Shown here one piece after another: positions 1-64,000 of a stretch of DNA of 64,000 nt. A program made the position numbers and the translations under genes. The notes beneath the pieces were generated by a model. That model saw only the letters and a list, made by a program, of their open reading frames with translations, made no database searches and was not told the origin of the DNA. This DNA is from Cellulomonas cellasea. Its GTDB lineage: Bacteria; Actinomycetota; Actinomycetes; Actinomycetales; Cellulomonadaceae. The DNA lies in NCBI RefSeq assembly GCF_006538745.1, contig NZ_BJLR01000001.1:186001-250000 (forward strand). Direction: 5' to 3'. How positions within the stretch are numbered: the first letter of the stretch is position 1; every line of letters starts with the position of its first letter.

Positions 1-1322
1 GGCTCGTCCGCCGAGCCGTCGACCGGGACGCAGAGGTGGACCTCGGTGCCGTCCTTGGAGCGGACCGTCGCGGTCCCGCCCCGCCGGCGCACGCGGCCGA
101 GGATCGACTCGCGCACCCCGAACCGGTCGGGCGGGATCGAGTCGAGGTCGAAGCCCTCGCCGCGGTCGCGCACGAAGACCTCGACCACGTCGGGCCGGAC
201 CTCAAGGTAGAGCGAGACGGGCGGGCGGCCGTGCACCACGGCGTTGACGAGCGCCTCGCGCGTCGCCTGGAGCAGCGCCTCGGTCGCCGCGTCGGGCACG
301 CGGTCGCCCACGACCACGGTGTCGATCGTCACGACCTCGCCGCCGGGTCCCGAGCGGCCGTCCTCGACCTCGGCGACGATCGCGCGCAGCGCCGCCGCGA
401 CCGACGTGCCCGGCGCGGGGCGGTCGTCGTACAGCCACTCGCGCAGCTCCCGCTCCTGGGCGCGCGCCATGCGGGCGACCTCCGCGGGGTCGTCGGCGCG
501 CGCCCGGATGAGCGCGAGGGTCTGCAGGACGGAGTCGTGCAGGTGGGCGGCGATGTCGGCGCGCTCCGACTCCCGGGCACGCGCTGCCCGCTCGTCCCCG
601 AGCTCGCGCACGAGCCGCAGCCACCAGGGCGCGATGACGAGCGCGACCCCGGCGAGCACCGCGGCCGCGGCGATCGTCGACTGGACGAGCGCACCGGGCG
701 CGAGCTCCTGCGCGACGAGCAGCAGGATCCCGACGCCGGTCAGCACGAGGCCGCCGACGAGCCGCAGGACGCTCACCGGGGTGCGGCCGCCGCCCGCGCG
801 CTCGCGCCACCGGCCGCGCTGCACCGCGTCGAGCTGGCTCCACACGAGCCCCGCGCCCGCGAGCAGGATGATCGACGGCACGACCCACGTCATGCCGAGC
901 TCCGCGCCCTGCCGCGTCGCGATGAGCGCACCCGCGCCGACCAGCAGCACGATCGCGACCGCGATGTCGGTCACGGGCCAGCGCGCCGCCGCACCCTCGG
1001 GGCCGAGCTGGCGCTGCGCGAGCCGGGTCAGCGTCGCGGGCCGTGCCTCCCCGGCCGCGGCCGCCGGGTCGCCCGTGGGGACCGTGAGCCACAGGAACAG
1101 GTACAGGGGGATCCCGAGCCCGACGAGCGCGAGGCCGACGAACGCGAGCCGCGCGTGCGTCGGGCGCAGGTCGAGGTGCGCGGCGACCCCGAGCGCGACG
1201 CCGCCGAGCCGCCGGCCGTGGGGCGGTCGGCGCAGCGGCAGGCGCACGACGCCGGCACCGGGCGCGCCGCGGGGCACGCCGGGCGCCGGGAGGCGGCCGT
1301 CCGGGGGGAGTGTGGGGCTCAC
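1..1322 (-). CDS. PspC-domain sensor histidine kinase, C-terminus cut by window edge
   Basis: Membrane sensor kinase of a two-component system; about 440 residues are visible and the gene runs off the left edge, so the last residues and its partner regulator are outside the window. Reading from a GTG at 1322, a PspC-like segment (about residues 38-82, with GGVALGVAAHLDLRP followed by a hydrophobic helix) is followed by further transmembrane helices, then a HisKA_3-type dimerisation segment with HLHDSVLQTL (phosphoacceptor His about 262), and a HATPase domain with the N-box region EALLQATREALVNAVVHG and G-box DRGEGFDLD. It is divergent from a second PspC gene across 136 bp. Actinobacterial kinases of this layout usually pair with a NarL/LuxR regulator; that partner is inferred. 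The start is uncertain because the upstream ribosome site is weak. Confidence 0.85.
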   Translation of the reverse strand, partial: MSPTLPPDGRLPAPGVPRGAPGAGVVRLPLRRPPHGRRLGGVALGVAAHLDLRPTHARLAFVGLALVGLGIPLYLFLWLTVPTGDPAAAAGEARPATLTRLAQRQLGPEGAAARWPVTDIAVAIVLLVGAGALIATRQGAELGMTWVVPSIILLAGAGLVWSQLDAVQRGRWRERAGGGRTPVSVLRLVGGLVLTGVGILLLVAQELAPGALVQSTIAAAAVLAGVALVIAPWWLRLVRELGDERAARARESERADIAAHLHDSVLQTLALIRARADDPAEVARMARAQERELREWLYDDRPAPGTSVAAALRAIVAEVEDGRSGPGGEVVTIDTVVVGDRVPDAATEALLQATREALVNAVVHGRPPVSLYLEVRPDVVEVFVRDRGEGFDLDSIPPDRFGVRESILGRVRRRGGTATVRSKDGTEVHLCVPVDGSADE

Positions 1323-1458
1323 CCCCTGATCGTCACACGCCCGGACGCCCCTGAGGCCCCGTCCGGGCCAGGATCAGGGGCGCCGCGAGCGCGAATCAGG
1401 GTCGTGTCAGGGGCTCCCCCCGATGCCCGCGGGCAGGGCGCCGGGCCACGATCGACCC
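1323..1458. promoter_or_regulatory. Divergent PspC promoter region with five TCAGGG-core motifs
   Basis: The intergenic region between the two PspC genes carries CCCCTGAT (1323-1330), CCCCTGAG (1348-1355), ATCAGGGG (1373-1380), ATCAGGGT (1395-1402) and GTCAGGGG (1406-1413). The first two are inverted relative to the last three. Motif starts are spaced 25, 25, 22 and 11 bp, so the right-hand three lie about two turns and one turn of helix apart. A 6-bp stem (CCGGAC 1341-1346 with GTCCGG 1361-1366) flanks the second motif. This looks like a multi-site operator, plausibly for the LuxR-type partner of the kinase; the assignment is inference. Confidence 0.5.
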
Positions 1459-2964
1459 ATGGACACGCAGACCCCCGACCCGGCGGAGCCCCGCCCCTCG
1501 GAGCCCGGACCGGCGCCCTCGTCGTACCCCTCCCCGGCGACCCCGCCGCCGCCCGCCCCGCCCGGCGACAGCGCGTTCTTCGCGTCCGTGCGCCGCTCGG
1601 GGCTCGTCCGCAGCGACGAGCGCTGGATCGGCGGCGTCGCGGGCGGCATCGCGCTGCGGCTCGGGGTGGACCCGCTGCTCGTGCGGGGCATCCTCGGCGC
1701 GAGCGTGCTGCTCGGCGGCCTCGGGATGGTCCTGTACGGGATCGGCTGGGCGCTCCTGCCGGAGCAGAAGGACGGGCGCATCCACCTCGAGGAGACGATC
1801 CGCGGGCGCTTCGACGCCGCGCTGCTCGGTGCGGTCGCGCTGCTCGTCGTGGGCCTCAACCGCAACGACCACTGGTTCGGCTGGTGGGGCGGCACGGACT
1901 TCGGCTGGCTCAACGGGCTCCTGTGGGTCGCGGCGGTCGTCGTCGCCGTCGTCCTCGTCGTCAAGGCCGCGGGCAACCGCCGGACACCGCCGCCGTACGG
2001 CCCGTACCCGGGCATCCCGGCTCCCCCGGCGCCCGGCACGACCGAGACCGGCACCCCGGCGTCCGGCCCGTCCGCCGCCGCGACGGAGACCACGTCGTAC
2101 GGCCCGGTGCGGATGACCAAGACGTCCGAGCCGGCCGCGTCCGCCCCCTACCCGACGTCCGCGTACCCCACGGCCGCGTACCCGGCCGCCCCGCCCTCCC
2201 CCACCGCGCCGTACTACGGGCAGCCGCAGCCGCCGCAGCCCTACCCCGCGCAGCCCTACCCGACGCAGGGCTACGCGCCCGTCCCGCCGCCCGCACCCCG
2301 CGTGAGCACGCCGGGACCCGGCAGCACGACGTTCGGCGTCGTCGCCGCGCTCGTCCTGCTCACGTTCGCGGTCCTGCTCGCGGCCGAGAGGTCCGGGGAC
2401 TTCACCGGCTCGGTCGGGCTCACGGGCGGCGCGGTCGCGATCGTCCTGCTCGGCCTCGCGGCGATGGTCTCGGGCCTGCGCGGCCGGCGCAGCAGCGGTC
2501 TCGGCACGCTCGCGGTGCTCACGACGCTCGTCGTGCTGCCGCTGGCCTGGGCCGGCGAGCGCGACTGGACCTGGGACGGCGACTCGCACGCCGCGATCGC
2601 GGACACCGACTTCCTCGTGACGGAGCGTGAGGTCGCGAGCCGGGGGTACGACCTCGGGCTCGGCGACAGCACGGTCGACCTCTCGGGCGTCGAGCTCACC
2701 GACGAGACCCTGCGCGTGCCGATCGACATGGGCGCCGGCTCGCTCCGGGTCCTCGTGCCCGAGGGCACCGCGGTCGTCGCCGACGTGACGCTCGGCGCGG
2801 GCGACATCACCTGGCACGTCGACGAGCCGCTCGAGAAGACCGGCGGCGTGGGCCTCGGCGAGCGCAGCTACCGCAGCGACGAGGTCGTCGACGGGACGGC
2901 ACCCGAGCTCGCCCTCGTCGTGAACCTCGGCGCAGGAGACATCACGATCGAGGAGGCACGATGA
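1459..2964 (+). CDS. PspC-domain membrane protein with adhesin-like C-terminal region
   Basis: Predicted membrane protein of 501 residues. A Pro/Ser-rich N-terminus leads into a PspC domain (DERWIGGVAGGIALRLGVDP, then a hydrophobic helix), more membrane helices, a long Pro/Tyr/Ala-rich cytoplasmic-type linker (about residues 175-285, PYPTSAYPTAAYP-like), a second cluster of helices, and a C-terminal beta-rich segment in which the phrase GAGxITW/GAGDIT recurs. The last part resembles the LiaF/YvqF-type C-terminal domain that accompanies envelope stress kinases. The gene overlaps the next by ATGA, so they are co-translated. An upstream in-frame ATG at 1423 exists but lies inside the last operator-like motif; 1459 was preferred with modest certainty. 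Role in envelope stress sensing together with the divergent kinase is inferred. Confidence 0.8.
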   Translation: MDTQTPDPAEPRPSEPGPAPSSYPSPATPPPPAPPGDSAFFASVRRSGLVRSDERWIGGVAGGIALRLGVDPLLVRGILGASVLLGGLGMVLYGIGWALLPEQKDGRIHLEETIRGRFDAALLGAVALLVVGLNRNDHWFGWWGGTDFGWLNGLLWVAAVVVAVVLVVKAAGNRRTPPPYGPYPGIPAPPAPGTTETGTPASGPSAAATETTSYGPVRMTKTSEPAASAPYPTSAYPTAAYPAAPPSPTAPYYGQPQPPQPYPAQPYPTQGYAPVPPPAPRVSTPGPGSTTFGVVAALVLLTFAVLLAAERSGDFTGSVGLTGGAVAIVLLGLAAMVSGLRGRRSSGLGTLAVLTTLVVLPLAWAGERDWTWDGDSHAAIADTDFLVTEREVASRGYDLGLGDSTVDLSGVELTDETLRVPIDMGAGSLRVLVPEGTAVVADVTLGAGDITWHVDEPLEKTGGVGLGERSYRSDEVVDGTAPELALVVNLGAGDITIEEAR

Positions 2965-3389
2965 GCACCGACGGACCCACCGAGAAGATCCCGACGACCC
3001 CCGCGGCCGGCACGGCTCCCGGGCGGACGGCCGCCGACCCCACGGAGGCGTCCCGCACCGAGCCGGGGACGGCGACCGCCGCCTACCCCGTGGCCTCGTC
3101 GGACCCGCTGAGCGCGTTCGACCGGCCCGAGCCGGCACCGTCCGCCCCCACCGCGGACACCCCCGCACCGGAAGCGGAACCGCAGCGCGAGCCGGCCGTG
3201 CGGCGCGGCGTGCGCGTCGGCACGTTCGTCTGGGGCCTCGTCATCGTGGCGGTCGGCATCGGCGTCCTCGCGCTCTCGGCGGGCTACGAGCTCGACGTGG
3301 AGCTGGCGCTGATCGTGCTGCTCGGCGTGGCGGGTGCGGCGATGCTCGTCGGCTCGCTGCTCAAGGGCCGGCGCGGCGGCCCGCGCTGA
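2961..3389 (+). CDS. Small membrane protein co-translated with PspC protein
   Basis: A 142-residue protein with no recognised domain. The first 80 residues are Thr/Pro/Ala-rich and probably disordered; the C-terminal 60 residues hold two transmembrane helices (TFVWGLVIVAVGIGVLALSAG and LALIVLLGVAGAAMLVGSLL) and a short basic tail RRGGPR. Its ATG sits in the ATGA overlap with the upstream PspC gene and is preceded by GAGGAGG, a strong ribosome site within that gene. The coupling implies a stoichiometric partner of the PspC protein. It is followed by a strong bidirectional hairpin. Function unknown. Confidence 0.75.
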   Translation: MSTDGPTEKIPTTPAAGTAPGRTAADPTEASRTEPGTATAAYPVASSDPLSAFDRPEPAPSAPTADTPAPEAEPQREPAVRRGVRVGTFVWGLVIVAVGIGVLALSAGYELDVELALIVLLGVAGAAMLVGSLLKGRRGGPR

Positions 3390-3460
3390 CCGACCCGGGC
3401 CGCCCCGGCACCGCCGGACGCACCGGGGGCGCCGGGGGGGACCCGGGGTCGCACGCACGA

Positions 3461-3515
3461 ACGGCCTCGGGCCGGTCCCGACAGCGGAGGGCTGTCGCGA
3501 CCGGCCCGAGGCCGT
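3461..3515. terminator. Bidirectional hairpin between convergent genes
   Basis: A perfect 17-bp inverted repeat (arms 3461-3477 and 3499-3515, core GGCCTCGGGCCGGTC) encloses a second stem CGACAGC (3479-3485) with GCTGTCG (3491-3497). It lies between the convergent gene ends at 3389 and 3528, where a shared terminator is expected. No T-tract is present, as is common in high-GC actinobacteria. Confidence 0.8.
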
Positions 3516-3527
3516 GTGCGGTGAGCG

Positions 3528-3992
3528 TCAGACGGTGACCGGGACGCCCTGCGCCGCGGTGCCGGGCGTGACCGCCGAGCGACCGGCGAGGACCCACACG
3601 GCGTAGCCGACGAGGATGAAGAGCAGACCCAGGCCCATGACCAGGGCGGCGACACCGAAGGCGACGACCGAGGTGAAGAGCGAGGCGCGGAGGAACGAGC
3701 CGTTCATGGCCGTGGCGCGCAGCGGGTCCTCGCGGTCGAGCTCCGCGTACGTCTTGCCCTCGGTGGCGTCGAGCGCGTGGTGGGCGATGATGTCCGCCTC
3801 CGCGAAGGCCGTCCAGGGGCTGGTCACCGGCTGGCCCGCGAAGCTCGCGGCGTCCTCGGCGACGGTGATCTTCTCGTCGGCCAGGCGACCCGAGACCGTG
3901 CCCCAGGTGACGCCACCGGCGATGATGAGGAAGAGCCCTGCGATCGCGGTGATGGCACCGATGATGCGAGCGGTCTTGGCCCCGTTGTTCAT
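3528..3992 (-). CDS. Conserved actinobacterial four-helix-type membrane protein
   Basis: A 154-residue membrane protein. The start MNNGAKTARIIG was chosen because GGAGCAGGACA lies immediately upstream; an in-frame ATG at 4118 gives a hydrophilic unlikely extension. One transmembrane helix lies near the N-terminus (IIGAITAIAGLFLIIAGGVTWGTV), an approximately 75-residue polar extracytoplasmic loop follows (LADEKITVAEDAASFAGQPV...), and two helices close the protein (SLFTSVVAFGVAALVMGLGLLFILVGYAVWVLAG). Proteins of this type are often mislabelled as aromatic ring-opening dioxygenase LigA in databases; nothing here supports an enzyme. Function unknown. Confidence 0.8.
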   Translation of the reverse strand: MNNGAKTARIIGAITAIAGLFLIIAGGVTWGTVSGRLADEKITVAEDAASFAGQPVTSPWTAFAEADIIAHHALDATEGKTYAELDREDPLRATAMNGSFLRASLFTSVVAFGVAALVMGLGLLFILVGYAVWVLAGRSAVTPGTAAQGVPVTV

Positions 3993-4102
3993 TGTCCTGC
4001 TCCGTTTCCCGTCTACCCCCGGATGCGGTTCTGGTAGGCACCAGTCCCGGTCTGCCCCGTGGGGCTGACATGACAAGAGTGGCCCCTCGTCACGCGGTCG
4101 AT

Positions 4103-4158
4103 CAGGGACGTTGGTCATGCACGCACGGCACCGTGCCTAATGCGTCGAGACGTCCCTG
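4103..4158. promoter_or_regulatory. Nested inverted repeats upstream of the membrane protein gene
   Basis: CAGGGACGT (4103-4111) pairs perfectly with ACGTCCCTG (4150-4158), and a second hairpin GCACGG/CCGTGC (4123-4128 with 4131-4136) lies inside. The 221-bp stretch 3993-4213 holds no gene; it is upstream of the membrane gene at 3992 and downstream of the glycosyltransferase, so the structure could be an operator for the former or a terminator for the latter. Confidence 0.4.
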
Positions 4159-4213
4159 ACCAGGGGTTTTGTCCGTTTGCCGGCGACGCGGGGAGTGCCC
4201 CGGACGAGCCTGC

Positions 4214-5392
4214 TCAGGGGGTCAGCGCGGTGGCCCGCCGGTACTCGGCGTCGGCCGCGTCGAGCACGCGCGGCCACCCGAACGCGGGCCGGACCGCGCG
4301 GTTGTGCGCGCGGATCCCGGCGAGCAGCCGCTCGTCGCGCGCGAGGTGCACGATCGCCTCGGTCATCTCCTCGTCGTCGGCGACGAGGAGGCCGTCCGTG
4401 CCGTCGGCCACGAACTCCTCGATCCCGGTGCCGTGCCGCGCGACGACCGCGAGCCCGGCGGTGCGGGCCTCGAGCGCGGCGATGCCGAACGCCTCGAGCT
4501 CGGCCGGCGCGAGGAACACGTCGGCGTCGGCGTACGCGGCGCGCACCTGCTCGCGGGGCAGCCGGCCGCGCAGCGTCACGACGTCGCGCAGCCCCTGGGC
4601 GGCGACGACCTGCTCGACACGCCCGCGCACCGGCCCGTCGCCGATGATCGTGAGGTGCAGGCGGCCCGGCGGCAGGCGGCGCGCGGCCGCGCCGACGAGC
4701 TCGACGAGCGGGACGGCGCGCTTGCGCGGGGCGAGCCGCATGGTCGCGACGAGCCGCACCGGGCCGTCGGGCTCCGGGGCCGCGGCGCCGTCCGTCGGCC
4801 CGGGGCGTGCGTCGGCGGCCGCGCGGGCCGCGGGCTCGAGCGGCGCCCACACGTCGAGGTCCATCCCGTTGGGCACGACGCCGACCTCGGCGCCGAACGC
4901 GTCGCGGACCCGGCTCGCCGCGGCGGTGCTCACGGCGCTCAGTGCGGCGCGGGCGGTGCGCCAGCCGGTCAGGCGCACGGCGGTGCGCAGCGCGGGGACC
5001 GTGCCGTCGAGCATGCAGTGCCAGGTGATCGCCGTGGGCAGGCCGTGGCCGAGCGCGATCCGCGCGCCGTCGAACGCGAACGGCGACAGGACGCCCGCGT
5101 GCACGTGCACGACGTCGGGCGCGACGTCCCGCAGCGCGGCGTGCACCAGGCGCGAGCCCACAGGGTTGACGGGGAGGTCGAACGGGAGCCGGGTGCCGAG
5201 GCGGTGCACGTGGACGCCGCCGTCGAGGTCGACGACGCCGCCGCGCTCCCCCGCCTCACCGAGCGTGGCCGTCAGGACGTGCACGTCGTGCCCCGCGAGG
5301 GACTGGTGACGGGCGAGGTCGCTGACCTGCGTCTCGATCCCGCCCGTCCGGGGCGGGTAGCAGTCGGAGACGTGGACGATCCGCACCGGCAC
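4214..5392 (-). CDS. Family GT4 glycosyltransferase
   Basis: A 392-residue GT-B fold glycosyltransferase of family GT4, expected to move a sugar from a nucleotide-sugar donor to a lipid or glycan acceptor at the cytoplasmic face. The N-terminal domain opens with a glycine-rich acceptor-side loop (DCYPPRTGGIETQVSDLA, residues 10-27). The C-terminal domain shows the donor-binding EX7E motif (E300 and E308 within LEAFGIAALEA) and GDG near 251. The length fits the family. Alone between a small membrane gene and a divergent cellulase gene, it has no neighbours that reveal its acceptor; mannosyltransferases of phosphatidylinositol mannoside synthesis and glycan assembly enzymes share this look. Family assignment is firm, substrate unknown. 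Confidence 0.88.
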   Translation of the reverse strand: MPVRIVHVSDCYPPRTGGIETQVSDLARHQSLAGHDVHVLTATLGEAGERGGVVDLDGGVHVHRLGTRLPFDLPVNPVGSRLVHAALRDVAPDVVHVHAGVLSPFAFDGARIALGHGLPTAITWHCMLDGTVPALRTAVRLTGWRTARAALSAVSTAAASRVRDAFGAEVGVVPNGMDLDVWAPLEPAARAAADARPGPTDGAAAPEPDGPVRLVATMRLAPRKRAVPLVELVGAAARRLPPGRLHLTIIGDGPVRGRVEQVVAAQGLRDVVTLRGRLPREQVRAAYADADVFLAPAELEAFGIAALEARTAGLAVVARHGTGIEEFVADGTDGLLVADDEEMTEAIVHLARDERLLAGIRAHNRAVRPAFGWPRVLDAADAEYRRATALTP

Positions 5393-5734
5393 AGGGTAGC
5401 CGCCCGTCCTGCGGGCCGTGACGCGGCCCGGCGGACGTCCTGCCGAAGGACCCGGGAGCGTGCCGGTCGCGCGAGCGCACGACCTGGGCGGACGCCCGCC
5501 CCGTGCGACTCGGCCCGTCCACGCGCGCCCGCAGGACCACCCGGACGTGTACGAGCGCGTTCACCGAATCGTTTCGGCATTCGTGCGCTCGTTGACGCGC
5601 CGGACCCCGCTCGGCGACGGTGACGGCACGACCGAGCCCGGGCGGGTCCGGGTGGCGACCGCGCGCGCGAGCCACCACCGGACCTGCCCGACCAGGCAAC
5701 GACGCCCGGCCGGTCCGGACCGAGGGGACCTCGC
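5393..5734 (+). other. Gene-free region between glycosyltransferase and cellulase
   Basis: No credible gene lies in these 342 bp. They are the shared upstream region of the divergent glycosyltransferase and cellulase genes. The only clear structure is the LacI-type palindrome at 5564-5577 with its outer inverted repeat; no confident -10/-35 pair was found. Confidence 0.6.
5551..5592 (+). promoter_or_regulatory. LacI-type operator upstream of the cellulase gene
   Basis: CCGAATCGTTTCGG at 5564-5577 is a 14-bp near-perfect palindrome with the central CG step typical of LacI/GalR-family operators. It is bracketed by an outer inverted repeat ACGAGCGC (5551-5558) with GCGCTCGT (5585-5592). It lies 158 bp before the cellulase start. 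The sequence differs from the CelR/CebR site TGGGAGCGCTCCCA used by some cellulolytic actinobacteria, of which only a half-like GGGAGCG is present near 5455. Confidence 0.5.
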
Positions 5735-7309
5735 ATGCCGTCAGCTCCATCCCGCCCCGCCCGACGCCCGGCCCCGCGCCGGGCGCTCGCCGCGGCACTC
5801 ACCACGACCGCGCTCGCCGCGACCGCCCTCGTCGCGGTCCCGTTCGCCGCGACCGCCGCGCCGTACGACGACGAACGCCTCTTCGTCGACTGGAACAGCT
5901 CGACCGTGCAGGCCGCCGGCACGCTCACCGGGCAGGCGCGCGACGACGCCCTCCTGCTGGGCAGCTTCCCGTCGGCGCGCTGGTTCACGAGCGGCACCCC
6001 CGCCGAGGTGCAGGCCGCCGTCGACTCCTACGTCTCCGCGGCCGACGCCGAGGACGCCGTGCCGGTGCTCGTCGCGTACAACCTCCCGTACCGCGACTGC
6101 GCGCAGTACTCCGCGGGCGGCGCGCTCGACACGGCGTCGTACAACGCCTGGGTCGACGCGTTCGCCGCGGGCATCGGCGACCGCGAGGCGATCGTCGTCG
6201 TCGAGCCCGACGGCCTGGGGATCATCCCCTGGTACACGAACGTCAACGGCGAGGCCGAGTGGTGCAAGCCCGCCGAGGCCGACCCGGCGACCGCCGCGGC
6301 GAGCCGCTTCGAACAGCTCAACCACGCCGTCGACGCCCTCGCGGCGCTGCCCGCGACCCGCGCGTACCTCGACGGCACGCACAACGGCTGGCTCGGGGTG
6401 GGCGACGCGACCGACCGGCTGATCCGCGCCGGCGTCGAGCGCACCGAGGGCTTCTTCCTCAACGCGTCGAACTACCAGCCGACCGACAAGGTCCAGCGGT
6501 ACGCGGGCTGGGTGTCCGACTGCATCGCCCTGTCGACGCAGACGTGGTGGGAGCCCGCCTGGTGCGCGAGCCAGTACTACCCGGCCACGCCCGACGACAT
6601 CAGCACGTGGGACCTCTCCGACGCCGCGTACGACCAGGCGTTCGCCGACACGGGCCTCGTGCGCGACCGCGCGGCGCAGAAGCACGCGGTCATCGACACG
6701 AGCCGCAACGGCCAGGGCGCGTGGACCGCTCCCCCGGGCAAGTACACGGACGCCGAGGTCTGGTGCAACCCGCCGGGTCGCGGCCTCGGGGTGCGCCCGA
6801 CGCTCGACACGGACGACGACGTCGTCGACGGCTTCCTGTGGATCAAGATCCCCGGCGAGTCCGACGGGCAGTGCTACCGCGGCACGGGCGGCCCGCTCGA
6901 CCCCGAGCGCGGCATCGAGGACCCGCGGGCCGGCGGCTGGTTCGTCGAGCAGGCCCGGGAGCTCGTCGAGCTCGCGGCTCCGCCCGTCGACGCACCGTCG
7001 TGCCAGGTCCGCACGACCGTGCACGGCTCCTGGGCGACCGGCTTCACGTCGCAGGTCTGGGTGACGAACACCGGCACCGAGCCCCTGCGCGACTGGGAGC
7101 TGCGGTTCGCGTTCAGCGGTGACCAGCGGATCACGAAGCTGTGGAGCGCGGGCTGGGCGCAGGACGGCGCGGTCGTGACCGTCACGGCCAAGCCGTACTC
7201 GGTGCTCCGGCCCGGCGCCACGGCGACGTTCGGCTACACCGGCGCGGGCGTGTCCGGCGCCGTCTCGCCGCTCGCGTTCCTCGACGGTCAGGCGTGCACG
7301 TCGCGCTGA
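5735..7309 (+). CDS. Secreted GH6 cellulase with C-terminal CBM2
   Basis: A 524-residue secreted beta-1,4-glucanase that hydrolyses cellulose with inversion. Residues 1-42 form an Arg-rich signal peptide ending near TAA. The GH6 domain spans about 45-415: YNLPYRDC (115-122), the family signature VVVEPDGLG with proton donor Asp159, and KIPGESDG with Asp377 near the C-terminus. Residues 423-523 are a CBM2 (C423, VTNTGTEPLRDWELRFAF, LWSAGW, C521) with the flanking cysteines that form its disulfide. The catalytic domain is longer than in compact GH6 endoglucanases, so endo or exo action is not settled. Only about eight residues (APPVDAPS) separate the two domains, where relatives carry long Pro/Thr linkers. 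A LacI-type operator lies upstream and a strong hairpin follows. Confidence 0.93.
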   Translation: MPSAPSRPARRPAPRRALAAALTTTALAATALVAVPFAATAAPYDDERLFVDWNSSTVQAAGTLTGQARDDALLLGSFPSARWFTSGTPAEVQAAVDSYVSAADAEDAVPVLVAYNLPYRDCAQYSAGGALDTASYNAWVDAFAAGIGDREAIVVVEPDGLGIIPWYTNVNGEAEWCKPAEADPATAAASRFEQLNHAVDALAALPATRAYLDGTHNGWLGVGDATDRLIRAGVERTEGFFLNASNYQPTDKVQRYAGWVSDCIALSTQTWWEPAWCASQYYPATPDDISTWDLSDAAYDQAFADTGLVRDRAAQKHAVIDTSRNGQGAWTAPPGKYTDAEVWCNPPGRGLGVRPTLDTDDDVVDGFLWIKIPGESDGQCYRGTGGPLDPERGIEDPRAGGWFVEQARELVELAAPPVDAPSCQVRTTVHGSWATGFTSQVWVTNTGTEPLRDWELRFAFSGDQRITKLWSAGWAQDGAVVTVTAKPYSVLRPGATATFGYTGAGVSGAVSPLAFLDGQACTSR

Positions 7310-7323
7310 GCGGACGCACGGCA

Positions 7324-7360
7324 CGCGTGGGCCCCCGGCAGTCCGCCGGGGGCCCACGCG
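7324..7360 (+). terminator. Terminator hairpin after the cellulase gene
   Basis: A perfect 15-bp stem, CGCGTGGGCCCCCGG (7324-7338) with its complement at 7346-7360, and a 7-nt loop, begins 15 bp after the cellulase stop codon. There is no T-tract. Confidence 0.8.
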
Positions 7361-7493
7361 GCGTCTCCCGCTCGGGGCCCGGGAGCGGCTGCACGCACGC
7401 CGGTGCCGACGTCGCGCACCCGACGCGGCCGGGTCGGCAGAATCATCCGCCGCACAGGTCACAGCGCGGCATCCGACGGCCGATGAGCAGGAC

Positions 7494-8978
7494 GTGAACC
7501 CTCGAGGACGCGTCCCGGCGCACGCCGCGCTCGTGGCGACGGGCCTCGCCATCGCCGCGACGTTCCTCGCGTCCAGCGGCGTCCTCCGGGCCTCGATGCT
7601 CGTGCTCGCGAGCGCGATCCCGCTGACGATCGTGCTGGTCCTGCTCGCGCGGCACCGGGTCCGGCGTGCGGCGTCGTGGACGCTGCTGTGCGCGGCGCTC
7701 GGCGTGCTGACGGTGAACGGCCTCGCGTGGGTCGTCGACGTGAGCGGTCAGGACGTCGATCCCGCCGAGCCCGGGCTGGTCGTCGACGTGACCCTGCCCA
7801 TCGGCTACCTGCTGCTCTTCGCGGCGGCGATCGCCATCCTGCTGCCGTTCGCGCGGCGCGACAGCGGCGGCCTGGTCGAGGCCGCGGTGCTGTGGCTCGC
7901 GTGCGCGAGCCTGCTGTGGACCGTCCTGGTGCACCCGGCGCTCGTGGCGACCGGTGCGCCCGTGGGCGTCCGGCTGTACACGCTGCTGCTCGTCGTCCTG
8001 GTCAGCGGGATCGGGGGCATGGTGCTCCGGGCGGCGCTCGTGCACCGCGCCGCCCGCCCGGCGCTGGTCTACGTGTGCACCTCGGTGCTGCTGACCCTCG
8101 TCGGGAACGTGGCGATCGTCCTGACCACCGACCCGGCGACCGGCCTGTACGCACCGTGGGTCGCGACTCTGTGGATCCTCGGCTACAGCTGCCTCGCCGC
8201 CGCCGCGGTGCACCCCACGCACGCGCGCGTGGCCGAGGGCGCCGAGCCGCCGAGCGACCGGCTGGGCCCCGCCCGGCTCGCGACGCTCGGCGTGGCGCTC
8301 GGCCTCAACCCGCTGCTCGCGGGGGTGCAGGAGGCGTTCCGGGGCGACGTCGACTGGCTGCTGCTGACCGTCGGCACGGCGCTGATCGTGCCGCTCGTCG
8401 TGGCCCGCATCGCGGGACTCGCCCGGCGCCAGGCCCGTGCCGAGCGCGCGCTCGCGCACCTCGCGACGCACGACGAGCTCACGGGCCTCGAGAACCGCCG
8501 CGCCGGGCTCGAGCAGCTGCAGCGCACGCTCGACCGGGTCGCGGACGGCCGGACCGCGGGGGTCACGGTCCTGTTCCTCGACGTCGACGGTCTCAAGGAC
8601 ATCAACGACACCTACGGGCACGGCGCGGGCGACGCCCTGATCACCGCGGTCGCCGAGCGCCTCGTCACGACCCTGGGGCCCGGGCCGCGCGTCGCCCGGT
8701 TCGGCGGGGACGAGTTCCTCGTGGTCGACGAGGGCGGCCCGGACACCGGTGACGTCGTCGCCCGCCTGCGCGCGTGCCTCGACCGCCCGGTGCCGTTCGG
8801 CGACCTCGTGCTCGGCACGGGCGCGTCGATCGGCGTCCACCACGTCCCCGCCGGGGTGCGCAGCACGACCGCCGAGGCCGTCGCGCAGGCCGACCAGCGC
8901 ATGTACGAGGACAAGCGCCGGCGCACGGGGGAACGCAGGGCGGAGCGCACGGGCGACCGGGCGGGCGTCGAGGCCTGA
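7494..8978 (+). CDS. Membrane-bound diguanylate cyclase
   Basis: A 494-residue protein predicted to make cyclic di-GMP from two GTP. About eight to ten transmembrane helices fill residues 10-305, a short helical linker follows (RRQARAERALAHLATHDELTGL begins the catalytic domain at about 320), and the GGDEF active site is FGGDEFLVV with GGDEF at 404-408. The usual RxxD inhibitory site, expected five residues before GGDEF, is not present (sequence GPGPRVAR), so product inhibition by that route is unlikely. The domain contains no EAL partner. The GTG start at 7494 is preceded by AGCAGGAC. The gene stands alone, followed by a short tandem duplication spanning its stop codon. Confidence 0.9.
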   Translation: MNPRGRVPAHAALVATGLAIAATFLASSGVLRASMLVLASAIPLTIVLVLLARHRVRRAASWTLLCAALGVLTVNGLAWVVDVSGQDVDPAEPGLVVDVTLPIGYLLLFAAAIAILLPFARRDSGGLVEAAVLWLACASLLWTVLVHPALVATGAPVGVRLYTLLLVVLVSGIGGMVLRAALVHRAARPALVYVCTSVLLTLVGNVAIVLTTDPATGLYAPWVATLWILGYSCLAAAAVHPTHARVAEGAEPPSDRLGPARLATLGVALGLNPLLAGVQEAFRGDVDWLLLTVGTALIVPLVVARIAGLARRQARAERALAHLATHDELTGLENRRAGLEQLQRTLDRVADGRTAGVTVLFLDVDGLKDINDTYGHGAGDALITAVAERLVTTLGPGPRVARFGGDEFLVVDEGGPDTGDVVARLRACLDRPVPFGDLVLGTGASIGVHHVPAGVRSTTAEAVAQADQRMYEDKRRRTGERRAERTGDRAGVEA

Positions 8979-9011
8979 GCACGCCGGCGTCGCCTGAGCA
9001 CGCCGACGTCG
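8974..9011 (+). repeat. 19-bp tandem duplication across the cyclase stop codon
   Basis: Two adjacent 19-bp units, 8974-8992 and 8993-9011, begin CCTGAGCACGCCG and differ at one position. The first contains the TGA stop of the diguanylate cyclase (8976-8978); the second repeats it downstream. Confidence 0.85.
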
Positions 9012-9084
9012 GAGCCCGGTGGCGTCGACGCCCCGGGTGGCCCGCTCGCTCCCCCCGACCGCCCGGCGCGTCAGGCGCGGGCGC

Positions 9085-10722
<1,638 letters not shown>

Positions 10723-10917
10723 GGGGCCAAGGATAGGCGGCGCACCGCCCGCTCCGGACGCCGGTCCGCGGGTTCGCGTCGCCGTGGCCGGTCGGCTGCC
10801 GGGCGGCTGCTGGGCCGTCGCCGGGCGGCCGCTGGACCGCCGCCGGACGGCTCCCGGGCGGCTGCGGTCGACCGCGCGTGCCTGCGCACGCGTCTTCACG
10901 TGCGGCTGCCCGGGTGC

Positions 10918-11619
10918 CTACCGGGCGTCGGCCGCGGCCGTGGTCGTGGCGGCGGCGTGCGCGGCGACGAGGCTCGCGCGCAGCCGCTCGGCGACGCCCC
11001 GGGGGTCCGGCGCGTGGGTGAGCGCCCGGACGACGACGACCCGGTGCGCCCCGGCGGCGACGACCTCGTCGAGCAGCGCCTCGTCGACCCCGCCGATCGC
11101 GAACCACGGCGTCGCCGGTGCGGTGTCGGCGACCGCGCGGACCGCGCCGAGGCCGACCGGCTCGCGGCCCGGCTTCGTCGGGGTCGCGAGCACCGGCCCG
11201 ACGCAGAAGTAGTCGACCTCGGGGTCGGCGTCGGCCCCCGCGGCCTGGTCGCCGCCGCCCGACGAGCGCCCGAGCAGCACACCGGGACCGACGACCTCGC
11301 GGGCCACCGCGACGGGAAGGTCCCGCTGGCCGGTGTGCAGCACGTCCGCGCGCAGCGCCCGGGCCAGGTCCGCCCGGTCGTTGACCGCGAACAGCGCGCC
11401 GTGCTCGTGCGCGACGTCCCGCACGAGCGCCCCGAGGGCGAGCTCGTCGGCGACGTCGAGCGTGCGGTCACGGAGCTGGACCACGTCCACGCCGCCCGCG
11501 AGCACCTCGTGCAGGAACGGCTCGAGGTCGCCGCGCTCGCGTCGGGCGTCGGTGCACAGGTACACGTGGGCGTCGGCGAGCCGGGCGCGCAGCCGAACCC
11601 GGGCCTGGACATCGGACAT
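10918..11619 (-). CDS. thiE: Thiamine-phosphate synthase
   Basis: Joins hydroxymethylpyrimidine pyrophosphate to thiazole phosphate to give thiamine monophosphate. The 233-residue TIM-barrel protein shows the family landmarks: VQLRDRTL after strand 2, [26 protein letters not shown] (nucleotide and metal-binding loop; read as NDRADLA then HTGQRDLP), [16 protein letters not shown] and FAIGGVDEA. The start ATG at 11619 gives [24 protein letters not shown], which aligns with known N-termini; the longer open frame upstream runs antisense through thiO. It is divergent from the riboswitch-controlled thiOSG cluster, 24 bp from the start of the riboswitch. A low-complexity Ala/Thr tail ([11 protein letters not shown]) ends the protein. 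Confidence 0.93.
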
Positions 11620-11643
11620 GCCGGGCAGCGTAGTCTGACCGCC

Positions 11644-11730
11644 GCACGGGAGCCCCGCACGAGAGCGGGGCTGAGAGGGCGTCGCAGCCGACCGTCGAAC
11701 CTGATCTGGGTCATGCCAGCGAAGGGAGCA
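11644..11730 (+). ncRNA. TPP riboswitch (THI element)
   Basis: The leader of thiO contains the conserved THI-box sequences: GGGGCTGAGAGGG around 11667-11679 (CTGAGA at 11671-11676), CCTGATCTGG at 11700-11709, and ATGCCAGCGAAGGGAG at 11713-11728. The last block also contains the AAGGGAG ribosome site for the ATG at 11737, so binding of thiamine pyrophosphate can be expected to hide it and block translation. This mode is known for TPP riboswitches in actinobacteria; here it is inferred from the overlap. Confidence 0.95.
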
Positions 11731-11736
11731 CGCGCG

Positions 11737-14350
<2,614 letters not shown>

Positions 14351-14453
14351 GCGGCAGCGGATCCCCGCGGTCGTGCGGTGGGCCCGGCTCCGGGAGCGGT
14401 CGGAGGCGGCGTGTCCCCGGACCCGCCGCTCCGGCGCCGCGGGGCCGGGTGCG

Positions 14454-15692
14454 TCAGTACCGCGGGAGCGTCGGGTCGACGTCCGCGACCCACGCGAGCA
14501 CGCCGCCCGTGACCTGCACGACGTTGCTGCGGCCCGCGGCGTGGGCCGCCTCGACGACGCGCTGCGAGCGCGCACCGGACTTGCAGTAGACCGCGACCAG
14601 GCGGTCGCGCGGGAGCCCGTCGAAGGGGTCGTCGACGGCGCCGTCCGCCCCCGGCAGCACGGGCCGCGCGGGCCGCAGCAGCGTCCCCGCCGGCCGCAGC
14701 ACCGACCCGGGGATCGCGACGACTGCCCGCTCGTGCTCCTCGCGCACGTCGAGCACGAACGGCGGCGCCGGCGAGTCGAGCAGGTCGCGCAGCTGCAGCG
14801 CGGAGATCGCGGTGCTCGCGGACGTGGACCCGGCGGACCCGCCCGGCGGCACCGCGCAGACGTCGGCGTCCGGCTCGGCGACCTCCGTGACCGGGCGGCG
14901 CGTCGGGTCTGCGGCGACCCGCAGCTCGCGCCAGCGCACGTCCGCCGCATCGTACAGCGCGAGGCGACCGAGCAGCGAGCGGCCCACGCCGGTGACCAGC
15001 TTGACGGCCTCGCTGACCATGACGGAGCCGATCGTCGCGCACAGCGCCCCGAGCACGCCGCCCTCGGCGCACGTCGGCACGGTCCCGGGCGCGGGCGCCT
15101 CGGGGAACAGGTCGCGGTACGTCACGGGCTCGAGGCCCGCGGGCGGCGCGGACCAGAACACGCTGACCTGGCCCTGGAACCGGTCGAGCGCGCCCCACAC
15201 GTGCGGGACCCCCGCGATCGCGGTCGCGTCGCTCACGAGGTAGCGGGTCGCGAAGTTGTCCGAGCCGTCGAGCACGAGGTCGTAGCGCGAGACGAGCTCG
15301 AGCGCGTTCGCGGCGGTCAGGCGCACGGGGTGGGCCTCGACGGTGACGTCGGGGTTCGCGGCGAGCACGGCCTCGCGCGCGGAGTCGACCTTGCGCCGGC
15401 CCACGTCGGCGCGCGCGTGCAGGACCTGGCGCTGGAGGTTCGTCTCGTCGACCACGTCGTCGTCGACGACCCCGAGCGTGCCGACCCCGGCCGCGGCGAG
15501 GTAGAGCAGCGCGGGACTGCCGAGCCCGCCCGCGCCGACGACGAGCACGCGTGCGGCGGCGAGGCGGCGCTGCCCGAGCACACCGATGCCGGGCAGGCTC
15601 AGGTGCCGGGCGTAGCGGGCGGCGGTCGCGGGGTCGAGCTCGGGACCGGGCTCGACGAGCGGCAGGGAACCGGTGCGGGCGACGACGCTCAT
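14454..15692 (-). CDS. ThiF/MoeB-type adenylyltransferase with C-terminal rhodanese domain (MoeZ-like)
   Basis: Activates the C-terminal glycine of a small sulfur carrier (ThiS, MoaD or CysO) by adenylation and passes it sulfur. The 412-residue protein has an E1-like domain (VLVVGAGGLGSPALLYLAAAG at 49-69; DETNLQRQVLH; active Cys208 in TCAEGG) and a rhodanese domain (about 295-405, catalytic Cys370 in CKSGARS). The paired CxxC motifs that bind zinc in most MoeB/MoeZ proteins are absent: the usual CYRCL position reads TYRDL, and the second site reads RELRVAADPTRRP. It is convergent with thiG, so ThiS is a likely client. It overlaps the upstream gene by ATGA. Confidence 0.88.
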   Translation of the reverse strand: MSVVARTGSLPLVEPGPELDPATAARYARHLSLPGIGVLGQRRLAAARVLVVGAGGLGSPALLYLAAAGVGTLGVVDDDVVDETNLQRQVLHARADVGRRKVDSAREAVLAANPDVTVEAHPVRLTAANALELVSRYDLVLDGSDNFATRYLVSDATAIAGVPHVWGALDRFQGQVSVFWSAPPAGLEPVTYRDLFPEAPAPGTVPTCAEGGVLGALCATIGSVMVSEAVKLVTGVGRSLLGRLALYDAADVRWRELRVAADPTRRPVTEVAEPDADVCAVPPGGSAGSTSASTAISALQLRDLLDSPAPPFVLDVREEHERAVVAIPGSVLRPAGTLLRPARPVLPGADGAVDDPFDGLPRDRLVAVYCKSGARSQRVVEAAHAAGRSNVVQVTGGVLAWVADVDPTLPRY

Positions 15693-16129
15693 CAGGCCCC
15701 CGCCCCCGCCCGCGTCACGGCGATCGCGAGCGTCACGGGGGCCATGAGCGCCGCGACGAGCGGCAGGTAGACCACCAGGGCGTTCGGCTCGAGGTCGGGG
15801 CGGTCGAGGTAGAGCCGGTGCGGGTCGCGCGGGTGCTGCACGACGGGCACGACCTGACCGACGGCGTACGAGCCGGCCGGGATCTTCTGGGACACCTGCA
15901 CGCCGCGGGGCACCTCTGCGGTCGCGACGGTCACGAACTCGGTCGGGCGCTCCGTGACCGACTTGCGCTGCAGCAGCGTCATGGGTCGGACCTCCACGAC
16001 GACCGCGGTGCCGCGGAGCCCGCGCGTGAAGGCCCGGTGCCGGCTGATCCGCCACGCGAACACCGCGAGGCACGCGACCACGAACACCACGACGACGAGC
16101 CCGAGGAGCAGGACCCGGGCGCCGCTCAC
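15692..16129 (-). CDS. DUF3592-like membrane protein
   Basis: A 145-residue protein with one N-terminal helix (VLLLGLVVVVFVVACLAVFAW), a 70-residue soluble segment (RGLRGTAVVVEVRPM...YAVGQVVPVVQHPRDPHRLYLDRP) and one C-terminal helix (VVYLPLVAALMAPVTLAIAV). The middle part, with GTAVVVEV and YxVGQxVPVxxxP, is typical of DUF3592 proteins. Its stop overlaps the start of the MoeZ-like gene by ATGA, so the two are translationally coupled, although it is unclear why. Function unknown. Confidence 0.72.
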   Translation of the reverse strand: MSGARVLLLGLVVVVFVVACLAVFAWRISRHRAFTRGLRGTAVVVEVRPMTLLQRKSVTERPTEFVTVATAEVPRGVQVSQKIPAGSYAVGQVVPVVQHPRDPHRLYLDRPDLEPNALVVYLPLVAALMAPVTLAIAVTRAGAGA

Positions 16130-16217
16130 CCGCGCACCCCCGCGTCGCAGGGGTGGGTGGGTGCGGGCGGCGGCGCGGCAGGGGACACGCGGCCAGGGTA
16201 GATCGTCACCGAGGGCG

Positions 16218-17318
16218 TCAGCCGGTGATGACCGCGTCCACGCGGAAGACGCCCAGGCCGCCCGGGATGGAGAACGGCGGCGGCGGGGCCGGCGTGACCG
16301 GCGGCGGGGTCACACCCGGCGTCGGGGTGACGGTCGGTGTGGGGGTCGGCGTGGGGGTCGGCAGCGGCGCGGGCGTCGTGACGCACGTGCCGCCGATCAG
16401 GTAGCCGAGCCGCCCGCCCGAGCGACACAGCCCGCTGCGGAACTCGAGCGCCGCGGACGCGGTCGACTCGACCTGACGGCCGGTCTGGGGGACCGTGTCG
16501 TCGTTGCGCACGCGGACCCGGACCTCGGCGCGGGCCACGTCGATGTCGAGGTCGAGGAGCGTCGCGTCGTTGCGATCCGCGAACTTCGCCGCCTCGGCCT
16601 CCATGGCGCCCGCCGGGACCAGCGCGCTCAGCGGGGTCCCCGCGAGCGACCAGAACGACGCGTGCTGCGACGCGGACGCGCGCGGCAGGTAGAAGCCCTC
16701 GAGCTCCCGCTCCCACTCCTGCACGGCCGCGAGCGCGGCGGCGTCGGCGGCGGTCGTCGCCTCGCGCCGGTCGTTCGTGCCCGAGCCGATGACCACGATC
16801 GCGAGCAGCGTGACGAACACGAGCGCGACGGTCGCGGGCACGAGGAACATGTTGACGCTCCCCCGGTCGTCGGCCGCGACCCGGTAGCGCAAAGGCACGG
16901 TCATCGCCTCGCCGGGAGTCACGAACATCGCCCCGAGCAGCCCGAACGCGACCCACTCGACGAGCGCCACGACGACGTCCCAGCCGATCGCCGGCAGGCC
17001 CATGAGCACCAGCGCAGCGACCCCGAACGTCGTCTGCAGGCCCCACGCGAGCACCGCGGCGACGACGATCGTCGGGATGATGTCCGTGCGGTTCGCGAGG
17101 CCGCGCCGGCTGCGCACCGCGCGCGTCACGACGGCCCCGATGAAGGTCAGCCGCACCGCGGTCAGCACGTGCCCCGTCGCGGTCAGCGTCGTGGGGTCGA
17201 GCGTCGCGAGCACCTCCTCGAGCGCCGGCACGATGAGCCAGTACACGGCGGCGTACGTCACGAGGTCGAGCAGGACGAACAGCCCCACCCCGCGCAGGTC
17301 GACCGAGCGTGCGGTCAT
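16218..17318 (-). CDS. TadG-like Flp pilus protein fused to four N-terminal membrane helices
   Basis: A 366-residue protein at the end of the Tad locus. Residues 1-135 hold about four transmembrane helices. Then comes DRGSVNMFLVPATVALVFVTLL (152-172), the Tad-type single helix, followed by DAAALAAVQEWERELEGFY (192 on), the usual TadG-like signature. A globular part (200-310) and a Pro/Thr repeat region (about 318-350, PTPTPTPTVTPTPG) lead to the end. TadG proteins normally have only the single helix. The prepilin-like position G153 lacks the Glu at +5 (Phe158), so processing by prepilin peptidase is not expected. A minor structural or anchoring role in the pilus is inferred. Confidence 0.75.
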   Translation of the reverse strand: MTARSVDLRGVGLFVLLDLVTYAAVYWLIVPALEEVLATLDPTTLTATGHVLTAVRLTFIGAVVTRAVRSRRGLANRTDIIPTIVVAAVLAWGLQTTFGVAALVLMGLPAIGWDVVVALVEWVAFGLLGAMFVTPGEAMTVPLRYRVAADDRGSVNMFLVPATVALVFVTLLAIVVIGSGTNDRREATTAADAAALAAVQEWERELEGFYLPRASASQHASFWSLAGTPLSALVPAGAMEAEAAKFADRNDATLLDLDIDVARAEVRVRVRNDDTVPQTGRQVESTASAALEFRSGLCRSGGRLGYLIGGTCVTTPAPLPTPTPTPTPTVTPTPGVTPPPVTPAPPPPFSIPGGLGVFRVDAVITG

Positions 17319-17370
17319 GTGGATCCGTCCTCTCCGTGGACCGCTGCGGCATCCGTGCCGAGCGTGACCG

Positions 17371-17985
17371 TCAGTCCTTGAGCGTGAGCGTGCGCAGCGC
17401 GTCGTAGCCGGGCGAGGACAGGAGCTCGCCCTGCGGCGCCTCCGTCGACACGGCCACGAGGTACGTCTCGGCCTCGTTGTGCGTGGTCACGAGCAGCCCG
17501 TCGAGCGGCTCCGCACCCTCGAGCGTGATCGTGTACGTCGCGGCGACCGCGTACGGCACGGCCGACCAGGTCGCGGGGACCCGCTCGAGGTCGTCCACGA
17601 CCCCGCTCGCGCCGAGCTGGGCCGCGGCCGCGGCGGAGGCGGCGTCGACGGCGTCCGGGTTGGCGGGCTCCTGCGGCGTGACCGTGACGATCACCGCGGC
17701 GCGCGGCGCACCGGCCGCACGGAGCTGGATGCTCGTGCCCTCGCCGGCCGGCGTCGCGGACGCGGTCATGCCCTCGGGCACCGCGATGCTCAGCACGTCG
17801 TCGCTGTACGTCTCGCCGCCGCCGAGGTCGTCGAGCGCCTCGATCTCGAGCGCGTCGCCCTCGGGCGCGATCTCCGTGCGCCCGCTCTCGTCGTCGCCCG
17901 CCGGCTCCTCGCCCCGCGAGCACCCCGCGAGGGCGAGCGCCGCCCCGAGGCACACGACCGCTGCTGTCGTCCTCACACCGCGCAT
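17371..17985 (-). CDS. Secreted lipoprotein of the Tad locus
   Basis: A 204-residue lipoprotein: MRGVRTTAAVVCLGAALALAGC gives a lipobox LAGC with the modified Cys at 22, followed by an acidic linker (RGEEPAGDDESGR). The remaining 170 residues form a mixed alpha/beta domain with a pattern (YSDDVLSIAVPEGM...VIVTVTPQ...YLVAVSTEA) like small surface lipoproteins of the PsbP/LpqN type; this is a weak resemblance. The start overlaps the large pilin-like gene by 13 bp; an alternative ATG at 18003 would add six residues before the signal peptide. It probably sits on the outer face of the membrane and helps pilus assembly or stability; inferred from position only. Confidence 0.75.
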   Translation of the reverse strand: MRGVRTTAAVVCLGAALALAGCSRGEEPAGDDESGRTEIAPEGDALEIEALDDLGGGETYSDDVLSIAVPEGMTASATPAGEGTSIQLRAAGAPRAAVIVTVTPQEPANPDAVDAASAAAAAQLGASGVVDDLERVPATWSAVPYAVAATYTITLEGAEPLDGLLVTTHNEAETYLVAVSTEAPQGELLSSPGYDALRTLTLKD

Positions 17986-19376
17986 GCTGCCCACTCCTGC
18001 CATCCGTTCGCTCCGAGGTAGTACGCGCCCGTCGACTCCGAGGTCGCGGTCGAGGCGCCGAGGCTGAAGGACAGCCCACCGATCGCCGGGGCCTCGAGCC
18101 CGAGCGCCGCGTCGACGAGGTTCGACGAGTTCACGTCGAGGAACTGCGCCGTGACGTCCCCGTTCGCCGCAGCCTGCTGCATGATCATCGGGATCGCGAC
18201 GGCCGGGACCATCGAGGTGCCGCCCGGCGCGGCGGCGATCGCGCCGAGCCCGCCGAGCGCCGCCGTGACCTGCGCGCGGTTGGCGTCGGTGACCGGGACC
18301 GTCGCCTTGAGCTGCACGCCCTTGCCGCCGCCACCCTGGAGCGGGATGCCGGCGAGCGCCGTCAGCGAGCCGGCCCCCTCGGCGGTCGCGGCGCCGTCGA
18401 AGGACACCTCGGAGATCTGGTTGTTCTTGTCGAGCGTCGTCGCGACGACGAGCTCGATGCCCGCCGAGCCCTCGCCGCCCGCACCCCAGTTGCCGTCCGT
18501 CGCGGACAGGCCGAGCTGGGCGGCGGCCTCGCCGTCGAGCGTGATCTTGTTGTAGACGGTCGTGGTGCCCTTGTCGTGGTCGAACTTCACGCCGAGCGCG
18601 TTCGCGTAGTCGAGCGAGGCGTTGCCGCCGGCCACGATGGCGCCGGCCGACGCCGAGCCGTTGGCGCTGATCCCGCCCTCGTAGTACGACACGTTGGGCG
18701 CCGGAGGCTCGTAGTCGTACCCGGTCGCCTTGTTCCACAGCCAGTTCAGCACCTCGACCGAGGCGCCGCTGCCGGGGATGAGGGCGTTCGACACCGACTT
18801 GGCGCCCTCCTTCGCCACGGTGCGCTCGACCCAGTTCGTGAACTCGTCGGCCTCCTCCTTGCTGTCGAACGAGTACTCGACGCCCGCCCCGGCGAACACC
18901 CCGCCCGAGACCGAGGCCTCCGCGCCCAGCTCGCCGCCGTAGTCGCCGATCCGCAACGTGCCCTGCGCCTCGCCGGCGCTCAGGGACGCGTCCGCGCCGA
19001 GCTCGCCGCCGACCGTCACCTTGTACGTGCCGTCGCTCAGCCGCTCGACCGACATGTCGCCGCTCGACCCGAGCGAGATGAAGGAGATGCTGACGCCGCC
19101 CTCGATGTGCGTGTCGTCGGTCCGCACGGTGCACGGCTCGTCGGGGGGCAGGTCGTCCTGCGCGCCGGTGTCGCTGCCGCACGTCGTGCCGATCGCGGCG
19201 CAGAGCCGGGCCCCGATCTGGTTGCCCAGGGGCGTCGCGACCATGAGCAGCGAGCCGACGATCAGGGCGACGAACATCGTCGCGCCGAGGTACTCGAGCG
19301 AGCCGGCGCCGTCGTCGGGCGAGGCGGCCGCACGCCTCCAGAGCGAGGTCCGCGCGGTGCGGTGGGATCGGGACAT
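17973..19376 (-). CDS. Very large pilin-like protein
   Basis: A 467-residue protein starting MSRSHRTARTSLWRR with GGAGG upstream. Residues 20-47 copy the Flp pilin signal: DDG (G23) then AGSLEYLGATMFVALIVGSLLM (shown in two parts in its family as G|AGSLEY), with Glu28 at +5 of the predicted prepilin-peptidase site. Unlike Flp pilins, which have 50-75 residues, it continues with about 410 residues of Gly/Ala/Ser-rich, beta-type sequence (GGELGADASLSAGEAQG, GGNASLDYANALGVKFD) with two Cys pairs near the start and a final Cys. No known domain was recognised. It lies two genes after the Flp pilin, so a minor pilin or tip adhesin exported and assembled by the same machine is likely. Confidence 0.78.
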   Translation of the reverse strand: MSRSHRTARTSLWRRAAASPDDGAGSLEYLGATMFVALIVGSLLMVATPLGNQIGARLCAAIGTTCGSDTGAQDDLPPDEPCTVRTDDTHIEGGVSISFISLGSSGDMSVERLSDGTYKVTVGGELGADASLSAGEAQGTLRIGDYGGELGAEASVSGGVFAGAGVEYSFDSKEEADEFTNWVERTVAKEGAKSVSNALIPGSGASVEVLNWLWNKATGYDYEPPAPNVSYYEGGISANGSASAGAIVAGGNASLDYANALGVKFDHDKGTTTVYNKITLDGEAAAQLGLSATDGNWGAGGEGSAGIELVVATTLDKNNQISEVSFDGAATAEGAGSLTALAGIPLQGGGGKGVQLKATVPVTDANRAQVTAALGGLGAIAAAPGGTSMVPAVAIPMIMQQAAANGDVTAQFLDVNSSNLVDAALGLEAPAIGGLSFSLGASTATSESTGAYYLGANGWQEWAACAV

Positions 19377-19399
19377 GCGGGACCTCCGGCGGACGTGGA

Positions 19400-20926
19400 T
19401 CAGGGAGAGGTGACGGGGACGTCGGTGAGGCGGAACCGCTCCGGGACGTCGAGGGTGACGGTGTCGCCGCCCGGGTCGGGCCACAGGACGGTCGCGGTGA
19501 CGGTGTCGCCCGGCGCCATGGGCGCGACGATCCACTCGTCGGCGACGACCGCGCGGACGTCCGGGCCGGGGACCGCGGACGGCGGTCGCACGTAGTCGAG
19601 CGGGTAGTACCGGCTCGCGGTGCCGAGCAGCGTCGCGTTGTGCGCGCCGCCGCCCATCGAGAAGGCGCTGAGGCCGCGCGCGGTGGCCCGGCCCTGCACG
19701 AAGTCGCCGAACAGGCCGGTCGGCTGACCGGTCCCGGTGCCGGTGCGCTCGACCTCGAGCGAGCCGACGAGGAACGGTCCGACGCGCTCGACCTGCGTCG
19801 CGCGGACCGCGAAGCCGGTGACGCCGGCGACCTCGACGGCCGAGCTGCCGGACGCGACCGGGCCGGTGGGCTCGGGCAGGGCGGCGCCCGTGCCGATCTC
19901 GACCGAGGTGCCCGGGGTCACGGCGGTGAAGCGGATCTCGACGCGGCGGTTCGCCGCGCGGGCCTCGGGGGTCGTGCCGGGGACGGCGGGCTCGCTCTCG
20001 CCGCGGCCCTCGGCGGTCACCGCGTACGCGGCGCCCAGCACGGGGGCCAGGCGGTCGACGACGGCCTGCGCGCGCCGGACCGACAGGTCCTGGTTGTACT
20101 CGGGGGACGCGACGTCGTCGGTGTGCCCGATGACCTGCACGCTGCCCTCGGCGGCCTTCGCCGCGATCTCGGTCGCCGCGGAGTCGACCACGGCCTGTGC
20201 CTGCGGTGTGAGGTCGGCCTGGTCGACGCCGAAGAGCACGTCGGACGCGAGCGAGACCGTGACCTCCTCCTGCGTGACGCGGGTCGACGAGGAGTCGTCG
20301 AACGCGACCGTGAAGGCGTCCATCGGCGCACCGGCGTAGGTGAGCTCGCCCTCGCGGCCGAGGTCCTGCGCGGTCACGGGGAGGTCCTCGCCGGCGTCGA
20401 GCCGCACGACCGGGACCTCGCGCACGAGTCCGAGGTAGGGGAAGAGCACCGCGACGGTCTCACCGGCGGGGGCCTGGTACAGGCCCTCGGAGGTCGCCGG
20501 GGTGCCCGGGGTGGCCTGCACGTAGTCGCGCGTCACGGCGGGCTGGCCCGCGGCGTCGGTCCCGGGCAGGAAGACCTCGCCCGTGCCGAGGTCGACGAGG
20601 CGCACGCCGTTCGGCCCGACCGGGCCGGTCGTGGTCTTGAGCACCTGGCCGGCGCTGAACGTCGACCCCGCGGGGGCGTCGGCGCCGAGGCGGTACTCGA
20701 CCTGCAGGAGCGCCACGTCGTCCTTGACCCGGACCGGCGCGACCTCGACCTCGACGGGGAGCGACAGGTACGTCGCCTCGGCGACGACCGCCTCGGGTCC
20801 CGCGTCCGCCGTGGCCTGCTGCGTCGGCCCGGTGCTCGCCGTCGGGTCCGGGTCCGGTGAACCCCCCGTGCACGCGGTGAGCAGCACGAGGACGGTGGCG
20901 GCCAGGCCGGCAGCGGTTCGGCGCAC
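19400..20926 (-). CDS. OmpA-domain lipoprotein of the Tad locus
   Basis: A 508-residue lipoprotein with signal peptide MRRTAAGLAATVLVLLTAC (lipid-modified Cys19), a Thr/Asp/Pro linker, an N-terminal beta-rich domain (about 50-250), an OmpA-like peptidoglycan-binding domain (about 265-370; DVLFGVDQADLTPQA, VIGHTDDVASPEYNQDLSVRRAQAV and EARAANRRVEIRF), and a C-terminal domain of about 130 residues. The OmpA domain binds peptidoglycan stems, so the protein could fix the pilus machine to the thick wall. It lies directly after the Flp pilin gene and its hairpin. OmpA domains are better known in Gram-negative outer membranes; their use here is notable. Confidence 0.85.
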   Translation of the reverse strand: MRRTAAGLAATVLVLLTACTGGSPDPDPTASTGPTQQATADAGPEAVVAEATYLSLPVEVEVAPVRVKDDVALLQVEYRLGADAPAGSTFSAGQVLKTTTGPVGPNGVRLVDLGTGEVFLPGTDAAGQPAVTRDYVQATPGTPATSEGLYQAPAGETVAVLFPYLGLVREVPVVRLDAGEDLPVTAQDLGREGELTYAGAPMDAFTVAFDDSSSTRVTQEEVTVSLASDVLFGVDQADLTPQAQAVVDSAATEIAAKAAEGSVQVIGHTDDVASPEYNQDLSVRRAQAVVDRLAPVLGAAYAVTAEGRGESEPAVPGTTPEARAANRRVEIRFTAVTPGTSVEIGTGAALPEPTGPVASGSSAVEVAGVTGFAVRATQVERVGPFLVGSLEVERTGTGTGQPTGLFGDFVQGRATARGLSAFSMGGGAHNATLLGTASRYYPLDYVRPPSAVPGPDVRAVVADEWIVAPMAPGDTVTATVLWPDPGGDTVTLDVPERFRLTDVPVTSP

Positions 20927-20956
20927 GGGACTTCCCTTCCGAGGGCGGGCAGAGCA

Positions 20957-20986
20957 GGGCCGGGCGCTCCGGGGAGCGCCCGGCCC
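20957..20986 (-). terminator. Hairpin between flp pilin and OmpA-lipoprotein genes
   Basis: A perfect 14-bp stem (GGGCCGGGCGCTCC at 20957-20970, complement at 20973-20986) lies 10 bp after the pilin stop codon. Such a hairpin usually lets pilin mRNA exceed the downstream genes, acting as a leaky terminator or a 3' stabiliser. Confidence 0.75.
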
Positions 20987-20995
20987 GACGGTACG

Positions 20996-21217
20996 TCAGA
21001 AGCTGGCGATGGCCGCGGTGATCTTCGCGCCGATAGCGGCACCCAGACCGGGGCCCAGCGCGACGAGGGCGATGATGATGGCGGCCACGACGAGGATGAT
21101 GCCGACGTACTCCACGGCGCCCTGGCCGCGCTCGTCGCGACGCTCGAAGGCGCCGAGGACGTAGCCGGTGACGGCGAGACGGGCGAGGACGGCCTTGCGG
21201 TTCAGGGTCTCGATCAT
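20996..21217 (-). CDS. flp: Flp-type major pilin
   Basis: Structural subunit of the Tad/Flp pilus. The 73-residue prepilin has a basic leader (MIETLNRKAVLARLAVTGYV...ERRDERG), a class III cleavage site after G31, and the mature start QGAVEYVGIILVVAAIIIAL with Glu36 at +5 and Tyr37, the hallmark of Flp pilins. The mature protein has about 42 residues. AAGGAG precedes the ATG at 21217. It has its own promoter region downstream of the response regulator gene and a strong hairpin after it, which fits high expression. Its leader is longer than usual for Flp pilins. Confidence 0.93.
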   Translation of the reverse strand: MIETLNRKAVLARLAVTGYVLGAFERRDERGQGAVEYVGIILVVAAIIIALVALGPGLGAAIGAKITAAIASF

Positions 21218-21289
21218 GACGATCTCCTTCGAGGTCGAGACGGCCGTCGCGGGCCATCTGCTGGTGTGGAGCGGGGGAGCTCCGATGAC

Positions 21290-21350
21290 CAGAAACCTAC
21301 GGAACCGGGCATCGGGGGACGACGTCCCCAGGACCCAATCCGGGGCCCAA
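21290..21350 (-). promoter_or_regulatory. Probable regulated flp promoter
   Basis: Upstream of the pilin gene lie a perfect 15-bp palindrome GGGGACGACGTCCCC (21315-21329) and two direct repeats GGACCCAA (21331-21338) and GGGCCCAA (21343-21350) 12 bp apart. On the minus strand a possible -10 element TAGGTT (21299-21294) is placed so that the palindrome covers the -35 region, where no good -35 hexamer is seen. This is the usual layout of an activator-dependent promoter; the adjacent LuxR-type regulator is the obvious candidate. Confidence 0.5.
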
Positions 21351-21362
21351 GTCCTGCCCGGC

Positions 21363-22001
21363 TCAGCGTGGGTCCCTGGGCCCACGCAGGCCCGCGTGCC
21401 ACAGGGCCATGGCCTGGGGGCGTGACGAGACGCCGAGCTTGGCGAAGATCGAGTTGATGTGGTTCTTGACCGTCTTCTCGCTCAGGAACAGGCGCACCGC
21501 GATCTGCCCGTTCGCGAGGCCCTCGGCGACGAGCTCCATGATCTCGGTCTCGCGCGGCGACAGGACGGTCTGCTCCTCGGTCGCCACGGCGCCCGTCGCG
21601 GGCGCGGCGAGGCGCTCCCACGGGGCCAGGCCGGCGGTGAACGTGCCGCCCAGCAGGCACGCCCGCAGCGCCGCGAGGATCCCCTCGGGCTCGAGCGAGC
21701 CGTGCAGGATGTAGCCGCTGGCCCCGAGCGTCATCGCGTCGGCCACGACGTCGAGGTCGTCGGTGTTCGTGAGCATCACGACCTTGCAGTGCTCGAGGAG
21801 CCGCGGCAGCGCCGTGAGGCCGTCCATGACCGGCATGCGCACGTCGAGCAGCGCGATGTCGGGCGCGAACGTCCCCGCGGCGTCGAGCGCGTCCTGGCCG
21901 TTGACGGCCTCCTGGACGGCGGCGACGCCGTCGAGCCCCTCGAGCGACGCCCGCAGCCCGAGCCGGATCAGCTTGTTGTCGTCGACGACGAGGATCCTCA
22001 T
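21363..22001 (-). CDS. NarL/LuxR-type response regulator within the Tad locus
   Basis: A 212-residue two-component regulator. The receiver domain (1-120) has MRILVVDDNKLIRLGLRASL with the acidic pair D7/D8, phosphoacceptor Asp53 region ALLDVRMPVMDG, and TNTDD. The C-terminal LuxR-type DNA-binding domain (about 145-205) reads LSPRETEIMELVAEGLANGQIAVRLFLSEKTVKNHINSIFAKLGV. The usual conserved Lys in the receiver is replaced (GYILHGSL). It overlaps the kinase gene upstream by ATGA and is followed by the flp promoter region. It probably controls pilin expression in cis. Confidence 0.92.
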   Translation of the reverse strand: MRILVVDDNKLIRLGLRASLEGLDGVAAVQEAVNGQDALDAAGTFAPDIALLDVRMPVMDGLTALPRLLEHCKVVMLTNTDDLDVVADAMTLGASGYILHGSLEPEGILAALRACLLGGTFTAGLAPWERLAAPATGAVATEEQTVLSPRETEIMELVAEGLANGQIAVRLFLSEKTVKNHINSIFAKLGVSSRPQAMALWHAGLRGPRDPR

Positions 22002-23212
22002 GCCGCTCCCGCCTTCTCGTGGTCGAACCGGACCGTGACCGTCGTGCCCTCACCGGGCGCGCCCGTGACGACGAGCTCCCCGCCGTGCAGCGCCGCGCGC
22101 TCGCGCATCCCGAGCAGCCCGAAGTGGCCGTCCACGGCGCCCTCCGGGGCCGACGTGGCGGCGGCCTCGCCGGGGCCGATGCCGCGGCCGTCGTCGGTGA
22201 CGACGAGGCGCACGCAGTCCTCCTCGAGCGCGACCCGCACGCTCACCCGCGTCGCGCCGGCGTGCTTGCGGACGTTCTCGAGCGCCTCGACGAGGATCGA
22301 GCGCAGGTCGTCGGCGAGCGCGGCGGACAGGTCGGCCACGTGGTCGTCGACGTCGACGTCGATCGCGACGCCGGCGCGCTCGGCCCACTGCCGGCACGTG
22401 GTCTCGAGCATGAGGTTCGGGGCGTCCGACGCGCGCCGGAGCTCCCCCAGGACGACGCGCGTGCCCCGGTGCGCCTCCTCGCACGCCTCGCTGAGCCGCT
22501 GCGCGAGCAGCAGGGTCTCCGCGGGGACGTCCGCGTCGGCGAGGCGACGGTTGAGGGCCTTCGTGAGCAGCACGATTCCGGCCAGGTCGCCCGCGACGGT
22601 GTCGTGCAGGTCGCGCGCGATCCGCACCCGTTCGAGCGTCGCGGCCTGCCCGGCCTGCACGAGCCGCAGCGAGCGCGCGGTGCGGGCCTGCGCGCGCAGC
22701 CCGTCACCGATGCGCGAGCCCGCCCAGGCCAGCACCGCGACGGCGGCCGCGGCCGCGAGCCCGACGGCCCAGTGCGGGCGCTGCGGGTCGGCGTTGACCG
22801 AGACGAGCACGAGCAGCGCGATCGGGGCCGCCATGACGAGCGCGAGGCTCAGCCCGACGGCCGCGCCGAACAGCGCGACGGTCGCCGCCGCGTAGACGAC
22901 GACGGGCTGGAAGTCCGGCATGACCGCGATGACGATCGCGGTGATCACGAGGTCCGCGGAGAGCAGGATCCCCGAGCGGCTCAGGTGCTCCCCGCGCCGC
23001 TCCCACGTGCGCGCCGGGACGTAGGAGAACGGCACGGCGAGCGCCGTGATGAGCAGCGCGCCGCCCGTGAGCCCGCCCGCGACGAACGCCGTGACCGCGC
23101 TGAGCGCGAGGACGGCCATCCGCAGGTGGCACAGGAGCCGGACGACGCTGCCGATGGCCTCGACCGCGGCCGCGGTCTCGCGGTCGACGGCGCGGACCTC
23201 AGAAGAGGCCAC
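21998..23212 (-). CDS. DesK/NarX-type sensor kinase within the Tad locus
   Basis: A 404-residue membrane histidine kinase. About six transmembrane helices lie between residues 25 and 165, then a coiled linker, the HisKA_3 segment RIARDLHDTVAGDLAGIVLL (His in RDLHD), and a HATPase_c domain with ILVEALENVRKHAGATRVSVRV (N-box), VTDDGRGIG (G1) and GHFGLLGMRERAALHGG (G2). There is no obvious extracytoplasmic sensing domain, so the signal is probably from the membrane. The GTG start lies inside the end of tadC (14-bp overlap) and its stop overlaps the regulator, making the pair part of the tad operon. Confidence 0.92.
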   Translation of the reverse strand: MASSEVRAVDRETAAAVEAIGSVVRLLCHLRMAVLALSAVTAFVAGGLTGGALLITALAVPFSYVPARTWERRGEHLSRSGILLSADLVITAIVIAVMPDFQPVVVYAAATVALFGAAVGLSLALVMAAPIALLVLVSVNADPQRPHWAVGLAAAAAVAVLAWAGSRIGDGLRAQARTARSLRLVQAGQAATLERVRIARDLHDTVAGDLAGIVLLTKALNRRLADADVPAETLLLAQRLSEACEEAHRGTRVVLGELRRASDAPNLMLETTCRQWAERAGVAIDVDVDDHVADLSAALADDLRSILVEALENVRKHAGATRVSVRVALEEDCVRLVVTDDGRGIGPGEAAATSAPEGAVDGHFGLLGMRERAALHGGELVVTGAPGEGTTVTVRFDHEKAGAA

Positions 23213-24083
23213 GGAACGACTCCGCGTTGGCGAGCACCACCGCGCCGATCATGAGCAGCAGCGCCCCCGGCACGATCGTCGTGGTGATGACGAGCGAGAC
23301 CTTCGGCGCGGCCTTCGCCGCCTGCTGGCGCACGCGCTGGGCGTACTCCTGGCGCACGTCGGCCGCGATGTCGGTGAGCGCGTCCGAGAGCGGCACACCG
23401 AGCTCCTCGGCCTGGAGCATCGCGGTCACGAACGTGCCGACGGCCTCCGAGCGCGTGCGGTCACGCAGCGACAGGAACGCCTGCCGGCGCGAGACGCCGA
23501 CCGACATCTCGCGCAGCGCCGTCGTCATCTCCTGGGCGAGCGGGCCCTTGTGGAACTCGCACACGCGCTCGACGGCCTGCCGGAAGCCGAGGCCGGCCGT
23601 GACGGTGACGCCGAGCACGTCGAGGAAGTCGGGCAGCTCGCTCTCGATCTGCGCCTGGCGCTTGCGGCCCGTCGTCGTGAGCCACAGCCGCATCCACCCG
23701 CACAGCACCGCGCCGATCAGGAGCCCGATGTGCACCTGCCCGACGAGCCCGAACAGCACCACGAGGATCGCGGTCAGGACGAGGAAGCCCATCTGGCGGC
23801 GGATGTAGATCGTCACGGTGACGCCGTCGGGCCGGCCCGCGCGGCGGATCGTCTCCTCGAGCGCGGTGAGCCGCTTGGTGCCGTACGCGCGCATCGCGGT
23901 GCCCACGAGCCGCTTGCCCAGCAGGTCGAGCAGCGGGATCAGCCCGCGCTGGGGCCGCTCCGAGGTGCGCGCGGCGCGCATGGACGCCTCGACGTCCTCG
24001 AGGCCGGTCGTGCGCAGCATCTGCGTGCCGACGATGGCGAGGACCGCGAGCGCGGCGGCGGCGAAGGGGATGAGCAGGATCAC
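23199..24083 (-). CDS. tadC: TadC-like inner-membrane platform protein
   Basis: A 294-residue polytopic membrane protein of the type II secretion F (T2SSF) family, forming with TadB the platform on which the TadA motor acts. Helices lie at residues 3-22, about 93-135 and 270-290. The T2SSF domain has ELPDFLDVLGVTVTAGLGFRQAVERV and the matching half-motif TAMLQAEELGVPLSDALTDIA. Start is GTG (VILLIPF) at 24083, 1 bp from the tadB stop. The gene order tadA-tadB-tadC is the standard one. Its end overlaps the sensor kinase start. Confidence 0.92.
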   Translation of the reverse strand: MILLIPFAAAALAVLAIVGTQMLRTTGLEDVEASMRAARTSERPQRGLIPLLDLLGKRLVGTAMRAYGTKRLTALEETIRRAGRPDGVTVTIYIRRQMGFLVLTAILVVLFGLVGQVHIGLLIGAVLCGWMRLWLTTTGRKRQAQIESELPDFLDVLGVTVTAGLGFRQAVERVCEFHKGPLAQEMTTALREMSVGVSRRQAFLSLRDRTRSEAVGTFVTAMLQAEELGVPLSDALTDIAADVRQEYAQRVRQQAAKAAPKVSLVITTTIVPGALLLMIGAVVLANAESFRGLF

Positions 24084-24084
24084 G

Positions 24085-25008
24085 TCAGACGTCCACCTTC
24101 GTGAGCCGCTGGATCGCGACGAACCCGATCGCGAACAGCCCGAGCGCCGCGATGACCACGACCCGGCCGAGCAGCGTCCCGAGCATGATGTCGAGGGACC
24201 CGGGCGAGATCACGTTCATGAGGAACAGCGAGCCGACGCCGATGAGGATGACCGCGTACCCCGAGAACGCGGCGCCGACCGTGGCCGTCTTGATCTCGCG
24301 GCGCAGCTTGCGGCGCTCGTCGAGCGTCGCGGCGATGTTGGACAGCGCCGAGACGAGCGCGCCGCCGGCCTTGCCCTGGATGACGAGGGTCTGGACGAGC
24401 ACGAGGAGCTCGCGCGACGGCAGCCGCTCGGCGAGGTGGTGCAGCGCGGCCGCGAGCGGCTGGCCGACCGCGAGCTCCGAGCTGAGCTGCGCGAGCTCGG
24501 CCGACGCGGGCTCGTCCATCTCGCGCGCGGCGAGCTCGATGGACCGCGTGACGCCCAGGCCCGCGGACGCGCCGTTCGCGAGCAGGCGCGCGAGCTCGGG
24601 GAGCTGGCCGACGAACTTCTCGATCCGGGCCTGGCGGCGGTGGTCGAGCCAGCGCTTGAACGACAGGACGACCGCGACGCCGAACGCGACGGACCCGTAC
24701 CGCCCGACGAGGGGCTGGGTCACGAGCACGCCGAGGACGCCGCTGCCGACCACCCCGAGCAGCGCGAGCGTGGGCGACCAGCCGACGAGGCCCGAGCCCG
24801 CGAGCAGCGCCGCGAACCGCGCGCCGAGGCGCGTGCGCCGCAGCCGCTCGTCCGCGCGCTGCACGAGGTCGCTGCGCCACGCGGGCCGGGAGTCCACGGC
24901 CTCGAGGAGGCGGCGGCGGTAGGCGCGGTTCTCCTGGATCACGGCCGTCGTCACGACGCCGAGCACGAGCGTCACGAACAGGACGGTGAGGATGACCCCG
25001 GCCGTCAT
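24085..25008 (-). CDS. tadB: TadB-like inner-membrane platform protein
   Basis: A 307-residue T2SSF-family membrane protein, partner of TadC in the Tad pilus base. One helix at the N-terminus (VILTVLFVTLVLGVVTTAVI), a pair around 75-120 and two at the C-terminus (SLFLMNVIS and GRVVVIAALGLFAIGFVAI). The T2SSF core is QLPELARLLANGASAGLGVTRS with the second half LVLVQTLVIQGKAGGALVSAL. Its ATG lies within an ATGA overlap with tadA, implying coupled synthesis of motor and platform. Confidence 0.92.
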   Translation of the reverse strand: MTAGVILTVLFVTLVLGVVTTAVIQENRAYRRRLLEAVDSRPAWRSDLVQRADERLRRTRLGARFAALLAGSGLVGWSPTLALLGVVGSGVLGVLVTQPLVGRYGSVAFGVAVVLSFKRWLDHRRQARIEKFVGQLPELARLLANGASAGLGVTRSIELAAREMDEPASAELAQLSSELAVGQPLAAALHHLAERLPSRELLVLVQTLVIQGKAGGALVSALSNIAATLDERRKLRREIKTATVGAAFSGYAVILIGVGSLFLMNVISPGSLDIMLGTLLGRVVVIAALGLFAIGFVAIQRLTKVDV

Positions 25009-26294
25009 GCGGGGGCCTCCCCCGGCACCGGCTCGCCCGCGCGGTACAGGCGCTCACGGATCCGCGCCGGCACGGGGTGCAGCTCGAAGCGTCCGGTCAC
25101 CTTGCGGTCCGGGCCGACGGGGTCCGGCCGGAACAGCGCGAGCGGGACCATCTCGTAGTCGTCGCGCCGCACCGAGACGAGCGCGCCGACCTCGGCGACG
25201 CGGCGGGTGCCGTCGACGCCGCGCTCGAGGTGCACGACGACGTCGATCGCGCTGTTGATCTGGTCGCGGATCGTCGCCACGGGCAGCTCGAGCTCGCTCA
25301 TCGTCGCGAGCGTCTCGAGGCGGCCCATCGCGTCGAGCGCGCTGTTGGCGTGCACCGTCGCGAGCGAGCCTTCGTGGCCGGTGTTCATCGCCTGCAGCAT
25401 GTCGAGCGTCTCGCCGCCTCGGACCTCGCCGACGACGATGCGGTCGGGGCGCATGCGCAGCGAGTTGCGCACGAGGTCGCGGATCGACACGGCGCCGCGG
25501 CCCTCGACGTTCGCGGGGCGCGACTCGAGGCGCACGACGTGCTCCTGCTGGAGCGAGAGCTCGGCGGCGTCCTCGATCGTGACGATGCGCTCGTGGTCCG
25601 GGATGAGCCCCGACAGGGCGTTGAGGAACGTCGTCTTCCCGGTGCCCGTACCGCCCGAGATCATCACGTTGAGGCGGGCGCGCACGCACGCGCCGAGCAG
25701 GGCCGCGGTGCGCTCGTCGAGGCTGCCCATGCCGACGAGCTCGCCGAGCCGGAACGGGCGCGGGAAGCGCCGGATCGTGATCGTCGGACCGTCGAGCGCG
25801 AGCGGCGGGATGATGACGTTGACGCGCTCGCCGGTGGGCAGGCGCGCGTCGACCATCGGGGAGGACTCGTCGACGCGGCGGTTGACCGTCGAGACGATGC
25901 GGTCGATGGTCTGGTACAGGTGCTCGGTCGAGCTGAACGTCGTCGAGACGCGCTCGACCCGCCCGCGGCGCTCGACGAAGATGTCGTTCGGGCCGTTGAC
26001 CATGATCTCGGTGATGGTCTCGTCCGCGAGCAGCGGCTCGAGCACGCCGAGGCCCAGCGCGTCGTCGACGACGCGCTGGATGAGGGTCGACCGCTCGCGC
26101 GTCGCGAGCACGGGCCCGTCCATCGACAGCAGGGTCGACAGGATGCGCTCGAGGCGCGCGCGCCGCTGCGTGGGGTTGAGCCGCGCGAGGACGTCGAGGT
26201 CGACCTCCTCGAGCAGGCGGTCGCGGTAGTGGCCGACGAGGTCGGGCTCGTCGGAGCGGGTCTCGGTCCGCTGGACGCGGTCGCGCAGCGCCAT
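25005..26294 (-). CDS. tadA: TadA/CpaF-type secretion ATPase
   Basis: Cytoplasmic hexameric ATPase that drives pilus extension (and in Tad systems also retraction). The 429-residue protein shows the CpaF layout: an N-terminal helical domain, TIMVNGPNDIFVERRGRVE (about 93-111), Walker A GGTGTGKTT, the Asp box TIEDAAELSLQ, Walker B RPDRIVVGEVRGGE and the His box TGHEGSLATVHAN. The start ATG at 26294 was chosen from the N-terminus MALRDRVQRTE; the open frame continues upstream antisense to nothing meaningful. It overlaps tadB by ATGA and follows the TadE gene by 2 bp. Confidence 0.95.
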   Translation of the reverse strand: MALRDRVQRTETRSDEPDLVGHYRDRLLEEVDLDVLARLNPTQRRARLERILSTLLSMDGPVLATRERSTLIQRVVDDALGLGVLEPLLADETITEIMVNGPNDIFVERRGRVERVSTTFSSTEHLYQTIDRIVSTVNRRVDESSPMVDARLPTGERVNVIIPPLALDGPTITIRRFPRPFRLGELVGMGSLDERTAALLGACVRARLNVMISGGTGTGKTTFLNALSGLIPDHERIVTIEDAAELSLQQEHVVRLESRPANVEGRGAVSIRDLVRNSLRMRPDRIVVGEVRGGETLDMLQAMNTGHEGSLATVHANSALDAMGRLETLATMSELELPVATIRDQINSAIDVVVHLERGVDGTRRVAEVGALVSVRRDDYEMVPLALFRPDPVGPDRKVTGRFELHPVPARIRERLYRAGEPVPGEAPA

Positions 26295-26296
26295 CG

Positions 26297-26689
26297 TCAG
26301 TCCCTCGGGAGCTCGGCGTCGCGGGCGACGGTGAAGGAGCTGGTCGTGATCCCGGGGATCACGATCGGCACGCGGACCTCGACGCGCACGCAGTCCCCGC
26401 CGCACGACGGGACCGCGGCCGCGCCGGTCGTGAGCGACTCGATCGGTGCCCAGCCCGGGAGCTGGCGGTCGACGGCGGTGCGCACGTCGCGGCCGAGCGA
26501 CGCGGCACGGGCCCCGTCGCGCGCGGCCTTCTCCGTCGCCGGGCCGACCTGCGTGATGTAGAGGCCTTGGACGCACACCGAGCCGACGACCGCGAGGATC
26601 GCGGCGGTGCCGATGAGCTCGACCGCCGCCGCACCGCGCTCCCTCGCGGGCCGCAGCCGGCGCACGCGGGCCCGCAGCGCGGCGCTCAC
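26297..26689 (-). CDS. TadE-like pseudopilin
   Basis: A 130-residue minor pilin-like protein. The N-terminus VSAALRARVRRLRPARERG ends in a prepilin-type site at G19 with AAAVELIGTAAILAVVGSV after it (Glu24 at +5), one transmembrane helix, then a small extracytoplasmic domain containing a Cys pair (PSCGGDCVRV). TadE and TadF pseudopilins are known to be processed by the Tad prepilin peptidase and are needed for pilus formation. GTG start in a GTGA overlap with the TadZ-TadE fusion gene. Confidence 0.85.
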   Translation of the reverse strand: MSAALRARVRRLRPARERGAAAVELIGTAAILAVVGSVCVQGLYITQVGPATEKAARDGARAASLGRDVRTAVDRQLPGWAPIESLTTGAAAVPSCGGDCVRVEVRVPIVIPGITTSSFTVARDAELPRD

Positions 26690-28272
26690 CGCGGTTCCCG
26701 GAAGACGGCCGCCGTCGCGTCGGACACGAGGCGCAGGCCCGGCACGATCGTCGGCGTGGTGATCGCGACCTGGACCTGGTCCGGGCCGACGCTGACCGAC
26801 GCGCGGCTGCGCCACGGGCCGCTGAGCTCGCCGAGCGCGTCCGCGCGTGCGGCGTCGACCGACGCCTGGTCGTAGGCCTCGGCGATCCCGATGGTGCGGG
26901 CGCCCTCCTGCGCGGCGTTGCGCGCGAGCAGGAACCCGGCGCCCCAGCCGAGGCACTGCGCGGCGACGAGGAACAGCAGCAGGCCGATCCCGAACGCGAC
27001 GGGCAGCTCGACGACGGACTGCCCGCTGTCGGAGCCCTTGCGCCCGCGACCGCGCCGGCCGCGCCGCTTCTCGGTGGGTGCGGCGACGCCGTCCGCCGGC
27101 CCGGCGGCGACGAGCTCGCCCTCGGACCCGCGCTCGACGGTGCCGCGCTCGAGCAGCGCCGCGACCTTGGCCGCCGCGGCGTGCGCGGGCGTCGAGGCCG
27201 ACAGGATCGACGCGGTGTTCATCGCGGACTCGAAGACCGAGCCGCCGTCGGGGATGACGAGCGACACCGGCGCGTCGACGATGCGGTTCGCGAGCGACTC
27301 CTGCACCTCGCTGCGGTTCGACCGGCGGTTCAGCACCACGTCGACCTCGGACGGGTTGCGGACCGCGAGGCGCTCCCACATCGCGATCGAGCGGCGCGCC
27401 GCACGCAGGGCCGGCAGGTCCGGCGTCGCGACGAGCAGCGCGACGTCGGCGTACTCCAGCACGAGCGCCGTCGCGTCGTCGAGGCGCGAGCCGACGTCGA
27501 TCACGGACACGTCGAACTGGTAGCGCAGCGCGTTGACGAGCGCGCGCGCCGCCTCGGCGGTCATCTCCTCGGCGCGCTCCCCCTCGTTCGGCGCGGGGAG
27601 CAGCCGCAGGCCGCCCTCGATGTCGTACGACGTCTCGCGCAGGACGCGCCCCGACATCTCGCTCGCGATGTCCACGAGGTCGACGACCGAGCGGCGCGTG
27701 TGCACCCCGGCGTACGCGGCGAGGTCGCCGGACTGCAGGTCGAAGTCGATGACCGAGACGGTGCGCGCGCCGGTCAGCCCCTGGGCCACGAGCAGCGCGA
27801 CCGTCGACGCGCCGACCCCGCCCTTGGCACCGGCGACGGCGACGACCCGGCCGCCGCGGCCCCCGCTGAGCTCGGACGAGACCGCGGTGCGCGCGGCGGC
27901 GGACCACTGCGCGACGGCCTCGAGGCGCGCGACGATCTCGGGCAGGCTCGACGACTCCGAGATGACGGACCGCGCCCCCGACTCCATCGCGGCGGCGAAC
28001 TGCTCGGGTCCGGCGCTCTCGACGAGCAGGACCACGCCGACCAGCGGGTTCGAGGCGCCGACGGCACGGGCGACGGCGTGGCCGCGGCCACCGTCGAGCC
28101 CCTCGTCGACGAGGACGACGTCGATGCCGGAGATGCGCGCGAGCGTGTCCTCGACGCCGTCGCCGTCGGCCGCGACGTGCGCGAGCCGGAGGTTCTCGGC
28201 CTCGGCCAGCATGTGGCCGACGCGCTGGCGGGTGCGCTCGCTCGCCGTGGCGAGCAGGATCTCGATGGCCAT
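26686..28272 (-). CDS. TadZ/CpaE ATPase fused to a TadE-like pseudopilin
   Basis: A 528-residue fusion. Residues 1-125 form a receiver-like domain without the phosphorylation pocket. Residues 140-375 form a ParA/MinD-type ATPase: AVAGAKGGVGAST (146-157; signature Lys150, the second P-loop Lys replaced by Ala155 as in other TadZ), VIDFDLQSGDLA and DVSVIDVGSRLD. A basic linker (KRRGRRGRGRKGSDSG, 402-417) leads to QSVVELPVAFGIGLLLFLVAAQ (418-439) and a 90-residue extracytoplasmic TadE-like tail. G417 followed by Glu422 at +5 is a typical prepilin-peptidase site, so cleavage could free the pseudopilin from the ATPase. TadZ and TadE are normally separate proteins. No stop or start codon lies in the linker that would suggest two genes. 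Confidence 0.88.
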   Translation of the reverse strand: MAIEILLATASERTRQRVGHMLAEAENLRLAHVAADGDGVEDTLARISGIDVVLVDEGLDGGRGHAVARAVGASNPLVGVVLLVESAGPEQFAAAMESGARSVISESSSLPEIVARLEAVAQWSAAARTAVSSELSGGRGGRVVAVAGAKGGVGASTVALLVAQGLTGARTVSVIDFDLQSGDLAAYAGVHTRRSVVDLVDIASEMSGRVLRETSYDIEGGLRLLPAPNEGERAEEMTAEAARALVNALRYQFDVSVIDVGSRLDDATALVLEYADVALLVATPDLPALRAARRSIAMWERLAVRNPSEVDVVLNRRSNRSEVQESLANRIVDAPVSLVIPDGGSVFESAMNTASILSASTPAHAAAAKVAALLERGTVERGSEGELVAAGPADGVAAPTEKRRGRRGRGRKGSDSGQSVVELPVAFGIGLLLFLVAAQCLGWGAGFLLARNAAQEGARTIGIAEAYDQASVDAARADALGELSGPWRSRASVSVGPDQVQVAITTPTIVPGLRLVSDATAAVFREPR

Positions 28273-28979
28273 CAGCCCTGCGCCCCCTGCCCGAGGAAGA
28301 CCTTGTCGGCCGGCGCGAGGTCCTGGTCGTCGCCGTCGCCGCGCAGCGCGAGGCGCAGCTTCACGGAGAAGCTCTCGATGTAGGCCAGACGCAGCGCGTC
28401 CGCCGACGTGAGCGCGAACGTCACGGGCACCCCCTGGGTCGACTCGAAGTTGCCGGAGGCGTCGGAGCCCTCGACGTCGGTCGGCAGGCCGACCTCGAGG
28501 ACGAGCGCGTTGGACACCCAGATCTCGGAGCGCGAGGGCGTCGTCTCGTCGCCCTCGACCGTCGCGATGATGTCGACGTGGTTGCCGGACGCGACCTTGC
28601 CCGCGACGCCGGTCTCGGCGTCGACGACGATCGCGACCTCGCGGTACCCGGGCTGGACGCCGGGCCGCGGCACGAGCATCCCCTCCTGGAGCGTCGAGCC
28701 CTCGGTGTAGGCGGTCGCGGCGACGAGGCCCACGACGTCGGTCGTGGAGCGCAGGGCGGTCTCGGGCACCCAGCGCTCGGGGACCTCGACCGTGGTGACC
28801 ATGTCCTCCTCGATCGGCTCGAGGGCGTCGACGTCGCGGGTGAACTGCACGACGGCGGTCATGGGGCCGACCTTCGAGCTGACGTCACCGAGGTAGACGA
28901 GCACCGCGAAGAACACGACGATCGCCCCGATCGAGGTGATCACGAGCAGCAGTGCGCCGCGGCGCTGGCGGGGGTTCAC
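28272..28979 (-). CDS. CpaB/RcpC-like Flp pilus assembly protein
   Basis: A 235-residue protein with one N-terminal helix (GALLLVITSIGAIVVFFAVLVYL) and a SAF-type domain (about 50-115; VVQFTRDVDALEPIEEDMVTTVEVP...GLVAATAYTEGSTLQEGMLV) followed by the RcpC-type beta region (VASGNHVDIIATVEG, FALTSADALRLAYIESFSVKLRLALRG). In Gram-negative bacteria CpaB/RcpC helps the pilus cross the wall; in Gram-positive relatives it is kept without the secretin. GTG start in a GTGA overlap with the preceding gene, and 1-bp overlap with the TadZ fusion. Confidence 0.85.
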   Translation of the reverse strand: MNPRQRRGALLLVITSIGAIVVFFAVLVYLGDVSSKVGPMTAVVQFTRDVDALEPIEEDMVTTVEVPERWVPETALRSTTDVVGLVAATAYTEGSTLQEGMLVPRPGVQPGYREVAIVVDAETGVAGKVASGNHVDIIATVEGDETTPSRSEIWVSNALVLEVGLPTDVEGSDASGNFESTQGVPVTFALTSADALRLAYIESFSVKLRLALRGDGDDQDLAPADKVFLGQGAQG

Positions 28980-29770
28980 GCGTGTCCTCCTGGGGTGAGG
29001 GCGGGGGTGGCGACGGCGCTGGTGGCGGGCGCGTCGAGCGGGAGCTGGCAGAACACGCAGCGCGCGCCGTGCCCGGGCCGCGTGCAGGACCGGCACGTGG
29101 GCAGGGTGCGCACGTGCGCCGGCGACGTGACCGTGGCGACGATGTCGTCGATCCACCCGTCGACCGCGGTGACCTCGACCCAGCGGGCGGAGCGCCAGGG
29201 CGCGGCGGCGAGGCCGGACGGCAGGTCGATGCGGTTCTCGGGGAGGGTCGACTCGTCGAAGCCGCGCCACGTCGTGGCCGAGCGCGCGACGGCGGCGATG
29301 CCGGTGAGGCCCGGGAGCTCGCGCGCGGGGGTCACGGTCCCGGCGGTGAGGTCGACGAGGAAGCGGGTCGACGGCCACAGGCTCGCGACGTGCTGGCCGA
29401 AGCTCGGCGTGGGCCGCTCGAGCTTGCCGACGGACGAGACGAGCGCGTACGTGCGCATCACCCGGGCCGAGGCGTCGACGACCGCGCCGACGAGACCGAG
29501 GTTCTCGTCCGCGAGGAGCTCGAGGCCCGCGGCGACGACGAAGACGGCGGTCGGCGGCAGGTCGAGGCGCAGCAGGCCGATGTCCTCGCGGCCGTACAGG
29601 AGCCGTGCGGCGCGCGCCTCGGCCCAGCCGACGGCGTCGACCGCGACGAGGACGACGGGCGCCTGAGGCGGCAGCTCGGCGACCGCGTCGACGAGCGCGC
29701 GGCGGTCGGGAGCGACAGCGCGCAGCCCGTCCGGCACGCTCGCGCGGTCGGCGATCACGATCACAGGCAC
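28976..29770 (-). CDS. Zinc-ribbon protein, first gene of the Tad operon
   Basis: A 264-residue soluble protein not matched to a named family. Residues 1-95 look like an alpha/beta domain (VPVIVIADRASVPDGL, APVVLVAVDAVGW), the middle part is mixed, and the C-terminus has a four-cysteine zinc ribbon CRSC-x8-CVFC (CRSCTRPGHGARCVFCQLPL). The GTG at 29770 was chosen because GGAGAGGA lies 7-9 bp upstream; an ATG at 29821 would add 17 residues without a ribosome site. The GTGA overlap with the cpaB-like gene shows it is part of the pilus operon. The zinc ribbon suggests a protein or nucleic acid contact, perhaps regulation; function unknown. Confidence 0.75.
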   Translation of the reverse strand: MPVIVIADRASVPDGLRAVAPDRRALVDAVAELPPQAPVVLVAVDAVGWAEARAARLLYGREDIGLLRLDLPPTAVFVVAAGLELLADENLGLVGAVVDASARVMRTYALVSSVGKLERPTPSFGQHVASLWPSTRFLVDLTAGTVTPARELPGLTGIAAVARSATTWRGFDESTLPENRIDLPSGLAAAPWRSARWVEVTAVDGWIDDIVATVTSPAHVRTLPTCRSCTRPGHGARCVFCQLPLDAPATSAVATPALTPGGHA

Positions 29771-29905
29771 GGCGAGGTCCTCTCCACTCCCAGGGGACGC
29801 CCGGCCAGGACCCCCGTCCATGTCGGCGCGGCCCGAACGTTAACATCGACCACCTGGCCGGTTTTGACCGATTCCGGGTGAACTTCAGCGAACGGGTGAC
29901 GGCGC
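29771..29905. promoter_or_regulatory. Divergent promoter region of the Tad operon and DUF192 gene
   Basis: This 135-bp region separates the divergent Tad operon and DUF192 gene and contains the most AT-rich stretch nearby (29838-29895, including CGTTAACATCGA and GGTTTTGACC). TTGACC at 29864-29869 could be a -35 for the DUF192 gene and GTTAAC a -10-like element on the minus strand; both are weak. Confidence 0.35.
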
Positions 29906-30262
29906 GTGCATTCATATCAGTTGATGGTGGACGGCCGCGAGGTCGCACACGTGCTGATCGCCGACACCTACTGGACGCGGCTGCGGGGCATGCTCGGTCG
30001 GCGACCGCTGCCGCCCGCCCTCCTCCTGCGCCCCTCGGGCTCGGTGCACGGCATGGGCATGCGCGAGCCGCTCGACGTCGCGATGCTCGCGCCCGACGGC
30101 ACCGTCCTCAGCACCCGGGTGCTGCGCCCGCTCGGGCTCGTCGGCGCCCCGCGGGGCACGCGCGACGTCCTCGAGGCCCCCGTCGGCAGCTTCGCGCGGT
30201 GGGGCCTGCGCGAGGGCAGCGCGGTCACCGTCGACGACGCCGGGGCACGCGCCGGCGGCTGA
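29906..30262 (+). CDS. DUF192 family protein
   Basis: A 118-residue protein of the DUF192 family (conserved points: WTRLRGMLGRRPLPPALLLRPSGSVHGMGMREPLDVAML and TRVLRP...VLEAPVGSFARWGLREG). Structures of this family show a small beta-barrel; function is unknown. A signal peptide, found in many relatives, is not present. GTG at 29906 is the track start and gives MHSYQLMVDGREV; the internal ATG at 29924 is possible. DUF192 genes are often found beside Tad pilus genes in actinobacteria, as here. Confidence 0.82.
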   Translation: MHSYQLMVDGREVAHVLIADTYWTRLRGMLGRRPLPPALLLRPSGSVHGMGMREPLDVAMLAPDGTVLSTRVLRPLGLVGAPRGTRDVLEAPVGSFARWGLREGSAVTVDDAGARAGG

Positions 30263-30281
30263 CCCGCAGGGCTGCGGGGAG

Positions 30282-30302
30282 GGGCGGCCGGACCGGCCGC
30301 CC
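30282..30302. terminator. Hairpin between convergent DUF192 and DUF3817 genes
   Basis: GGGCGGCC (30282-30289) pairs with GGCCGCCC (30295-30302) around a 5-nt loop, between two convergent gene ends. Compact GC stem without T-tract. Confidence 0.6.
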
Positions 30303-30313
30303 GGGTGAACCGG

Positions 30314-30700
30314 TCAGCGCGCGGCGTCGATGCGCTCGCGCGCCTCGGCGTGCACGCGCCGCTCGACCACGAACGACATCACGGGCACGACGCCGGCGAG
30401 CACGAGGCTCACGAGACGGCCGAACGACCACCGCATCGCGGACCACAGGCCGAGCACCGTCACGAGGTAGACCACGTAGATCCAGCCGTGCGCGAACGGC
30501 ACCCAGCCGATCCAGCGCAGGACGTCGTCGCCGACCCCGACGACGTACTTGAGCAGCATCTCCACCGTCAGGACCAGCAGCATCACGCCCGTGACCCACG
30601 CCATGACCCGGTAGCGGCGCAGCGACCCGTCGGCCTTGTCCGCCCAGGCACGCGCGGCCGGCGTCGGCACGGGGGTGGTGGTCGGACGGGTCTCGCTCAC
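30314..30700 (-). CDS. DUF3817 membrane protein
   Basis: A 128-residue protein with three transmembrane helices (VMAWVTGVMLLVLTVEMLL, GWIYVVYLVTVLGLWSAM, LVSLVLAGVVPVMSFVVERRV) and the DUF3817 hallmarks: RRYRVMAWVTGVML, WVPFAHGWIYVVYL and VPVMSFVVERRV. This family is widespread in actinobacteria as a small integral membrane protein of unknown function. The hydrophilic N-terminus (residues 1-28) is Thr/Pro/Ala-rich. Confidence 0.88.
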   Translation of the reverse strand: MSETRPTTTPVPTPAARAWADKADGSLRRYRVMAWVTGVMLLVLTVEMLLKYVVGVGDDVLRWIGWVPFAHGWIYVVYLVTVLGLWSAMRWSFGRLVSLVLAGVVPVMSFVVERRVHAEARERIDAAR

Positions 30701-30868
30701 GGTGCGGGGTCCTCTCTCGGGGGTCGGGGACCATCGTCGCTCATCCGGCGCAGCGCCGGGGTGTGGCGCCGCTCACGGTGCGTGCCCCCGCCACGCACGG
30801 ACGCTCCGCCCGGCGGCCGCCACGGGTGAAAATCCGTGCGGGCGCGTCGGTGGTGACGCCTACCGTGG

Positions 30869-32767
30869 GTGACCGTGCGCACCCTCCCCCTGCCGGATCC
30901 CGGCTCCCCTCCCCTGAGCTCCCCGCGGGCGCTGCTCGGGTGGCAGGCACGCCGTCAGCTGCCCCTGCTGCTCGGCGCCGTGGCCGTCGGGGTCGTCGGC
31001 AACCTCGCGGCCGCCGCGATGCCGTACCTGCTCGGTCGGATCATCGACGGCGGGCTCGCCGCGGGGCTCTCCACCGAGCTCTGGACCGGGTGCGCGGCGC
31101 TCGCCGCGGTCGGCCTCGTCCAGGTCCTCGGCAACATGTGGGGCCACCGCCTCGACGTCGAGAACTGGCTCCGTGCGGCCTTCACGACGTCCCAGCTGGT
31201 GGGACACCACATCACCCGGACGGGCGATGCCGTGACCGCGGAGCTGCCGACCGGCGAGGTGGTCTCGACCGTCGCCTCCGACGCGCTGCGCCTCGGCGAG
31301 GTCTACGCGATCGCCGCGCGCTTCGTCGGCGGCCTCGTCGCCTACGTCGCGGTCGGCGTCGTGCTCCTGCGCACGTCGCTCGTGCTCGGCCTGCTCGTGC
31401 TGCTGGGCCTGCCCGTCGTCGTCGGCGTGCTCGCGTTCCTGGTCAAGCCGCTCCAGCGCCGCCAGGCCGCGCAGCGCGAGGCCGCGGGCCGCCTGACGAC
31501 GCTCGGCGCCGACACGGTCTCCGGCCTGCGCATCCTGCGCGGGATCGGCGGCGAGGACGTGTTCGCCGGCCGCTACCGCGCGCAGTCCCAGCGGGTGCGG
31601 GCGGCGGGCGTCGAGGTCGCGCGGACCCAGTCGCTGCTCGACGCGCTGCAGACGCTGCTGCCCGGGCTGTTCGTCGCGGCCGTCGTGTGGACCGGCGCGC
31701 GGCTCGCGATCGCGGGCGACATCACCGCAGGTCAGCTCGTCGCGTTCTACGGCTTCGCCGCGTTCCTGACCCAGCCGCTGTGGACCGCGACGGAGGCGAT
31801 GCGCGTCCTGACCCGGGCCGTCGTGGGCTCGCGCAAGATCCTCGCGGTGCTCGCCGTCCCGGAGGCGGGCGGCCGGCCGGCGGTCGCGGCGGGCACGGGT
31901 GCGCGCGGGGCGGCCGCGCCCGGCACGACGCCCGACGCGCGCGCGGAGCTCGTCGACGAGGCGAGCGGCCTCGTCGTACGTCCCGGCGACGTGCTCGCGC
32001 TCGTGAGCGCCGACCCCGACGAGACGGCGCGCGTCGCGACCCGGCTCGGCCGCTTCGGCGGTACCGACGGCGACGCGGCGACCGGCGCGGTGCGCTGGGG
32101 CCGCACGCTGCTCGACGAGCTCCACCTGCGCGAGGTCCGCGACCGGATCGTCGTCGCCGAGTCGACGCCGCACCTGTTCACGGGCGTCCTCGCCGAGGAG
32201 CTCGACGTGCGCGGCACCGCGGACGAGCCGGCGCTGCTCCGGGCCCTGCACGTCGCGGACGCCGCGGACGTGCTCGACTCCCTGCCGGGCGGCCTCGGCG
32301 GCCAGGTCGAGGAGAAGGGCCGCTCGCTGTCGGGCGGGCAGCGTCAGCGCGTCGCGCTCGCGCGCGCTTTGCTCACCGAGGCCGAGGTGCTCGTGCTCGT
32401 CGAGCCGACGAGCGCCGTCGACGCGCACACCGAGGCGCGCATCGCGTCGCGGCTCGTCGAGGCCCGCCGCGGGCGCACCACGGTCGTGGTCACCGCGAGC
32501 CCGCTCGTGCTCGACGTCGTCGACGAGGTCGCGCTCGTCTCCGGCGGGCGCGTCGTCGCCCGGGGGGTCCACCGGGCGCTCATGGACGGGACCGACGACG
32601 CGTCGCGCGCGTACCGCGACGTCGTGTCCCGCTCGACCGCCGAGCCGCCGGCGGGCCCGGCGGCCGCACCCGGCACCGTCGACGGGACGGCCGACGACCT
32701 CGCCGAGGAGCTCGGCGAGACCCTGCGCGTGACGAAGGAGGACGACCGTGAAGCTGCCCGTCGCTGA
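30869..32767 (+). CDS. ABC exporter half-transporter with degenerate ATPase site
   Basis: First subunit (632 residues) of a heterodimeric ABC exporter. Six transmembrane helices lie between about residues 30 and 300. The nucleotide-binding domain (355-590) lacks a Walker A: the expected GxxGxGKST position reads VSADPDETA (379-387). The Q-loop Gln is Glu431 (VVAESTPHLF), the Walker B Asp is replaced (VLVLVEP, Glu512 kept), and the H-switch His is Ser544 (TASPL). Yet the signature LSGGQRQR (487-494) is perfect. It therefore supplies its signature to the ATP bound by the partner and cannot itself bind ATP in the usual way. GTG start; overlaps the second subunit by 20 bp. A Thr/Pro/Ala-rich tail follows. 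Substrate unknown. Confidence 0.9.
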   Translation: MTVRTLPLPDPGSPPLSSPRALLGWQARRQLPLLLGAVAVGVVGNLAAAAMPYLLGRIIDGGLAAGLSTELWTGCAALAAVGLVQVLGNMWGHRLDVENWLRAAFTTSQLVGHHITRTGDAVTAELPTGEVVSTVASDALRLGEVYAIAARFVGGLVAYVAVGVVLLRTSLVLGLLVLLGLPVVVGVLAFLVKPLQRRQAAQREAAGRLTTLGADTVSGLRILRGIGGEDVFAGRYRAQSQRVRAAGVEVARTQSLLDALQTLLPGLFVAAVVWTGARLAIAGDITAGQLVAFYGFAAFLTQPLWTATEAMRVLTRAVVGSRKILAVLAVPEAGGRPAVAAGTGARGAAAPGTTPDARAELVDEASGLVVRPGDVLALVSADPDETARVATRLGRFGGTDGDAATGAVRWGRTLLDELHLREVRDRIVVAESTPHLFTGVLAEELDVRGTADEPALLRALHVADAADVLDSLPGGLGGQVEEKGRSLSGGQRQRVALARALLTEAEVLVLVEPTSAVDAHTEARIASRLVEARRGRTTVVVTASPLVLDVVDEVALVSGGRVVARGVHRALMDGTDDASRAYRDVVSRSTAEPPAGPAAAPGTVDGTADDLAEELGETLRVTKEDDREAARR

Positions 32768-34481
32768 CGCACCCGCGCTGCGTCGCCACACCGGGCTGCT
32801 GCTGCGGCGCCACCGGGGCGGCCTGCTGCTCGTCGTCGTGCTGCACACCCTCGCCGCGGCCGCCGGGCTCGCCGCTCCGTGGCTGCTCGGCGGGCTCGTC
32901 GACGCGGTCGCGCAGGGCACGACGACCGCGCACGTCGACCGCACCGCCGCCGTCCTCGTCGTCGCGGTGCTCGCCCAGACCGTGCTCATCCGGTACGCGC
33001 AGCGCTCCGCGATGGTGCTCGGCGAGGGGGTCTTCGCCGAGCTCCGCGAGGACTTCGTCTCGACGGTCACCCGGCTGCCGCTGTCGACCGTCGAGCGCGC
33101 CGGCACCGGCGACCTCGTCGCACGCACCACGACCGACATCGACCGCGTGCAGTACACCGTGCGCTTCGGCGTGCCCCGGGTGCTCGTCACGGTCGCGACG
33201 ATCACGCTCACCGCGGTCGCGGCGTTCGTGACGCACCCGCTCGTCGCGCTCGGGCTGCTCGCCGGCCTGCCGCTGCTGCTCGGCGTCACGCGCTGGTACC
33301 TGCGCCGGGCCGCCCCTGCGTACCTGCGCGAGTCGGCGTCCTACGCGCGGCTCAACGGGACCATCACGGAGTCCGTCGAGGGCGCCCGGACGATCGACGC
33401 GCTCTCGCTCGGCGCCCGCCGGCGTGCGCGCGTCGACGCGGACCTGCGCGAGGCGTTCGAGGCCGAGCGGCACACCCTGTGGCTGCGCACCATCCTGTTC
33501 CCCGGCGTCGACAGCGCGTTCCTGCTGCCCGTCGTCGCGGTCCTCGTGTGGGGCGCCTACCTGGTGTCGACCGGCTCCGCGACGATCGGCGCGGTCACGA
33601 CGATCACGCTGTACGCGACGCAGGTCATGCACCCGATCGGCGAGCTGATCTTCTGGCTCGACGAGATCCAGGTCGGCGCCACGTCGCTCGCGCGGATCAT
33701 CGGCGTCGCCGCCGTCGAGCCGGACCGCCAGGCCCGCCCGGGCACGCCCGCGGACGAGCACGTCGAGGGCCGCGGCGTGCGGTACGCCTACCGGGCGGGG
33801 CACGACGTGCTGCACGGCGTCGACCTCGACCTCCGGGTCGGCGAGCGGCTCGCCGTCGTGGGGCCGTCGGGCGCCGGGAAGTCGACCCTCGGGCGCATGC
33901 TCGCGGGCATCCACCCGCCCACCGGCGGCACGGTCACGGTCGGCGGCGTCCCCCTCGTCGACCTCCCGCTCGACGAGCTGCGCGGGCACGTCGCCCTCGT
34001 CACGCAGGAGCACCACGTCTTCGTCGGGACGGTCGCCGAGAACCTCCGCCTCGCCGACGACACCGCGACCGACGAGCAGCTCGAGCGCGCGCTGCGGGCC
34101 GTGGACGCGTGGGACTGGGTCGCAGCGCTCCCCGAGGGGCTCTCGACCGCGGTGGGCTCGGGTGGCACGGTGCTGACGCCGGCGCAGGCGCAGCAGGTCG
34201 CGCTCGCCCGCCTCGTGCTGCTCGACCCGCACACGCTCGTGCTCGACGAGGCCACGAGCCTGCTCGACCCGCGCGCGGCCCGGCACCTCGAGCGCTCGCT
34301 CTCCGCGGTGCTCGAGGGGCGCACGGTCGTCGCGATCGCGCACCGGCTGCACACCGCGCACGACGCGGACCGGGTCGCGGTGGTCGACGCGGGCCGGATC
34401 ACGGAGATCGGCTCGCACGACGAGCTCGTCGAGGCCGGCGGCGACTACGCCGCGCTGTGGCACTCCTGGCAGCGCGACTGA
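32748..34481 (+). CDS. ABC exporter half-transporter with degenerate signature motif
   Basis: Second subunit (577 residues). Six transmembrane helices (about 25-315) precede a nucleotide-binding domain with a perfect Walker A GPSGAGKST (372-380), Gln420, Walker B LVLDE (497-501) and H-switch His532 (AHRLHT). Its signature, however, reads LTPAQAQQ (476-483) rather than LSGGQxQ. Together with the first subunit this leaves one full site (Walker A here, LSGGQ there) and one dead site. GTG start at 32748 has AAGGAGGAC just upstream. A strong hairpin ends the operon. Known heterodimeric exporters of this class move drugs, lipids or peptides; no clue to the substrate here. Confidence 0.93.
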   Translation: MKLPVADAPALRRHTGLLLRRHRGGLLLVVVLHTLAAAAGLAAPWLLGGLVDAVAQGTTTAHVDRTAAVLVVAVLAQTVLIRYAQRSAMVLGEGVFAELREDFVSTVTRLPLSTVERAGTGDLVARTTTDIDRVQYTVRFGVPRVLVTVATITLTAVAAFVTHPLVALGLLAGLPLLLGVTRWYLRRAAPAYLRESASYARLNGTITESVEGARTIDALSLGARRRARVDADLREAFEAERHTLWLRTILFPGVDSAFLLPVVAVLVWGAYLVSTGSATIGAVTTITLYATQVMHPIGELIFWLDEIQVGATSLARIIGVAAVEPDRQARPGTPADEHVEGRGVRYAYRAGHDVLHGVDLDLRVGERLAVVGPSGAGKSTLGRMLAGIHPPTGGTVTVGGVPLVDLPLDELRGHVALVTQEHHVFVGTVAENLRLADDTATDEQLERALRAVDAWDWVAALPEGLSTAVGSGGTVLTPAQAQQVALARLVLLDPHTLVLDEATSLLDPRAARHLERSLSAVLEGRTVVAIAHRLHTAHDADRVAVVDAGRITEIGSHDELVEAGGDYAALWHSWQRD

Positions 34482-34511
34482 CAGGGCGGCTAACAGGGCG
34501 TCCGACGACGC

Positions 34512-34544
34512 AGGGCGGGTGGCCGACGCACGGCCACCCGCCCT
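34512..34544 (+). terminator. Terminator hairpin after the ABC exporter
   Basis: A perfect 13-bp stem AGGGCGGGTGGCC (34512-34524) with its complement at 34532-34544 and a 7-nt loop, 30 bp after the stop codon. Confidence 0.82.
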
Positions 34545-34566
34545 CTCGCGCGAGGGTGCCGCTACC

Positions 34567-34712
34567 GGCTGGGCGGCGCGGACGGGTGGGCGGCGCGGTC
34601 CGCTGGGCGGCGTGTCCGGCTGGGCGGCGCGGCCGGCTGGGCGGCGTGGCCGGCTGGGCGGCGTGGGCGCCTGGGCGGCGTGGCCGCCTGGGCGGTGTGG
34701 CCGTCCGGGCGC
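34567..34712. repeat. 17-bp minisatellite
   Basis: The motif TGGGCGGCG recurs with an exact 17-bp period: TGGGCGG starts at 34570, 34587, 34604, 34621, 34638, 34655, 34672 and 34689, with a decayed ninth copy near 34706. A typical unit is GGCTGGGCGGCGTGGCC. The period is not a multiple of three, so the open frames that cross it are not coding. It lies between the ABC exporter terminator and the convergent GNAT gene; the rest of 34482-34780 holds no gene. Confidence 0.92.
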
Positions 34713-34780
34713 GACGGACGGCGCCCCCGGGTCGCGGTCACGCCTCCGCCCACCCGCGGCCGCGGGCGCGCCGTGCCGCG

Positions 34781-35389
34781 TCAGACCGGCGCGTCCGTCG
34801 CGATGCCGAGGTAGGCGGCTCCCCCGTCGGCGACCGGGATCTCGTGGAACCCGAGCCGGTCGTAGAACGCGCGCGCCGAGGTGTTCGCGGGGTCCATGCC
34901 GAGGTGCATCGCCGTGACGCCCCGCTCGCGCAGCGCCGCGAGGAACGCCCGGACCAGGCCGCGACCGTGCCCGGCGCCCTGGTGCTCGGGGAGCAGGTCG
35001 ATGTGCAGGTGCGCGGGGTAGCCCGCGAGCTCGGGGTGCAGGTTGCGCTCCGGGTGGTGCAGGAGCTCGACGAACGGTGCGTCCGGGGTGCCGGGCTCCG
35101 CGGGCAGCGGGTACCGGGCCGCGACGAGCGGGAGCCAGCGGCGGCGGTGCTCCGCGACCCAGTGCGCCGTGTCGGACGTCCCGAGGACGTAGCCGACGGC
35201 CCGGTCGCCGTCGTCGAGCACGAACGCGAGCTCGGGCTCGAGCAGCAGGTAGGGCCCCGCGAACAGGTCGGGCATGAGGTCGTCGTCGCGGTAGAGGCCG
35301 CGCGCGTCGCCGCCCGCGGCCGCGGTGCGCACGCACACGTCGTACACGTCGGCGCGGTCGAACGCCTCGTACGGCCGGATGAACGCCAC
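34781..35389 (-). CDS. GNAT family N-acetyltransferase
   Basis: A 202-residue acetyl-CoA-dependent acetyltransferase. Typical GNAT elements: IRPYEAFDRADVYDVC at the N-terminus, AFVLDDGDRAVGYVLGTSD (strand 4), LHIDLLPEHQGAGHGRGLVRAFLAAL with the acetyl-CoA pyrophosphate loop QGAGHG (about 136-141), and NTSARAFYDRLGF near the end. The arrangement resembles eukaryotic-like beta-N-acetylglucosaminidase-associated and OgpAT-type GNATs, but the substrate cannot be read from the sequence. Single gene, convergent with the ABC exporter across a minisatellite. Confidence 0.88.
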   Translation of the reverse strand: MAFIRPYEAFDRADVYDVCVRTAAAGGDARGLYRDDDLMPDLFAGPYLLLEPELAFVLDDGDRAVGYVLGTSDTAHWVAEHRRRWLPLVAARYPLPAEPGTPDAPFVELLHHPERNLHPELAGYPAHLHIDLLPEHQGAGHGRGLVRAFLAALRERGVTAMHLGMDPANTSARAFYDRLGFHEIPVADGGAAYLGIATDAPV

Positions 35390-35517
35390 GGGTCCCTCCT
35401 CCGCGCGGGCCGCGCCGCGCCGCCACAGCCGCCCCCGGGTCGCGCCGGATCGCGCGGGGGACGGCCGACGCAGACTATCCCGGCGACGTGGCGCCGCGGA
35501 TGCCGGATCCTGGGGTC

Positions 35518-35943
35518 ATGTTCGCCCCCGTCCAGCTCCGCGGCGGCGTCGTGCTGCCCCCGGACGCGCTCGCCTGGCGGTTCTCTCGGTCGGGCGGACC
35601 GGGCGGGCAGTCCGTGAACACCGCCGACTCGCGCGCCGAGCTCCTGGTCGACCTCACCGCGGTGCTCTGGCGCTCGCCCGACCAGGAGGCGCGCGTCCGG
35701 GAGCGGCTCGCGGCGCGGCTCGACGGGGACCGGCTCGTCGTCGCCGCCTCCGAGTACCGCTCGCAGCTGCGCAACCGCGAGGCGGCGCTCGAGCGGGTCA
35801 CCGTGCTCCTCGACGGCGCGCTCGCACCCCCGCCGCCGCCCCGGCGCCCGAGCCGACCCAGCAGGGCCTCGCGGGTCCGGCGCGCCACGGACGAGCGGCG
35901 CAGGCGCGAGGTCAAGGCGCTGCGCCGCCGCCCCGACGCCTGA
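35518..35943 (+). CDS. arfB: ArfB-like peptidyl-tRNA hydrolase (ribosome rescue)
   Basis: Releases nascent chains from stalled ribosomes by hydrolysing peptidyl-tRNA. The 141-residue protein has the release-factor core FSRSGGPGGQSVNTADSRAEL with catalytic GGQ (about residues 27-29), and a C-terminal basic tail rich in Arg (RRPSRPSRASRVRR...RRREVKALRRR) that in ArfB sits in the empty mRNA channel. Length fits ArfB (about 140) rather than a full release factor. Start at 35518 gives MFAPVQLRGGVVLPPDAL, matching the family; GTG at 35488 or ATG at 35500 would add up to ten residues. Confidence 0.9.
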   Translation: MFAPVQLRGGVVLPPDALAWRFSRSGGPGGQSVNTADSRAELLVDLTAVLWRSPDQEARVRERLAARLDGDRLVVAASEYRSQLRNREAALERVTVLLDGALAPPPPPRRPSRPSRASRVRRATDERRRREVKALRRRPDA

Positions 35944-35959
35944 GCCGCCGGGGTGCCGG

Positions 35960-37105
35960 TCAGCTCCGCCGGAACGGCGCCCAGCCGTCGTCGCCCGCGA
36001 GGTAGGTCCGCGGTGTGAAGGCTGCGGCCTCGGCGCGCGTCAGCTGCGGCCGATCGGGCGTCACGAGCGCGCCCGGCCCCCGGTTGTGGTGCTCGGCGAA
36101 GCGCGCGTCGCGCCACGACCAGCCGCCCGAGAAGTCGCTCCACGCGGGCGCGCCGACGTGCGCGCCGATCCACGAGTCGCGCACGAGAACCTGGCCGATC
36201 GCGTCCGGGTCGTTGCTCGGGTGCCACGGCCGACCGAGGAAGACGGTCCCCGCGGGGGCGTCGCTCGTGAACCGGCAGCGCGTGAACAGGAAGCCGAACG
36301 GGTTCGCGATCATCGTGCTGGGCGCGGTGACGTAGCCGTTGTTCGTCGTCGACCCGCGCGTGAGCGACCGGATCTCGCAGCCCTCGAACACGGCGGTCGC
36401 CCGCCCGAAGACGAAGTCGACGTCCCCCTCGACGTAGCAGTCGCGGAAGTACGCGCGCGCGACGACGGCGGCGGACGAGCTGTTGACGTACAGCGTGTCC
36501 TGGTTGCCGAGGAAGCGGACGCCGTCGAAGACGAGCCGGTCCGCGCGGGTCAGCACCGCGACCGCCTGACGGTTGGTGATCTCGGGGTGCGCGGCCTCGT
36601 CGAACAGGTTGGCGAAGGTGAGGTTGCGGGCGGTGAAGTCGGCTCCGTCGACCGTGACGCTCGCGCTGCCGCTCGTGCCGTAGGTCCCGGTGCCGTCGGG
36701 CTTGGGGGTGCCGTTCGCGTTGTCGTAGGCGATGACGACGTCCTGCGCCGTCCGGCCGGTGCCGACGAGCGCGAGGAACGGCTTGGCCGCGGGGACCTTG
36801 ACGAGCTCGCGGTACTCGCCGGGCCGGACCGCGATGACCCAGGGCTCGGTCGCGCCCGCCGGTGCGGCGTCGATCGCGGCCTGGACGCTGGTGAAGTCGC
36901 CGCGGCCGTCGGCCGAGACGGTCGCGTCGGGCCGGCCGTGACCGCCGTGGTGGCCCGGGCCCGCGCGCGTGCCGTCCGGCGCGGCCTCGCCGGTGGCGTC
37001 GGGCGCTGCCGCGGCGGCCGTGGCGGTCGGGGCGAGCCCTCCCACGACGAGGCCGAGCACGGCCACGGGGATCGCGAGCAGTCGGGTGCGTCGTCGTGCG
37101 TGCAT
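35960..37105 (-). CDS. Secreted pectinesterase (CE8)
   Basis: Removes methyl groups from pectin outside the cell. The 381-residue protein has a signal peptide ([30 protein letters not shown], cleaved near 34) and a short Gly/His-rich linker. The right-handed beta-helix of family CE8 shows [31 protein letters not shown] (catalytic Asp), [13 protein letters not shown] (second catalytic Asp) and VFLGRPW (Arg). Length is normal for the family. The ATG at 37105 has GAGGTAGAG before it and a palindromic operator 16 bp upstream. With the cellulase in the same window it fits a plant cell-wall degrader. Confidence 0.95.
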
Positions 37106-37120
37106 CTCTACCTCACTGTA

Positions 37121-37132
37121 GAAAGCGCTTTC
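37121..37132 (-). promoter_or_regulatory. Palindromic LacI-type operator of the pectinesterase gene
   Basis: GAAAGCGCTTTC is a perfect 12-bp palindrome with the central CG of LacI/GalR-type operators, placed 16 bp upstream of the ATG and directly before the ribosome site. A repressor bound here would block transcription. It resembles catabolite and sugar-responsive operators; the regulator is not in the window. Confidence 0.6.
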
Positions 37133-37191
37133 CGAACGCGGCCGACGCTAGGGCACGGCCTCCGGACCGTCAAGGCGGGGACGCCCGCGCG

Positions 37192-38226
37192 TCAGCCCCG
37201 CGGGACGCCGCCGTCCGCCGCGCCCGTCGGCCCGGCCTGCACCATGCCGCCGTCGCGCTCGCCCGGCGCCTCGGCCTCGGGCGCGGGCTCGGGGCCGGGC
37301 GGCCCGCCCGCCACGCCCGGCATCCCCGGGACGTCGCCGCGCGCCTCGTCGCGCACCATCCGGATCCAGAGCACGAGCGCGAAGCCACCGAAGATCCACC
37401 ACTGCGCGGCGTACGCGAGGTTCTGCACGTTGAGCCCCGAGCCCGCGCGGGTCGGCGGCGGGAGCTGCGCGAGCGCGTCGCCCTGGTCGGGCTCGGACCG
37501 CGTGAGGACGACGTAGCCGCTCCAGATGGGACCGCCCCACGCGTTGACGAGCGCCGCCGAGCTGATCGCATCGGTCCGCCCGGGCAGCGAGCCGCCGTCG
37601 CCCGCCCCCTCCGACGACTGCAGGTAGCCGGAGACCGTGACCTCTCCCTCGGGGACCGCGAGCGCAGCGGCGTCGTCGGGGTCCGCGACCCAGCCGCGCA
37701 CGACGGGCAGCACCGGGTCGCCGGCCCCCGCCGTGCCGGTCCCGTCCGCCCCCGCACCCGCGCCAGGGTCCGCGTCGTGCACGCGCAGCGGCGTCAGCAC
37801 GAGGTAGCCGGTCCGCCCGTCGAGCGCCCGGCCCTCGACGAGCAGCTGCCCCGCGGGCTCGTAGGCGCCGCGCGCCGTGACGTGCTGCCCGACGAGCTCG
37901 CCGCGGAACGTCGTCTGGGGGGCCAGGACGGTCCCGATCCCGACGGGCTCCGCCGCCGCCTGCTCGGCGCGCCGCTCCGCCGCCTGCGACGCCCCGCGGA
38001 TCTCGGCGCGGTCGAGCTGCCACACGCCGAGGCGCGCGCACACCGCGGCGGCCGCGAGCAGCACGAGGAGCAGGACGAGCATGCGGGGGCGCACCGCCGC
38101 CCGCGCGAAGGTCGTCGACCCGGAGCCCGCCCCGTCCGCGAGGTGCCCCGCGGCACCCCCGGCGTGACCGACGTCACGGCCCCCGGGGGCGGCGTCGGGA
38201 CGGTCCGGTCCGGCGGGTTCGAGCAC
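37192..38226 (-). CDS. SURF1-family cytochrome oxidase assembly protein
   Basis: Membrane protein that aids assembly of haem-copper oxidases. Two transmembrane helices bracket a periplasmic-side domain: [27 protein letters not shown] near the N-terminus and [23 protein letters not shown] near the C-terminus. The SURF1 marks [33 protein letters not shown] and YAAQWWIFG are present. A variable [15 protein letters not shown] stretch interrupts one loop and a Pro/Gly tail of 45 residues follows. Start is uncertain: GTG 38226 (344 residues), GTG 38094 or ATG 38082. The very long open frame upstream is antisense to the phosphoketolase gene and is not real. Confidence 0.85.
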
Positions 38227-38604
38227 GCCTGCACGGTACCTCGCGCGGCCCGCGCGAAGCCCTCCCGGCGCCGCTCCCCGACCGACCCCGGGGCCGCCCG
38301 CGCGGCGGCCGCGACCCCGATGACCAGCACGAACGCTCCCACCGGGGCGCGGCGGCGCGACGCGCGTCACGGGGACGCGACCGTGCGGCGCCGACCCCGA
38401 TGGGGTTGTATGGGGCGGGGACCGACACCACGGCGCACCCCGGTGCACCGCACCGTCGGGGGTCGCGCCTGGGTCGGACGTCCCGGCTCGACGTCCTGGT
38501 CCGCGCAAGGCTGGAACCGGCACCACGCGCGCAGCGCGCACGGCGCGGGGGCACGCAGGAACGAACGACGAGCAAGCACCCAGCACCCACGGGGAGACGA
38601 GCAC
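38227..38604 (+). other. Gene-free region upstream of phosphoketolase
   Basis: These 378 bp lie between the divergent SURF1 and phosphoketolase genes and hold no credible gene. A short inverted repeat ACCCC-GAT-GGGGT (38394-38406) followed by TATGGGG is the only local structure. The ribosome site GGGGAGACGAG ends the region. Confidence 0.6.
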
Positions 38605-41121
38605 ATGAGCACGACGACCTCGCAGCACACCTCCTGGCGCACCGGCACGGGCGCCGCCGTCACCGACGAGACGCTCCGGCGCATCGACGCGTGGTGGCGC
38701 GCCGCCAACTACCTCTCGGTCGGGCAGATCTACCTGCTCGCCAACCCCCTGCTCCGCGAGCCGCTGACGCGCGACCACGTCAAGCCCCGGCTCCTCGGCC
38801 ACTGGGGTACGACCCCGGGCCTGAACTTCCTCTACGCGCACCTCAACCGGGTCATCGCTGAGCGCGAGCAGTCGACCATCTACATCACCGGCCCCGGCCA
38901 CGGCGGCCCGGGCCTCGTCGCGAACGCCTACCTCGAGGGCACGTACTCCGAGGTGTACTCCGACATCACGCAGGACGAGGAGGGCGTGCGCCGGCTGTTC
39001 CGCCAGTTCTCCTTCCCCGGCGGCATCCCGAGCCACGTCGCCCCCGAGACCCCGGGGTCGATCCACGAGGGCGGCGAGCTCGGCTACGCGCTGTCCCGCG
39101 CGTACGGGGCGGCGTTCGACAACCCGGACCTGCTGGTCGCGACGGTCATCGGCGACGGCGAGGCCGAGACGGGCCCGCTCGCGACGAGCTGGCACTCGAA
39201 CAAGTTCGTCGACCCGCGGACCGACGGCGTCGTGCTGCCGATCCTGCACCTCAACGGCTACAAGATCGCGAACCCGACGGTCCTGGCGCGCATCCCCGAG
39301 GAGGAGCTGCTCGACCTCATGCGCGGCTACGGCCACAAGCCGTACGTGTTCACGGGCGGGTTCGACCAGGAGGACCACGCCGCGGTGCACACCCGGTTCG
39401 CGGCCCTGCTCGACGAGGTGCTCGACGAGATCGCCGCGATCAAGGCCCGCGCGCACGACGGCGACGAGACGCGCCCGCAGTGGCCGATGATCATCTTCCG
39501 CACCCCCAAGGGCTGGACGTGCCCGCCGGTCATCGACGGCAAGCAGGTCGAGGACTCCTGGCGCTCGCACCAGGTGCCGCTCGCGAGCGCGCGCGACACC
39601 GAGGAGCACCTCCAGGTGCTCGACGGGTGGCTGCGCTCGTACCGCGCGGAGGAGCTGTTCGACGAGAACGGTCGGCTCGTCGAGGACGTCGCCGCGCTCG
39701 CGCCGGCCGGGACGCTCCGCATGAGCGACAACCCGCACACCAACGGCGGCCTGCTGCTCAAGGACCTGCGCCTGCCCGACTTCCGCGACTTCGCGGTCGA
39801 CGTGCCCGTCCCGGGCGGCTCGATCAGCGAGGCGACGCGCGTGCTGGGCCAGTGGCTCACGGAGGTCATCCGCCTCAACCCCCACAACTTCCGGATCTTC
39901 GGGCCCGACGAGACGGCGTCCAACCGCCTGCAGGCCGTGTTCGACGTGACGGACAAGGTCTGGAACGCCGAGTACAAGAGCGACGAGGTCGACGACCACC
40001 TCGCCCGCGTGGGCCGCGTCGTCGAGATGCTGTCGGAGCACCAGTGCCAGGGCTGGCTCGAGGGGTACCTTCTGACCGGGCGCCACGGGCTGTTCAACTG
40101 CTACGAGGCGTTCATCCACATCATCGACTCGATGTTCAACCAGCACGCGAAGTGGCTCAAGGTCACCGACGACATCCCGTGGCGCCGGCCCGTCGCGAGC
40201 CTGAACTACCTGCTGTCGAGCCACGTGTGGCGCCAGGACCACAACGGCTTCAGCCACCAGGACCCGGGCTTCATCGACCACGTGGTCAACAAGAAGTCCG
40301 AGATCGTCCGGGTGTACCTGCCGCCGGACGCGAACACGCTGCTCTCGACGTACGACCACTGCCTGCGCAGCCGCCAGTACGTCAACGTCGTGGTCGCCGG
40401 CAAGCAGCCGGCGCCGAACTTCCTGACGATGGACCAGGCCGTCGCGCACTGCACCCGGGGCCTCGGCATCTGGGACTGGGCCGGCACCGAGGTGCCCGGC
40501 GAGGACCCGGACGTCGTGCTCGGCTGCGCCGGCGACGTGCCGACGCTCGAGGTGCTCGCCGCCGCGGACATCCTCAAGCGCGAGCTGCCCGACCTCAAGG
40601 TGCGCGTGGTCAACGTCGTCGACCTCATGCGCCTGCAGGACGAGCGCGAGCACCCGCACGGGCTCTCCGACCGCGACTTCGACACGCTGTTCACGACCGA
40701 CAAGCCCGTCGTCTTCGCGTACCACGGCTACCCGTGGCTCATCCACCGCCTGACGTACCGCCGCAAGGGCCACGCGAACATCCACGTGCGCGGGTACAAG
40801 GAGGAGGGGACCACGACGACGCCGTTCGACATGGTCATGCTCAACGACCTCGACCGGTTCCACCTCGTGATGGACGTCATCGACCACACCCCGGGCCTGC
40901 GCTCGAAGGCCGCGAGCCTGCGGCAGCGCATGGACGACCGGCGCATCGAGGCCCGCGAGTACACGCGCCGCCACGGGGAGGACATCCCCGAGGTGCGCGA
41001 CTGGGTCTGGCCCGACGCAGGCGAGACCGGCCGGGACGCGAGCGGCACGGAGTACGAGGGCCAGCGGCAGACCTTCGCCGGCCACAACGCCACCGCCGCG
41101 ACCGGCGGCGACAACGAGTGA
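38605..41121 (+). CDS. xfp: Phosphoketolase (xylulose-5-phosphate/fructose-6-phosphate)
   Basis: Thiamine-pyrophosphate enzyme that splits xylulose-5-P (and often fructose-6-P) with phosphate to acetyl-phosphate and a shorter sugar phosphate. The 838-residue length is typical. Visible landmarks are [45 protein letters not shown] (split here), the TPP-binding [42 protein letters not shown] and the C-terminal [41 protein letters not shown] segment (parts). The ATG at 38605 follows GGGGAGACGAG. Followed by pta and ackA in the same direction, giving a full path from sugar phosphate to acetate and ATP. A hairpin separates it from pta. Confidence 0.96.
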
Positions 41122-41126
41122 CGCAC

Positions 41127-41158
41127 CGGGGCGTCGGGACCACCGTCCCGGCGCCCCG
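41127..41158 (+). terminator. Hairpin between xfp and pta
   Basis: CGGGGCGTCGGGAC (41127-41140) pairs with GTCCCGGCGCCCCG (41145-41158), 14 bp with one T-G wobble and a 4-nt loop, six bases after the xfp stop. It may terminate part of the transcripts and set xfp above pta-ackA. Confidence 0.7.
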
Positions 41159-41212
41159 TCCGCGTCCGCCGTCCCCGGCAGCACGGGGACCAGCACAGAG
41201 AGAAGCAGTCCC

Positions 41213-43306
41213 GTGGCCCGCAGCATCTACCTGACGTCCTCCGAGGGCGAGACCGGCAAGTCGACCGTCGCGCTCGGCCTCGTCGACCTCCTGACGCGCA
41301 CCGTGCAGCGGGTCGGGGTGTTCCGGCCCGTCGCCCGCTCGACCGACACGCGCGACTACGTGCTCGAGCTGTTGCTCGCGCACGACGGCGTCGACCTCGC
41401 GTACGACGACTGCGTGGGCGTGACGTACGAGCAGGTGCACGCCGACCCCGAGGCCGCGCTCGCCGAGATCGTCCAGCGCTACCACGCGGTCGAGCGCCGG
41501 TGCGACGCCGTCGTGATCGTCGGCACCGACTACACCGACGTCGCCGGGCCGACCGAGCTCGCGTACAACGCGCGCATCGCGGCGAACCTCGGCGCCCCGG
41601 TGCTGCTGGTCGTGAGCGGGTACGGCCGCACGCCCGACGCCGTCCGGCAGGCCGCCGAGGTGTCGCTGTCCGAGCTCGAGGCGAACCACGCGCACGCGAT
41701 CGCGGTCGTCGCGAACCGCTGCGACCCCGGCGCGCTCGACGCGGTGCGGGTCGCCCTCGGCTCCGAGGTGCCCGCGTGGGCCCTGCCCGAGGAGCCGTTC
41801 CTCTCCGCGCCCACCGTCCGCCAGCTCATGGACGCGGTCGGCGGGCACCTCACGGTCGGCGACGAGGAGCTGCTCTCGCGCGAGGTCGTCGACGTGCTGG
41901 TCGGCGCGATGTCGATCGAGCACCTGCTCGACCGGCTGCACGACGGCGTCGTCGTCATCACCCCGGGCGACCGCTCCGACATCCTGCTCGGCCTGCTCAC
42001 GGCGCACGCCGCCGAGGGCTTCCCGTCGCTGTCCGGGATCATCCTCAACGGCGGCTTCTACCCGCCGCCGACCGTCGCGCGCCTCGTCGAGGGCCTCGGC
42101 GTCCGGCTGCCGATCATCCGCACCGACCTCGGGACGTTCCGCAGCGCGAGCGCCGCGGCGCGCACCCGCGGCCGGCTGAGCAGCGACTCCCAGCGCAAGG
42201 TCGACCTCGCGCTCGCGCTGTTCGAGAAGCACGTCGACGGCCCGGCGCTGCTCGCGGCGCTCGAGGTCCCGCGCATCGAGGTCGTCACGCCGCTCATGTT
42301 CGAGTACGAGCTGCTCGACCGCGCGCGCTCCTCGCGCCAGAAGATCGTGCTGCCCGAGGGCAACGACGACCGCATCCTGCGTGCCGCGTCGACGCTGCTC
42401 CAGCGCGGCGTCGCGGACATCACGCTGCTCGGCGACGAGACATCGATCCGGGCTCGCGGCGTCGAGCTCGGGCTCCGGCTCGACGACGCGCACGTCGTGG
42501 ACCCGGCGTCCGGCGAGCTGTTCGAGCGCTTCGCGGCCGAGTACACCGAGCTGCGCAAGCACAAGGGCATGACGCTCGACCGTGCCCGCGAGATCGTCGC
42601 GGACGTGTCGTACTTCGGCACGATGATGGTCCAGCTCGGGCTCGCCGACGGGATGGTCTCGGGCGCGCTGCACACCACGGCGCACACCATCAAGCCGTCG
42701 TTCGAGATCATCAAGACGGTCCCGGGCGTCTCGATCGTCTCGTCGGTCTTCCTCATGTGCCTCGAGGACCGCGTGCTCGTCTACGGCGACTGCGCGGTCA
42801 ACCCGGACCCGACCGCCGAGCAGCTCGCGGACATCGCGATCTCCTCGGCGGCCACCGCGAGCCAGTTCGGCATCGAGCCGCGCGTCGCGATGCTCTCGTA
42901 CTCGACAGGCGAGTCCGGCTCGGGCGCGGACGTCGACAAGGTGCGCCGCGCGACCGAGCTCGTGCGCGAGCGCCGCCCGGACCTGAGCGTCGAGGGCCCG
43001 ATCCAGTACGACGCGGCCGTCGACGCCTCGGTCGCCCAGACCAAGATGCCCGACTCCGCGGTCGCGGGGCGCGCCACGGTGTTCGTCTTCCCCGACCTGA
43101 ACACCGGCAACAACACCTACAAGGCGGTCCAGCGGTCCGCGGGCGCGGTCGCCGTCGGCCCGGTGCTGCAGGGCCTGCGCAAGCCCGTCAACGACCTGTC
43201 GCGCGGTGCCCTGGTCCAGGACATCGTCAACACCGTCGCGATCACCGCGATCCAGGCGCAGGCGCTCGACGCGCTCGGCGCGTCCGACCCGGAAGGCCTC
43301 CAGTGA
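41213..43306 (+). CDS. pta: Phosphate acetyltransferase (long form)
   Basis: Interconverts acetyl-phosphate and acetyl-CoA. The 697-residue protein has the three-part layout of long Pta: an N-terminal P-loop domain (YLTSSEGETGKSTVALGLVD), a DRTGG domain (about 215-325, GDRSDILLGLLTAHA, GIILNGG), and the catalytic PTA_PTB domain (about 375-690, KIVLPEGNDDRILRAA, SYSTGESGSGADVDKV, GPIQYDAAVD, FPDLNTGNNTYKAVQRSAGA). GTG start at 41213 after AGAGAGAAG. The stop overlaps the ackA start (GTGA), so the two are coupled. With xfp upstream it can take up the acetyl-phosphate made by phosphoketolase. Confidence 0.96.
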   Translation: MARSIYLTSSEGETGKSTVALGLVDLLTRTVQRVGVFRPVARSTDTRDYVLELLLAHDGVDLAYDDCVGVTYEQVHADPEAALAEIVQRYHAVERRCDAVVIVGTDYTDVAGPTELAYNARIAANLGAPVLLVVSGYGRTPDAVRQAAEVSLSELEANHAHAIAVVANRCDPGALDAVRVALGSEVPAWALPEEPFLSAPTVRQLMDAVGGHLTVGDEELLSREVVDVLVGAMSIEHLLDRLHDGVVVITPGDRSDILLGLLTAHAAEGFPSLSGIILNGGFYPPPTVARLVEGLGVRLPIIRTDLGTFRSASAAARTRGRLSSDSQRKVDLALALFEKHVDGPALLAALEVPRIEVVTPLMFEYELLDRARSSRQKIVLPEGNDDRILRAASTLLQRGVADITLLGDETSIRARGVELGLRLDDAHVVDPASGELFERFAAEYTELRKHKGMTLDRAREIVADVSYFGTMMVQLGLADGMVSGALHTTAHTIKPSFEIIKTVPGVSIVSSVFLMCLEDRVLVYGDCAVNPDPTAEQLADIAISSAATASQFGIEPRVAMLSYSTGESGSGADVDKVRRATELVRERRPDLSVEGPIQYDAAVDASVAQTKMPDSAVAGRATVFVFPDLNTGNNTYKAVQRSAGAVAVGPVLQGLRKPVNDLSRGALVQDIVNTVAITAIQAQALDALGASDPEGLQ

Positions 43307-44499
43307 GCACTCGCGTCCTCGTCATTAACTCCGGCTCGTCCTCGATCAAGTACCAGCTGCTCGACGTCGAGACGCACGAGGCCCTCGCCACGGGGCTCGT
43401 CGAGCGGATCGGTCAGCCGACCGGGAAGCTCAAGCACACCGGGCCGGCGGGCACGACGACGCTCGAGCAACCCGTCCCCGACCACGAGGCCGGCATGGCG
43501 ATGGTCCTGCAGCTGTTCGAGGAGCACGGCCCGCGCCTCGTCGAGTCCGAGCTCACGGCCGTCGGCCACCGCATCGTCCAGGGCGGCAGCGTCTTCGCGG
43601 GCCCCGCGGTGATCGACGACGCGGTGCTCCAGCAGATCGACGACCTCTCCTCGCTCGCGCCGCTGCACAACCCGGCGAACGTCGCGGGCGTGCGGGCCGC
43701 GCGCCACGCGTTCCCCTCGACGCCGCACGTCGCGGTCTTCGACACCGCGTTCCACAGCACGCTCGAGCCCGCCGCGTACGAGTACGCGATCGACCGCGAG
43801 GTCGCCCGCCGGTACGCGATCCGCCGGTACGGCGCGCACGGCACGTCGCACCTGTACGTCTCGCGCCAGGCCGCGGCGTTCCTCGGCAAGGACCCGAGCG
43901 AGGTCAACGTCATCGTGCTGCACCTCGGCAACGGGGCGTCCGCGACCGCGGTCCGCGGCGGCCGGTCGGTCGAGACGTCGATGGGCCTGACGCCGCTCGA
44001 GGGCCTCGTCATGGGCACCCGCTCGGGCGACCTCGACCCCGCGGTGCTGTTCCACCTCGCGCGCGTCGCCGGGATGTCGATCGACGAGCTCGACGACCTC
44101 CTCAACCGCCGCTCCGGGATGCTCGGGCTGTCCGGGCACACCGACATGCGGGACGTGCACGCCGCGGTCGAGGCGGGCGACGAGAACGCCCGCACCGCGC
44201 TCGACGTGTACTACCACCGCATCAAGGGCTACGTCGGCAGCTACTACGCGCACCTCGGCCGGGTCGACGCGATCGTGTTCACGGCCGGGATCGGCGAGAA
44301 CGACGACCTCGTCCGCGCGGGTGCCCTCGCGGGGCTCGAGCGGCTCGGCATCGAGGTCGACCCGGAGCGCAACGCCGGGCGGATCACCGAGGAGAAGGTC
44401 ATCTCGCCCGACGGCGCCGAGGTCACGGTGCTCGTCATCCCGACGAACGAGGAGCTCGAGATCGCGCGCCAGGCGGTCGAGACGATCTCCGCGGGCTGA
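43303..44499 (+). CDS. ackA: Acetate kinase
   Basis: Converts acetyl-phosphate and ADP to acetate and ATP (and the reverse). The 398-residue protein shows the family motifs VLVINSGSSSIKYQLLD at the N-terminus, VGHRIVQGG, FDTAFHSTL, RRYGAHGTSHLYVS, VIVLHLGNGASATAV, MGLTPLEGLVMGTRSGDLDP and VFTAGIGENDD. GTG start within the pta stop, preceded by GGAAGG. A strong terminator hairpin lies 140 bp downstream. Completes the phosphoketolase route. Confidence 0.97.
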   Translation: MSTRVLVINSGSSSIKYQLLDVETHEALATGLVERIGQPTGKLKHTGPAGTTTLEQPVPDHEAGMAMVLQLFEEHGPRLVESELTAVGHRIVQGGSVFAGPAVIDDAVLQQIDDLSSLAPLHNPANVAGVRAARHAFPSTPHVAVFDTAFHSTLEPAAYEYAIDREVARRYAIRRYGAHGTSHLYVSRQAAAFLGKDPSEVNVIVLHLGNGASATAVRGGRSVETSMGLTPLEGLVMGTRSGDLDPAVLFHLARVAGMSIDELDDLLNRRSGMLGLSGHTDMRDVHAAVEAGDENARTALDVYYHRIKGYVGSYYAHLGRVDAIVFTAGIGENDDLVRAGALAGLERLGIEVDPERNAGRITEEKVISPDGAEVTVLVIPTNEELEIARQAVETISAG

Positions 44500-44638
44500 C
44501 TCGGCCGCACGGCTCGTGAAGAGCGCGCCCTCCCGCGACATGTGCGGGTAGGCCGCCCATGTGAGGCACGACCGGGACCTGTGCGCCCGGCCCTTCGAGC
44601 GCGTGGATGACGCGTCGCCCGACGAGGAGCGCACGCGC

Positions 44639-44670
44639 GTGAGGCCGGCCGGAACCCCGGCCGGCCTCAC
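44639..44670. terminator. Bidirectional hairpin between ackA and the DUF4874/DUF4832 gene
   Basis: A perfect 14-bp stem GTGAGGCCGGCCGG (44639-44652) with its complement at 44657-44670 and a 4-nt loop AACC, between convergent genes. The rest of 44500-44715 shows nothing recognisable. Confidence 0.85.
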
Positions 44671-44715
44671 GACGAGCGGAACGGTGCAGGCGGCGCTCTC
44701 GCCGCCGCGCCGTGC

Positions 44716-46824
44716 CTACTCGAACCGGATCTCGTCGATCCAGACGGTGCTGCTCCCGCCGTGCCAAAAGCTCAGCGCCAGCTGACCCGGCGCGGCACGG
44801 TTGATCCCGTTGGCCACCAGCGGGATGCGGATGTCCTGGAACGCGGGCGTGATGACGGCGTTCCCTCCGCTGCTGGTGGAGTACTCGCTGAACCGCTTGG
44901 TGACACCACCGATCGAGACGCCGATGTGGTTCTGCTCACCGCCCATGAGGCCGCGGACCCGGACGACCATGACCGACCGGTCGCTCAGGTCACGGGTGAT
45001 GTCCGAGCCGAACCAGCCGGTGCGGGCGTACTGCAGCCGCAGCGCTCCACCGCTGATCACGCCGGCACCGGACCCGTTCGCGAACGCGTTGGCACCCGTC
45101 CATCTCGCGAGGTCGTTCCGGCCGGTGCCCCATGCCGGGTTGCCGTCGTAGTTGTCGAGCACGAGCCGGGTCACACCGGCCGTGGCGGCGACAGTGACGG
45201 TCGCGGCTGCAGACGCGGCCGAGCGGTTCCCGGCACCGTCGTAGGCGCGCACCGTATAGCTGTAGGCGCCGGCGGGCAGGCCCGTCTGCGTGAACGTCGT
45301 CACGTCAGGCCCGACCGTGCCGACGACCGTGCCCCCGCGGAGCACCTCGTGTCCCGCCACGCCCGATCCGCCCGCGGCGTCGCTGGACGCGGTCCACGCG
45401 ACCGTCGCGGACGAGCCGCTCACCGTCGCCCGGACACCGGTCGGCACGGACGGCGGCGTCGTGTCGGACTGCGCGCCCACCGTGATGCCGGTCGCGAGGA
45501 CGTTCAGGCCCGTCGCCGCGTCCCATGTGCCGGTGTTGGCGAGCCGGATGCTGTAGCGGGGATCACCGCGCAGGGCGGTGGCCTCGTCCGGCAGCCACAG
45601 CGCCAGTCGGTAGGTCCCGGCCGGGACGTTCGACGGCACGGTGACGCTCTGACTGATCCTGGTGTCCTGACCTGACTCCCACGTCCGCGGGTCCGCCGAC
45701 ATCGCGATCGGGAACGTGCCGCCCGGACCGTCCAGCACGGCGAAAACGGGTCGGGGGTTGAGGACGGAGGCCCACCCGGAGTTCGTGACGTCGATCTCGA
45801 GCGGCAGCACGCCACCCGGACTGAGGCTCGTGGGATACGTGGCGGTCGTGACGCGCAGCCGGTAACCGAAGTTCCGCTGCATCGTGTCGAAGCACCCCTG
45901 GTCACGGTAGTTCTGGATGACCGTGGGCTCGTACTCGATGTTCAGCTGCGTGAAGTGCATGGCCGGCATCTCGGCCAGCGCGGTCGTGCAGTCGGCCCGC
46001 GTCGTGTTCACGTGGTTGCAGGTCTCGCCCCCGACGAAGCGGTCGACCCCGACCGCCGCGATGAGCGCCTTGTCCGCCTGGGGCGTGCTGCCGTCGCGGC
46101 CCCACGTCCCCATGTCGCCCGGGTCCGAGGCGCCGTAGCAGTCAAGGTGGCTGCCGATGCGGTTGAGCTCGGCCGAGCCCAGGCGGGACTGCATGAGGCG
46201 CACGTCGCTCGGGTAGCGCAGCGCGACCTGCTCGCTGGAAGCCGCCGCGAGGATGTTCTTGAGGATCCGCACCTTGGCGTCGACGTTCGTGTCGTGCCCG
46301 TGGGTCGAGGTGTGCCACTCCCCCCACGCTCCGATGAAGCCGGCCTCGATGAACGCGATCACGTCCGCGTTCGCGGCGAGCACCGGGGCCAGCTGGTCGA
46401 GGTGCCTGGCGATCCAGCCCTCCGACGCGTCGGGCTGGGAGTCGGGGTAGGGCCCGAAGTTGTACGAGGCACGGAGGACCACCTTGGCACCGTTCGCGCG
46501 CGCCGTCGCGAGGCCGGCGGACAGCCCGTCGAGCGTGGCCCGGTCGATGTCCGACGTGCGGAACGCGTCGAGGCGCAGGTACGAGTGCAGCAGGGTGATG
46601 CTGTTCGTCGTCCTGGCGGACCGTATCTCCGCGGCGGACAACCGCAGGATGTCGACGCTGTCGCGGAACCCGCGTTCGGGGTTGGGGAAGATGCTGTTGT
46701 CCGCGGTGTAGGTCGTCGTGGCCGCGTGCGCCGTCCCTGGCGCCACGAGGAGCCCCGCCACCAGCGCGAGCACCGCTCCGACGATCACCGACCCTCGTGA
46801 ACTGCGCGTTCGTGCGGAACCCAT
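44716..46824 (-). CDS. Secreted DUF4874/DUF4832 protein with fibronectin III domain
   Basis: A 702-residue exported protein. Signal peptide MGSARTRSSRGSVIVGAVLALVAGLLVAPGTAHA (in two parts, cleaved near 34), a DUF4874 domain (about 40-215; FPNPERGFRDSV, LHSYLRLDAF, KVVLRASYNFGPYP, FIEAGFIGAWGEWH), a DUF4832 domain (about 220-450), one fibronectin type III domain (about 470-555; SVPTGVRATVSGSSATVAWTAS) and a C-terminal beta-sandwich of carbohydrate-binding type (about 565-702; LDNYDGNPAWGTGRNDL ... FWHGGSSTVWIDEIRFE). The DUF4874 part resembles a glycoside hydrolase TIM barrel, so action on a polysaccharide is plausible but unproven. GGAGGACGA precedes the ATG at 46824. Codon choice looks somewhat less GC3-biased than neighbours, hinting at transfer. 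Confidence 0.82.
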   Translation of the reverse strand: MGSARTRSSRGSVIVGAVLALVAGLLVAPGTAHAATTTYTADNSIFPNPERGFRDSVDILRLSAAEIRSARTTNSITLLHSYLRLDAFRTSDIDRATLDGLSAGLATARANGAKVVLRASYNFGPYPDSQPDASEGWIARHLDQLAPVLAANADVIAFIEAGFIGAWGEWHTSTHGHDTNVDAKVRILKNILAAASSEQVALRYPSDVRLMQSRLGSAELNRIGSHLDCYGASDPGDMGTWGRDGSTPQADKALIAAVGVDRFVGGETCNHVNTTRADCTTALAEMPAMHFTQLNIEYEPTVIQNYRDQGCFDTMQRNFGYRLRVTTATYPTSLSPGGVLPLEIDVTNSGWASVLNPRPVFAVLDGPGGTFPIAMSADPRTWESGQDTRISQSVTVPSNVPAGTYRLALWLPDEATALRGDPRYSIRLANTGTWDAATGLNVLATGITVGAQSDTTPPSVPTGVRATVSGSSATVAWTASSDAAGGSGVAGHEVLRGGTVVGTVGPDVTTFTQTGLPAGAYSYTVRAYDGAGNRSAASAAATVTVAATAGVTRLVLDNYDGNPAWGTGRNDLARWTGANAFANGSGAGVISGGALRLQYARTGWFGSDITRDLSDRSVMVVRVRGLMGGEQNHIGVSIGGVTKRFSEYSTSSGGNAVITPAFQDIRIPLVANGINRAAPGQLALSFWHGGSSTVWIDEIRFE

Positions 46825-46979
46825 TCGTCCTCCGTGAGCTTCGTGATCGGCCCGGTCGACCCCCTGCGCCCGGGGCACACTACGCGTCCCGGGCACATCG
46901 GACGCCGGGTTCGGGCCAACACCGTGAGGGCGCACCGCGGAGGCTGCGGCTGGCAGGCAGAGTCAGGCCCCGGCGCCGG

Positions 46980-48632
46980 TCACGGCCGGCGCAGCGCCTT
47001 CATGACCCGCAGCGCGCCGGTCAGCATCGACGTCCACTGCTCGGCGTCGAGCTCGTAGACCCGACGCAGCCCGATCCCCGGCACCCCGGCGAGGCCGTGC
47101 ACCCCGCGCTGCACCGCGACCGTCTGCGTCGCGGTCGTCGCCCACAGGCCCTCCGGACCGTGCCGGTGCCCCGTGCCGGACTGCCCGCGGCCGCCCTGCG
47201 GCGCACCCATCGACGTCCATGCCGCGGCGTAGCCCTCGTTGACGTTGACCGTGCCGGCCCGGACCCGCGCCGCGAGGGCCGCCCCGCGCCGCGTGCTCCG
47301 CGTCCAGACGCTCGCGTTGAGCCCGAGGTCGCTGTCGTTCATCGCGGCGACCGCCTCGTCGTCGGACGCGACGCGGTACACCGACACGACCGGCCCGAAC
47401 GTCTCCTCGCGGTGCACCCGGGCGTCCTCGGTGACGCCGTCGAGGATCGTCGGCTCGTAGAAGAACGGCCCGAGGTCGGTGCGGTGGACGCCGCCCGCGA
47501 GCACGCGCGCCCCGTGGGTCAGGGCGTCCTCGACGTGCTCGACGACGGTCGCGAGCTGCGCGGCCGACGTGAGCGAGCCGACGTCCGCCACGTAGTCGAG
47601 CCCCGCGCCGAGCGACAGCGCGCGCGTGCGCCGGACGAATGCCGCGAGGAACTCCTCGGCGACGGCCTCGTGCACGTAGAGCCGCTCGATCGACACGCAC
47701 AGCTGCCCGGTGCTCGCGAAGCACGCCCGCACCGCGCCCTCGGCGGCCGTCTCGACGTCGACGTCGTCGGCGACGTACATCGGGTTCTTGCCGCCGAGCT
47801 CGAGCGTCGCGGGGATGAGCCGCTCGGCCGCGCGCTGGGCGACGACCCGGCCGGTCGCGGTCGAGCCCGTGAAGCTCACCTGGTCGACGTGCTCGACGAC
47901 GGCCGCCCCGACCGTGGGCCCGTCGCCGACGACGACCTGGAGCACCCCGGGCGGGAGCCCCGCGGCCTCGAGCTGCTCGGCCGCCCACAGCGCGGTCAGC
48001 GCGGTCTGCGGGTCCGGGCGCAGCACGACGGCGTTGCCCGCGACGAGCGCCGGCAGCACGTCGCTCAGCGCGAGCGTCAGGGGGAAGTTCCACGGCGCGA
48101 CGACGCCGACGACCCCGAGCGGGTGCCGCAGCACGCGCGTGCCCGTCAGCCCGGGCAGGATCCCGCCGCTGCGCCGGGGCGCGAGGTAGGAGCGGGCCCG
48201 GACGGCGTAGTGCCGCGCGACGATCGCCACGTCGACGACCTCCTCGTACGCGCTCGCCCGCGACTTGCCGTTCTCGAGCTGGATCAGGTCGAGGACGTCG
48301 CTCTGGTGCGCGAGCACGAGGTCGTGCAGGCGCAGCAGCACCGCGGCGCGGCGACGCAGCGGCAGCGCGGCCCACGTGTGCTGCGCGCGGCGCGCCGACC
48401 GGACCGCGCGTGCGACGTCGTCGGGCGTCGAGAGCGGCACCGCCGCGATGGGGCCGCCCGTGAACGGGGCGTACGTCGTGCGTGTCTCGTGCCCCGGCGA
48501 CGTCACGACGCGCGCGAGGAGCGTGCGGACGTCGTCCGGCTCGAGCACGTACGTCGCGAGCGGGTCGGTCTCGGGGTCGATCAGCTGGACGGGCTCGTCG
48601 TCGTGCGCCATCCGGCCAGGGTAGTCGGGCAT
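46980..48632 (-). CDS. NAD(P)-dependent aldehyde dehydrogenase, GabD2-like
   Basis: A 550-residue member of the aldehyde dehydrogenase superfamily, closest in look to actinobacterial succinate-semialdehyde dehydrogenases (GabD2). Features: GVVAPWNFPLTLALSDVLPAL (Asn-containing PWNF at 180-183), VSFTGSTATGR, ELGGKNP with general-base Glu278, catalytic Cys312 in STGQLCVSIERLYV, and EETFGPVVSVYRV. The coenzyme-site Lys of the family (VLKPD) is Arg here (VVLRPD), conservative. Start 48632 has a G-rich ribosome site; ATG 48611 (MAHDDEP) is an alternative. Single gene; the substrate is not proven. Confidence 0.88.
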   Translation of the reverse strand: MPDYPGRMAHDDEPVQLIDPETDPLATYVLEPDDVRTLLARVVTSPGHETRTTYAPFTGGPIAAVPLSTPDDVARAVRSARRAQHTWAALPLRRRAAVLLRLHDLVLAHQSDVLDLIQLENGKSRASAYEEVVDVAIVARHYAVRARSYLAPRRSGGILPGLTGTRVLRHPLGVVGVVAPWNFPLTLALSDVLPALVAGNAVVLRPDPQTALTALWAAEQLEAAGLPPGVLQVVVGDGPTVGAAVVEHVDQVSFTGSTATGRVVAQRAAERLIPATLELGGKNPMYVADDVDVETAAEGAVRACFASTGQLCVSIERLYVHEAVAEEFLAAFVRRTRALSLGAGLDYVADVGSLTSAAQLATVVEHVEDALTHGARVLAGGVHRTDLGPFFYEPTILDGVTEDARVHREETFGPVVSVYRVASDDEAVAAMNDSDLGLNASVWTRSTRRGAALAARVRAGTVNVNEGYAAAWTSMGAPQGGRGQSGTGHRHGPEGLWATTATQTVAVQRGVHGLAGVPGIGLRRVYELDAEQWTSMLTGALRVMKALRRP

Positions 48633-48696
48633 TCCGCCCCCCGGCGTGGACCCGCCGCGCTCCCGCGAGCCCGGCCGGTCCCCGCCGGGCGGGGTG

Positions 48697-49821
48697 TCAC
48701 TGCGGCTGGTACGGCGAGACGACGACCTCGACGCGCTGGAGCTCCTTGAGGTCCGAGTAGCCCGTCGTCGCCATCGAGCGGCGCAGCGCCCCGATGAGGT
48801 TGAGCGTGCCGTCGGCGGTGTGGCCGGGGCCGAAGAGCACCTGCTCGAGCGTGCCCGACGAGCCGACCCGGACCCGCTCGCCGCGCGGCAGCTGCGGGTG
48901 GTGCGCCTCGGGTCCCCAGTGCCAGCCCTTGCCGGGCGCCTCGGTCGCGCGGGCGAGCGCCGCCCCGAGCATGACCGCGTCCGCGCCGCACGCGATCGCC
49001 TTGACGATGTCGCCCGAGCGCCCGACGCCGCCGTCGGCCATGACGTGCACGTAGCGGCCGCCCGACTCGTCGAGGTAGTCGCGCCGCGCGGCCGCGACGT
49101 CCGCGACCGCGGTCGCCATCGGCGCGTGGATGCCGAGCGACGTGCGCGTGGTGTGCGCCGCGCCGCCGCCGAAGCCGACGAGCACGCCGGCCGCGCCGGT
49201 GCGCATGAGGTGCAGCGCCGCGGTGTACGTCGACGCGCCGCCGACGATGACGGGGACGTCGAGCTCGTAGATGAAGCGCTTGAGGTTGAGCGGCTCCGCG
49301 CGGCCCGAGACGTGCTCGGCCGAGACCGTGGTCCCGCGGATGACGAACAGGTCGACCCCGGCGTCGACGACGACCTTGGAGAACTCGCGCGTGCGCTGCG
49401 GCGACAGCGCGCCGGCGACCGTGACGCCCGCAGCGCGGATCTCCTTGAGGCGCAGCGCGATGAGGTCGGCGTCGATCGGCGCCGCGTAGATCTCCTGCAT
49501 GCGGGCGGTCGCGTCCGCCGCGTCGAGCTCCGCGATCTCCGCGAGCAGCGGCTCGGGCGACTCGTAGCGCGTCCAGATGCCCTCGAGGTCGAGCACGCCG
49601 AGGCCGCCGGCCCGGCCCAGCGCGACGGCCGTCGCGGGGCTCATGACCGAGTCCATCGGCGCCGCGACCACCGGCAGCTCGAACTGGTACGCATCGATCT
49701 GCCAGCTGACCGAGACCTCCTCGGGGTCGCGCGTGCGCCGCGAGGGCACCACCGCGATGTCGTCGAAGGAGTACGCCCGGCGCCCCCGCTTGCCGCGCCC
49801 GATCTCGATCTCGTTGCTCAC
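48697..49821 (-). CDS. guaB3: GuaB3-type IMP dehydrogenase family protein
   Basis: A 374-residue TIM-barrel protein of the IMPDH/GMP reductase superfamily without CBS domains, characteristic of actinobacteria and cyanobacteria. It starts SNEIEIGRGKRGRRAYSFDDIAVVPSRRTRDPEEV and contains VVAAPMDSVMSPATAVALGRAGGLGVLDLEG (parts), VIVGGASTYTAALHLMRTGAAGVLVGFGGG and MADGGVGRSGDIVKAIACGADAVMLGAALARA (parts). The catalytic Cys loop of IMPDH (GSICTTR) reads GGGAAHTTR, without the Cys, so ordinary IMPDH chemistry at that Cys is not expected. Some GuaB3 proteins have been reported to act as GMP reductases; the activity here is open. guaB lies 1 kb upstream. Confidence 0.9.
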   Translation of the reverse strand: MSNEIEIGRGKRGRRAYSFDDIAVVPSRRTRDPEEVSVSWQIDAYQFELPVVAAPMDSVMSPATAVALGRAGGLGVLDLEGIWTRYESPEPLLAEIAELDAADATARMQEIYAAPIDADLIALRLKEIRAAGVTVAGALSPQRTREFSKVVVDAGVDLFVIRGTTVSAEHVSGRAEPLNLKRFIYELDVPVIVGGASTYTAALHLMRTGAAGVLVGFGGGAAHTTRTSLGIHAPMATAVADVAAARRDYLDESGGRYVHVMADGGVGRSGDIVKAIACGADAVMLGAALARATEAPGKGWHWGPEAHHPQLPRGERVRVGSSGTLEQVLFGPGHTADGTLNLIGALRRSMATTGYSDLKELQRVEVVVSPYQPQ

Positions 49822-49967
49822 CGGTCCAGGTTACCGGCGTGCCGTCCCGCTCCGTGTCGGTGCCCGCTGGCACTGTGGGCGCGAGCCGCGGCGCGGGGGG
49901 CGCGCGGGTGGACGACGAGCGCCGCCGACGGCGCGCAGCACGAGCAGGGCGAGCGAGGAGCACGACG

Positions 49968-50729
49968 ATGAGCTGGACGCAGGGCCCCCTCGTGGGCTTC
50001 GACACCGAGACGACCGGCGTCGACGTCGAGCTCGACCGCATCGTCACCGCCGCGCTCGTGCGCCGGGACGCGCGTGGCACGCACGTGCGGACCTGGCTGG
50101 TCGACCCGGGCGTCGAGATCCCCGCCGAGGCGGCCGCGATCCACGGCATCTCGACCGAGCACGCCCGGACCCACGGCGCGGACCCGGCGACCGCGCTCGA
50201 GGAGATCGCGGCCGAGCTCGCCGCCGCGCTGCGCGAGGGCACGCCCGTCGTCGCCTACAACGCCTCGTTCGACCTGTGCCTGCTCGACGCCGAGCTGCGC
50301 CGCCACGGCCTGCGCCCGATGTCCGCGCGCCTCGGCCGCGCCGTCGGACCCGTGATCGACCCGCTCGTCCTCGACCGCCACGAGGACCGCTACCGGCCCG
50401 GGCGGCGCAAGCTCGTCGACCTGTGCGGGCACTACGAGGTCGTCGACCCGGGCGCGCTGCACACCGCCGACGTCGACGTCGTGGCGACCCTCGACGTGCT
50501 CGACCGCCTCGTCGGCCGGTTCCCGCACCTGCGCACGCTCGACCTCGAGACGCTGCACGAGTACCAGGTGACCGCGCACCGCGCGTGGGCCGAGAGCTTC
50601 AACGCCTGGCGCGCGGACCGCGGGCTCGAGGGTCCGGGCGCCGAGACGACGTGGCCGACGCGCGTCCCGACCGACGGCGTGCCGCTCGATGACGCGCCGG
50701 CCCCCGGCGCACCCGTCACGGTGGGCTGA
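49968..50729 (+). CDS. DEDDh 3'-5' exonuclease (DNA polymerase III epsilon-like)
   Basis: A 253-residue exonuclease of the RNase T/DnaQ superfamily. Motifs: VGFDTETTGVDVELDRIV (Exo I, D12 and E14), VVAYNASFDLCLLDAELRRHG (Exo II) and HTADVDVVATLDVLDRLV (Exo III, His and Asp, DEDDh type). The start ATG at 49968 follows GAGCGAGGAG; the longer open frame upstream is unlikely. A C-terminal 60-residue tail includes QVTAHRAWAESFNAWRADRGL, seen in actinobacterial homologues. Likely a repair or proofreading exonuclease, not the replicative epsilon subunit itself, which cannot be told by sequence alone. Confidence 0.9.
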   Translation: MSWTQGPLVGFDTETTGVDVELDRIVTAALVRRDARGTHVRTWLVDPGVEIPAEAAAIHGISTEHARTHGADPATALEEIAAELAAALREGTPVVAYNASFDLCLLDAELRRHGLRPMSARLGRAVGPVIDPLVLDRHEDRYRPGRRKLVDLCGHYEVVDPGALHTADVDVVATLDVLDRLVGRFPHLRTLDLETLHEYQVTAHRAWAESFNAWRADRGLEGPGAETTWPTRVPTDGVPLDDAPAPGAPVTVG

Positions 50730-50803
50730 GCGGGGCCCACGGGCCGACCTCGCTGCGCCACACCGGGCGACGCGACGGCCCGGGCGCGACGACAGCGGCG
50801 TGA

Positions 50804-50840
50804 CGACGCCGGGCCGCCCGCGTGGGGCGACCCGGCGTCG
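50804..50840. terminator. Hairpin between convergent exonuclease and guaB genes
   Basis: CGACGCCGGG (50804-50813) pairs with CCCGGCGTCG (50831-50840), with a further partly paired CGCCC/GGGCG interior. It lies just before the guaB stop and after the exonuclease gene. Confidence 0.65.
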
Positions 50841-50847
50841 AGGGACG

Positions 50848-52461
<1,614 letters not shown>

Positions 52462-52526
52462 TCACGACCGAGCCGACCCCGCGCCGATCGCAGGCCGTCC
52501 GCGGCTTCCGAGCAGCGTGCGACGCG

Positions 52527-53189
52527 TCAGCGGATGAGCCCGCGGCGCAGCCCGATCGCGACGGCCTGCGCGCGGTCGGCGGCGCCGAGCTTGCGGAACA
52601 GGCGGCGCGCGTGCGTCTTGACGGTGTCCTCGGACAGGAACAGCTCGGCGCCGATCTGGGAGTTCGACCGGCCGTTGCTCATGCCGATGAGCACCTCGAT
52701 CTCGCGCTTGGTGAGCGAGACCGTCTCGGGTGCGTGCGGCTGCGCGGGGACCTCGGTGAGCGCCTCGATCACGCCCGTCGAGGGCTCGGTGCGCGCGCCG
52801 ACCGGGACGGATGCGGGCAGGACCGGGGTCGCGAGCACGTGCGCGGCGACCGCGGAGAGCTCGGCGCGCCCGACGTCGGGCGCGAGGTAGCCGCGTGCGC
52901 CGATCGCGATCGCGCGGTCGAGCGCGACCTCGTCACCGGGCGTCGCGAGCAGCACGACCGTGGTGGCGCCCGAGACCGAGCGCAGGCGACGGATCGCCTC
53001 GATCGGTCCGACGCCACCGAGGTGCGCGTCGAGCAGCACGATGGTCGGCGGCATGCGCCGCGCGAGGGTCACCAGCTCGTCGACCGAGGCCGCGGCCCGG
53101 ACAGGTGCGAGCGAGGGGACCCCGAGGGCCGTCAGGACGAGGCGCTCGCGCACCGTCGTCGAGCCGTGACAGACCACGACTCCAGCCAT
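52527..53189 (-). CDS. bldM: BldM-like orphan response regulator
   Basis: A 220-residue regulator with a receiver-like N-terminus and a LuxR-type DNA-binding domain. The C-terminus, LTKREIEVLIGMSNGRSNSQIGAELFLSEDTVKTHARRLFRKLGAADRAQAVAIGLRRGLIR (read in parts), closely follows the known BldM pattern (GRSNxxIGxELFLSEDTVKTHARRLF). The location beside guaB/guaB3 and near whiD and groES also matches Streptomyces bldM. The receiver is atypical: the acidic pair is missing (VVVCHGST at 4-11), Asp54 (LLDAHL) remains, and the Lys is absent (GYLAPDVG), so normal phosphorylation is doubtful. No kinase is adjacent. In Streptomyces BldM drives development; a non-sporulating host must use it otherwise. Confidence 0.78.
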   Translation of the reverse strand: MAGVVVCHGSTTVRERLVLTALGVPSLAPVRAAASVDELVTLARRMPPTIVLLDAHLGGVGPIEAIRRLRSVSGATTVVLLATPGDEVALDRAIAIGARGYLAPDVGRAELSAVAAHVLATPVLPASVPVGARTEPSTGVIEALTEVPAQPHAPETVSLTKREIEVLIGMSNGRSNSQIGAELFLSEDTVKTHARRLFRKLGAADRAQAVAIGLRRGLIR

Positions 53190-53318
53190 CAGATCCCTCC
53201 TCCTGGCCGCGGAGCATCCGTCGGCCGTCGACTGTGTATCGACGCAGCGCTCCGCAAGGTTAGTCCACCGAACGGGTGAAAGGGCGGGCCCGGGGGCCCA
53301 AAGCTGGACAGACGTCCG

Positions 53319-54299
53319 TCAAGCGCTCACGGCCAGGACCTCGTGCAACAGGCCCGGGAGCGACCGCGAGCGGTGCACCGTCCGGTCGAGCGGGACGTGC
53401 TCCGCGGCCGCGTCGTGGGGCACGTGCACGAACTGCGGGACCTGCGGGTGCGCCGCCGCGAGCGCCGCGACGACGTCGAGGTCGGGGGCCTCCCCGACGC
53501 TCACGAGCACGACCGCGGCGGGCCGCGTCATCGTCGCGATCTCGACGAGGCGGTTCTGCTCGATGCGCCCGGCCACGATGCGCGCGTCGACCGACTGCTC
53601 GGCGAACGCCGCCGCGAGCATGTGCAGCACGAGCGGGCGCTCCTCCCCCGGCGGCGCGAGCAGCAGCACGACGCGTCGGCCCGCGACGTGCGCGTGCTGC
53701 AGCGGCGCGGTGCGGGCGCGCAGCCCGGCCAGCACCGCGGCGACCACGAGCGCGTCGGCGTCCTCACCCGCACGGGCGAGCACGGTGCGCGACGCGATCG
53801 CCTGGCGGGCCGGCTCGACGAGCTCCGTCCACCACGCGAGCACCCCCCCGGGCTCGGGCGTCGCGAGCAGCCGGCGCACGGCTGCCTCGTCCCCGCGCAG
53901 CGCGGCGTCGACCACGAGCGTGGGCGTCACGGGGACCGACGCGTCGCGACGCTCGGCCGGCGCGGCGGACCGCGGGGTCGCCGGTGTGGTGAGGCCGTCG
54001 ACGTCGGCCTGGACGTGCGACTCGCGTGCGACCCGGGCCGCCTCGGACGGCGCGACCCCGTCGAGCGTGAGCCCGCGCATGACGAGCAGGCGCGCGACGT
54101 CCTCGGCGGTGTAGCGCCGGTGCGAGCCCGCGGAGTGCGCGGACGGGCCCAGGTCGTAGCGCCGGTCCCAGGTCCGCAGCGTCGCCGGAGCCACCCCGAG
54201 CCGCCGGGCGACGGCGGCGACGGTCAGCGCGGGCGCCTCTCCCGCGCCGGGCGGGGAGGGGTCTGCGGACGCCGAGCCGGACTCGTCCGCGGATGCCAT
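53319..54299 (-). CDS. MerR-type regulator with cobalamin-binding-like domain
   Basis: A 326-residue regulator. Residues 25-95 form a MerR DNA-binding domain (LTVAAVARRLGVAPATLRTWDRRYDLGPSAHSAGSHRRYTAEDVARL, in parts). Residues about 140-320 look like the helical plus Rossmann parts of the CarH/LitR family. However, the base-off cobalamin motif DxHxxG is absent (sequence VDARIVAGRIEQ), and so is the upper-face W-x9-EH motif. It may sense another ligand or none. The start MASADESGSASAD at 54299 was chosen; the longer frame upstream covers the whiD promoter. It sits between bldM-like and whiD-like genes, divergent from whiD. Confidence 0.82.
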   Translation of the reverse strand: MASADESGSASADPSPPGAGEAPALTVAAVARRLGVAPATLRTWDRRYDLGPSAHSAGSHRRYTAEDVARLLVMRGLTLDGVAPSEAARVARESHVQADVDGLTTPATPRSAAPAERRDASVPVTPTLVVDAALRGDEAAVRRLLATPEPGGVLAWWTELVEPARQAIASRTVLARAGEDADALVVAAVLAGLRARTAPLQHAHVAGRRVVLLLAPPGEERPLVLHMLAAAFAEQSVDARIVAGRIEQNRLVEIATMTRPAAVVLVSVGEAPDLDVVAALAAAHPQVPQFVHVPHDAAAEHVPLDRTVHRSRSLPGLLHEVLAVSA

Positions 54300-54361
54300 G
54301 AAGCGATTGTGCCCAGGTCCTGACTCGGTCGCCAACGCGTTCCGGCAGCGAGTCGGGCACG

Positions 54362-54376
54362 TGACCAAGTTGGTCA
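54362..54376. promoter_or_regulatory. 15-bp palindrome between merR-like and whiD-like genes
   Basis: TGACCAA-G-TTGGTCA (54362-54376) is a perfect palindrome with a single central base, placed 63 bp upstream of the MerR-type gene and 39 bp upstream of the -35 of the whiD promoter. A likely operator for the MerR-type protein. A 9-bp direct repeat TGACTCGGT occurs at 54321-54329 and 54427-54435. Confidence 0.55.
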
Positions 54377-54414
54377 TCGACGCCCCGGACGTGGCGCGAT
54401 ATCGAACAGGGGGC

Positions 54415-54443
54415 TTGAACAACTTCTGACTCGGTTGTAGTGT
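54415..54443 (+). promoter_or_regulatory. Promoter of the whiD-like gene
   Basis: TTGAAC (54415-54420), a 17-bp spacer and TAGTGT (54438-54443) fit the housekeeping sigma consensus of actinobacteria (TTGAC...TAnnnT). The expected start near 54450 gives a leader of about 100 nt before the ATG at 54553, with AAGGAGG at 54541-54547. Confidence 0.65.
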
Positions 54444-54552
54444 CTCGCCTCAGACGCAGCAGATCAGGGCCGCTCGCGGTTCCCGAGCTCTCGTCGACAC
54501 AACTTTCCGCCTGCGGACCCCCGCCGGCGCACAGCTCGTCAAGGAGGACCCC

Positions 54553-54849
54553 ATGGCTGAGATCTCGCGTTTGCCCGGACCGGTGATGGACCTGTGGGAG
54601 TGGCAGTTCGAGGGCGCCTGCCGCGACGCCGACGAGAACCTGTTCTTCCACCCGGAGGGTGAGCGTGGCTCGGCCCGCCGCCGCCGCGCCGAGGCCGCCA
54701 AGGCCATCTGCGCGACGTGCCCCGTGCTCAAGGAGTGCCGCGAGCAGTCGCTCGCCGTCCGCGAGCCGTACGGCGTCTGGGGCGGGCTCTCCGAGGACGA
54801 GCGCGCCGCGATCCTCGCCCGGCCGTCGACGCGTCAGGCCGCCGTCTGA
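54553..54849 (+). CDS. whiD: WhiB-family iron-sulfur regulator, WhiD/WhiB3-like
   Basis: A 98-residue transcription factor that binds a [4Fe-4S] cluster through Cys23, Cys53, Cys56 and Cys62 (pattern C-x29-C-x2-C-x5-C) and contacts the sigma factor. The N-terminus SRLPGPVMDLWEWQFEGACR and FFHPEGERGSARRRR match the WhiD/WhiB3 subgroup. The GVWGG turn (74-78, YGVWGGLSEDER) and a short basic end follow. Strong AAGGAGG ribosome site. In Streptomyces whiD lies beside bldM; here a MerR-type gene is placed between them. Likely links redox or nitric oxide state to gene expression. Confidence 0.93.
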   Translation: MAEISRLPGPVMDLWEWQFEGACRDADENLFFHPEGERGSARRRRAEAAKAICATCPVLKECREQSLAVREPYGVWGGLSEDERAAILARPSTRQAAV

Positions 54850-54912
54850 CGCTCACGCCGCACCCGCACGACCCCGCAGCACCGCCCGCCTGACCGCGGG
54901 CCCACGTCGCCG

Positions 54913-54942
54913 AGGCCCCTCCTGGTTCGTCCGGAGGGGCTT
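54913..54942 (+). terminator. Terminator hairpin after the whiD-like gene
   Basis: AGGCCCCTCC (54913-54922) pairs with GGAGGGGCTT (54933-54942) with one G-T wobble and a 10-nt loop. The rest of 54850-55131 (282 bp) contains only this, the groES terminator and a short hairpin at 55110-55126. Confidence 0.65.
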
Positions 54943-55066
54943 CGTGCATGTCCGGGCCCGTACGCGGACCCGGGCTCACGCGCCCCGCGGGCGCTCGCAG
55001 CCCCGGCCACACCCACGCTCGCGCGGGCCCCGCCGCCCTACCGGGTGTCGCGCCCACCCCGAGCAC

Positions 55067-55105
55067 GACGGAGCCCCTCCCGGCCAGGCCGGGAGGGGCT
55101 CCGTC
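55067..55105 (-). terminator. Terminator hairpin after groES
   Basis: A perfect 19-bp inverted repeat (55067-55085 and 55087-55105, arm start GACGGAGCCCCTCCC). It lies 26 bp downstream of the groES stop and shows that groES is transcribed alone. A smaller hairpin GGTCAGC-AGC-GCTGACC (55110-55126) lies between. Confidence 0.85.
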
Positions 55106-55131
55106 ACGCGGTCAGCAGCGCTGACCCGGTG

Positions 55132-55428
55132 TCACTTGACGACGACCGCGAGGATGTCGCGGGCCGAGAGGATGAGGTACTCCTCGCCGTCGTACTTGAC
55201 CTCGGTGCCGCCGTACTTGCTGTAGATGACCTTGTCGCCGATGGCCACGTCCAGGGGGACGCGGTTCCCGTTGTCGTCGACGCGACCGGGACCGACCGCC
55301 AGGACCTCGCCCTCCTGGGGCTTCTCCTTGGCGCTGTCCGGGATGACGAGACCGGACGCCGTGGTCTGCTCGGCCTCGAGGGCCTTGACGACGATGCGGT
55401 CCTCGAGCGGCTTGATGGAGACCGACAC
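55132..55428 (-). CDS. groES: Co-chaperonin GroES
   Basis: Seven-membered lid of the GroEL chaperonin. The 98-residue protein shows [44 protein letters not shown] (in parts; the mobile loop is [10 protein letters not shown]) and [35 protein letters not shown] start at 55428 with GGGAGGTCCGCT upstream. No groEL follows; a strong terminator does, so this is a single-gene unit, as in some actinobacteria with groEL copies elsewhere. Two CIRCE-like elements upstream imply HrcA control. Confidence 0.97.
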
Positions 55429-55528
55429 AGCGGACCTCCCCTTCGCATGTGAGTTCTTCAGTGATGTCCATGACGCACCGTCGTGGCCCGCCCGTCGTCG
55501 CGGGAGCCGGGGAGCCGTCCGGTGCTTG

Positions 55529-55555
55529 CTGGCACACTCCACCGGAGAGTGCCAG
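55529..55555 (-). promoter_or_regulatory. Second CIRCE-like element upstream of groES
   Basis: CTGGCACACTC (55529-55539) and GAGTGCCAG (55547-55555) form an imperfect version of the CIRCE dyad, with two extra bases in the left arm and a 7-nt spacer. It lies between the consensus CIRCE and the gene. Confidence 0.6.
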
Positions 55556-55577
55556 CGCGCCTCACTCTAGGAAGCGG

Positions 55578-55604
55578 TTAGCACTCGGTCAAGGCGAGTG
55601 CCAG
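55578..55604 (-). promoter_or_regulatory. CIRCE element (HrcA operator) of groES
   Basis: TTAGCACTC (55578-55586), a 9-bp spacer and GAGTGCCAG (55596-55604) match the consensus TTAGCACTC-N9-GAGTGCTAA except for the last three bases. HrcA is known to repress groES/groEL through this element. Confidence 0.88.
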
Positions 55605-55676
55605 ACCGGCGCGGCACGGACGCCGCGCGTGCGCCCGGGGCGGCCCGGGTGAACCGGGCGTGGAAGGATCGCAGGC

Positions 55677-56933
55677 ATGGACGCCACCGGCCTGGCCAAG
55701 CTCCTGAGCCCGACGGGCTGGGCGCTGCTGAGCGCCCTGCCCCCCTACGACGAGCACCGTGCGATGGCGCTCTCCGAGCGCCTGCGCAAGGAGGGCATCG
55801 ACGCCGAGCTCGTCGCGGCCGCGCTGACCCAGTCGCGGCTGCGCGCGAAGGCGCACGCGAAGTTCGGCGACTTCGCCGACGGCATGCTCTTCACCCCCGC
55901 GGGGCTCGAGCAGGCGACCCGGCTCGTCGTCGCGGCGCACCACGCGCGCCGGTACACCGCCGCGGGGACCACCAAGGTCGCGGACCTCACGTGCGGGGTG
56001 GGCGCCGACTCGATGGCGTTCGCGAGCATGGGCCTCACGGTGCTCGCGACCGACGTCGACGAGATCACCGCGTCGGTCGCGACGGTCAACCTGCGCCACT
56101 TCCCCGAGGCCGAGGTGCGCCACGGGGACGGGCTCGTGACGGACTTCGCGGCGGACGGGGTCGACGGCCTGTACGCCGACCCGGCGCGGCGCACCTCGTC
56201 GGGCAGCCGGGTGTTCGACCCGAACGCGTACGCGCCGTCGCTCGACGCGCTGCTCGCCCTGCGCGCCACCGTGCCCTCGCTCGGGCTCAAGCTCGGCCCC
56301 GGGCTGCCGCACAGCGCGCTGCCGGACGACGCCGAGGCGCAGTGGGTCTCGGTCGACGGCGACGTCGTCGAGGTCGGGCTGTGGTTCGGCCCGCTGGCCC
56401 CCGAGGGGCCCGGACGCAGCGCGCTCGTGCTCGGCGCCGGCGGCACGCACGTCGTGCGCGCCGGCCCCGACGGCCCGCCGGTCCCCGACGTCGGCCCCGT
56501 GGGCGGGTACCTCTACGAGCCGGACGGCGCCGTGATCCGCGCCGGGCTCGTCGGCGAGGTCGCGGCCCGCGTGCACGGACGGCTCGTGGACCGCACGATC
56601 GCCTACGTGACGTCCGACGCGCTCCACGACAGCCCCGTGGCCACCGCCTACCGGGTGCACGACACGCTGCCCTTCGGCCTCAAGCGCCTGCGCACCTACC
56701 TGCGCGAGCGCGGCGTCGGGCGCCTCACGATCAAGAAGCGCGGCACCGCCGTCGTCCCCGAGCAGCTCCGGCGTCAGCTCGACCTGCGCGGGCCGCACGA
56801 GTCGACCATCGTGCTCACGCGCGTCGCGGGGACGCAGCAGGTGCTCGTGGTCGAACCCGTGCACGCGACGGGCGACGCCGGCGGACCCGACGGCCCGAGC
56901 GGCGCTGCCGGCTCCGGCGAGGGCCGCGCATGA
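55677..56933 (+). CDS. THUMP-like domain class I methyltransferase
   Basis: A 418-residue protein of the actinobacterial THUMP-like methyltransferase type. A helical N-terminus (about 1-95) is followed by a Rossmann SAM-binding fold: VADLTCGVGADSMAFASMGL (about 101-120), VLATDVDE and GLYADPARR. The C-terminal third contains the THUMP-like part (FGLKRLRTYLRERGVGRLTIKKRG, in parts). THUMP domains bind RNA, so an RNA substrate is likely, but some proteins of this family are annotated as SAM-dependent with no assay. The Gly/Ala-rich tail overlaps the next gene by ATGA. Confidence 0.83.
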   Translation: MDATGLAKLLSPTGWALLSALPPYDEHRAMALSERLRKEGIDAELVAAALTQSRLRAKAHAKFGDFADGMLFTPAGLEQATRLVVAAHHARRYTAAGTTKVADLTCGVGADSMAFASMGLTVLATDVDEITASVATVNLRHFPEAEVRHGDGLVTDFAADGVDGLYADPARRTSSGSRVFDPNAYAPSLDALLALRATVPSLGLKLGPGLPHSALPDDAEAQWVSVDGDVVEVGLWFGPLAPEGPGRSALVLGAGGTHVVRAGPDGPPVPDVGPVGGYLYEPDGAVIRAGLVGEVAARVHGRLVDRTIAYVTSDALHDSPVATAYRVHDTLPFGLKRLRTYLRERGVGRLTIKKRGTAVVPEQLRRQLDLRGPHESTIVLTRVAGTQQVLVVEPVHATGDAGGPDGPSGAAGSGEGRA

Positions 56934-58075
56934 GCCGCCTCGAGCTGCCGTTCGCGCGGTCGGAGCGCTCGACGGTCGGCCTCGAGTGGGAGCTCGCGCT
57001 CGTCGACGCCGACTCCGGGGACCTGCGCCAGGTCGCCCAGACGGTGCTCGACGCGGTGCGCCCCGCGGACGGGCGCGAGCACCCCGCGATCCGCCAGGAG
57101 CTGCTGCTCAACACCGTCGAGGTCGTCTCGGGGGTGTGCCGGACCGTCGGGGAGGCCGGCGCCGACCTCGCGCGCGCGATCGAGGAGGTCCGCGCGGTCA
57201 CGGACCCGCTGCGCGTCGAGCTCATGTGCGCGGGCACGCACCCGTTCGCGCGGTGGGCGCAGCAGAAGGTCACCGACAAGCAGCGCTACGCGACGCTCAT
57301 CGACCGGACCCAGTGGTGGGGCCGGCAGATGCTCATCTACGGCGTGCACGTCCACGTCGGCATCGAGGACCGCTCGAAGGTGCTGCCGATCTCGCGCGCG
57401 CTGCTCACGTGCTTCGCGCACCTGCAGTCGCTCTCGGCGTCCAGCCCGTTCTGGGGCGGTCGGGACACCGGCTACGCGTCGAACCGCGCGCTGATGTTCC
57501 AGCAGCTGCCGACCGCCGGGCTGCCGTTCCAGTTCGAGCGCTGGGAGCAGCTCGAGGACTACGTCGCCGACATGCTGCACACCGGCGTGATCGACGCGTT
57601 CGACGAGGTGCGCTGGGACGTGCGGCCGTCGCTGCGGTTCGGCACGATCGAGACCCGGGTGTGCGACGGCGCGTCGAACCTGCTCGAGGTCACGGCGCTG
57701 GCCGCGCTCACGCACTGCCTCGTCGAGCGCTTCTCCTCGATGCTCGACCGGGGCGAGGAGCTGCCGACGATGCAGCCGTGGTTCGTCCAGGAGAACAAGT
57801 GGCGCTCGGCGCGCTACGGCATGGACGCGATCGTGATCGTGAACGCCGCGGGCGACGAGGAGCTCGTGACCGACGCGGTCGAGCGCCTCCTCGTGGACCT
57901 CGCCCCGGTCGCCGAGCGCCTCGGGTGCACCGCGGAGCTCGACGCGGTCCGGGTCATCCTGCGACGCGGCGCCTCGTACCAGCGCCAGCGCGCCGTGGCG
58001 CGTCGCCACGGCGGCGAGCTCGACGCGGTGGTCGCGGCCCTGGTCGCGGAGATGCGGGCCGGCCGCCCGCTCTGA
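56930..58075 (+). CDS. Carboxylate-amine ligase YbdK-type (glutamate-cysteine ligase family 2)
   Basis: A 381-residue GCS2-family ligase that joins glutamate and an amine such as cysteine with ATP. Landmarks: STVGLEWELALVDADSGDL (N-terminal metal-binding Glu), ELLLNTVEVVSGVC, GTHPFARW, YGVHVHVGIEDRSKV (in parts), FGTIETRVCDGASN and YGMDAIVIV. Family members are mostly weak glutamate-cysteine ligases; in actinobacteria that use mycothiol the physiological product may differ. ATGA overlap with the methyltransferase gene. Confidence 0.9.
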   Translation: MSRLELPFARSERSTVGLEWELALVDADSGDLRQVAQTVLDAVRPADGREHPAIRQELLLNTVEVVSGVCRTVGEAGADLARAIEEVRAVTDPLRVELMCAGTHPFARWAQQKVTDKQRYATLIDRTQWWGRQMLIYGVHVHVGIEDRSKVLPISRALLTCFAHLQSLSASSPFWGGRDTGYASNRALMFQQLPTAGLPFQFERWEQLEDYVADMLHTGVIDAFDEVRWDVRPSLRFGTIETRVCDGASNLLEVTALAALTHCLVERFSSMLDRGEELPTMQPWFVQENKWRSARYGMDAIVIVNAAGDEELVTDAVERLLVDLAPVAERLGCTAELDAVRVILRRGASYQRQRAVARRHGGELDAVVAALVAEMRAGRPL

Positions 58076-58122
58076 GTCCCGCCCTTCCGGGCGTGCCGTC
58101 GATGTCGCGTCGTCCACTACTT

Positions 58123-58148
58123 GGTTATGCCGACTAGCGGGTATAGCC
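58123..58148 (+). promoter_or_regulatory. 26-bp dyad overlapping the padR promoter
   Basis: GGTTATGCCGACT (58123-58135) and AGCGGGTATAGCC (58136-58148) are complementary in 10 of 13 positions, giving an interrupted dyad with GG-TAT-CC half-sites. The right arm contains TATAGC (58142-58147), a plausible -10 only 8 bp before the ATG at 58156, so the mRNA may be nearly leaderless and self-repressed by PadR. Confidence 0.55.
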
Positions 58149-58155
58149 TTCTTCC

Positions 58156-58524
58156 ATGCCCGAGTCCCCCCGCGACCCCCAGCTCCTCAAGGGGGTGCTC
58201 CCGATCCTCGTCCTGGCGCTCCTCACCGAGCGCGAGTCCTACGGGTACGAGCTCGTCACCCGCCTCCAGTCCGACGGGCTCACCGACATCACCACGGGGA
58301 CCGTCTACCCGGTGCTGGCCCGCCTCGAGCGCGACGACCTGATCGCCTCCCGGCTCGTCGCCTCCCCCGCCGGCCCCGCCCGCAAGTACTACGTCCCCAC
58401 CGCCGCCGGCAGCACCGAGCTCGGCGACGCCGTGGCCGCGTGGCGCGGGCTCGTCACCACCGTCGACACGGTGCTCACCCGGGCCCTGCCCGGAGCCCCG
58501 GCGCTCAGCAAGGAGTCCTCATGA
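58156..58524 (+). CDS. PadR-family transcriptional regulator
   Basis: A 122-residue regulator with the winged-helix PadR domain (LLKGVLPILVLALLTERESYGYELVTRLQSDGLTDITTGTVYPVLARLERDDLI, in parts; residues about 9-75) and a short C-terminal dimerisation helix (TAAGSTELGDAVAAWRGLV). The start ATG has no clear ribosome site, and a possible -10 lies 8 bp upstream. ATGA overlap with the next membrane gene. PadR genes paired with a HAAS-type membrane protein usually sense membrane state or a ligand and repress their own operon. Confidence 0.92.
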   Translation: MPESPRDPQLLKGVLPILVLALLTERESYGYELVTRLQSDGLTDITTGTVYPVLARLERDDLIASRLVASPAGPARKYYVPTAAGSTELGDAVAAWRGLVTTVDTVLTRALPGAPALSKESS

Positions 58525-59060
58525 CCACCACCGCCCCCGCGCGCCCCGGTCTGCGCGACCGCCTCCGCCGCGACTGGTACCGCCTGCGCTTCGAGCTTGC
58601 GATGCAGGACTACCCGCCGAAGGACTACCGCCGGATCGCCCGGTCCCTCACCGCCGAGATCGACGCGGCCGCGGCGGACACCGGCATGCGGCAGGCCCTG
58701 CGCGACCTCGGCTCGCCGCGTCGCCTCGCGGCCGGCTACTACGCCGAGCTCGACCGGGAGCGGCCGCGCTACTGGGACGGCGGCATCGTCCTGGGCCTCG
58801 TCCTGCTCGGTGCGTGGGTCTGCCTGCTCGCGTACTGGGGTGGCGCAGGCGACACGCTGCTCGCGCAGGGCGGCGGGACCGTGACGCTCGACTACCTGGG
58901 CGCCCCGACGACGATCACGGCGACGGACGACGAGCTCGCGCTCGCCACGAGCCTCACGCTGCGCGGCACGCTCGTCGTCGGCGGCCTCGCGGCGGTCGGG
59001 TTCGCGCTGGGCTCCCGGCTCTGGCGTCTCCTGCCGCGCCGCACGCGGCAGCCCGCCTGA
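58521..59060 (+). CDS. HAAS-type membrane protein paired with PadR
   Basis: A 179-residue protein. Residues 15-85 form a helical soluble domain (LRRDWYRLRFELAMQDYPPKDYRRIARSLTAEIDAAAADTGMRQALRDLGSPRRLAAGYYAELD, in parts) of the HAAS-like type; two transmembrane helices follow (GIVLGLVLLGAWVCLLAYWG and LVVGGLAAVGFALGSRLW), separated by a 40-residue Thr/Ala loop. Linked to padR by ATGA. Probably the membrane partner regulated by, or regulating, PadR. Function unknown. Confidence 0.78.
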   Translation: MTTTAPARPGLRDRLRRDWYRLRFELAMQDYPPKDYRRIARSLTAEIDAAAADTGMRQALRDLGSPRRLAAGYYAELDRERPRYWDGGIVLGLVLLGAWVCLLAYWGGAGDTLLAQGGGTVTLDYLGAPTTITATDDELALATSLTLRGTLVVGGLAAVGFALGSRLWRLLPRRTRQPA

Positions 59061-59090
59061 GGCGTCGCGGCGGCCGCAGCACCCACGGCC

Positions 59091-59115
59091 CCGGCCCGGC
59101 CCGGCCCGGCCCGGC
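59091..59115. repeat. Five tandem copies of CCGGC
   Basis: Five exact CCGGC units in a row (59091-59115) between the convergent HAAS-type gene and tsaD. Confidence 0.9.
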
Positions 59116-59120
59116 AGCGC

Positions 59121-60179
59121 TCAGACCAGGACCTGCGTGAGCGGCATCGACGAGTCCACCGCGAGGTCGAGCGACGAGGCGGGCAGCCCGCGCCGCACGA
59201 CCGCCGCGCCCAGCGCCGCGATCATCGCCCCGTTGTCGGTGCAGTACCGGATCGGCGGGATGCGCAGGTCGATGCCCGCCTCGGCGCAGCGCTTCGCGGC
59301 CATCTCCCGCAGCTGGGAGTTCGCCGAGAAGCCGCCGCCGACCACGAGCGTCGACACGTCGTGCCGGCGGCACGCGGCGATCGTCTTCGCGGTCAGCACG
59401 TCCGCCACCGCCTCCGCGAACGACGCCGCGACGTCCTCGAGCGGCAGCGGCTGACCGGCGTCCTGGCGGGCCTCGACCCAGCGGGCCACCGCCGTCTTCA
59501 GCCCCGAGAACGAGAAGTCGTACGCGTGCGCCGCTTGGTCCTTCGGCGCGGTCAGGCCGCGCGGGAAGCGGATCGCCGTCGGGTCGCCCGCGCGCGCGAG
59601 CCGGTCGATGTGCGGGCCACCCGGGTACGGGAGGCCCAGCAGGCGGCCGACCTTGTCGAACGCCTCGCCCGCCGCGTCGTCGAGCGTCGAGCCGAGCTCG
59701 GTGACGCCCGTGACGACGTCGTCGACGAGCAGCAGGCTCGAGTGCCCGCCCGAGACCACGAGGGCCATGACCCGGTCCGGGAACAGCCCGTCGACGAGCT
59801 CGTCGACGGCCGCGTGCCCGATCACGTGGTTCACGCCGTACAGCGGGACGCCGAGCCCGAGCGCCAGCGCCTTCGCGGCGGACGCCCCGAGCGTGAGGGG
59901 CCCGACGAGCCCCGGGCCGGCGGTCACCGCGACCGCGTCGACGTCGGACAGCGCGACCCCGGCCTCCGAGAGCGCACGCTCGATCGTCGGCACCATCGCC
60001 TCGAGGTGGGCGCGCGAGGCGATCTCGGGGATGATCCCGCCGAACCGCGCGTGCTCGTCCATCGAGCTCGCGACGGCGTCCACGAGGAGCTCGCTGCGGT
60101 CGTCGTGCGCGCGCACGAGGGCGACCCCGGTCTCGTCGCACGACGTCTCGATCCCCAGCACGAGCGGTCCACCAGACAT
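59121..60179 (-). CDS. tsaD: tRNA N6-adenosine threonylcarbamoyltransferase
   Basis: Transfers threonylcarbamoyl to A37 of ANN-decoding tRNAs (t6A). The 352-residue protein of the ASKHA fold shows [34 protein letters not shown] (metal His), [25 protein letters not shown] (in parts), [12 protein letters not shown] (second metal-binding HxxxH), [40 protein letters not shown] (in parts) and [15 protein letters not shown]. It lies with tsaB and tsaE in the standard cluster. Confidence 0.97.
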
Positions 60180-60215
60180 GCCGTCCAGGATAGGTGGCGC
60201 GCGGCCCGCCTCCGG

Positions 60216-61604
60216 TCAGCCGGGCTCGGGGCCCGTCGCCGCGGGACGGTCCGGGTCGCTCGACCACTGCGACCACGAGCCGGGGTAGAGCCGCGCCTCG
60301 ACGCCGATCGACGCGAGCGCCGCGACCTCGTGCGCCGCCGTCACGCCCGACCCGCAGTAGACCCCGACCTCGCCCGGGCCCGGCCCCACGCCGAGCGCCG
60401 CGAACCGCTCACGGAGCGCGTCGGCGGGAAGGAAGCGGCCGTCGGGGCCGAGGTTGCCCGCGGTCGGTGCGCTGAGCGCCGCCGGCACGTGCCCGGCGCG
60501 GGGGTCGACGGGCTCGACCTCGCCGCGGTAGCGCTCCGGTGCGCGCGCGTCGAGCAGCGTCCCGGCGCGGGCGAGCGCGGCTGCCTCGTCGGCGTCGACC
60601 GTCGGGAGCCGCCCGGCCGAGAGCTCGACATCCCCGGGCTCGGGCACGACGTCCCCCTGCTCGAGCGCTCCCCCGGCGGCGACCCACGCGTCGAGCCCGC
60701 CGTCGAGCAGCCGGACGTCGGTGCGGCCGGCCCAGCGCAGCAGCCACCACGCGCGCGCCGCGGACATCCCGCCCACGGCGTCGTAGGCGACGACCGGCGT
60801 CCCCTGGCGGACGCCCCACCGGCGGGCCGCGGCCTGCAGCGCCGCGACGTCCGGCAGGGGGTGGCGCCCGGCCTGCGGCGTCGGGGGTGCCGCCAGCTCG
60901 GTCTCAAGGTCGACGTAGACCGCGCCGGGCACGTGGCCCGCGCGGTGCTGCTCGGCGCCGTCGGACCGCCCGAGCGCCCAGCGCACGTCGAGCACGACCG
61001 GGTGCGCGTCGCCGTCCCGCGCGAGGAGCGCGGCCAGCTCGCCAGCGGTGACGAGGACCGCGGACCGGGTCGCGTCCGCCGCGACGGGCTCGGCGCCGGA
61101 CCCGTCGGCGCGGGCGCCCGGCGCGTCCGGCGCAGGCGCGGCGTCGAGCGCGAGCCCCATCGTCCACGCATCGACGTTCTCCGGCTGGTAGTACCCGCGC
61201 CGCCGCCCGAGCCGCTCGAAGCCGGCGCGCTCATAGAGCCGCAGCGCGGGCTCGTTGTCGACGCGCACCTCGAGCAGCACGCGCGCGGCGCCGAGACCAT
61301 GCGCGCGGTCGACGAGCCGGTCGAGCAGCAGGCGCCCGATCCCGCGGCCCTGGTGGGGCGTCGCCGTGCCGATCGTCATGACCTGCGCGTCCTCGCCGTC
61401 GAACCACAGCCCGGCGTACCCGACGACCTCGCCCGCCGCGTCGCGCGCGGCGACGTACCAGCGGTCCTCGCCGGAGATCTCGTCCGCGAGCGACGCGAGC
61501 GACCAGGCCCCCGCCCCGAAGAGCTCCGTCTCGAGGCGCGCGAGCGCCGGGAGGTCCGCGACCGCGAGCCGGTCGACCGTCACGCCCGGGTGCCCGACGG
61601 TCAT
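60216..61604 (-). CDS. RimI acetyltransferase fused to a two-domain sulfurtransferase
   Basis: A 462-residue fusion. Residues 1-152 are a RimI-type GNAT (DRWYVAARDAAGEVVGYAGLWF, acetyl-CoA loop Q85GRGIG90, NEPALRLYERAGFERLGRRRGYY), which acetylates ribosomal protein S18 N-termini. After an Ala/Pro/Gly linker (about 153-180), residues 183-452 form a tandem-rhodanese sulfurtransferase of the TST/MST type: an inactive N-terminal rhodanese (Asp275 in VVAYDAVGGMSA where Cys would be) and an active C-terminal one (Cys417 in VYCGSGVTA). Neighbours tsaB and tsaD usually flank a plain rimI. The fusion is in one frame, with ATGA overlap to tsaB. Whether the two parts cooperate is unknown. Confidence 0.9.
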   Translation of the reverse strand: MTVGHPGVTVDRLAVADLPALARLETELFGAGAWSLASLADEISGEDRWYVAARDAAGEVVGYAGLWFDGEDAQVMTIGTATPHQGRGIGRLLLDRLVDRAHGLGAARVLLEVRVDNEPALRLYERAGFERLGRRRGYYQPENVDAWTMGLALDAAPAPDAPGARADGSGAEPVAADATRSAVLVTAGELAALLARDGDAHPVVLDVRWALGRSDGAEQHRAGHVPGAVYVDLETELAAPPTPQAGRHPLPDVAALQAAARRWGVRQGTPVVAYDAVGGMSAARAWWLLRWAGRTDVRLLDGGLDAWVAAGGALEQGDVVPEPGDVELSAGRLPTVDADEAAALARAGTLLDARAPERYRGEVEPVDPRAGHVPAALSAPTAGNLGPDGRFLPADALRERFAALGVGPGPGEVGVYCGSGVTAAHEVAALASIGVEARLYPGSWSQWSSDPDRPAATGPEPG

Positions 61605-62404
61605 GCCAGCGCGCGCTTGCGCTCGGCGGGCGGGACGGCGTCGGGCCGGCGCAGGTAGAGCGGCTCCGACGGCAGCAGCGTCCCGGCCGGTGCGGCGGCG
61701 AGCCGGGCGAGGGCCAGGCGCGCGAGCACCGCGGGGTCCGGGTCGAGCGGTCCGTCCTCGGCGGGCGGCAGGTCGGCGGCGTACTGCAGCGCGCCGCGCC
61801 CGACGACGACCGCCCCGGCGGCGCGTCCCTCGGCGGCGACCGACGCGGCGCTACCCACGGAGGGACCCGAGACGAGCTCGACGAGGGCGCCGGTGTGCGC
61901 GGCGCGGGCGCTGCTCGGGGTCGCGGCGTCGAGGCCTGCCGCGGTCGGGGCGCCGTCGCCGGTCGCGGTGTCCGCACCGGCAGCGGCACCGTCGCCCGCC
62001 GCGGTGACCCGGTACCGCGCCCAGTACACCTCGCGCCGGCGCGCGTCGGACGCCACGAGCACCTCGTCACCGACGGCGAGCCCGAGCCGGTCGGCGGCCT
62101 CGGCCGCGAGCGCGTCGAGGCTGCTCACGCCCTGCACCGGGACGCCGAGCGCGAGCGCGAGCGTCCGGGCGGTCACGAGCCCGACGCGCAGGCCGGTGTA
62201 GGGCGCGGGGCCGGTGCCCGCGACGACCGCGGTGACCTGCGTGCGGTCGACGCCCGCCTCGGTGAGGACGGCGTCGATCATCGGGGCGAGGAGCTCCGCG
62301 TGGTGGCGCTGCTCGGGGGCCGACCGCGCGGCGAGCGTGCGGCCGGTCTCGTCGGTCAGCGCGACGGCGACGGAGCTGGACGTGTCGAGGGCGAGGACGG
62401 GCAC
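61601..62404 (-). CDS. tsaB: t6A biosynthesis protein TsaB
   Basis: Scaffold protein that binds TsaD and TsaE for threonylcarbamoyl-adenosine synthesis. The 267-residue ASKHA-fold protein has LALDTSSSVAVALTDETG, HHAELLAPMIDAVLTEAG, VAGTGPAPYTGLRVGLVTARTLALAL (in parts) and VQGVSSLDALAAEA. The middle contains an Ala/Asp/Thr-rich insertion (about 135-165, DGAAAGADTATGDGAPTAAG) absent from shorter relatives. ATGA overlap with the RimI fusion; 88 bp from tsaE. Confidence 0.94.
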   Translation of the reverse strand: MPVLALDTSSSVAVALTDETGRTLAARSAPEQRHHAELLAPMIDAVLTEAGVDRTQVTAVVAGTGPAPYTGLRVGLVTARTLALALGVPVQGVSSLDALAAEAADRLGLAVGDEVLVASDARRREVYWARYRVTAAGDGAAAGADTATGDGAPTAAGLDAATPSSARAAHTGALVELVSGPSVGSAASVAAEGRAAGAVVVGRGALQYAADLPPAEDGPLDPDPAVLARLALARLAAAPAGTLLPSEPLYLRRPDAVPPAERKRALA

Positions 62405-62492
62405 GGGTCCAGCATCCCATCCCCGCCCGGGTCACCGCGGGCAGGCCGCCGCGCCGCACGCCGACGCACCGCGGCGCGGCGCGGCGGTCACG

Positions 62493-63059
62493 TCAGCGCG
62501 GCAGCGCGACCCCGGCCCACCGCTCGCCCACGGCGGTCACCGTGACGGTCCGCACCCCGGCCGAGGGGTCGTCGTCGGACCCGGTCGCCGCGTCTCCGCG
62601 CGGGCGCCGGAGCACGATCTCGAGCCGGTCCTGCGCGAGCGCCTCGACGAGCCCCTCGCCCCACTCGACGACGGTCACCGACTCGTCGAGGCTCGCGTCG
62701 AGGTCGAGCGCGTCGACCTCGTCGAGCGAGCCGAGCCGGTACGCGTCGACGTGCACGAGCGAGGTCCCCGTGACGGTCCCGGTCGCCCCCGCGCCCGCCG
62801 CCTCACCGTCCGGCCCGCTCGCCGGCGGCAGCGGGGGGTGCACGCGCGCGATGATGAACGTCGGCGACGCGACCTGCCCCCGCACGCCGAGCCCGGCGCC
62901 GATCCCCTGCGTGAGCGTCGTCTTGCCGGCCCCGAGGTCGCCCGTGAGGATCACGAGGTCACCCGCCCGCAGCACGCCCGCGAGCGCCCGGCCGTACGCG
63001 CGCGTCGCGTCCGCGTCGGCCAGCTCGACGACGACCTGCTGCTCCTGCGCGGCGCTCAC
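62493..63059 (-). CDS. tsaE: t6A biosynthesis ATPase TsaE
   Basis: P-loop ATPase that drives turnover of the TsaBD complex. The 188-residue protein has VILTGDLGAGKTTLTQGIGAGLG (Walker A, about 34-45), VASPTFIIARVH, LVHVDAYRLGSLDEVDALDLD (Asp of the Walker B-type) and VTVVEWGEGLVEALAQDRLEIVL. A Pro/Gly/Ala loop (PPLPPASGPDGEAAGAGATG, 20 residues) extends one turn. GTG start in a GTGA overlap with the alr stop. Confidence 0.95.
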   Translation of the reverse strand: MSAAQEQQVVVELADADATRAYGRALAGVLRAGDLVILTGDLGAGKTTLTQGIGAGLGVRGQVASPTFIIARVHPPLPPASGPDGEAAGAGATGTVTGTSLVHVDAYRLGSLDEVDALDLDASLDESVTVVEWGEGLVEALAQDRLEIVLRRPRGDAATGSDDDPSAGVRTVTVTAVGERWAGVALPR

Positions 63060-64000
63060 CGGCCGGCACCCGCGGGCGCGGCGGTCACGGCACCGGCGGC
63101 CGCCGGGGGTGGCGGGGCCGGCGCGTCGTCGGCCGCTCCGTCCACCGAGCGCCCGGCCGGTGCGCCGGTCCCCGCGGCGGCCGTCGCCGCGCCGCCACCG
63201 GGCTGCTCGCTGTCGACATGCACGCGCGGGACCCGCGCGCCGAGGCGCGTGACGATCTCGTAGCTGATGGTCCCCGCGCAGCGCGCCCAGTCCTCGGCCG
63301 TCGGGCCGCCGTCCGCGCCGGTGCCGAACAGCACGACCCGGTCCCCGGGCTGGTCGACCGCACCCGGACCGAGGTCGAGCACGACCTGGTCCATGCACAC
63401 GCGGCCGGCGACGGCCACGCGCCGCCCGCCGACGAGGACGGGGGCGCCGGGGTGGTCGGGGCCGCCCGACGCGTGGCGCGGGACCCCGTCGGCGTACCCG
63501 ACCGGGACGACGCCGAGCACCGTGCGCGTCGTCGTCGTGTAGGCGTGCGCGTACGAGACGCCCTGGCCGGCGCCGACGGTCTTCACGGTCGCGAGGTCGG
63601 CCTCGAACGTCATCGCCGGGACGAGCCCGTAGTCCGCGGGGCCGCCGAGCTGCGGGACGGGCGAGAGCCCGTACACCGCGATGCCGGGGCGGACCAGGTC
63701 GTAGTGCACCGCGGGGCTCGTGAGCGTCGCGGCGGAGTTGGCGAGGTGGCGGACCTCGAGGTGTGCCCCGCGGGTCTCGGCGAGGCGCACGGCGTCCGCG
63801 AACACCTCGGCCTGCGCGAGCACCGTGGGGTGCGTCGGCTCGTCGGCGAACGCGAGGTGCGACCAGATGCCGACGACCTCCACGGCCCCCTCGGCCTGCG
63901 CCCGCAGCGCGGCGTCGAGCACGTCGGGGAGGTCCGCCGGGGTCAGCCCGTTGCGGCCGAGCCCGGTGTCGACCTTGAGGTGCACCCGCGCGGTGCGGCC
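63056..64000 (-). CDS. alr: Alanine racemase, N-terminus cut by window edge
   Basis: PLP enzyme that makes D-alanine for peptidoglycan. The visible 314 residues are the C-terminal part of the barrel and the beta domain: VHLKVDTGLGRNGLTP, LANSAATL, DLVRPGIAVYGLSP (substrate and PLP-phosphate contacts), GVSYAHAYTT (catalytic Tyr), VPVGYADGVPR, VAGRVCMDQVVLDL and TISYEIVTRLGARVPR. The N-terminus with the PLP Lys lies beyond the right edge. A 50-residue Pro/Ala/Gly-rich tail follows the normal end. GTGA overlap with tsaE. Confidence 0.95.
   Translation of the reverse strand, partial: GRTARVHLKVDTGLGRNGLTPADLPDVLDAALRAQAEGAVEVVGIWSHLAFADEPTHPTVLAQAEVFADAVRLAETRGAHLEVRHLANSAATLTSPAVHYDLVRPGIAVYGLSPVPQLGGPADYGLVPAMTFEADLATVKTVGAGQGVSYAHAYTTTTRTVLGVVPVGYADGVPRHASGGPDHPGAPVLVGGRRVAVAGRVCMDQVVLDLGPGAVDQPGDRVVLFGTGADGGPTAEDWARCAGTISYEIVTRLGARVPRVHVDSEQPGGGAATAAAGTGAPAGRSVDGAADDAPAPPPPAAAGAVTAAPAGAGR

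What the first reader, a model, noticed from the sequence alone, without database searches (positions are those of the whole stretch)
26686..28272. TadZ/CpaE ATPase fused to a TadE-like pseudopilin with an internal prepilin-peptidase-like site
Seen: one continuous 528-residue frame joins a cytoplasmic MinD-type TadZ ATPase to a membrane pseudopilin, with a basic linker and then G417 followed by QSVVE, Glu at +5. The Flp pilin (G31, QGAVE), the separate TadE (G19, AAAVE) and the giant pilin (G23, AGSLE) in the same locus carry the same site. Known: prepilin peptidases of Tad systems process TadE/TadF. Inferred: the protein may be a polyprotein that is cut into localisation ATPase and pseudopilin, coupling their amounts, or it may stay tethered and hold the ATPase at the pilus base. 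Either would be an undescribed way of positioning a pilus machine.
Basis: partly seen in the sequence, partly recalled or inferred. Interest (0 to 1): 0.8.

Follow-up and report, generated by a model that had tools for sequence, protein, structure and literature searches.

The report
Pilus-positioning ATPase fused to minor pilin
In many actinomycete bacteria one gene makes a pilus-positioning ATPase joined to a minor pilin, with an almost unchanging prepilin-peptidase cutting motif at the joint, which suggests a precursor that the pilin-maturing enzyme cuts into two working proteins.

Summary
Minus strand 26686-28272 is one 528-residue ORF: receiver-like domain, TadZ-type MinD ATPase, disordered basic linker, then a class III (prepilin) site SDSG|QSVVE and a TadE-like minor pilin. 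It is no sequencing error: whole fusions occur in two or more classes of Actinomycetota. Of 103 complete loci of this TadZ subfamily compared, 71 are fused and 32 keep tadZ and tadE adjacent but separate. In the fusions Gly at -1 never changes on the TadZ tree, while the other leader positions but -3 change 25-48 times; -3 is acidic in 69 of 71, as in separate TadE (32 of 32) and the next gene's product TadF (101 of 103). Selection for cleavage explains that best. This gene has no ATG, GTG or TTG in the 65 codons before the site. Best reading: a polyprotein that a prepilin peptidase cuts into TadZ and mature TadE. Cleavage is inferred, not shown; a PulL-like permanent tether remains possible. 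A prepilin peptidase gene is present but not diagnostic (71 of 71 fused, 39 of 40 control genomes). My searches of open-licence papers found no description.

The parts
26686..28272 (-). tadZ-tadE fusion gene, 528 codons plus stop
   Evidence: relatives over the whole length
27868..28272 (-). residues 1-135, receiver-like N-terminal domain of TadZ
   Evidence: PF00072 at 12-117, E 3.7e-5, below its cut-off; AF2 block means 91-98 for residues 1-130; the two-domain protein 3fkq is Foldseek rank 4
27142..27855 (-). residues 140-377, MinD/ParA-type ATPase domain with KGGVG motif (K150 invariant in A1 and A2)
   Evidence: Foldseek rank 1 is 3ea0, ParA family ATPase of Chlorobium tepidum, E 6.1e-14
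27022..27141 (-). residues 378-417, basic disordered linker that would be the near part of the leader, ending SDSG
   Evidence: AF2 pLDDT under 50 at 379-419; no ATG/GTG/TTG in frame between codons 351 and 510
27007..27030 (-). prepilin-peptidase-like site D415-S-G417|Q-S-V-V-E422
26689..27021 (-). residues 418-528, predicted mature TadE minor pilin: long N-terminal helix and small alpha/beta head
   Evidence: AF2 mean pLDDT 96.0; 39 of 48 members of A3 match PF07811 TadE, the window member itself does not
26297..26689 (-). second minor pilin (TadF/TadE2); its GTG overlaps the fusion's stop by 4 bases (GTGA); site G|AAAVE
28272..29000 (-). RcpC/CpaB (SAF domain), upstream gene whose stop shares one base with the fusion's ATG; true start not determined
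   Evidence: PF16976, 68 bits; TIGR03177, 98.6 bits
25005..26405 (-). TadA extension ATPase (stretch scanned; exact start not determined)
   Evidence: PF00437, 234.9 bits
24085..25008 (-). TadB platform protein (T2SSF; B/C naming by gene order)
   Evidence: PF00482
23199..24083 (-). TadC platform protein (T2SSF; B/C naming by gene order)
   Evidence: PF00482
20996..21217 (-). Flp major pilin, site G31|QGAVE

Best explanation
The gene encodes a natural polyprotein of a Tad (type IVc) pilus. The ribosome makes TadZ first, then the hydrophobic segment of TadE, which inserts in the membrane with its N-terminus in the cytoplasm, the ordinary topology of a prepilin. A prepilin peptidase of the A24 type (the only one found in this genome is PilD-like, on another contig beside a pilM-like gene; my reading of the ORFs) cuts on the cytoplasmic side after G417, freeing TadZ with a basic tail (1-417) and mature TadE (418-528). 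TadZ thus takes the place of a prepilin leader about 417 residues long. The arrangement makes the positioning ATPase and its minor pilin 1:1 and places TadZ at the membrane where TadE is inserted. Shown: the fusion, its conservation, the strict site, and, in this gene, no ATG, GTG or TTG near the joint; the disordered linker is a prediction. Inferred: cleavage, which enzyme does it, stoichiometry and placement.
For: Site conservation: an alignment made without any motif search gives G417 in 43 of 43 and E/D422 in 43 of 43 family members, D/E at -3 in 42 of 43; G417 is the only invariant column between residues 342 and 453 in the 41 rows of A2, the window protein plus 40 of the 52 named fusions. 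Wider set: Gly at -1 in 71 of 71 fused and 32 of 32 split, E/D at +5 likewise. Leader side: D/E at -3 in 69 of 71 fused, 32 of 32 split and 101 of 103 TadF, against at most 17% acidic at the other positions from -13 to -2 of fused TadE. On the TadZ tree there are 0 changes at -1 and 2 acidic/non-acidic changes at -3, against 25-48 residue changes at each other position from -15 to -2. Linker 379-419 is predicted disordered with the site at its edge. No ATG/GTG/TTG in frame from codon 352 to 417 in this gene; 18 of 71 fused genes have none between -60 and -3, and Shine-Dalgarno energies of linker ATG/GTG codons are near those of ATG/GTG codons inside TadZ (medians -3.4 and -3.0; real TadZ starts -7.95). 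In split loci candidate tadE starts overlap the tadZ stop (19 of 32) or lie within 25 bases of it (7 more), with leaders mostly of 6-24 residues. An A24 peptidase is present in 71 of 71 fused genomes, in 15 of them within 15 kb of a fusion gene.
Against: No cleavage data exist. The A24 peptidase is not discriminating: 39 of 40 control genomes without this TadZ have a match too (37 of 40 over the family's cut-off), and in the window's genome it lies on another contig. One of the 15 near-locus peptidases (G070) lies beside a second, frameshifted fusion copy. The regex demanded G or A at -1 and E or D at +5, so only -3 and the alignments are free of that bias. One of 52 named fusions (L186, a MAG) keeps Gly at -1 but has Gly at +5. 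In the 5 fusions of other classes, -3 is E in two and Q in three. In one genus (g15: L024, L026-L028) and in L066 the linker holds a GTG with a strong Shine-Dalgarno-like stretch, and the strongest 5% of linker codons are stronger than those inside TadZ (-10.2 against -7.4). Rare start codons (ATC356, CTG357, CTG373) do lie before the site in the window gene. Recalled, not from a call: TadG-like proteins keep a similar Gly without being known substrates.
Confidence: 0.66

Rival explanations
1. The protein stays whole: TadE's hydrophobic helix is a permanent membrane anchor that holds TadZ at the pilus base, as PulL (a PilM-PilN fusion) ties a cytoplasmic domain to a membrane segment in type II secretion.
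For: Topology fits without cleavage; PMC10191384 (passages) describes PulL as such a fusion; some standalone TadZs end in basic, partly hydrophobic tails that could be membrane tethers which an anchor would replace.
Against: A tether needs neither Gly at -1 nor an acidic residue at -3, yet both are held as in separate TadE and TadF. In 32 of 103 loci the two are encoded as separate chains.
Confidence: 0.13
2. Cleavage is partial or timed: the uncut form anchors TadZ at the nascent site, and maturation of TadE releases TadZ as a checkpoint of assembly.
For: Compatible with all sequence evidence, including both the site and the variable basic linker.
Against: Nothing in the sequence asks for partial cleavage; the stretch from the end of the TadZ model to Gly varies from 21 to 247 residues, which argues against a precise regulatory role.
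Confidence: 0.15
3. TadE is also made alone from an internal start, and the fused form is incidental.
For: 53 of 71 fused genes have an in-frame ATG, GTG or TTG between -60 and -3, a few with good Shine-Dalgarno energy (L024, L026-L028, L066).
Against: The window gene has no ATG, GTG or TTG after codon 351 before the site; 18 of 71 fused genes have none between -60 and -3, and positions differ from gene to gene.
Confidence: 0.04
4. Sequencing or annotation artefact (a missed stop or frameshift between two genes).
For: In 6 of 32 split loci tadE lies in the same frame as tadZ, so few base changes could separate the states.
Against: Fused over the whole length in many genomes of two or more classes.
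Confidence: 0.02

Closest known systems
TadZ/CpaE (Tad pilus positioning ATPase; solved 3fkq of Eubacterium rectale)
   Same: Receiver-like plus MinD-type ATPase domains; 3fkq is Foldseek rank 4 and the ParA-family ATPase 3ea0 rank 1; lies in a tad locus.
   Different: Standalone TadZ ends after the ATPase; here a linker and a pilin follow.
TadE/TadF minor pilins (PF07811)
   Same: Class III site G|xxxxE, N-terminal helix, small alpha/beta head; 39 of 48 members of A3 match PF07811.
   Different: In split relatives the leader is mostly 6-24 residues; here the whole of TadZ stands before the site. The window's own part does not match PF07811.
Ssd / CpaE_hom_Actino (TIGR03815)
   Same: Actinobacterial CpaE homologue model; all 41 members of A2 match it at E <= 0.01.
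   Different: The window protein scores 63 bits against a cut-off of 154.45; in the M. tuberculosis cluster tadZ and tadE are listed as separate genes (PMC9531140, passages).
PulL (PilM-PilN fusion, type II secretion) and fused PilM-PilN of Clostridioides difficile
   Same: A cytoplasmic assembly protein fused in line to a membrane partner of the same machine (PMC10191384, PMC6916266; passages).
   Different: Unrelated proteins (recalled), and no prepilin site is mentioned for them in the passages seen.

Membership tests
TadZ/CpaE | N-terminal receiver-like domain plus MinD/ParA-type ATPase | tested here: met
   (the receiver match is below Pfam's cut-off)
TadZ/CpaE | Encoded in a tad locus with TadA, TadB, TadC and Flp | tested here: met
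TadZ/CpaE | Localises to the pole or pilus site | not testable with these tools
   needs microscopy
Ssd, TIGR03815 equivalog | Score above the curated cut-off | tested here: not met
   63 against 154.45 bits
TadE-like, PF07811 | Match of the window's own sequence to the profile | tested here: not met
   no match at E <= 0.1 for the window part
TadE-like, PF07811 | Homologous to sequences that match the profile | tested here: met
   39 of 48 members of A3 match, best E 7.5e-9
TadE-like, PF07811 | Class III site with Gly at -1, Glu at +5 and a hydrophobic stretch | tested here: met
Substrates of A24 prepilin peptidases | Site of the right kind and an A24 peptidase in the genome | tested here: met
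   the peptidase is nearly as common in control genomes
Substrates of A24 prepilin peptidases | Cleavage after Gly | not testable with these tools
   needs immunoblot or N-terminal sequencing
PulL-like permanent tether | No upkeep of a cleavage motif at the joint | tested here: not met
   this lowers the tether reading but does not exclude it

The most novel reading that the evidence does not exclude
A prepilin peptidase acts as the processing protease of a cellular polyprotein, and its cut is a switch: uncut TadZ-TadE marks and nucleates the pilus site at the membrane, and maturation of the minor pilin frees the MinD-type ATPase, so that positioning and pilus initiation are one chemical step. 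More generally, the cytoplasmic cut of class III signals would let any gene fuse upstream of a pilin gene at little cost, a route to polyproteins in bacteria.
Probability: 0.22. Interest if true: 0.82.

Novelty: new variant of a known kind. Interest (0 to 1): 0.62.

Why it matters
[quoted passage not shown] A widespread covalent link between TadZ and the minor pilin TadE is genetic evidence for a TadZ-TadE partnership, and it occurs in genera that are grown in laboratories (Streptomyces, Thermobifida, Cellulomonas), which makes it testable. If cut, it would be a prepilin with a leader of about 417 residues made of a working enzyme; I found no report of one in searches.

Tried and rejected
Sequencing artefact: rejected. 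Internal translation start: rejected for this gene as far as ATG, GTG and TTG go, not excluded in every relative. Presence of an A24 peptidase as support: tested and found not discriminating (71 of 71 against 39 of 40). Structure search for the TadE part: confident model (pLDDT 96.0) but no PDB match at E <= 0.001 (best E 0.17), so its fold gives no independent support. Sequence search of the TadE part against PDB: no convincing hit. Plasmid copies: none at 1e-20 in that collection. ORFs with two stretches matching my TadE model: none among the loci scanned. One search read minus-strand loci on the wrong strand; one search put that right.

Literature: searches (PubMed Central open-licence papers only; of the longer lists 10 of 20 were shown and 12 of 34) show no title or abstract start on a TadZ-TadE fusion. 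Passages shown of PMC4322843, PMC3244431, PMC6916266, PMC10191384, PMC6668835, PMC10499894, PMC11300603 and PMC9531140 (in PMC4322843, PMC10191384 and PMC6668835 only 12 of the places found were shown) mention none; PMC4322843 does mention a TadB-TadC fusion. No paper was read whole. Subscription papers and preprints were not searchable.

Rows dropped before the 71/32 count: second copies of loci fetched twice (L007, L051, L053, L054, L087, L091, L102), genes cut by contig ends or runs of N (L033, L042, L069) and the frameshifted second copy of G070 (L049); loci with TadZ-model scores under 240 (L052, L071-L083), a more distant TadZ type with no TadE part, were not counted. The weaker matches (E above about 1e-39) were not fetched unless already held, so the 103 loci are the stronger matches. 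Alignment A2 holds 40 of the 52 named fusions (L186 is among the 12 left out). Alignment A3 mixes fused and separate TadE parts, and its row L199 lies downstream of that locus's fusion ORF.

Full report
What is there. The finding lies on the minus strand. ATG at 28272 to the stop at 26688-26686 gives 528 residues without interruption. In the AF2 model residues 1-135 form a receiver-like domain, 140-377 a MinD/ParA-type ATPase, 379-419 is predicted disordered, and 416-463 is one long helix followed by a small alpha/beta head (mean pLDDT 89.1, pTM 0.57). The ATPase part is TadZ-like: the best structural matches in the PDB are 3ea0 (ParA family ATPase of Chlorobium tepidum) and MinD of Pyrococcus furiosus, with 3fkq at rank 4, which PMC10499894 uses as TadZ and whose reference list names Eubacterium rectale TadZ (passages). 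The C-terminal part is TadE-like: the window's own copy escapes Pfam, but 39 of the 48 members of A3 match PF07811. The joint carries SDSG|QSVVE, a class III signal; of 7 such sites found by one regex in all six frames of the window, 4 belong to the tad locus.

Surroundings. The locus runs on the minus strand: RcpC/CpaB, the fusion, a second TadE/F, TadA, two T2SSF platform proteins (TadB, TadC), a HisKA_3 histidine kinase and a LuxR-type response regulator, Flp, an OmpA-domain protein and a large protein with a Flp-like N-terminus. The fusion's ATG shares one base with the stop of the RcpC frame and its stop overlaps the next gene's GTG by four bases (GTGA), so these genes are tightly packed. 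The one match to Peptidase_A24 in the genome lies elsewhere, on contig C25; its ORF has the two CxxC pairs of PilD and a pilM-like neighbour (my reading).

Distribution. In the genus 5 of 7 genomes have a match, in the family 46 of 200, 39 of them with one match that runs to residue 511 or beyond. Fusions also occur in other families of the order, in other orders of the class and in 5 genomes of other classes of the phylum. In named genomes 52 of the 80 best loci are fused, among them Cellulomonas humilata, Promicromonospora citrea, Isoptericola chiayiensis, Thermobifida fusca, Nocardiopsis suaedae, many Streptomyces and Solirubrobacter soli. The 80 are the best hits to the fusion profile, so this is no estimate of frequency. 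After dropping second copies and broken or cut genes, 103 complete loci of this TadZ subfamily were compared: 71 fused, 32 with separate adjacent genes. For each of the 103 a further TadE/F-like ORF with a class III site was found just downstream. A quick tree of the TadZ part needs at least 7 changes of the fused label, of which well supported branches force 4; the deepest branches of the subfamily are fused, so fusion is probably old and was split more than once, perhaps joined again in the Streptomyces-like family (midpoint root, quick method, several long branches).

The site. A plain alignment of 43 family members shows Gly at 417 in all, Glu or Asp at 422 in all, and an acidic residue at 415 in 42. 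In the 41 rows of A2 (the window protein and 40 of 52 named fusions) G417 is the only invariant column between 342 and 453. In the wider set the leader-side signature is alike in fused TadE (acidic -3 in 69 of 71), separate TadE (32 of 32) and TadF (101 of 103), all with Gly at -1. On the tree the -1 position never changes and -3 leaves or enters the acidic class twice (15 residue changes, nearly all between Asp and Glu), while each other position from -15 to -2 changes 25 to 48 times. The regex used to place sites required G or A at -1 and E or D at +5, so the independent evidence is the -3 position and the plain alignments. One of 52 named fusions (L186) lacks Glu at +5, and in the 5 fusions of other classes -3 is E in two and Q in three.

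No ordinary internal start. In the window gene the last in-frame ATG, GTG or TTG before the site is ATG351, inside TadZ; rarer start codons lie at 356, 357 and 373. In 18 of 71 fused genes no ATG, GTG or TTG lies between -60 and -3; over all fused linkers the median Shine-Dalgarno energy of ATG/GTG codons (-3.4) is near that of such codons inside TadZ (-3.0) and weaker than that of real TadZ starts (-7.95), but the strongest 5% are stronger than inside TadZ (-10.2 against -7.4), owing at least in part to L024, L026-L028 and L066. In split loci a candidate tadE start overlaps the tadZ stop in 19 of 32 and lies within 25 bases of it in 7 more, with leaders mostly of 6-24 residues; three (L096, L109, L116) had no candidate by my rule and L099 only a TTG 250 bases on.

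How it most likely works. [quoted passage not shown] The fusion presents that substrate with a flexible, mostly basic arm, so cutting needs no new enzyme; it would free TadZ and mature TadE in equal number. Many split relatives could reach near-equal synthesis by overlapping genes, which would make fusion close to neutral as long as the site is kept, and that agrees with the tree and the site. The alternative, a permanent anchor like PulL, explains the fusion but not the upkeep of the leader-side motif. An A24 peptidase is present in 71 of 71 fused genomes and within 15 kb of a fusion gene in 15, one of these beside a frameshifted second copy (the script listed 72 genomes because a split one, G534, was included by mistake; it is not among the 15), but 39 of 40 control genomes have one too, so this is necessary and not diagnostic.

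Verdict. It is a new variant of a known kind, a Tad pilus locus whose positioning ATPase and first minor pilin are one precursor. Cleavage is well supported by comparison and untested by experiment.

Noticed in passing
window 17973-19376, minus strand: A 467-residue protein with a Flp-like class III site (DDG|AGSLEY) and a large C-terminal part that would lie outside the membrane, next to the OmpA-domain gene 19400-20926; perhaps a pilus-tip or adhesin subunit (guess).
   Followed up: partly
window 21363-23212, minus strand: A histidine kinase (HisKA_3) and LuxR-type response regulator sit between the platform genes and flp, suggesting dedicated control of the pilus.
   Followed up: no
L130, L107, L113, L105, L097 and similar split loci; L071-L073: Separate TadZ proteins of the Streptomyces-like family often end in a basic tail with hydrophobic residues, such as FRRRKE; the more distant TadZs L071-L073 end RRGFFRRRP plus one residue. 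These look like possible MinD-type membrane-targeting tails; most split TadZs of family f35 lack them.
   Followed up: no
L049 (genome G070): A second copy of the fusion gene lies in two overlapping frames (apparent frameshift), with an A24 peptidase about 2 kb away; an intact copy exists elsewhere in that genome (L046).
   Followed up: no
L058, L059 (family f8) and Quadrisphaera L160: In L058 and L059 TadZ is not fused but carries a long proline-rich tail, followed by a separate TadE whose start overlaps the TadZ stop; L160 was also classed as not fused.
   Followed up: partly
G000:C25 near 134000 (L055): The genome's only Peptidase_A24 match is PilD-like and beside a pilM-like gene, so one enzyme may serve two different pilus systems.
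   Followed up: partly
TadE and TadF sites of 103 loci: An acidic residue at -3 before the cut Gly is nearly universal in TadE and TadF sites of these loci, a possible specificity mark of actinobacterial Tad prepilin processing.
   Followed up: yes
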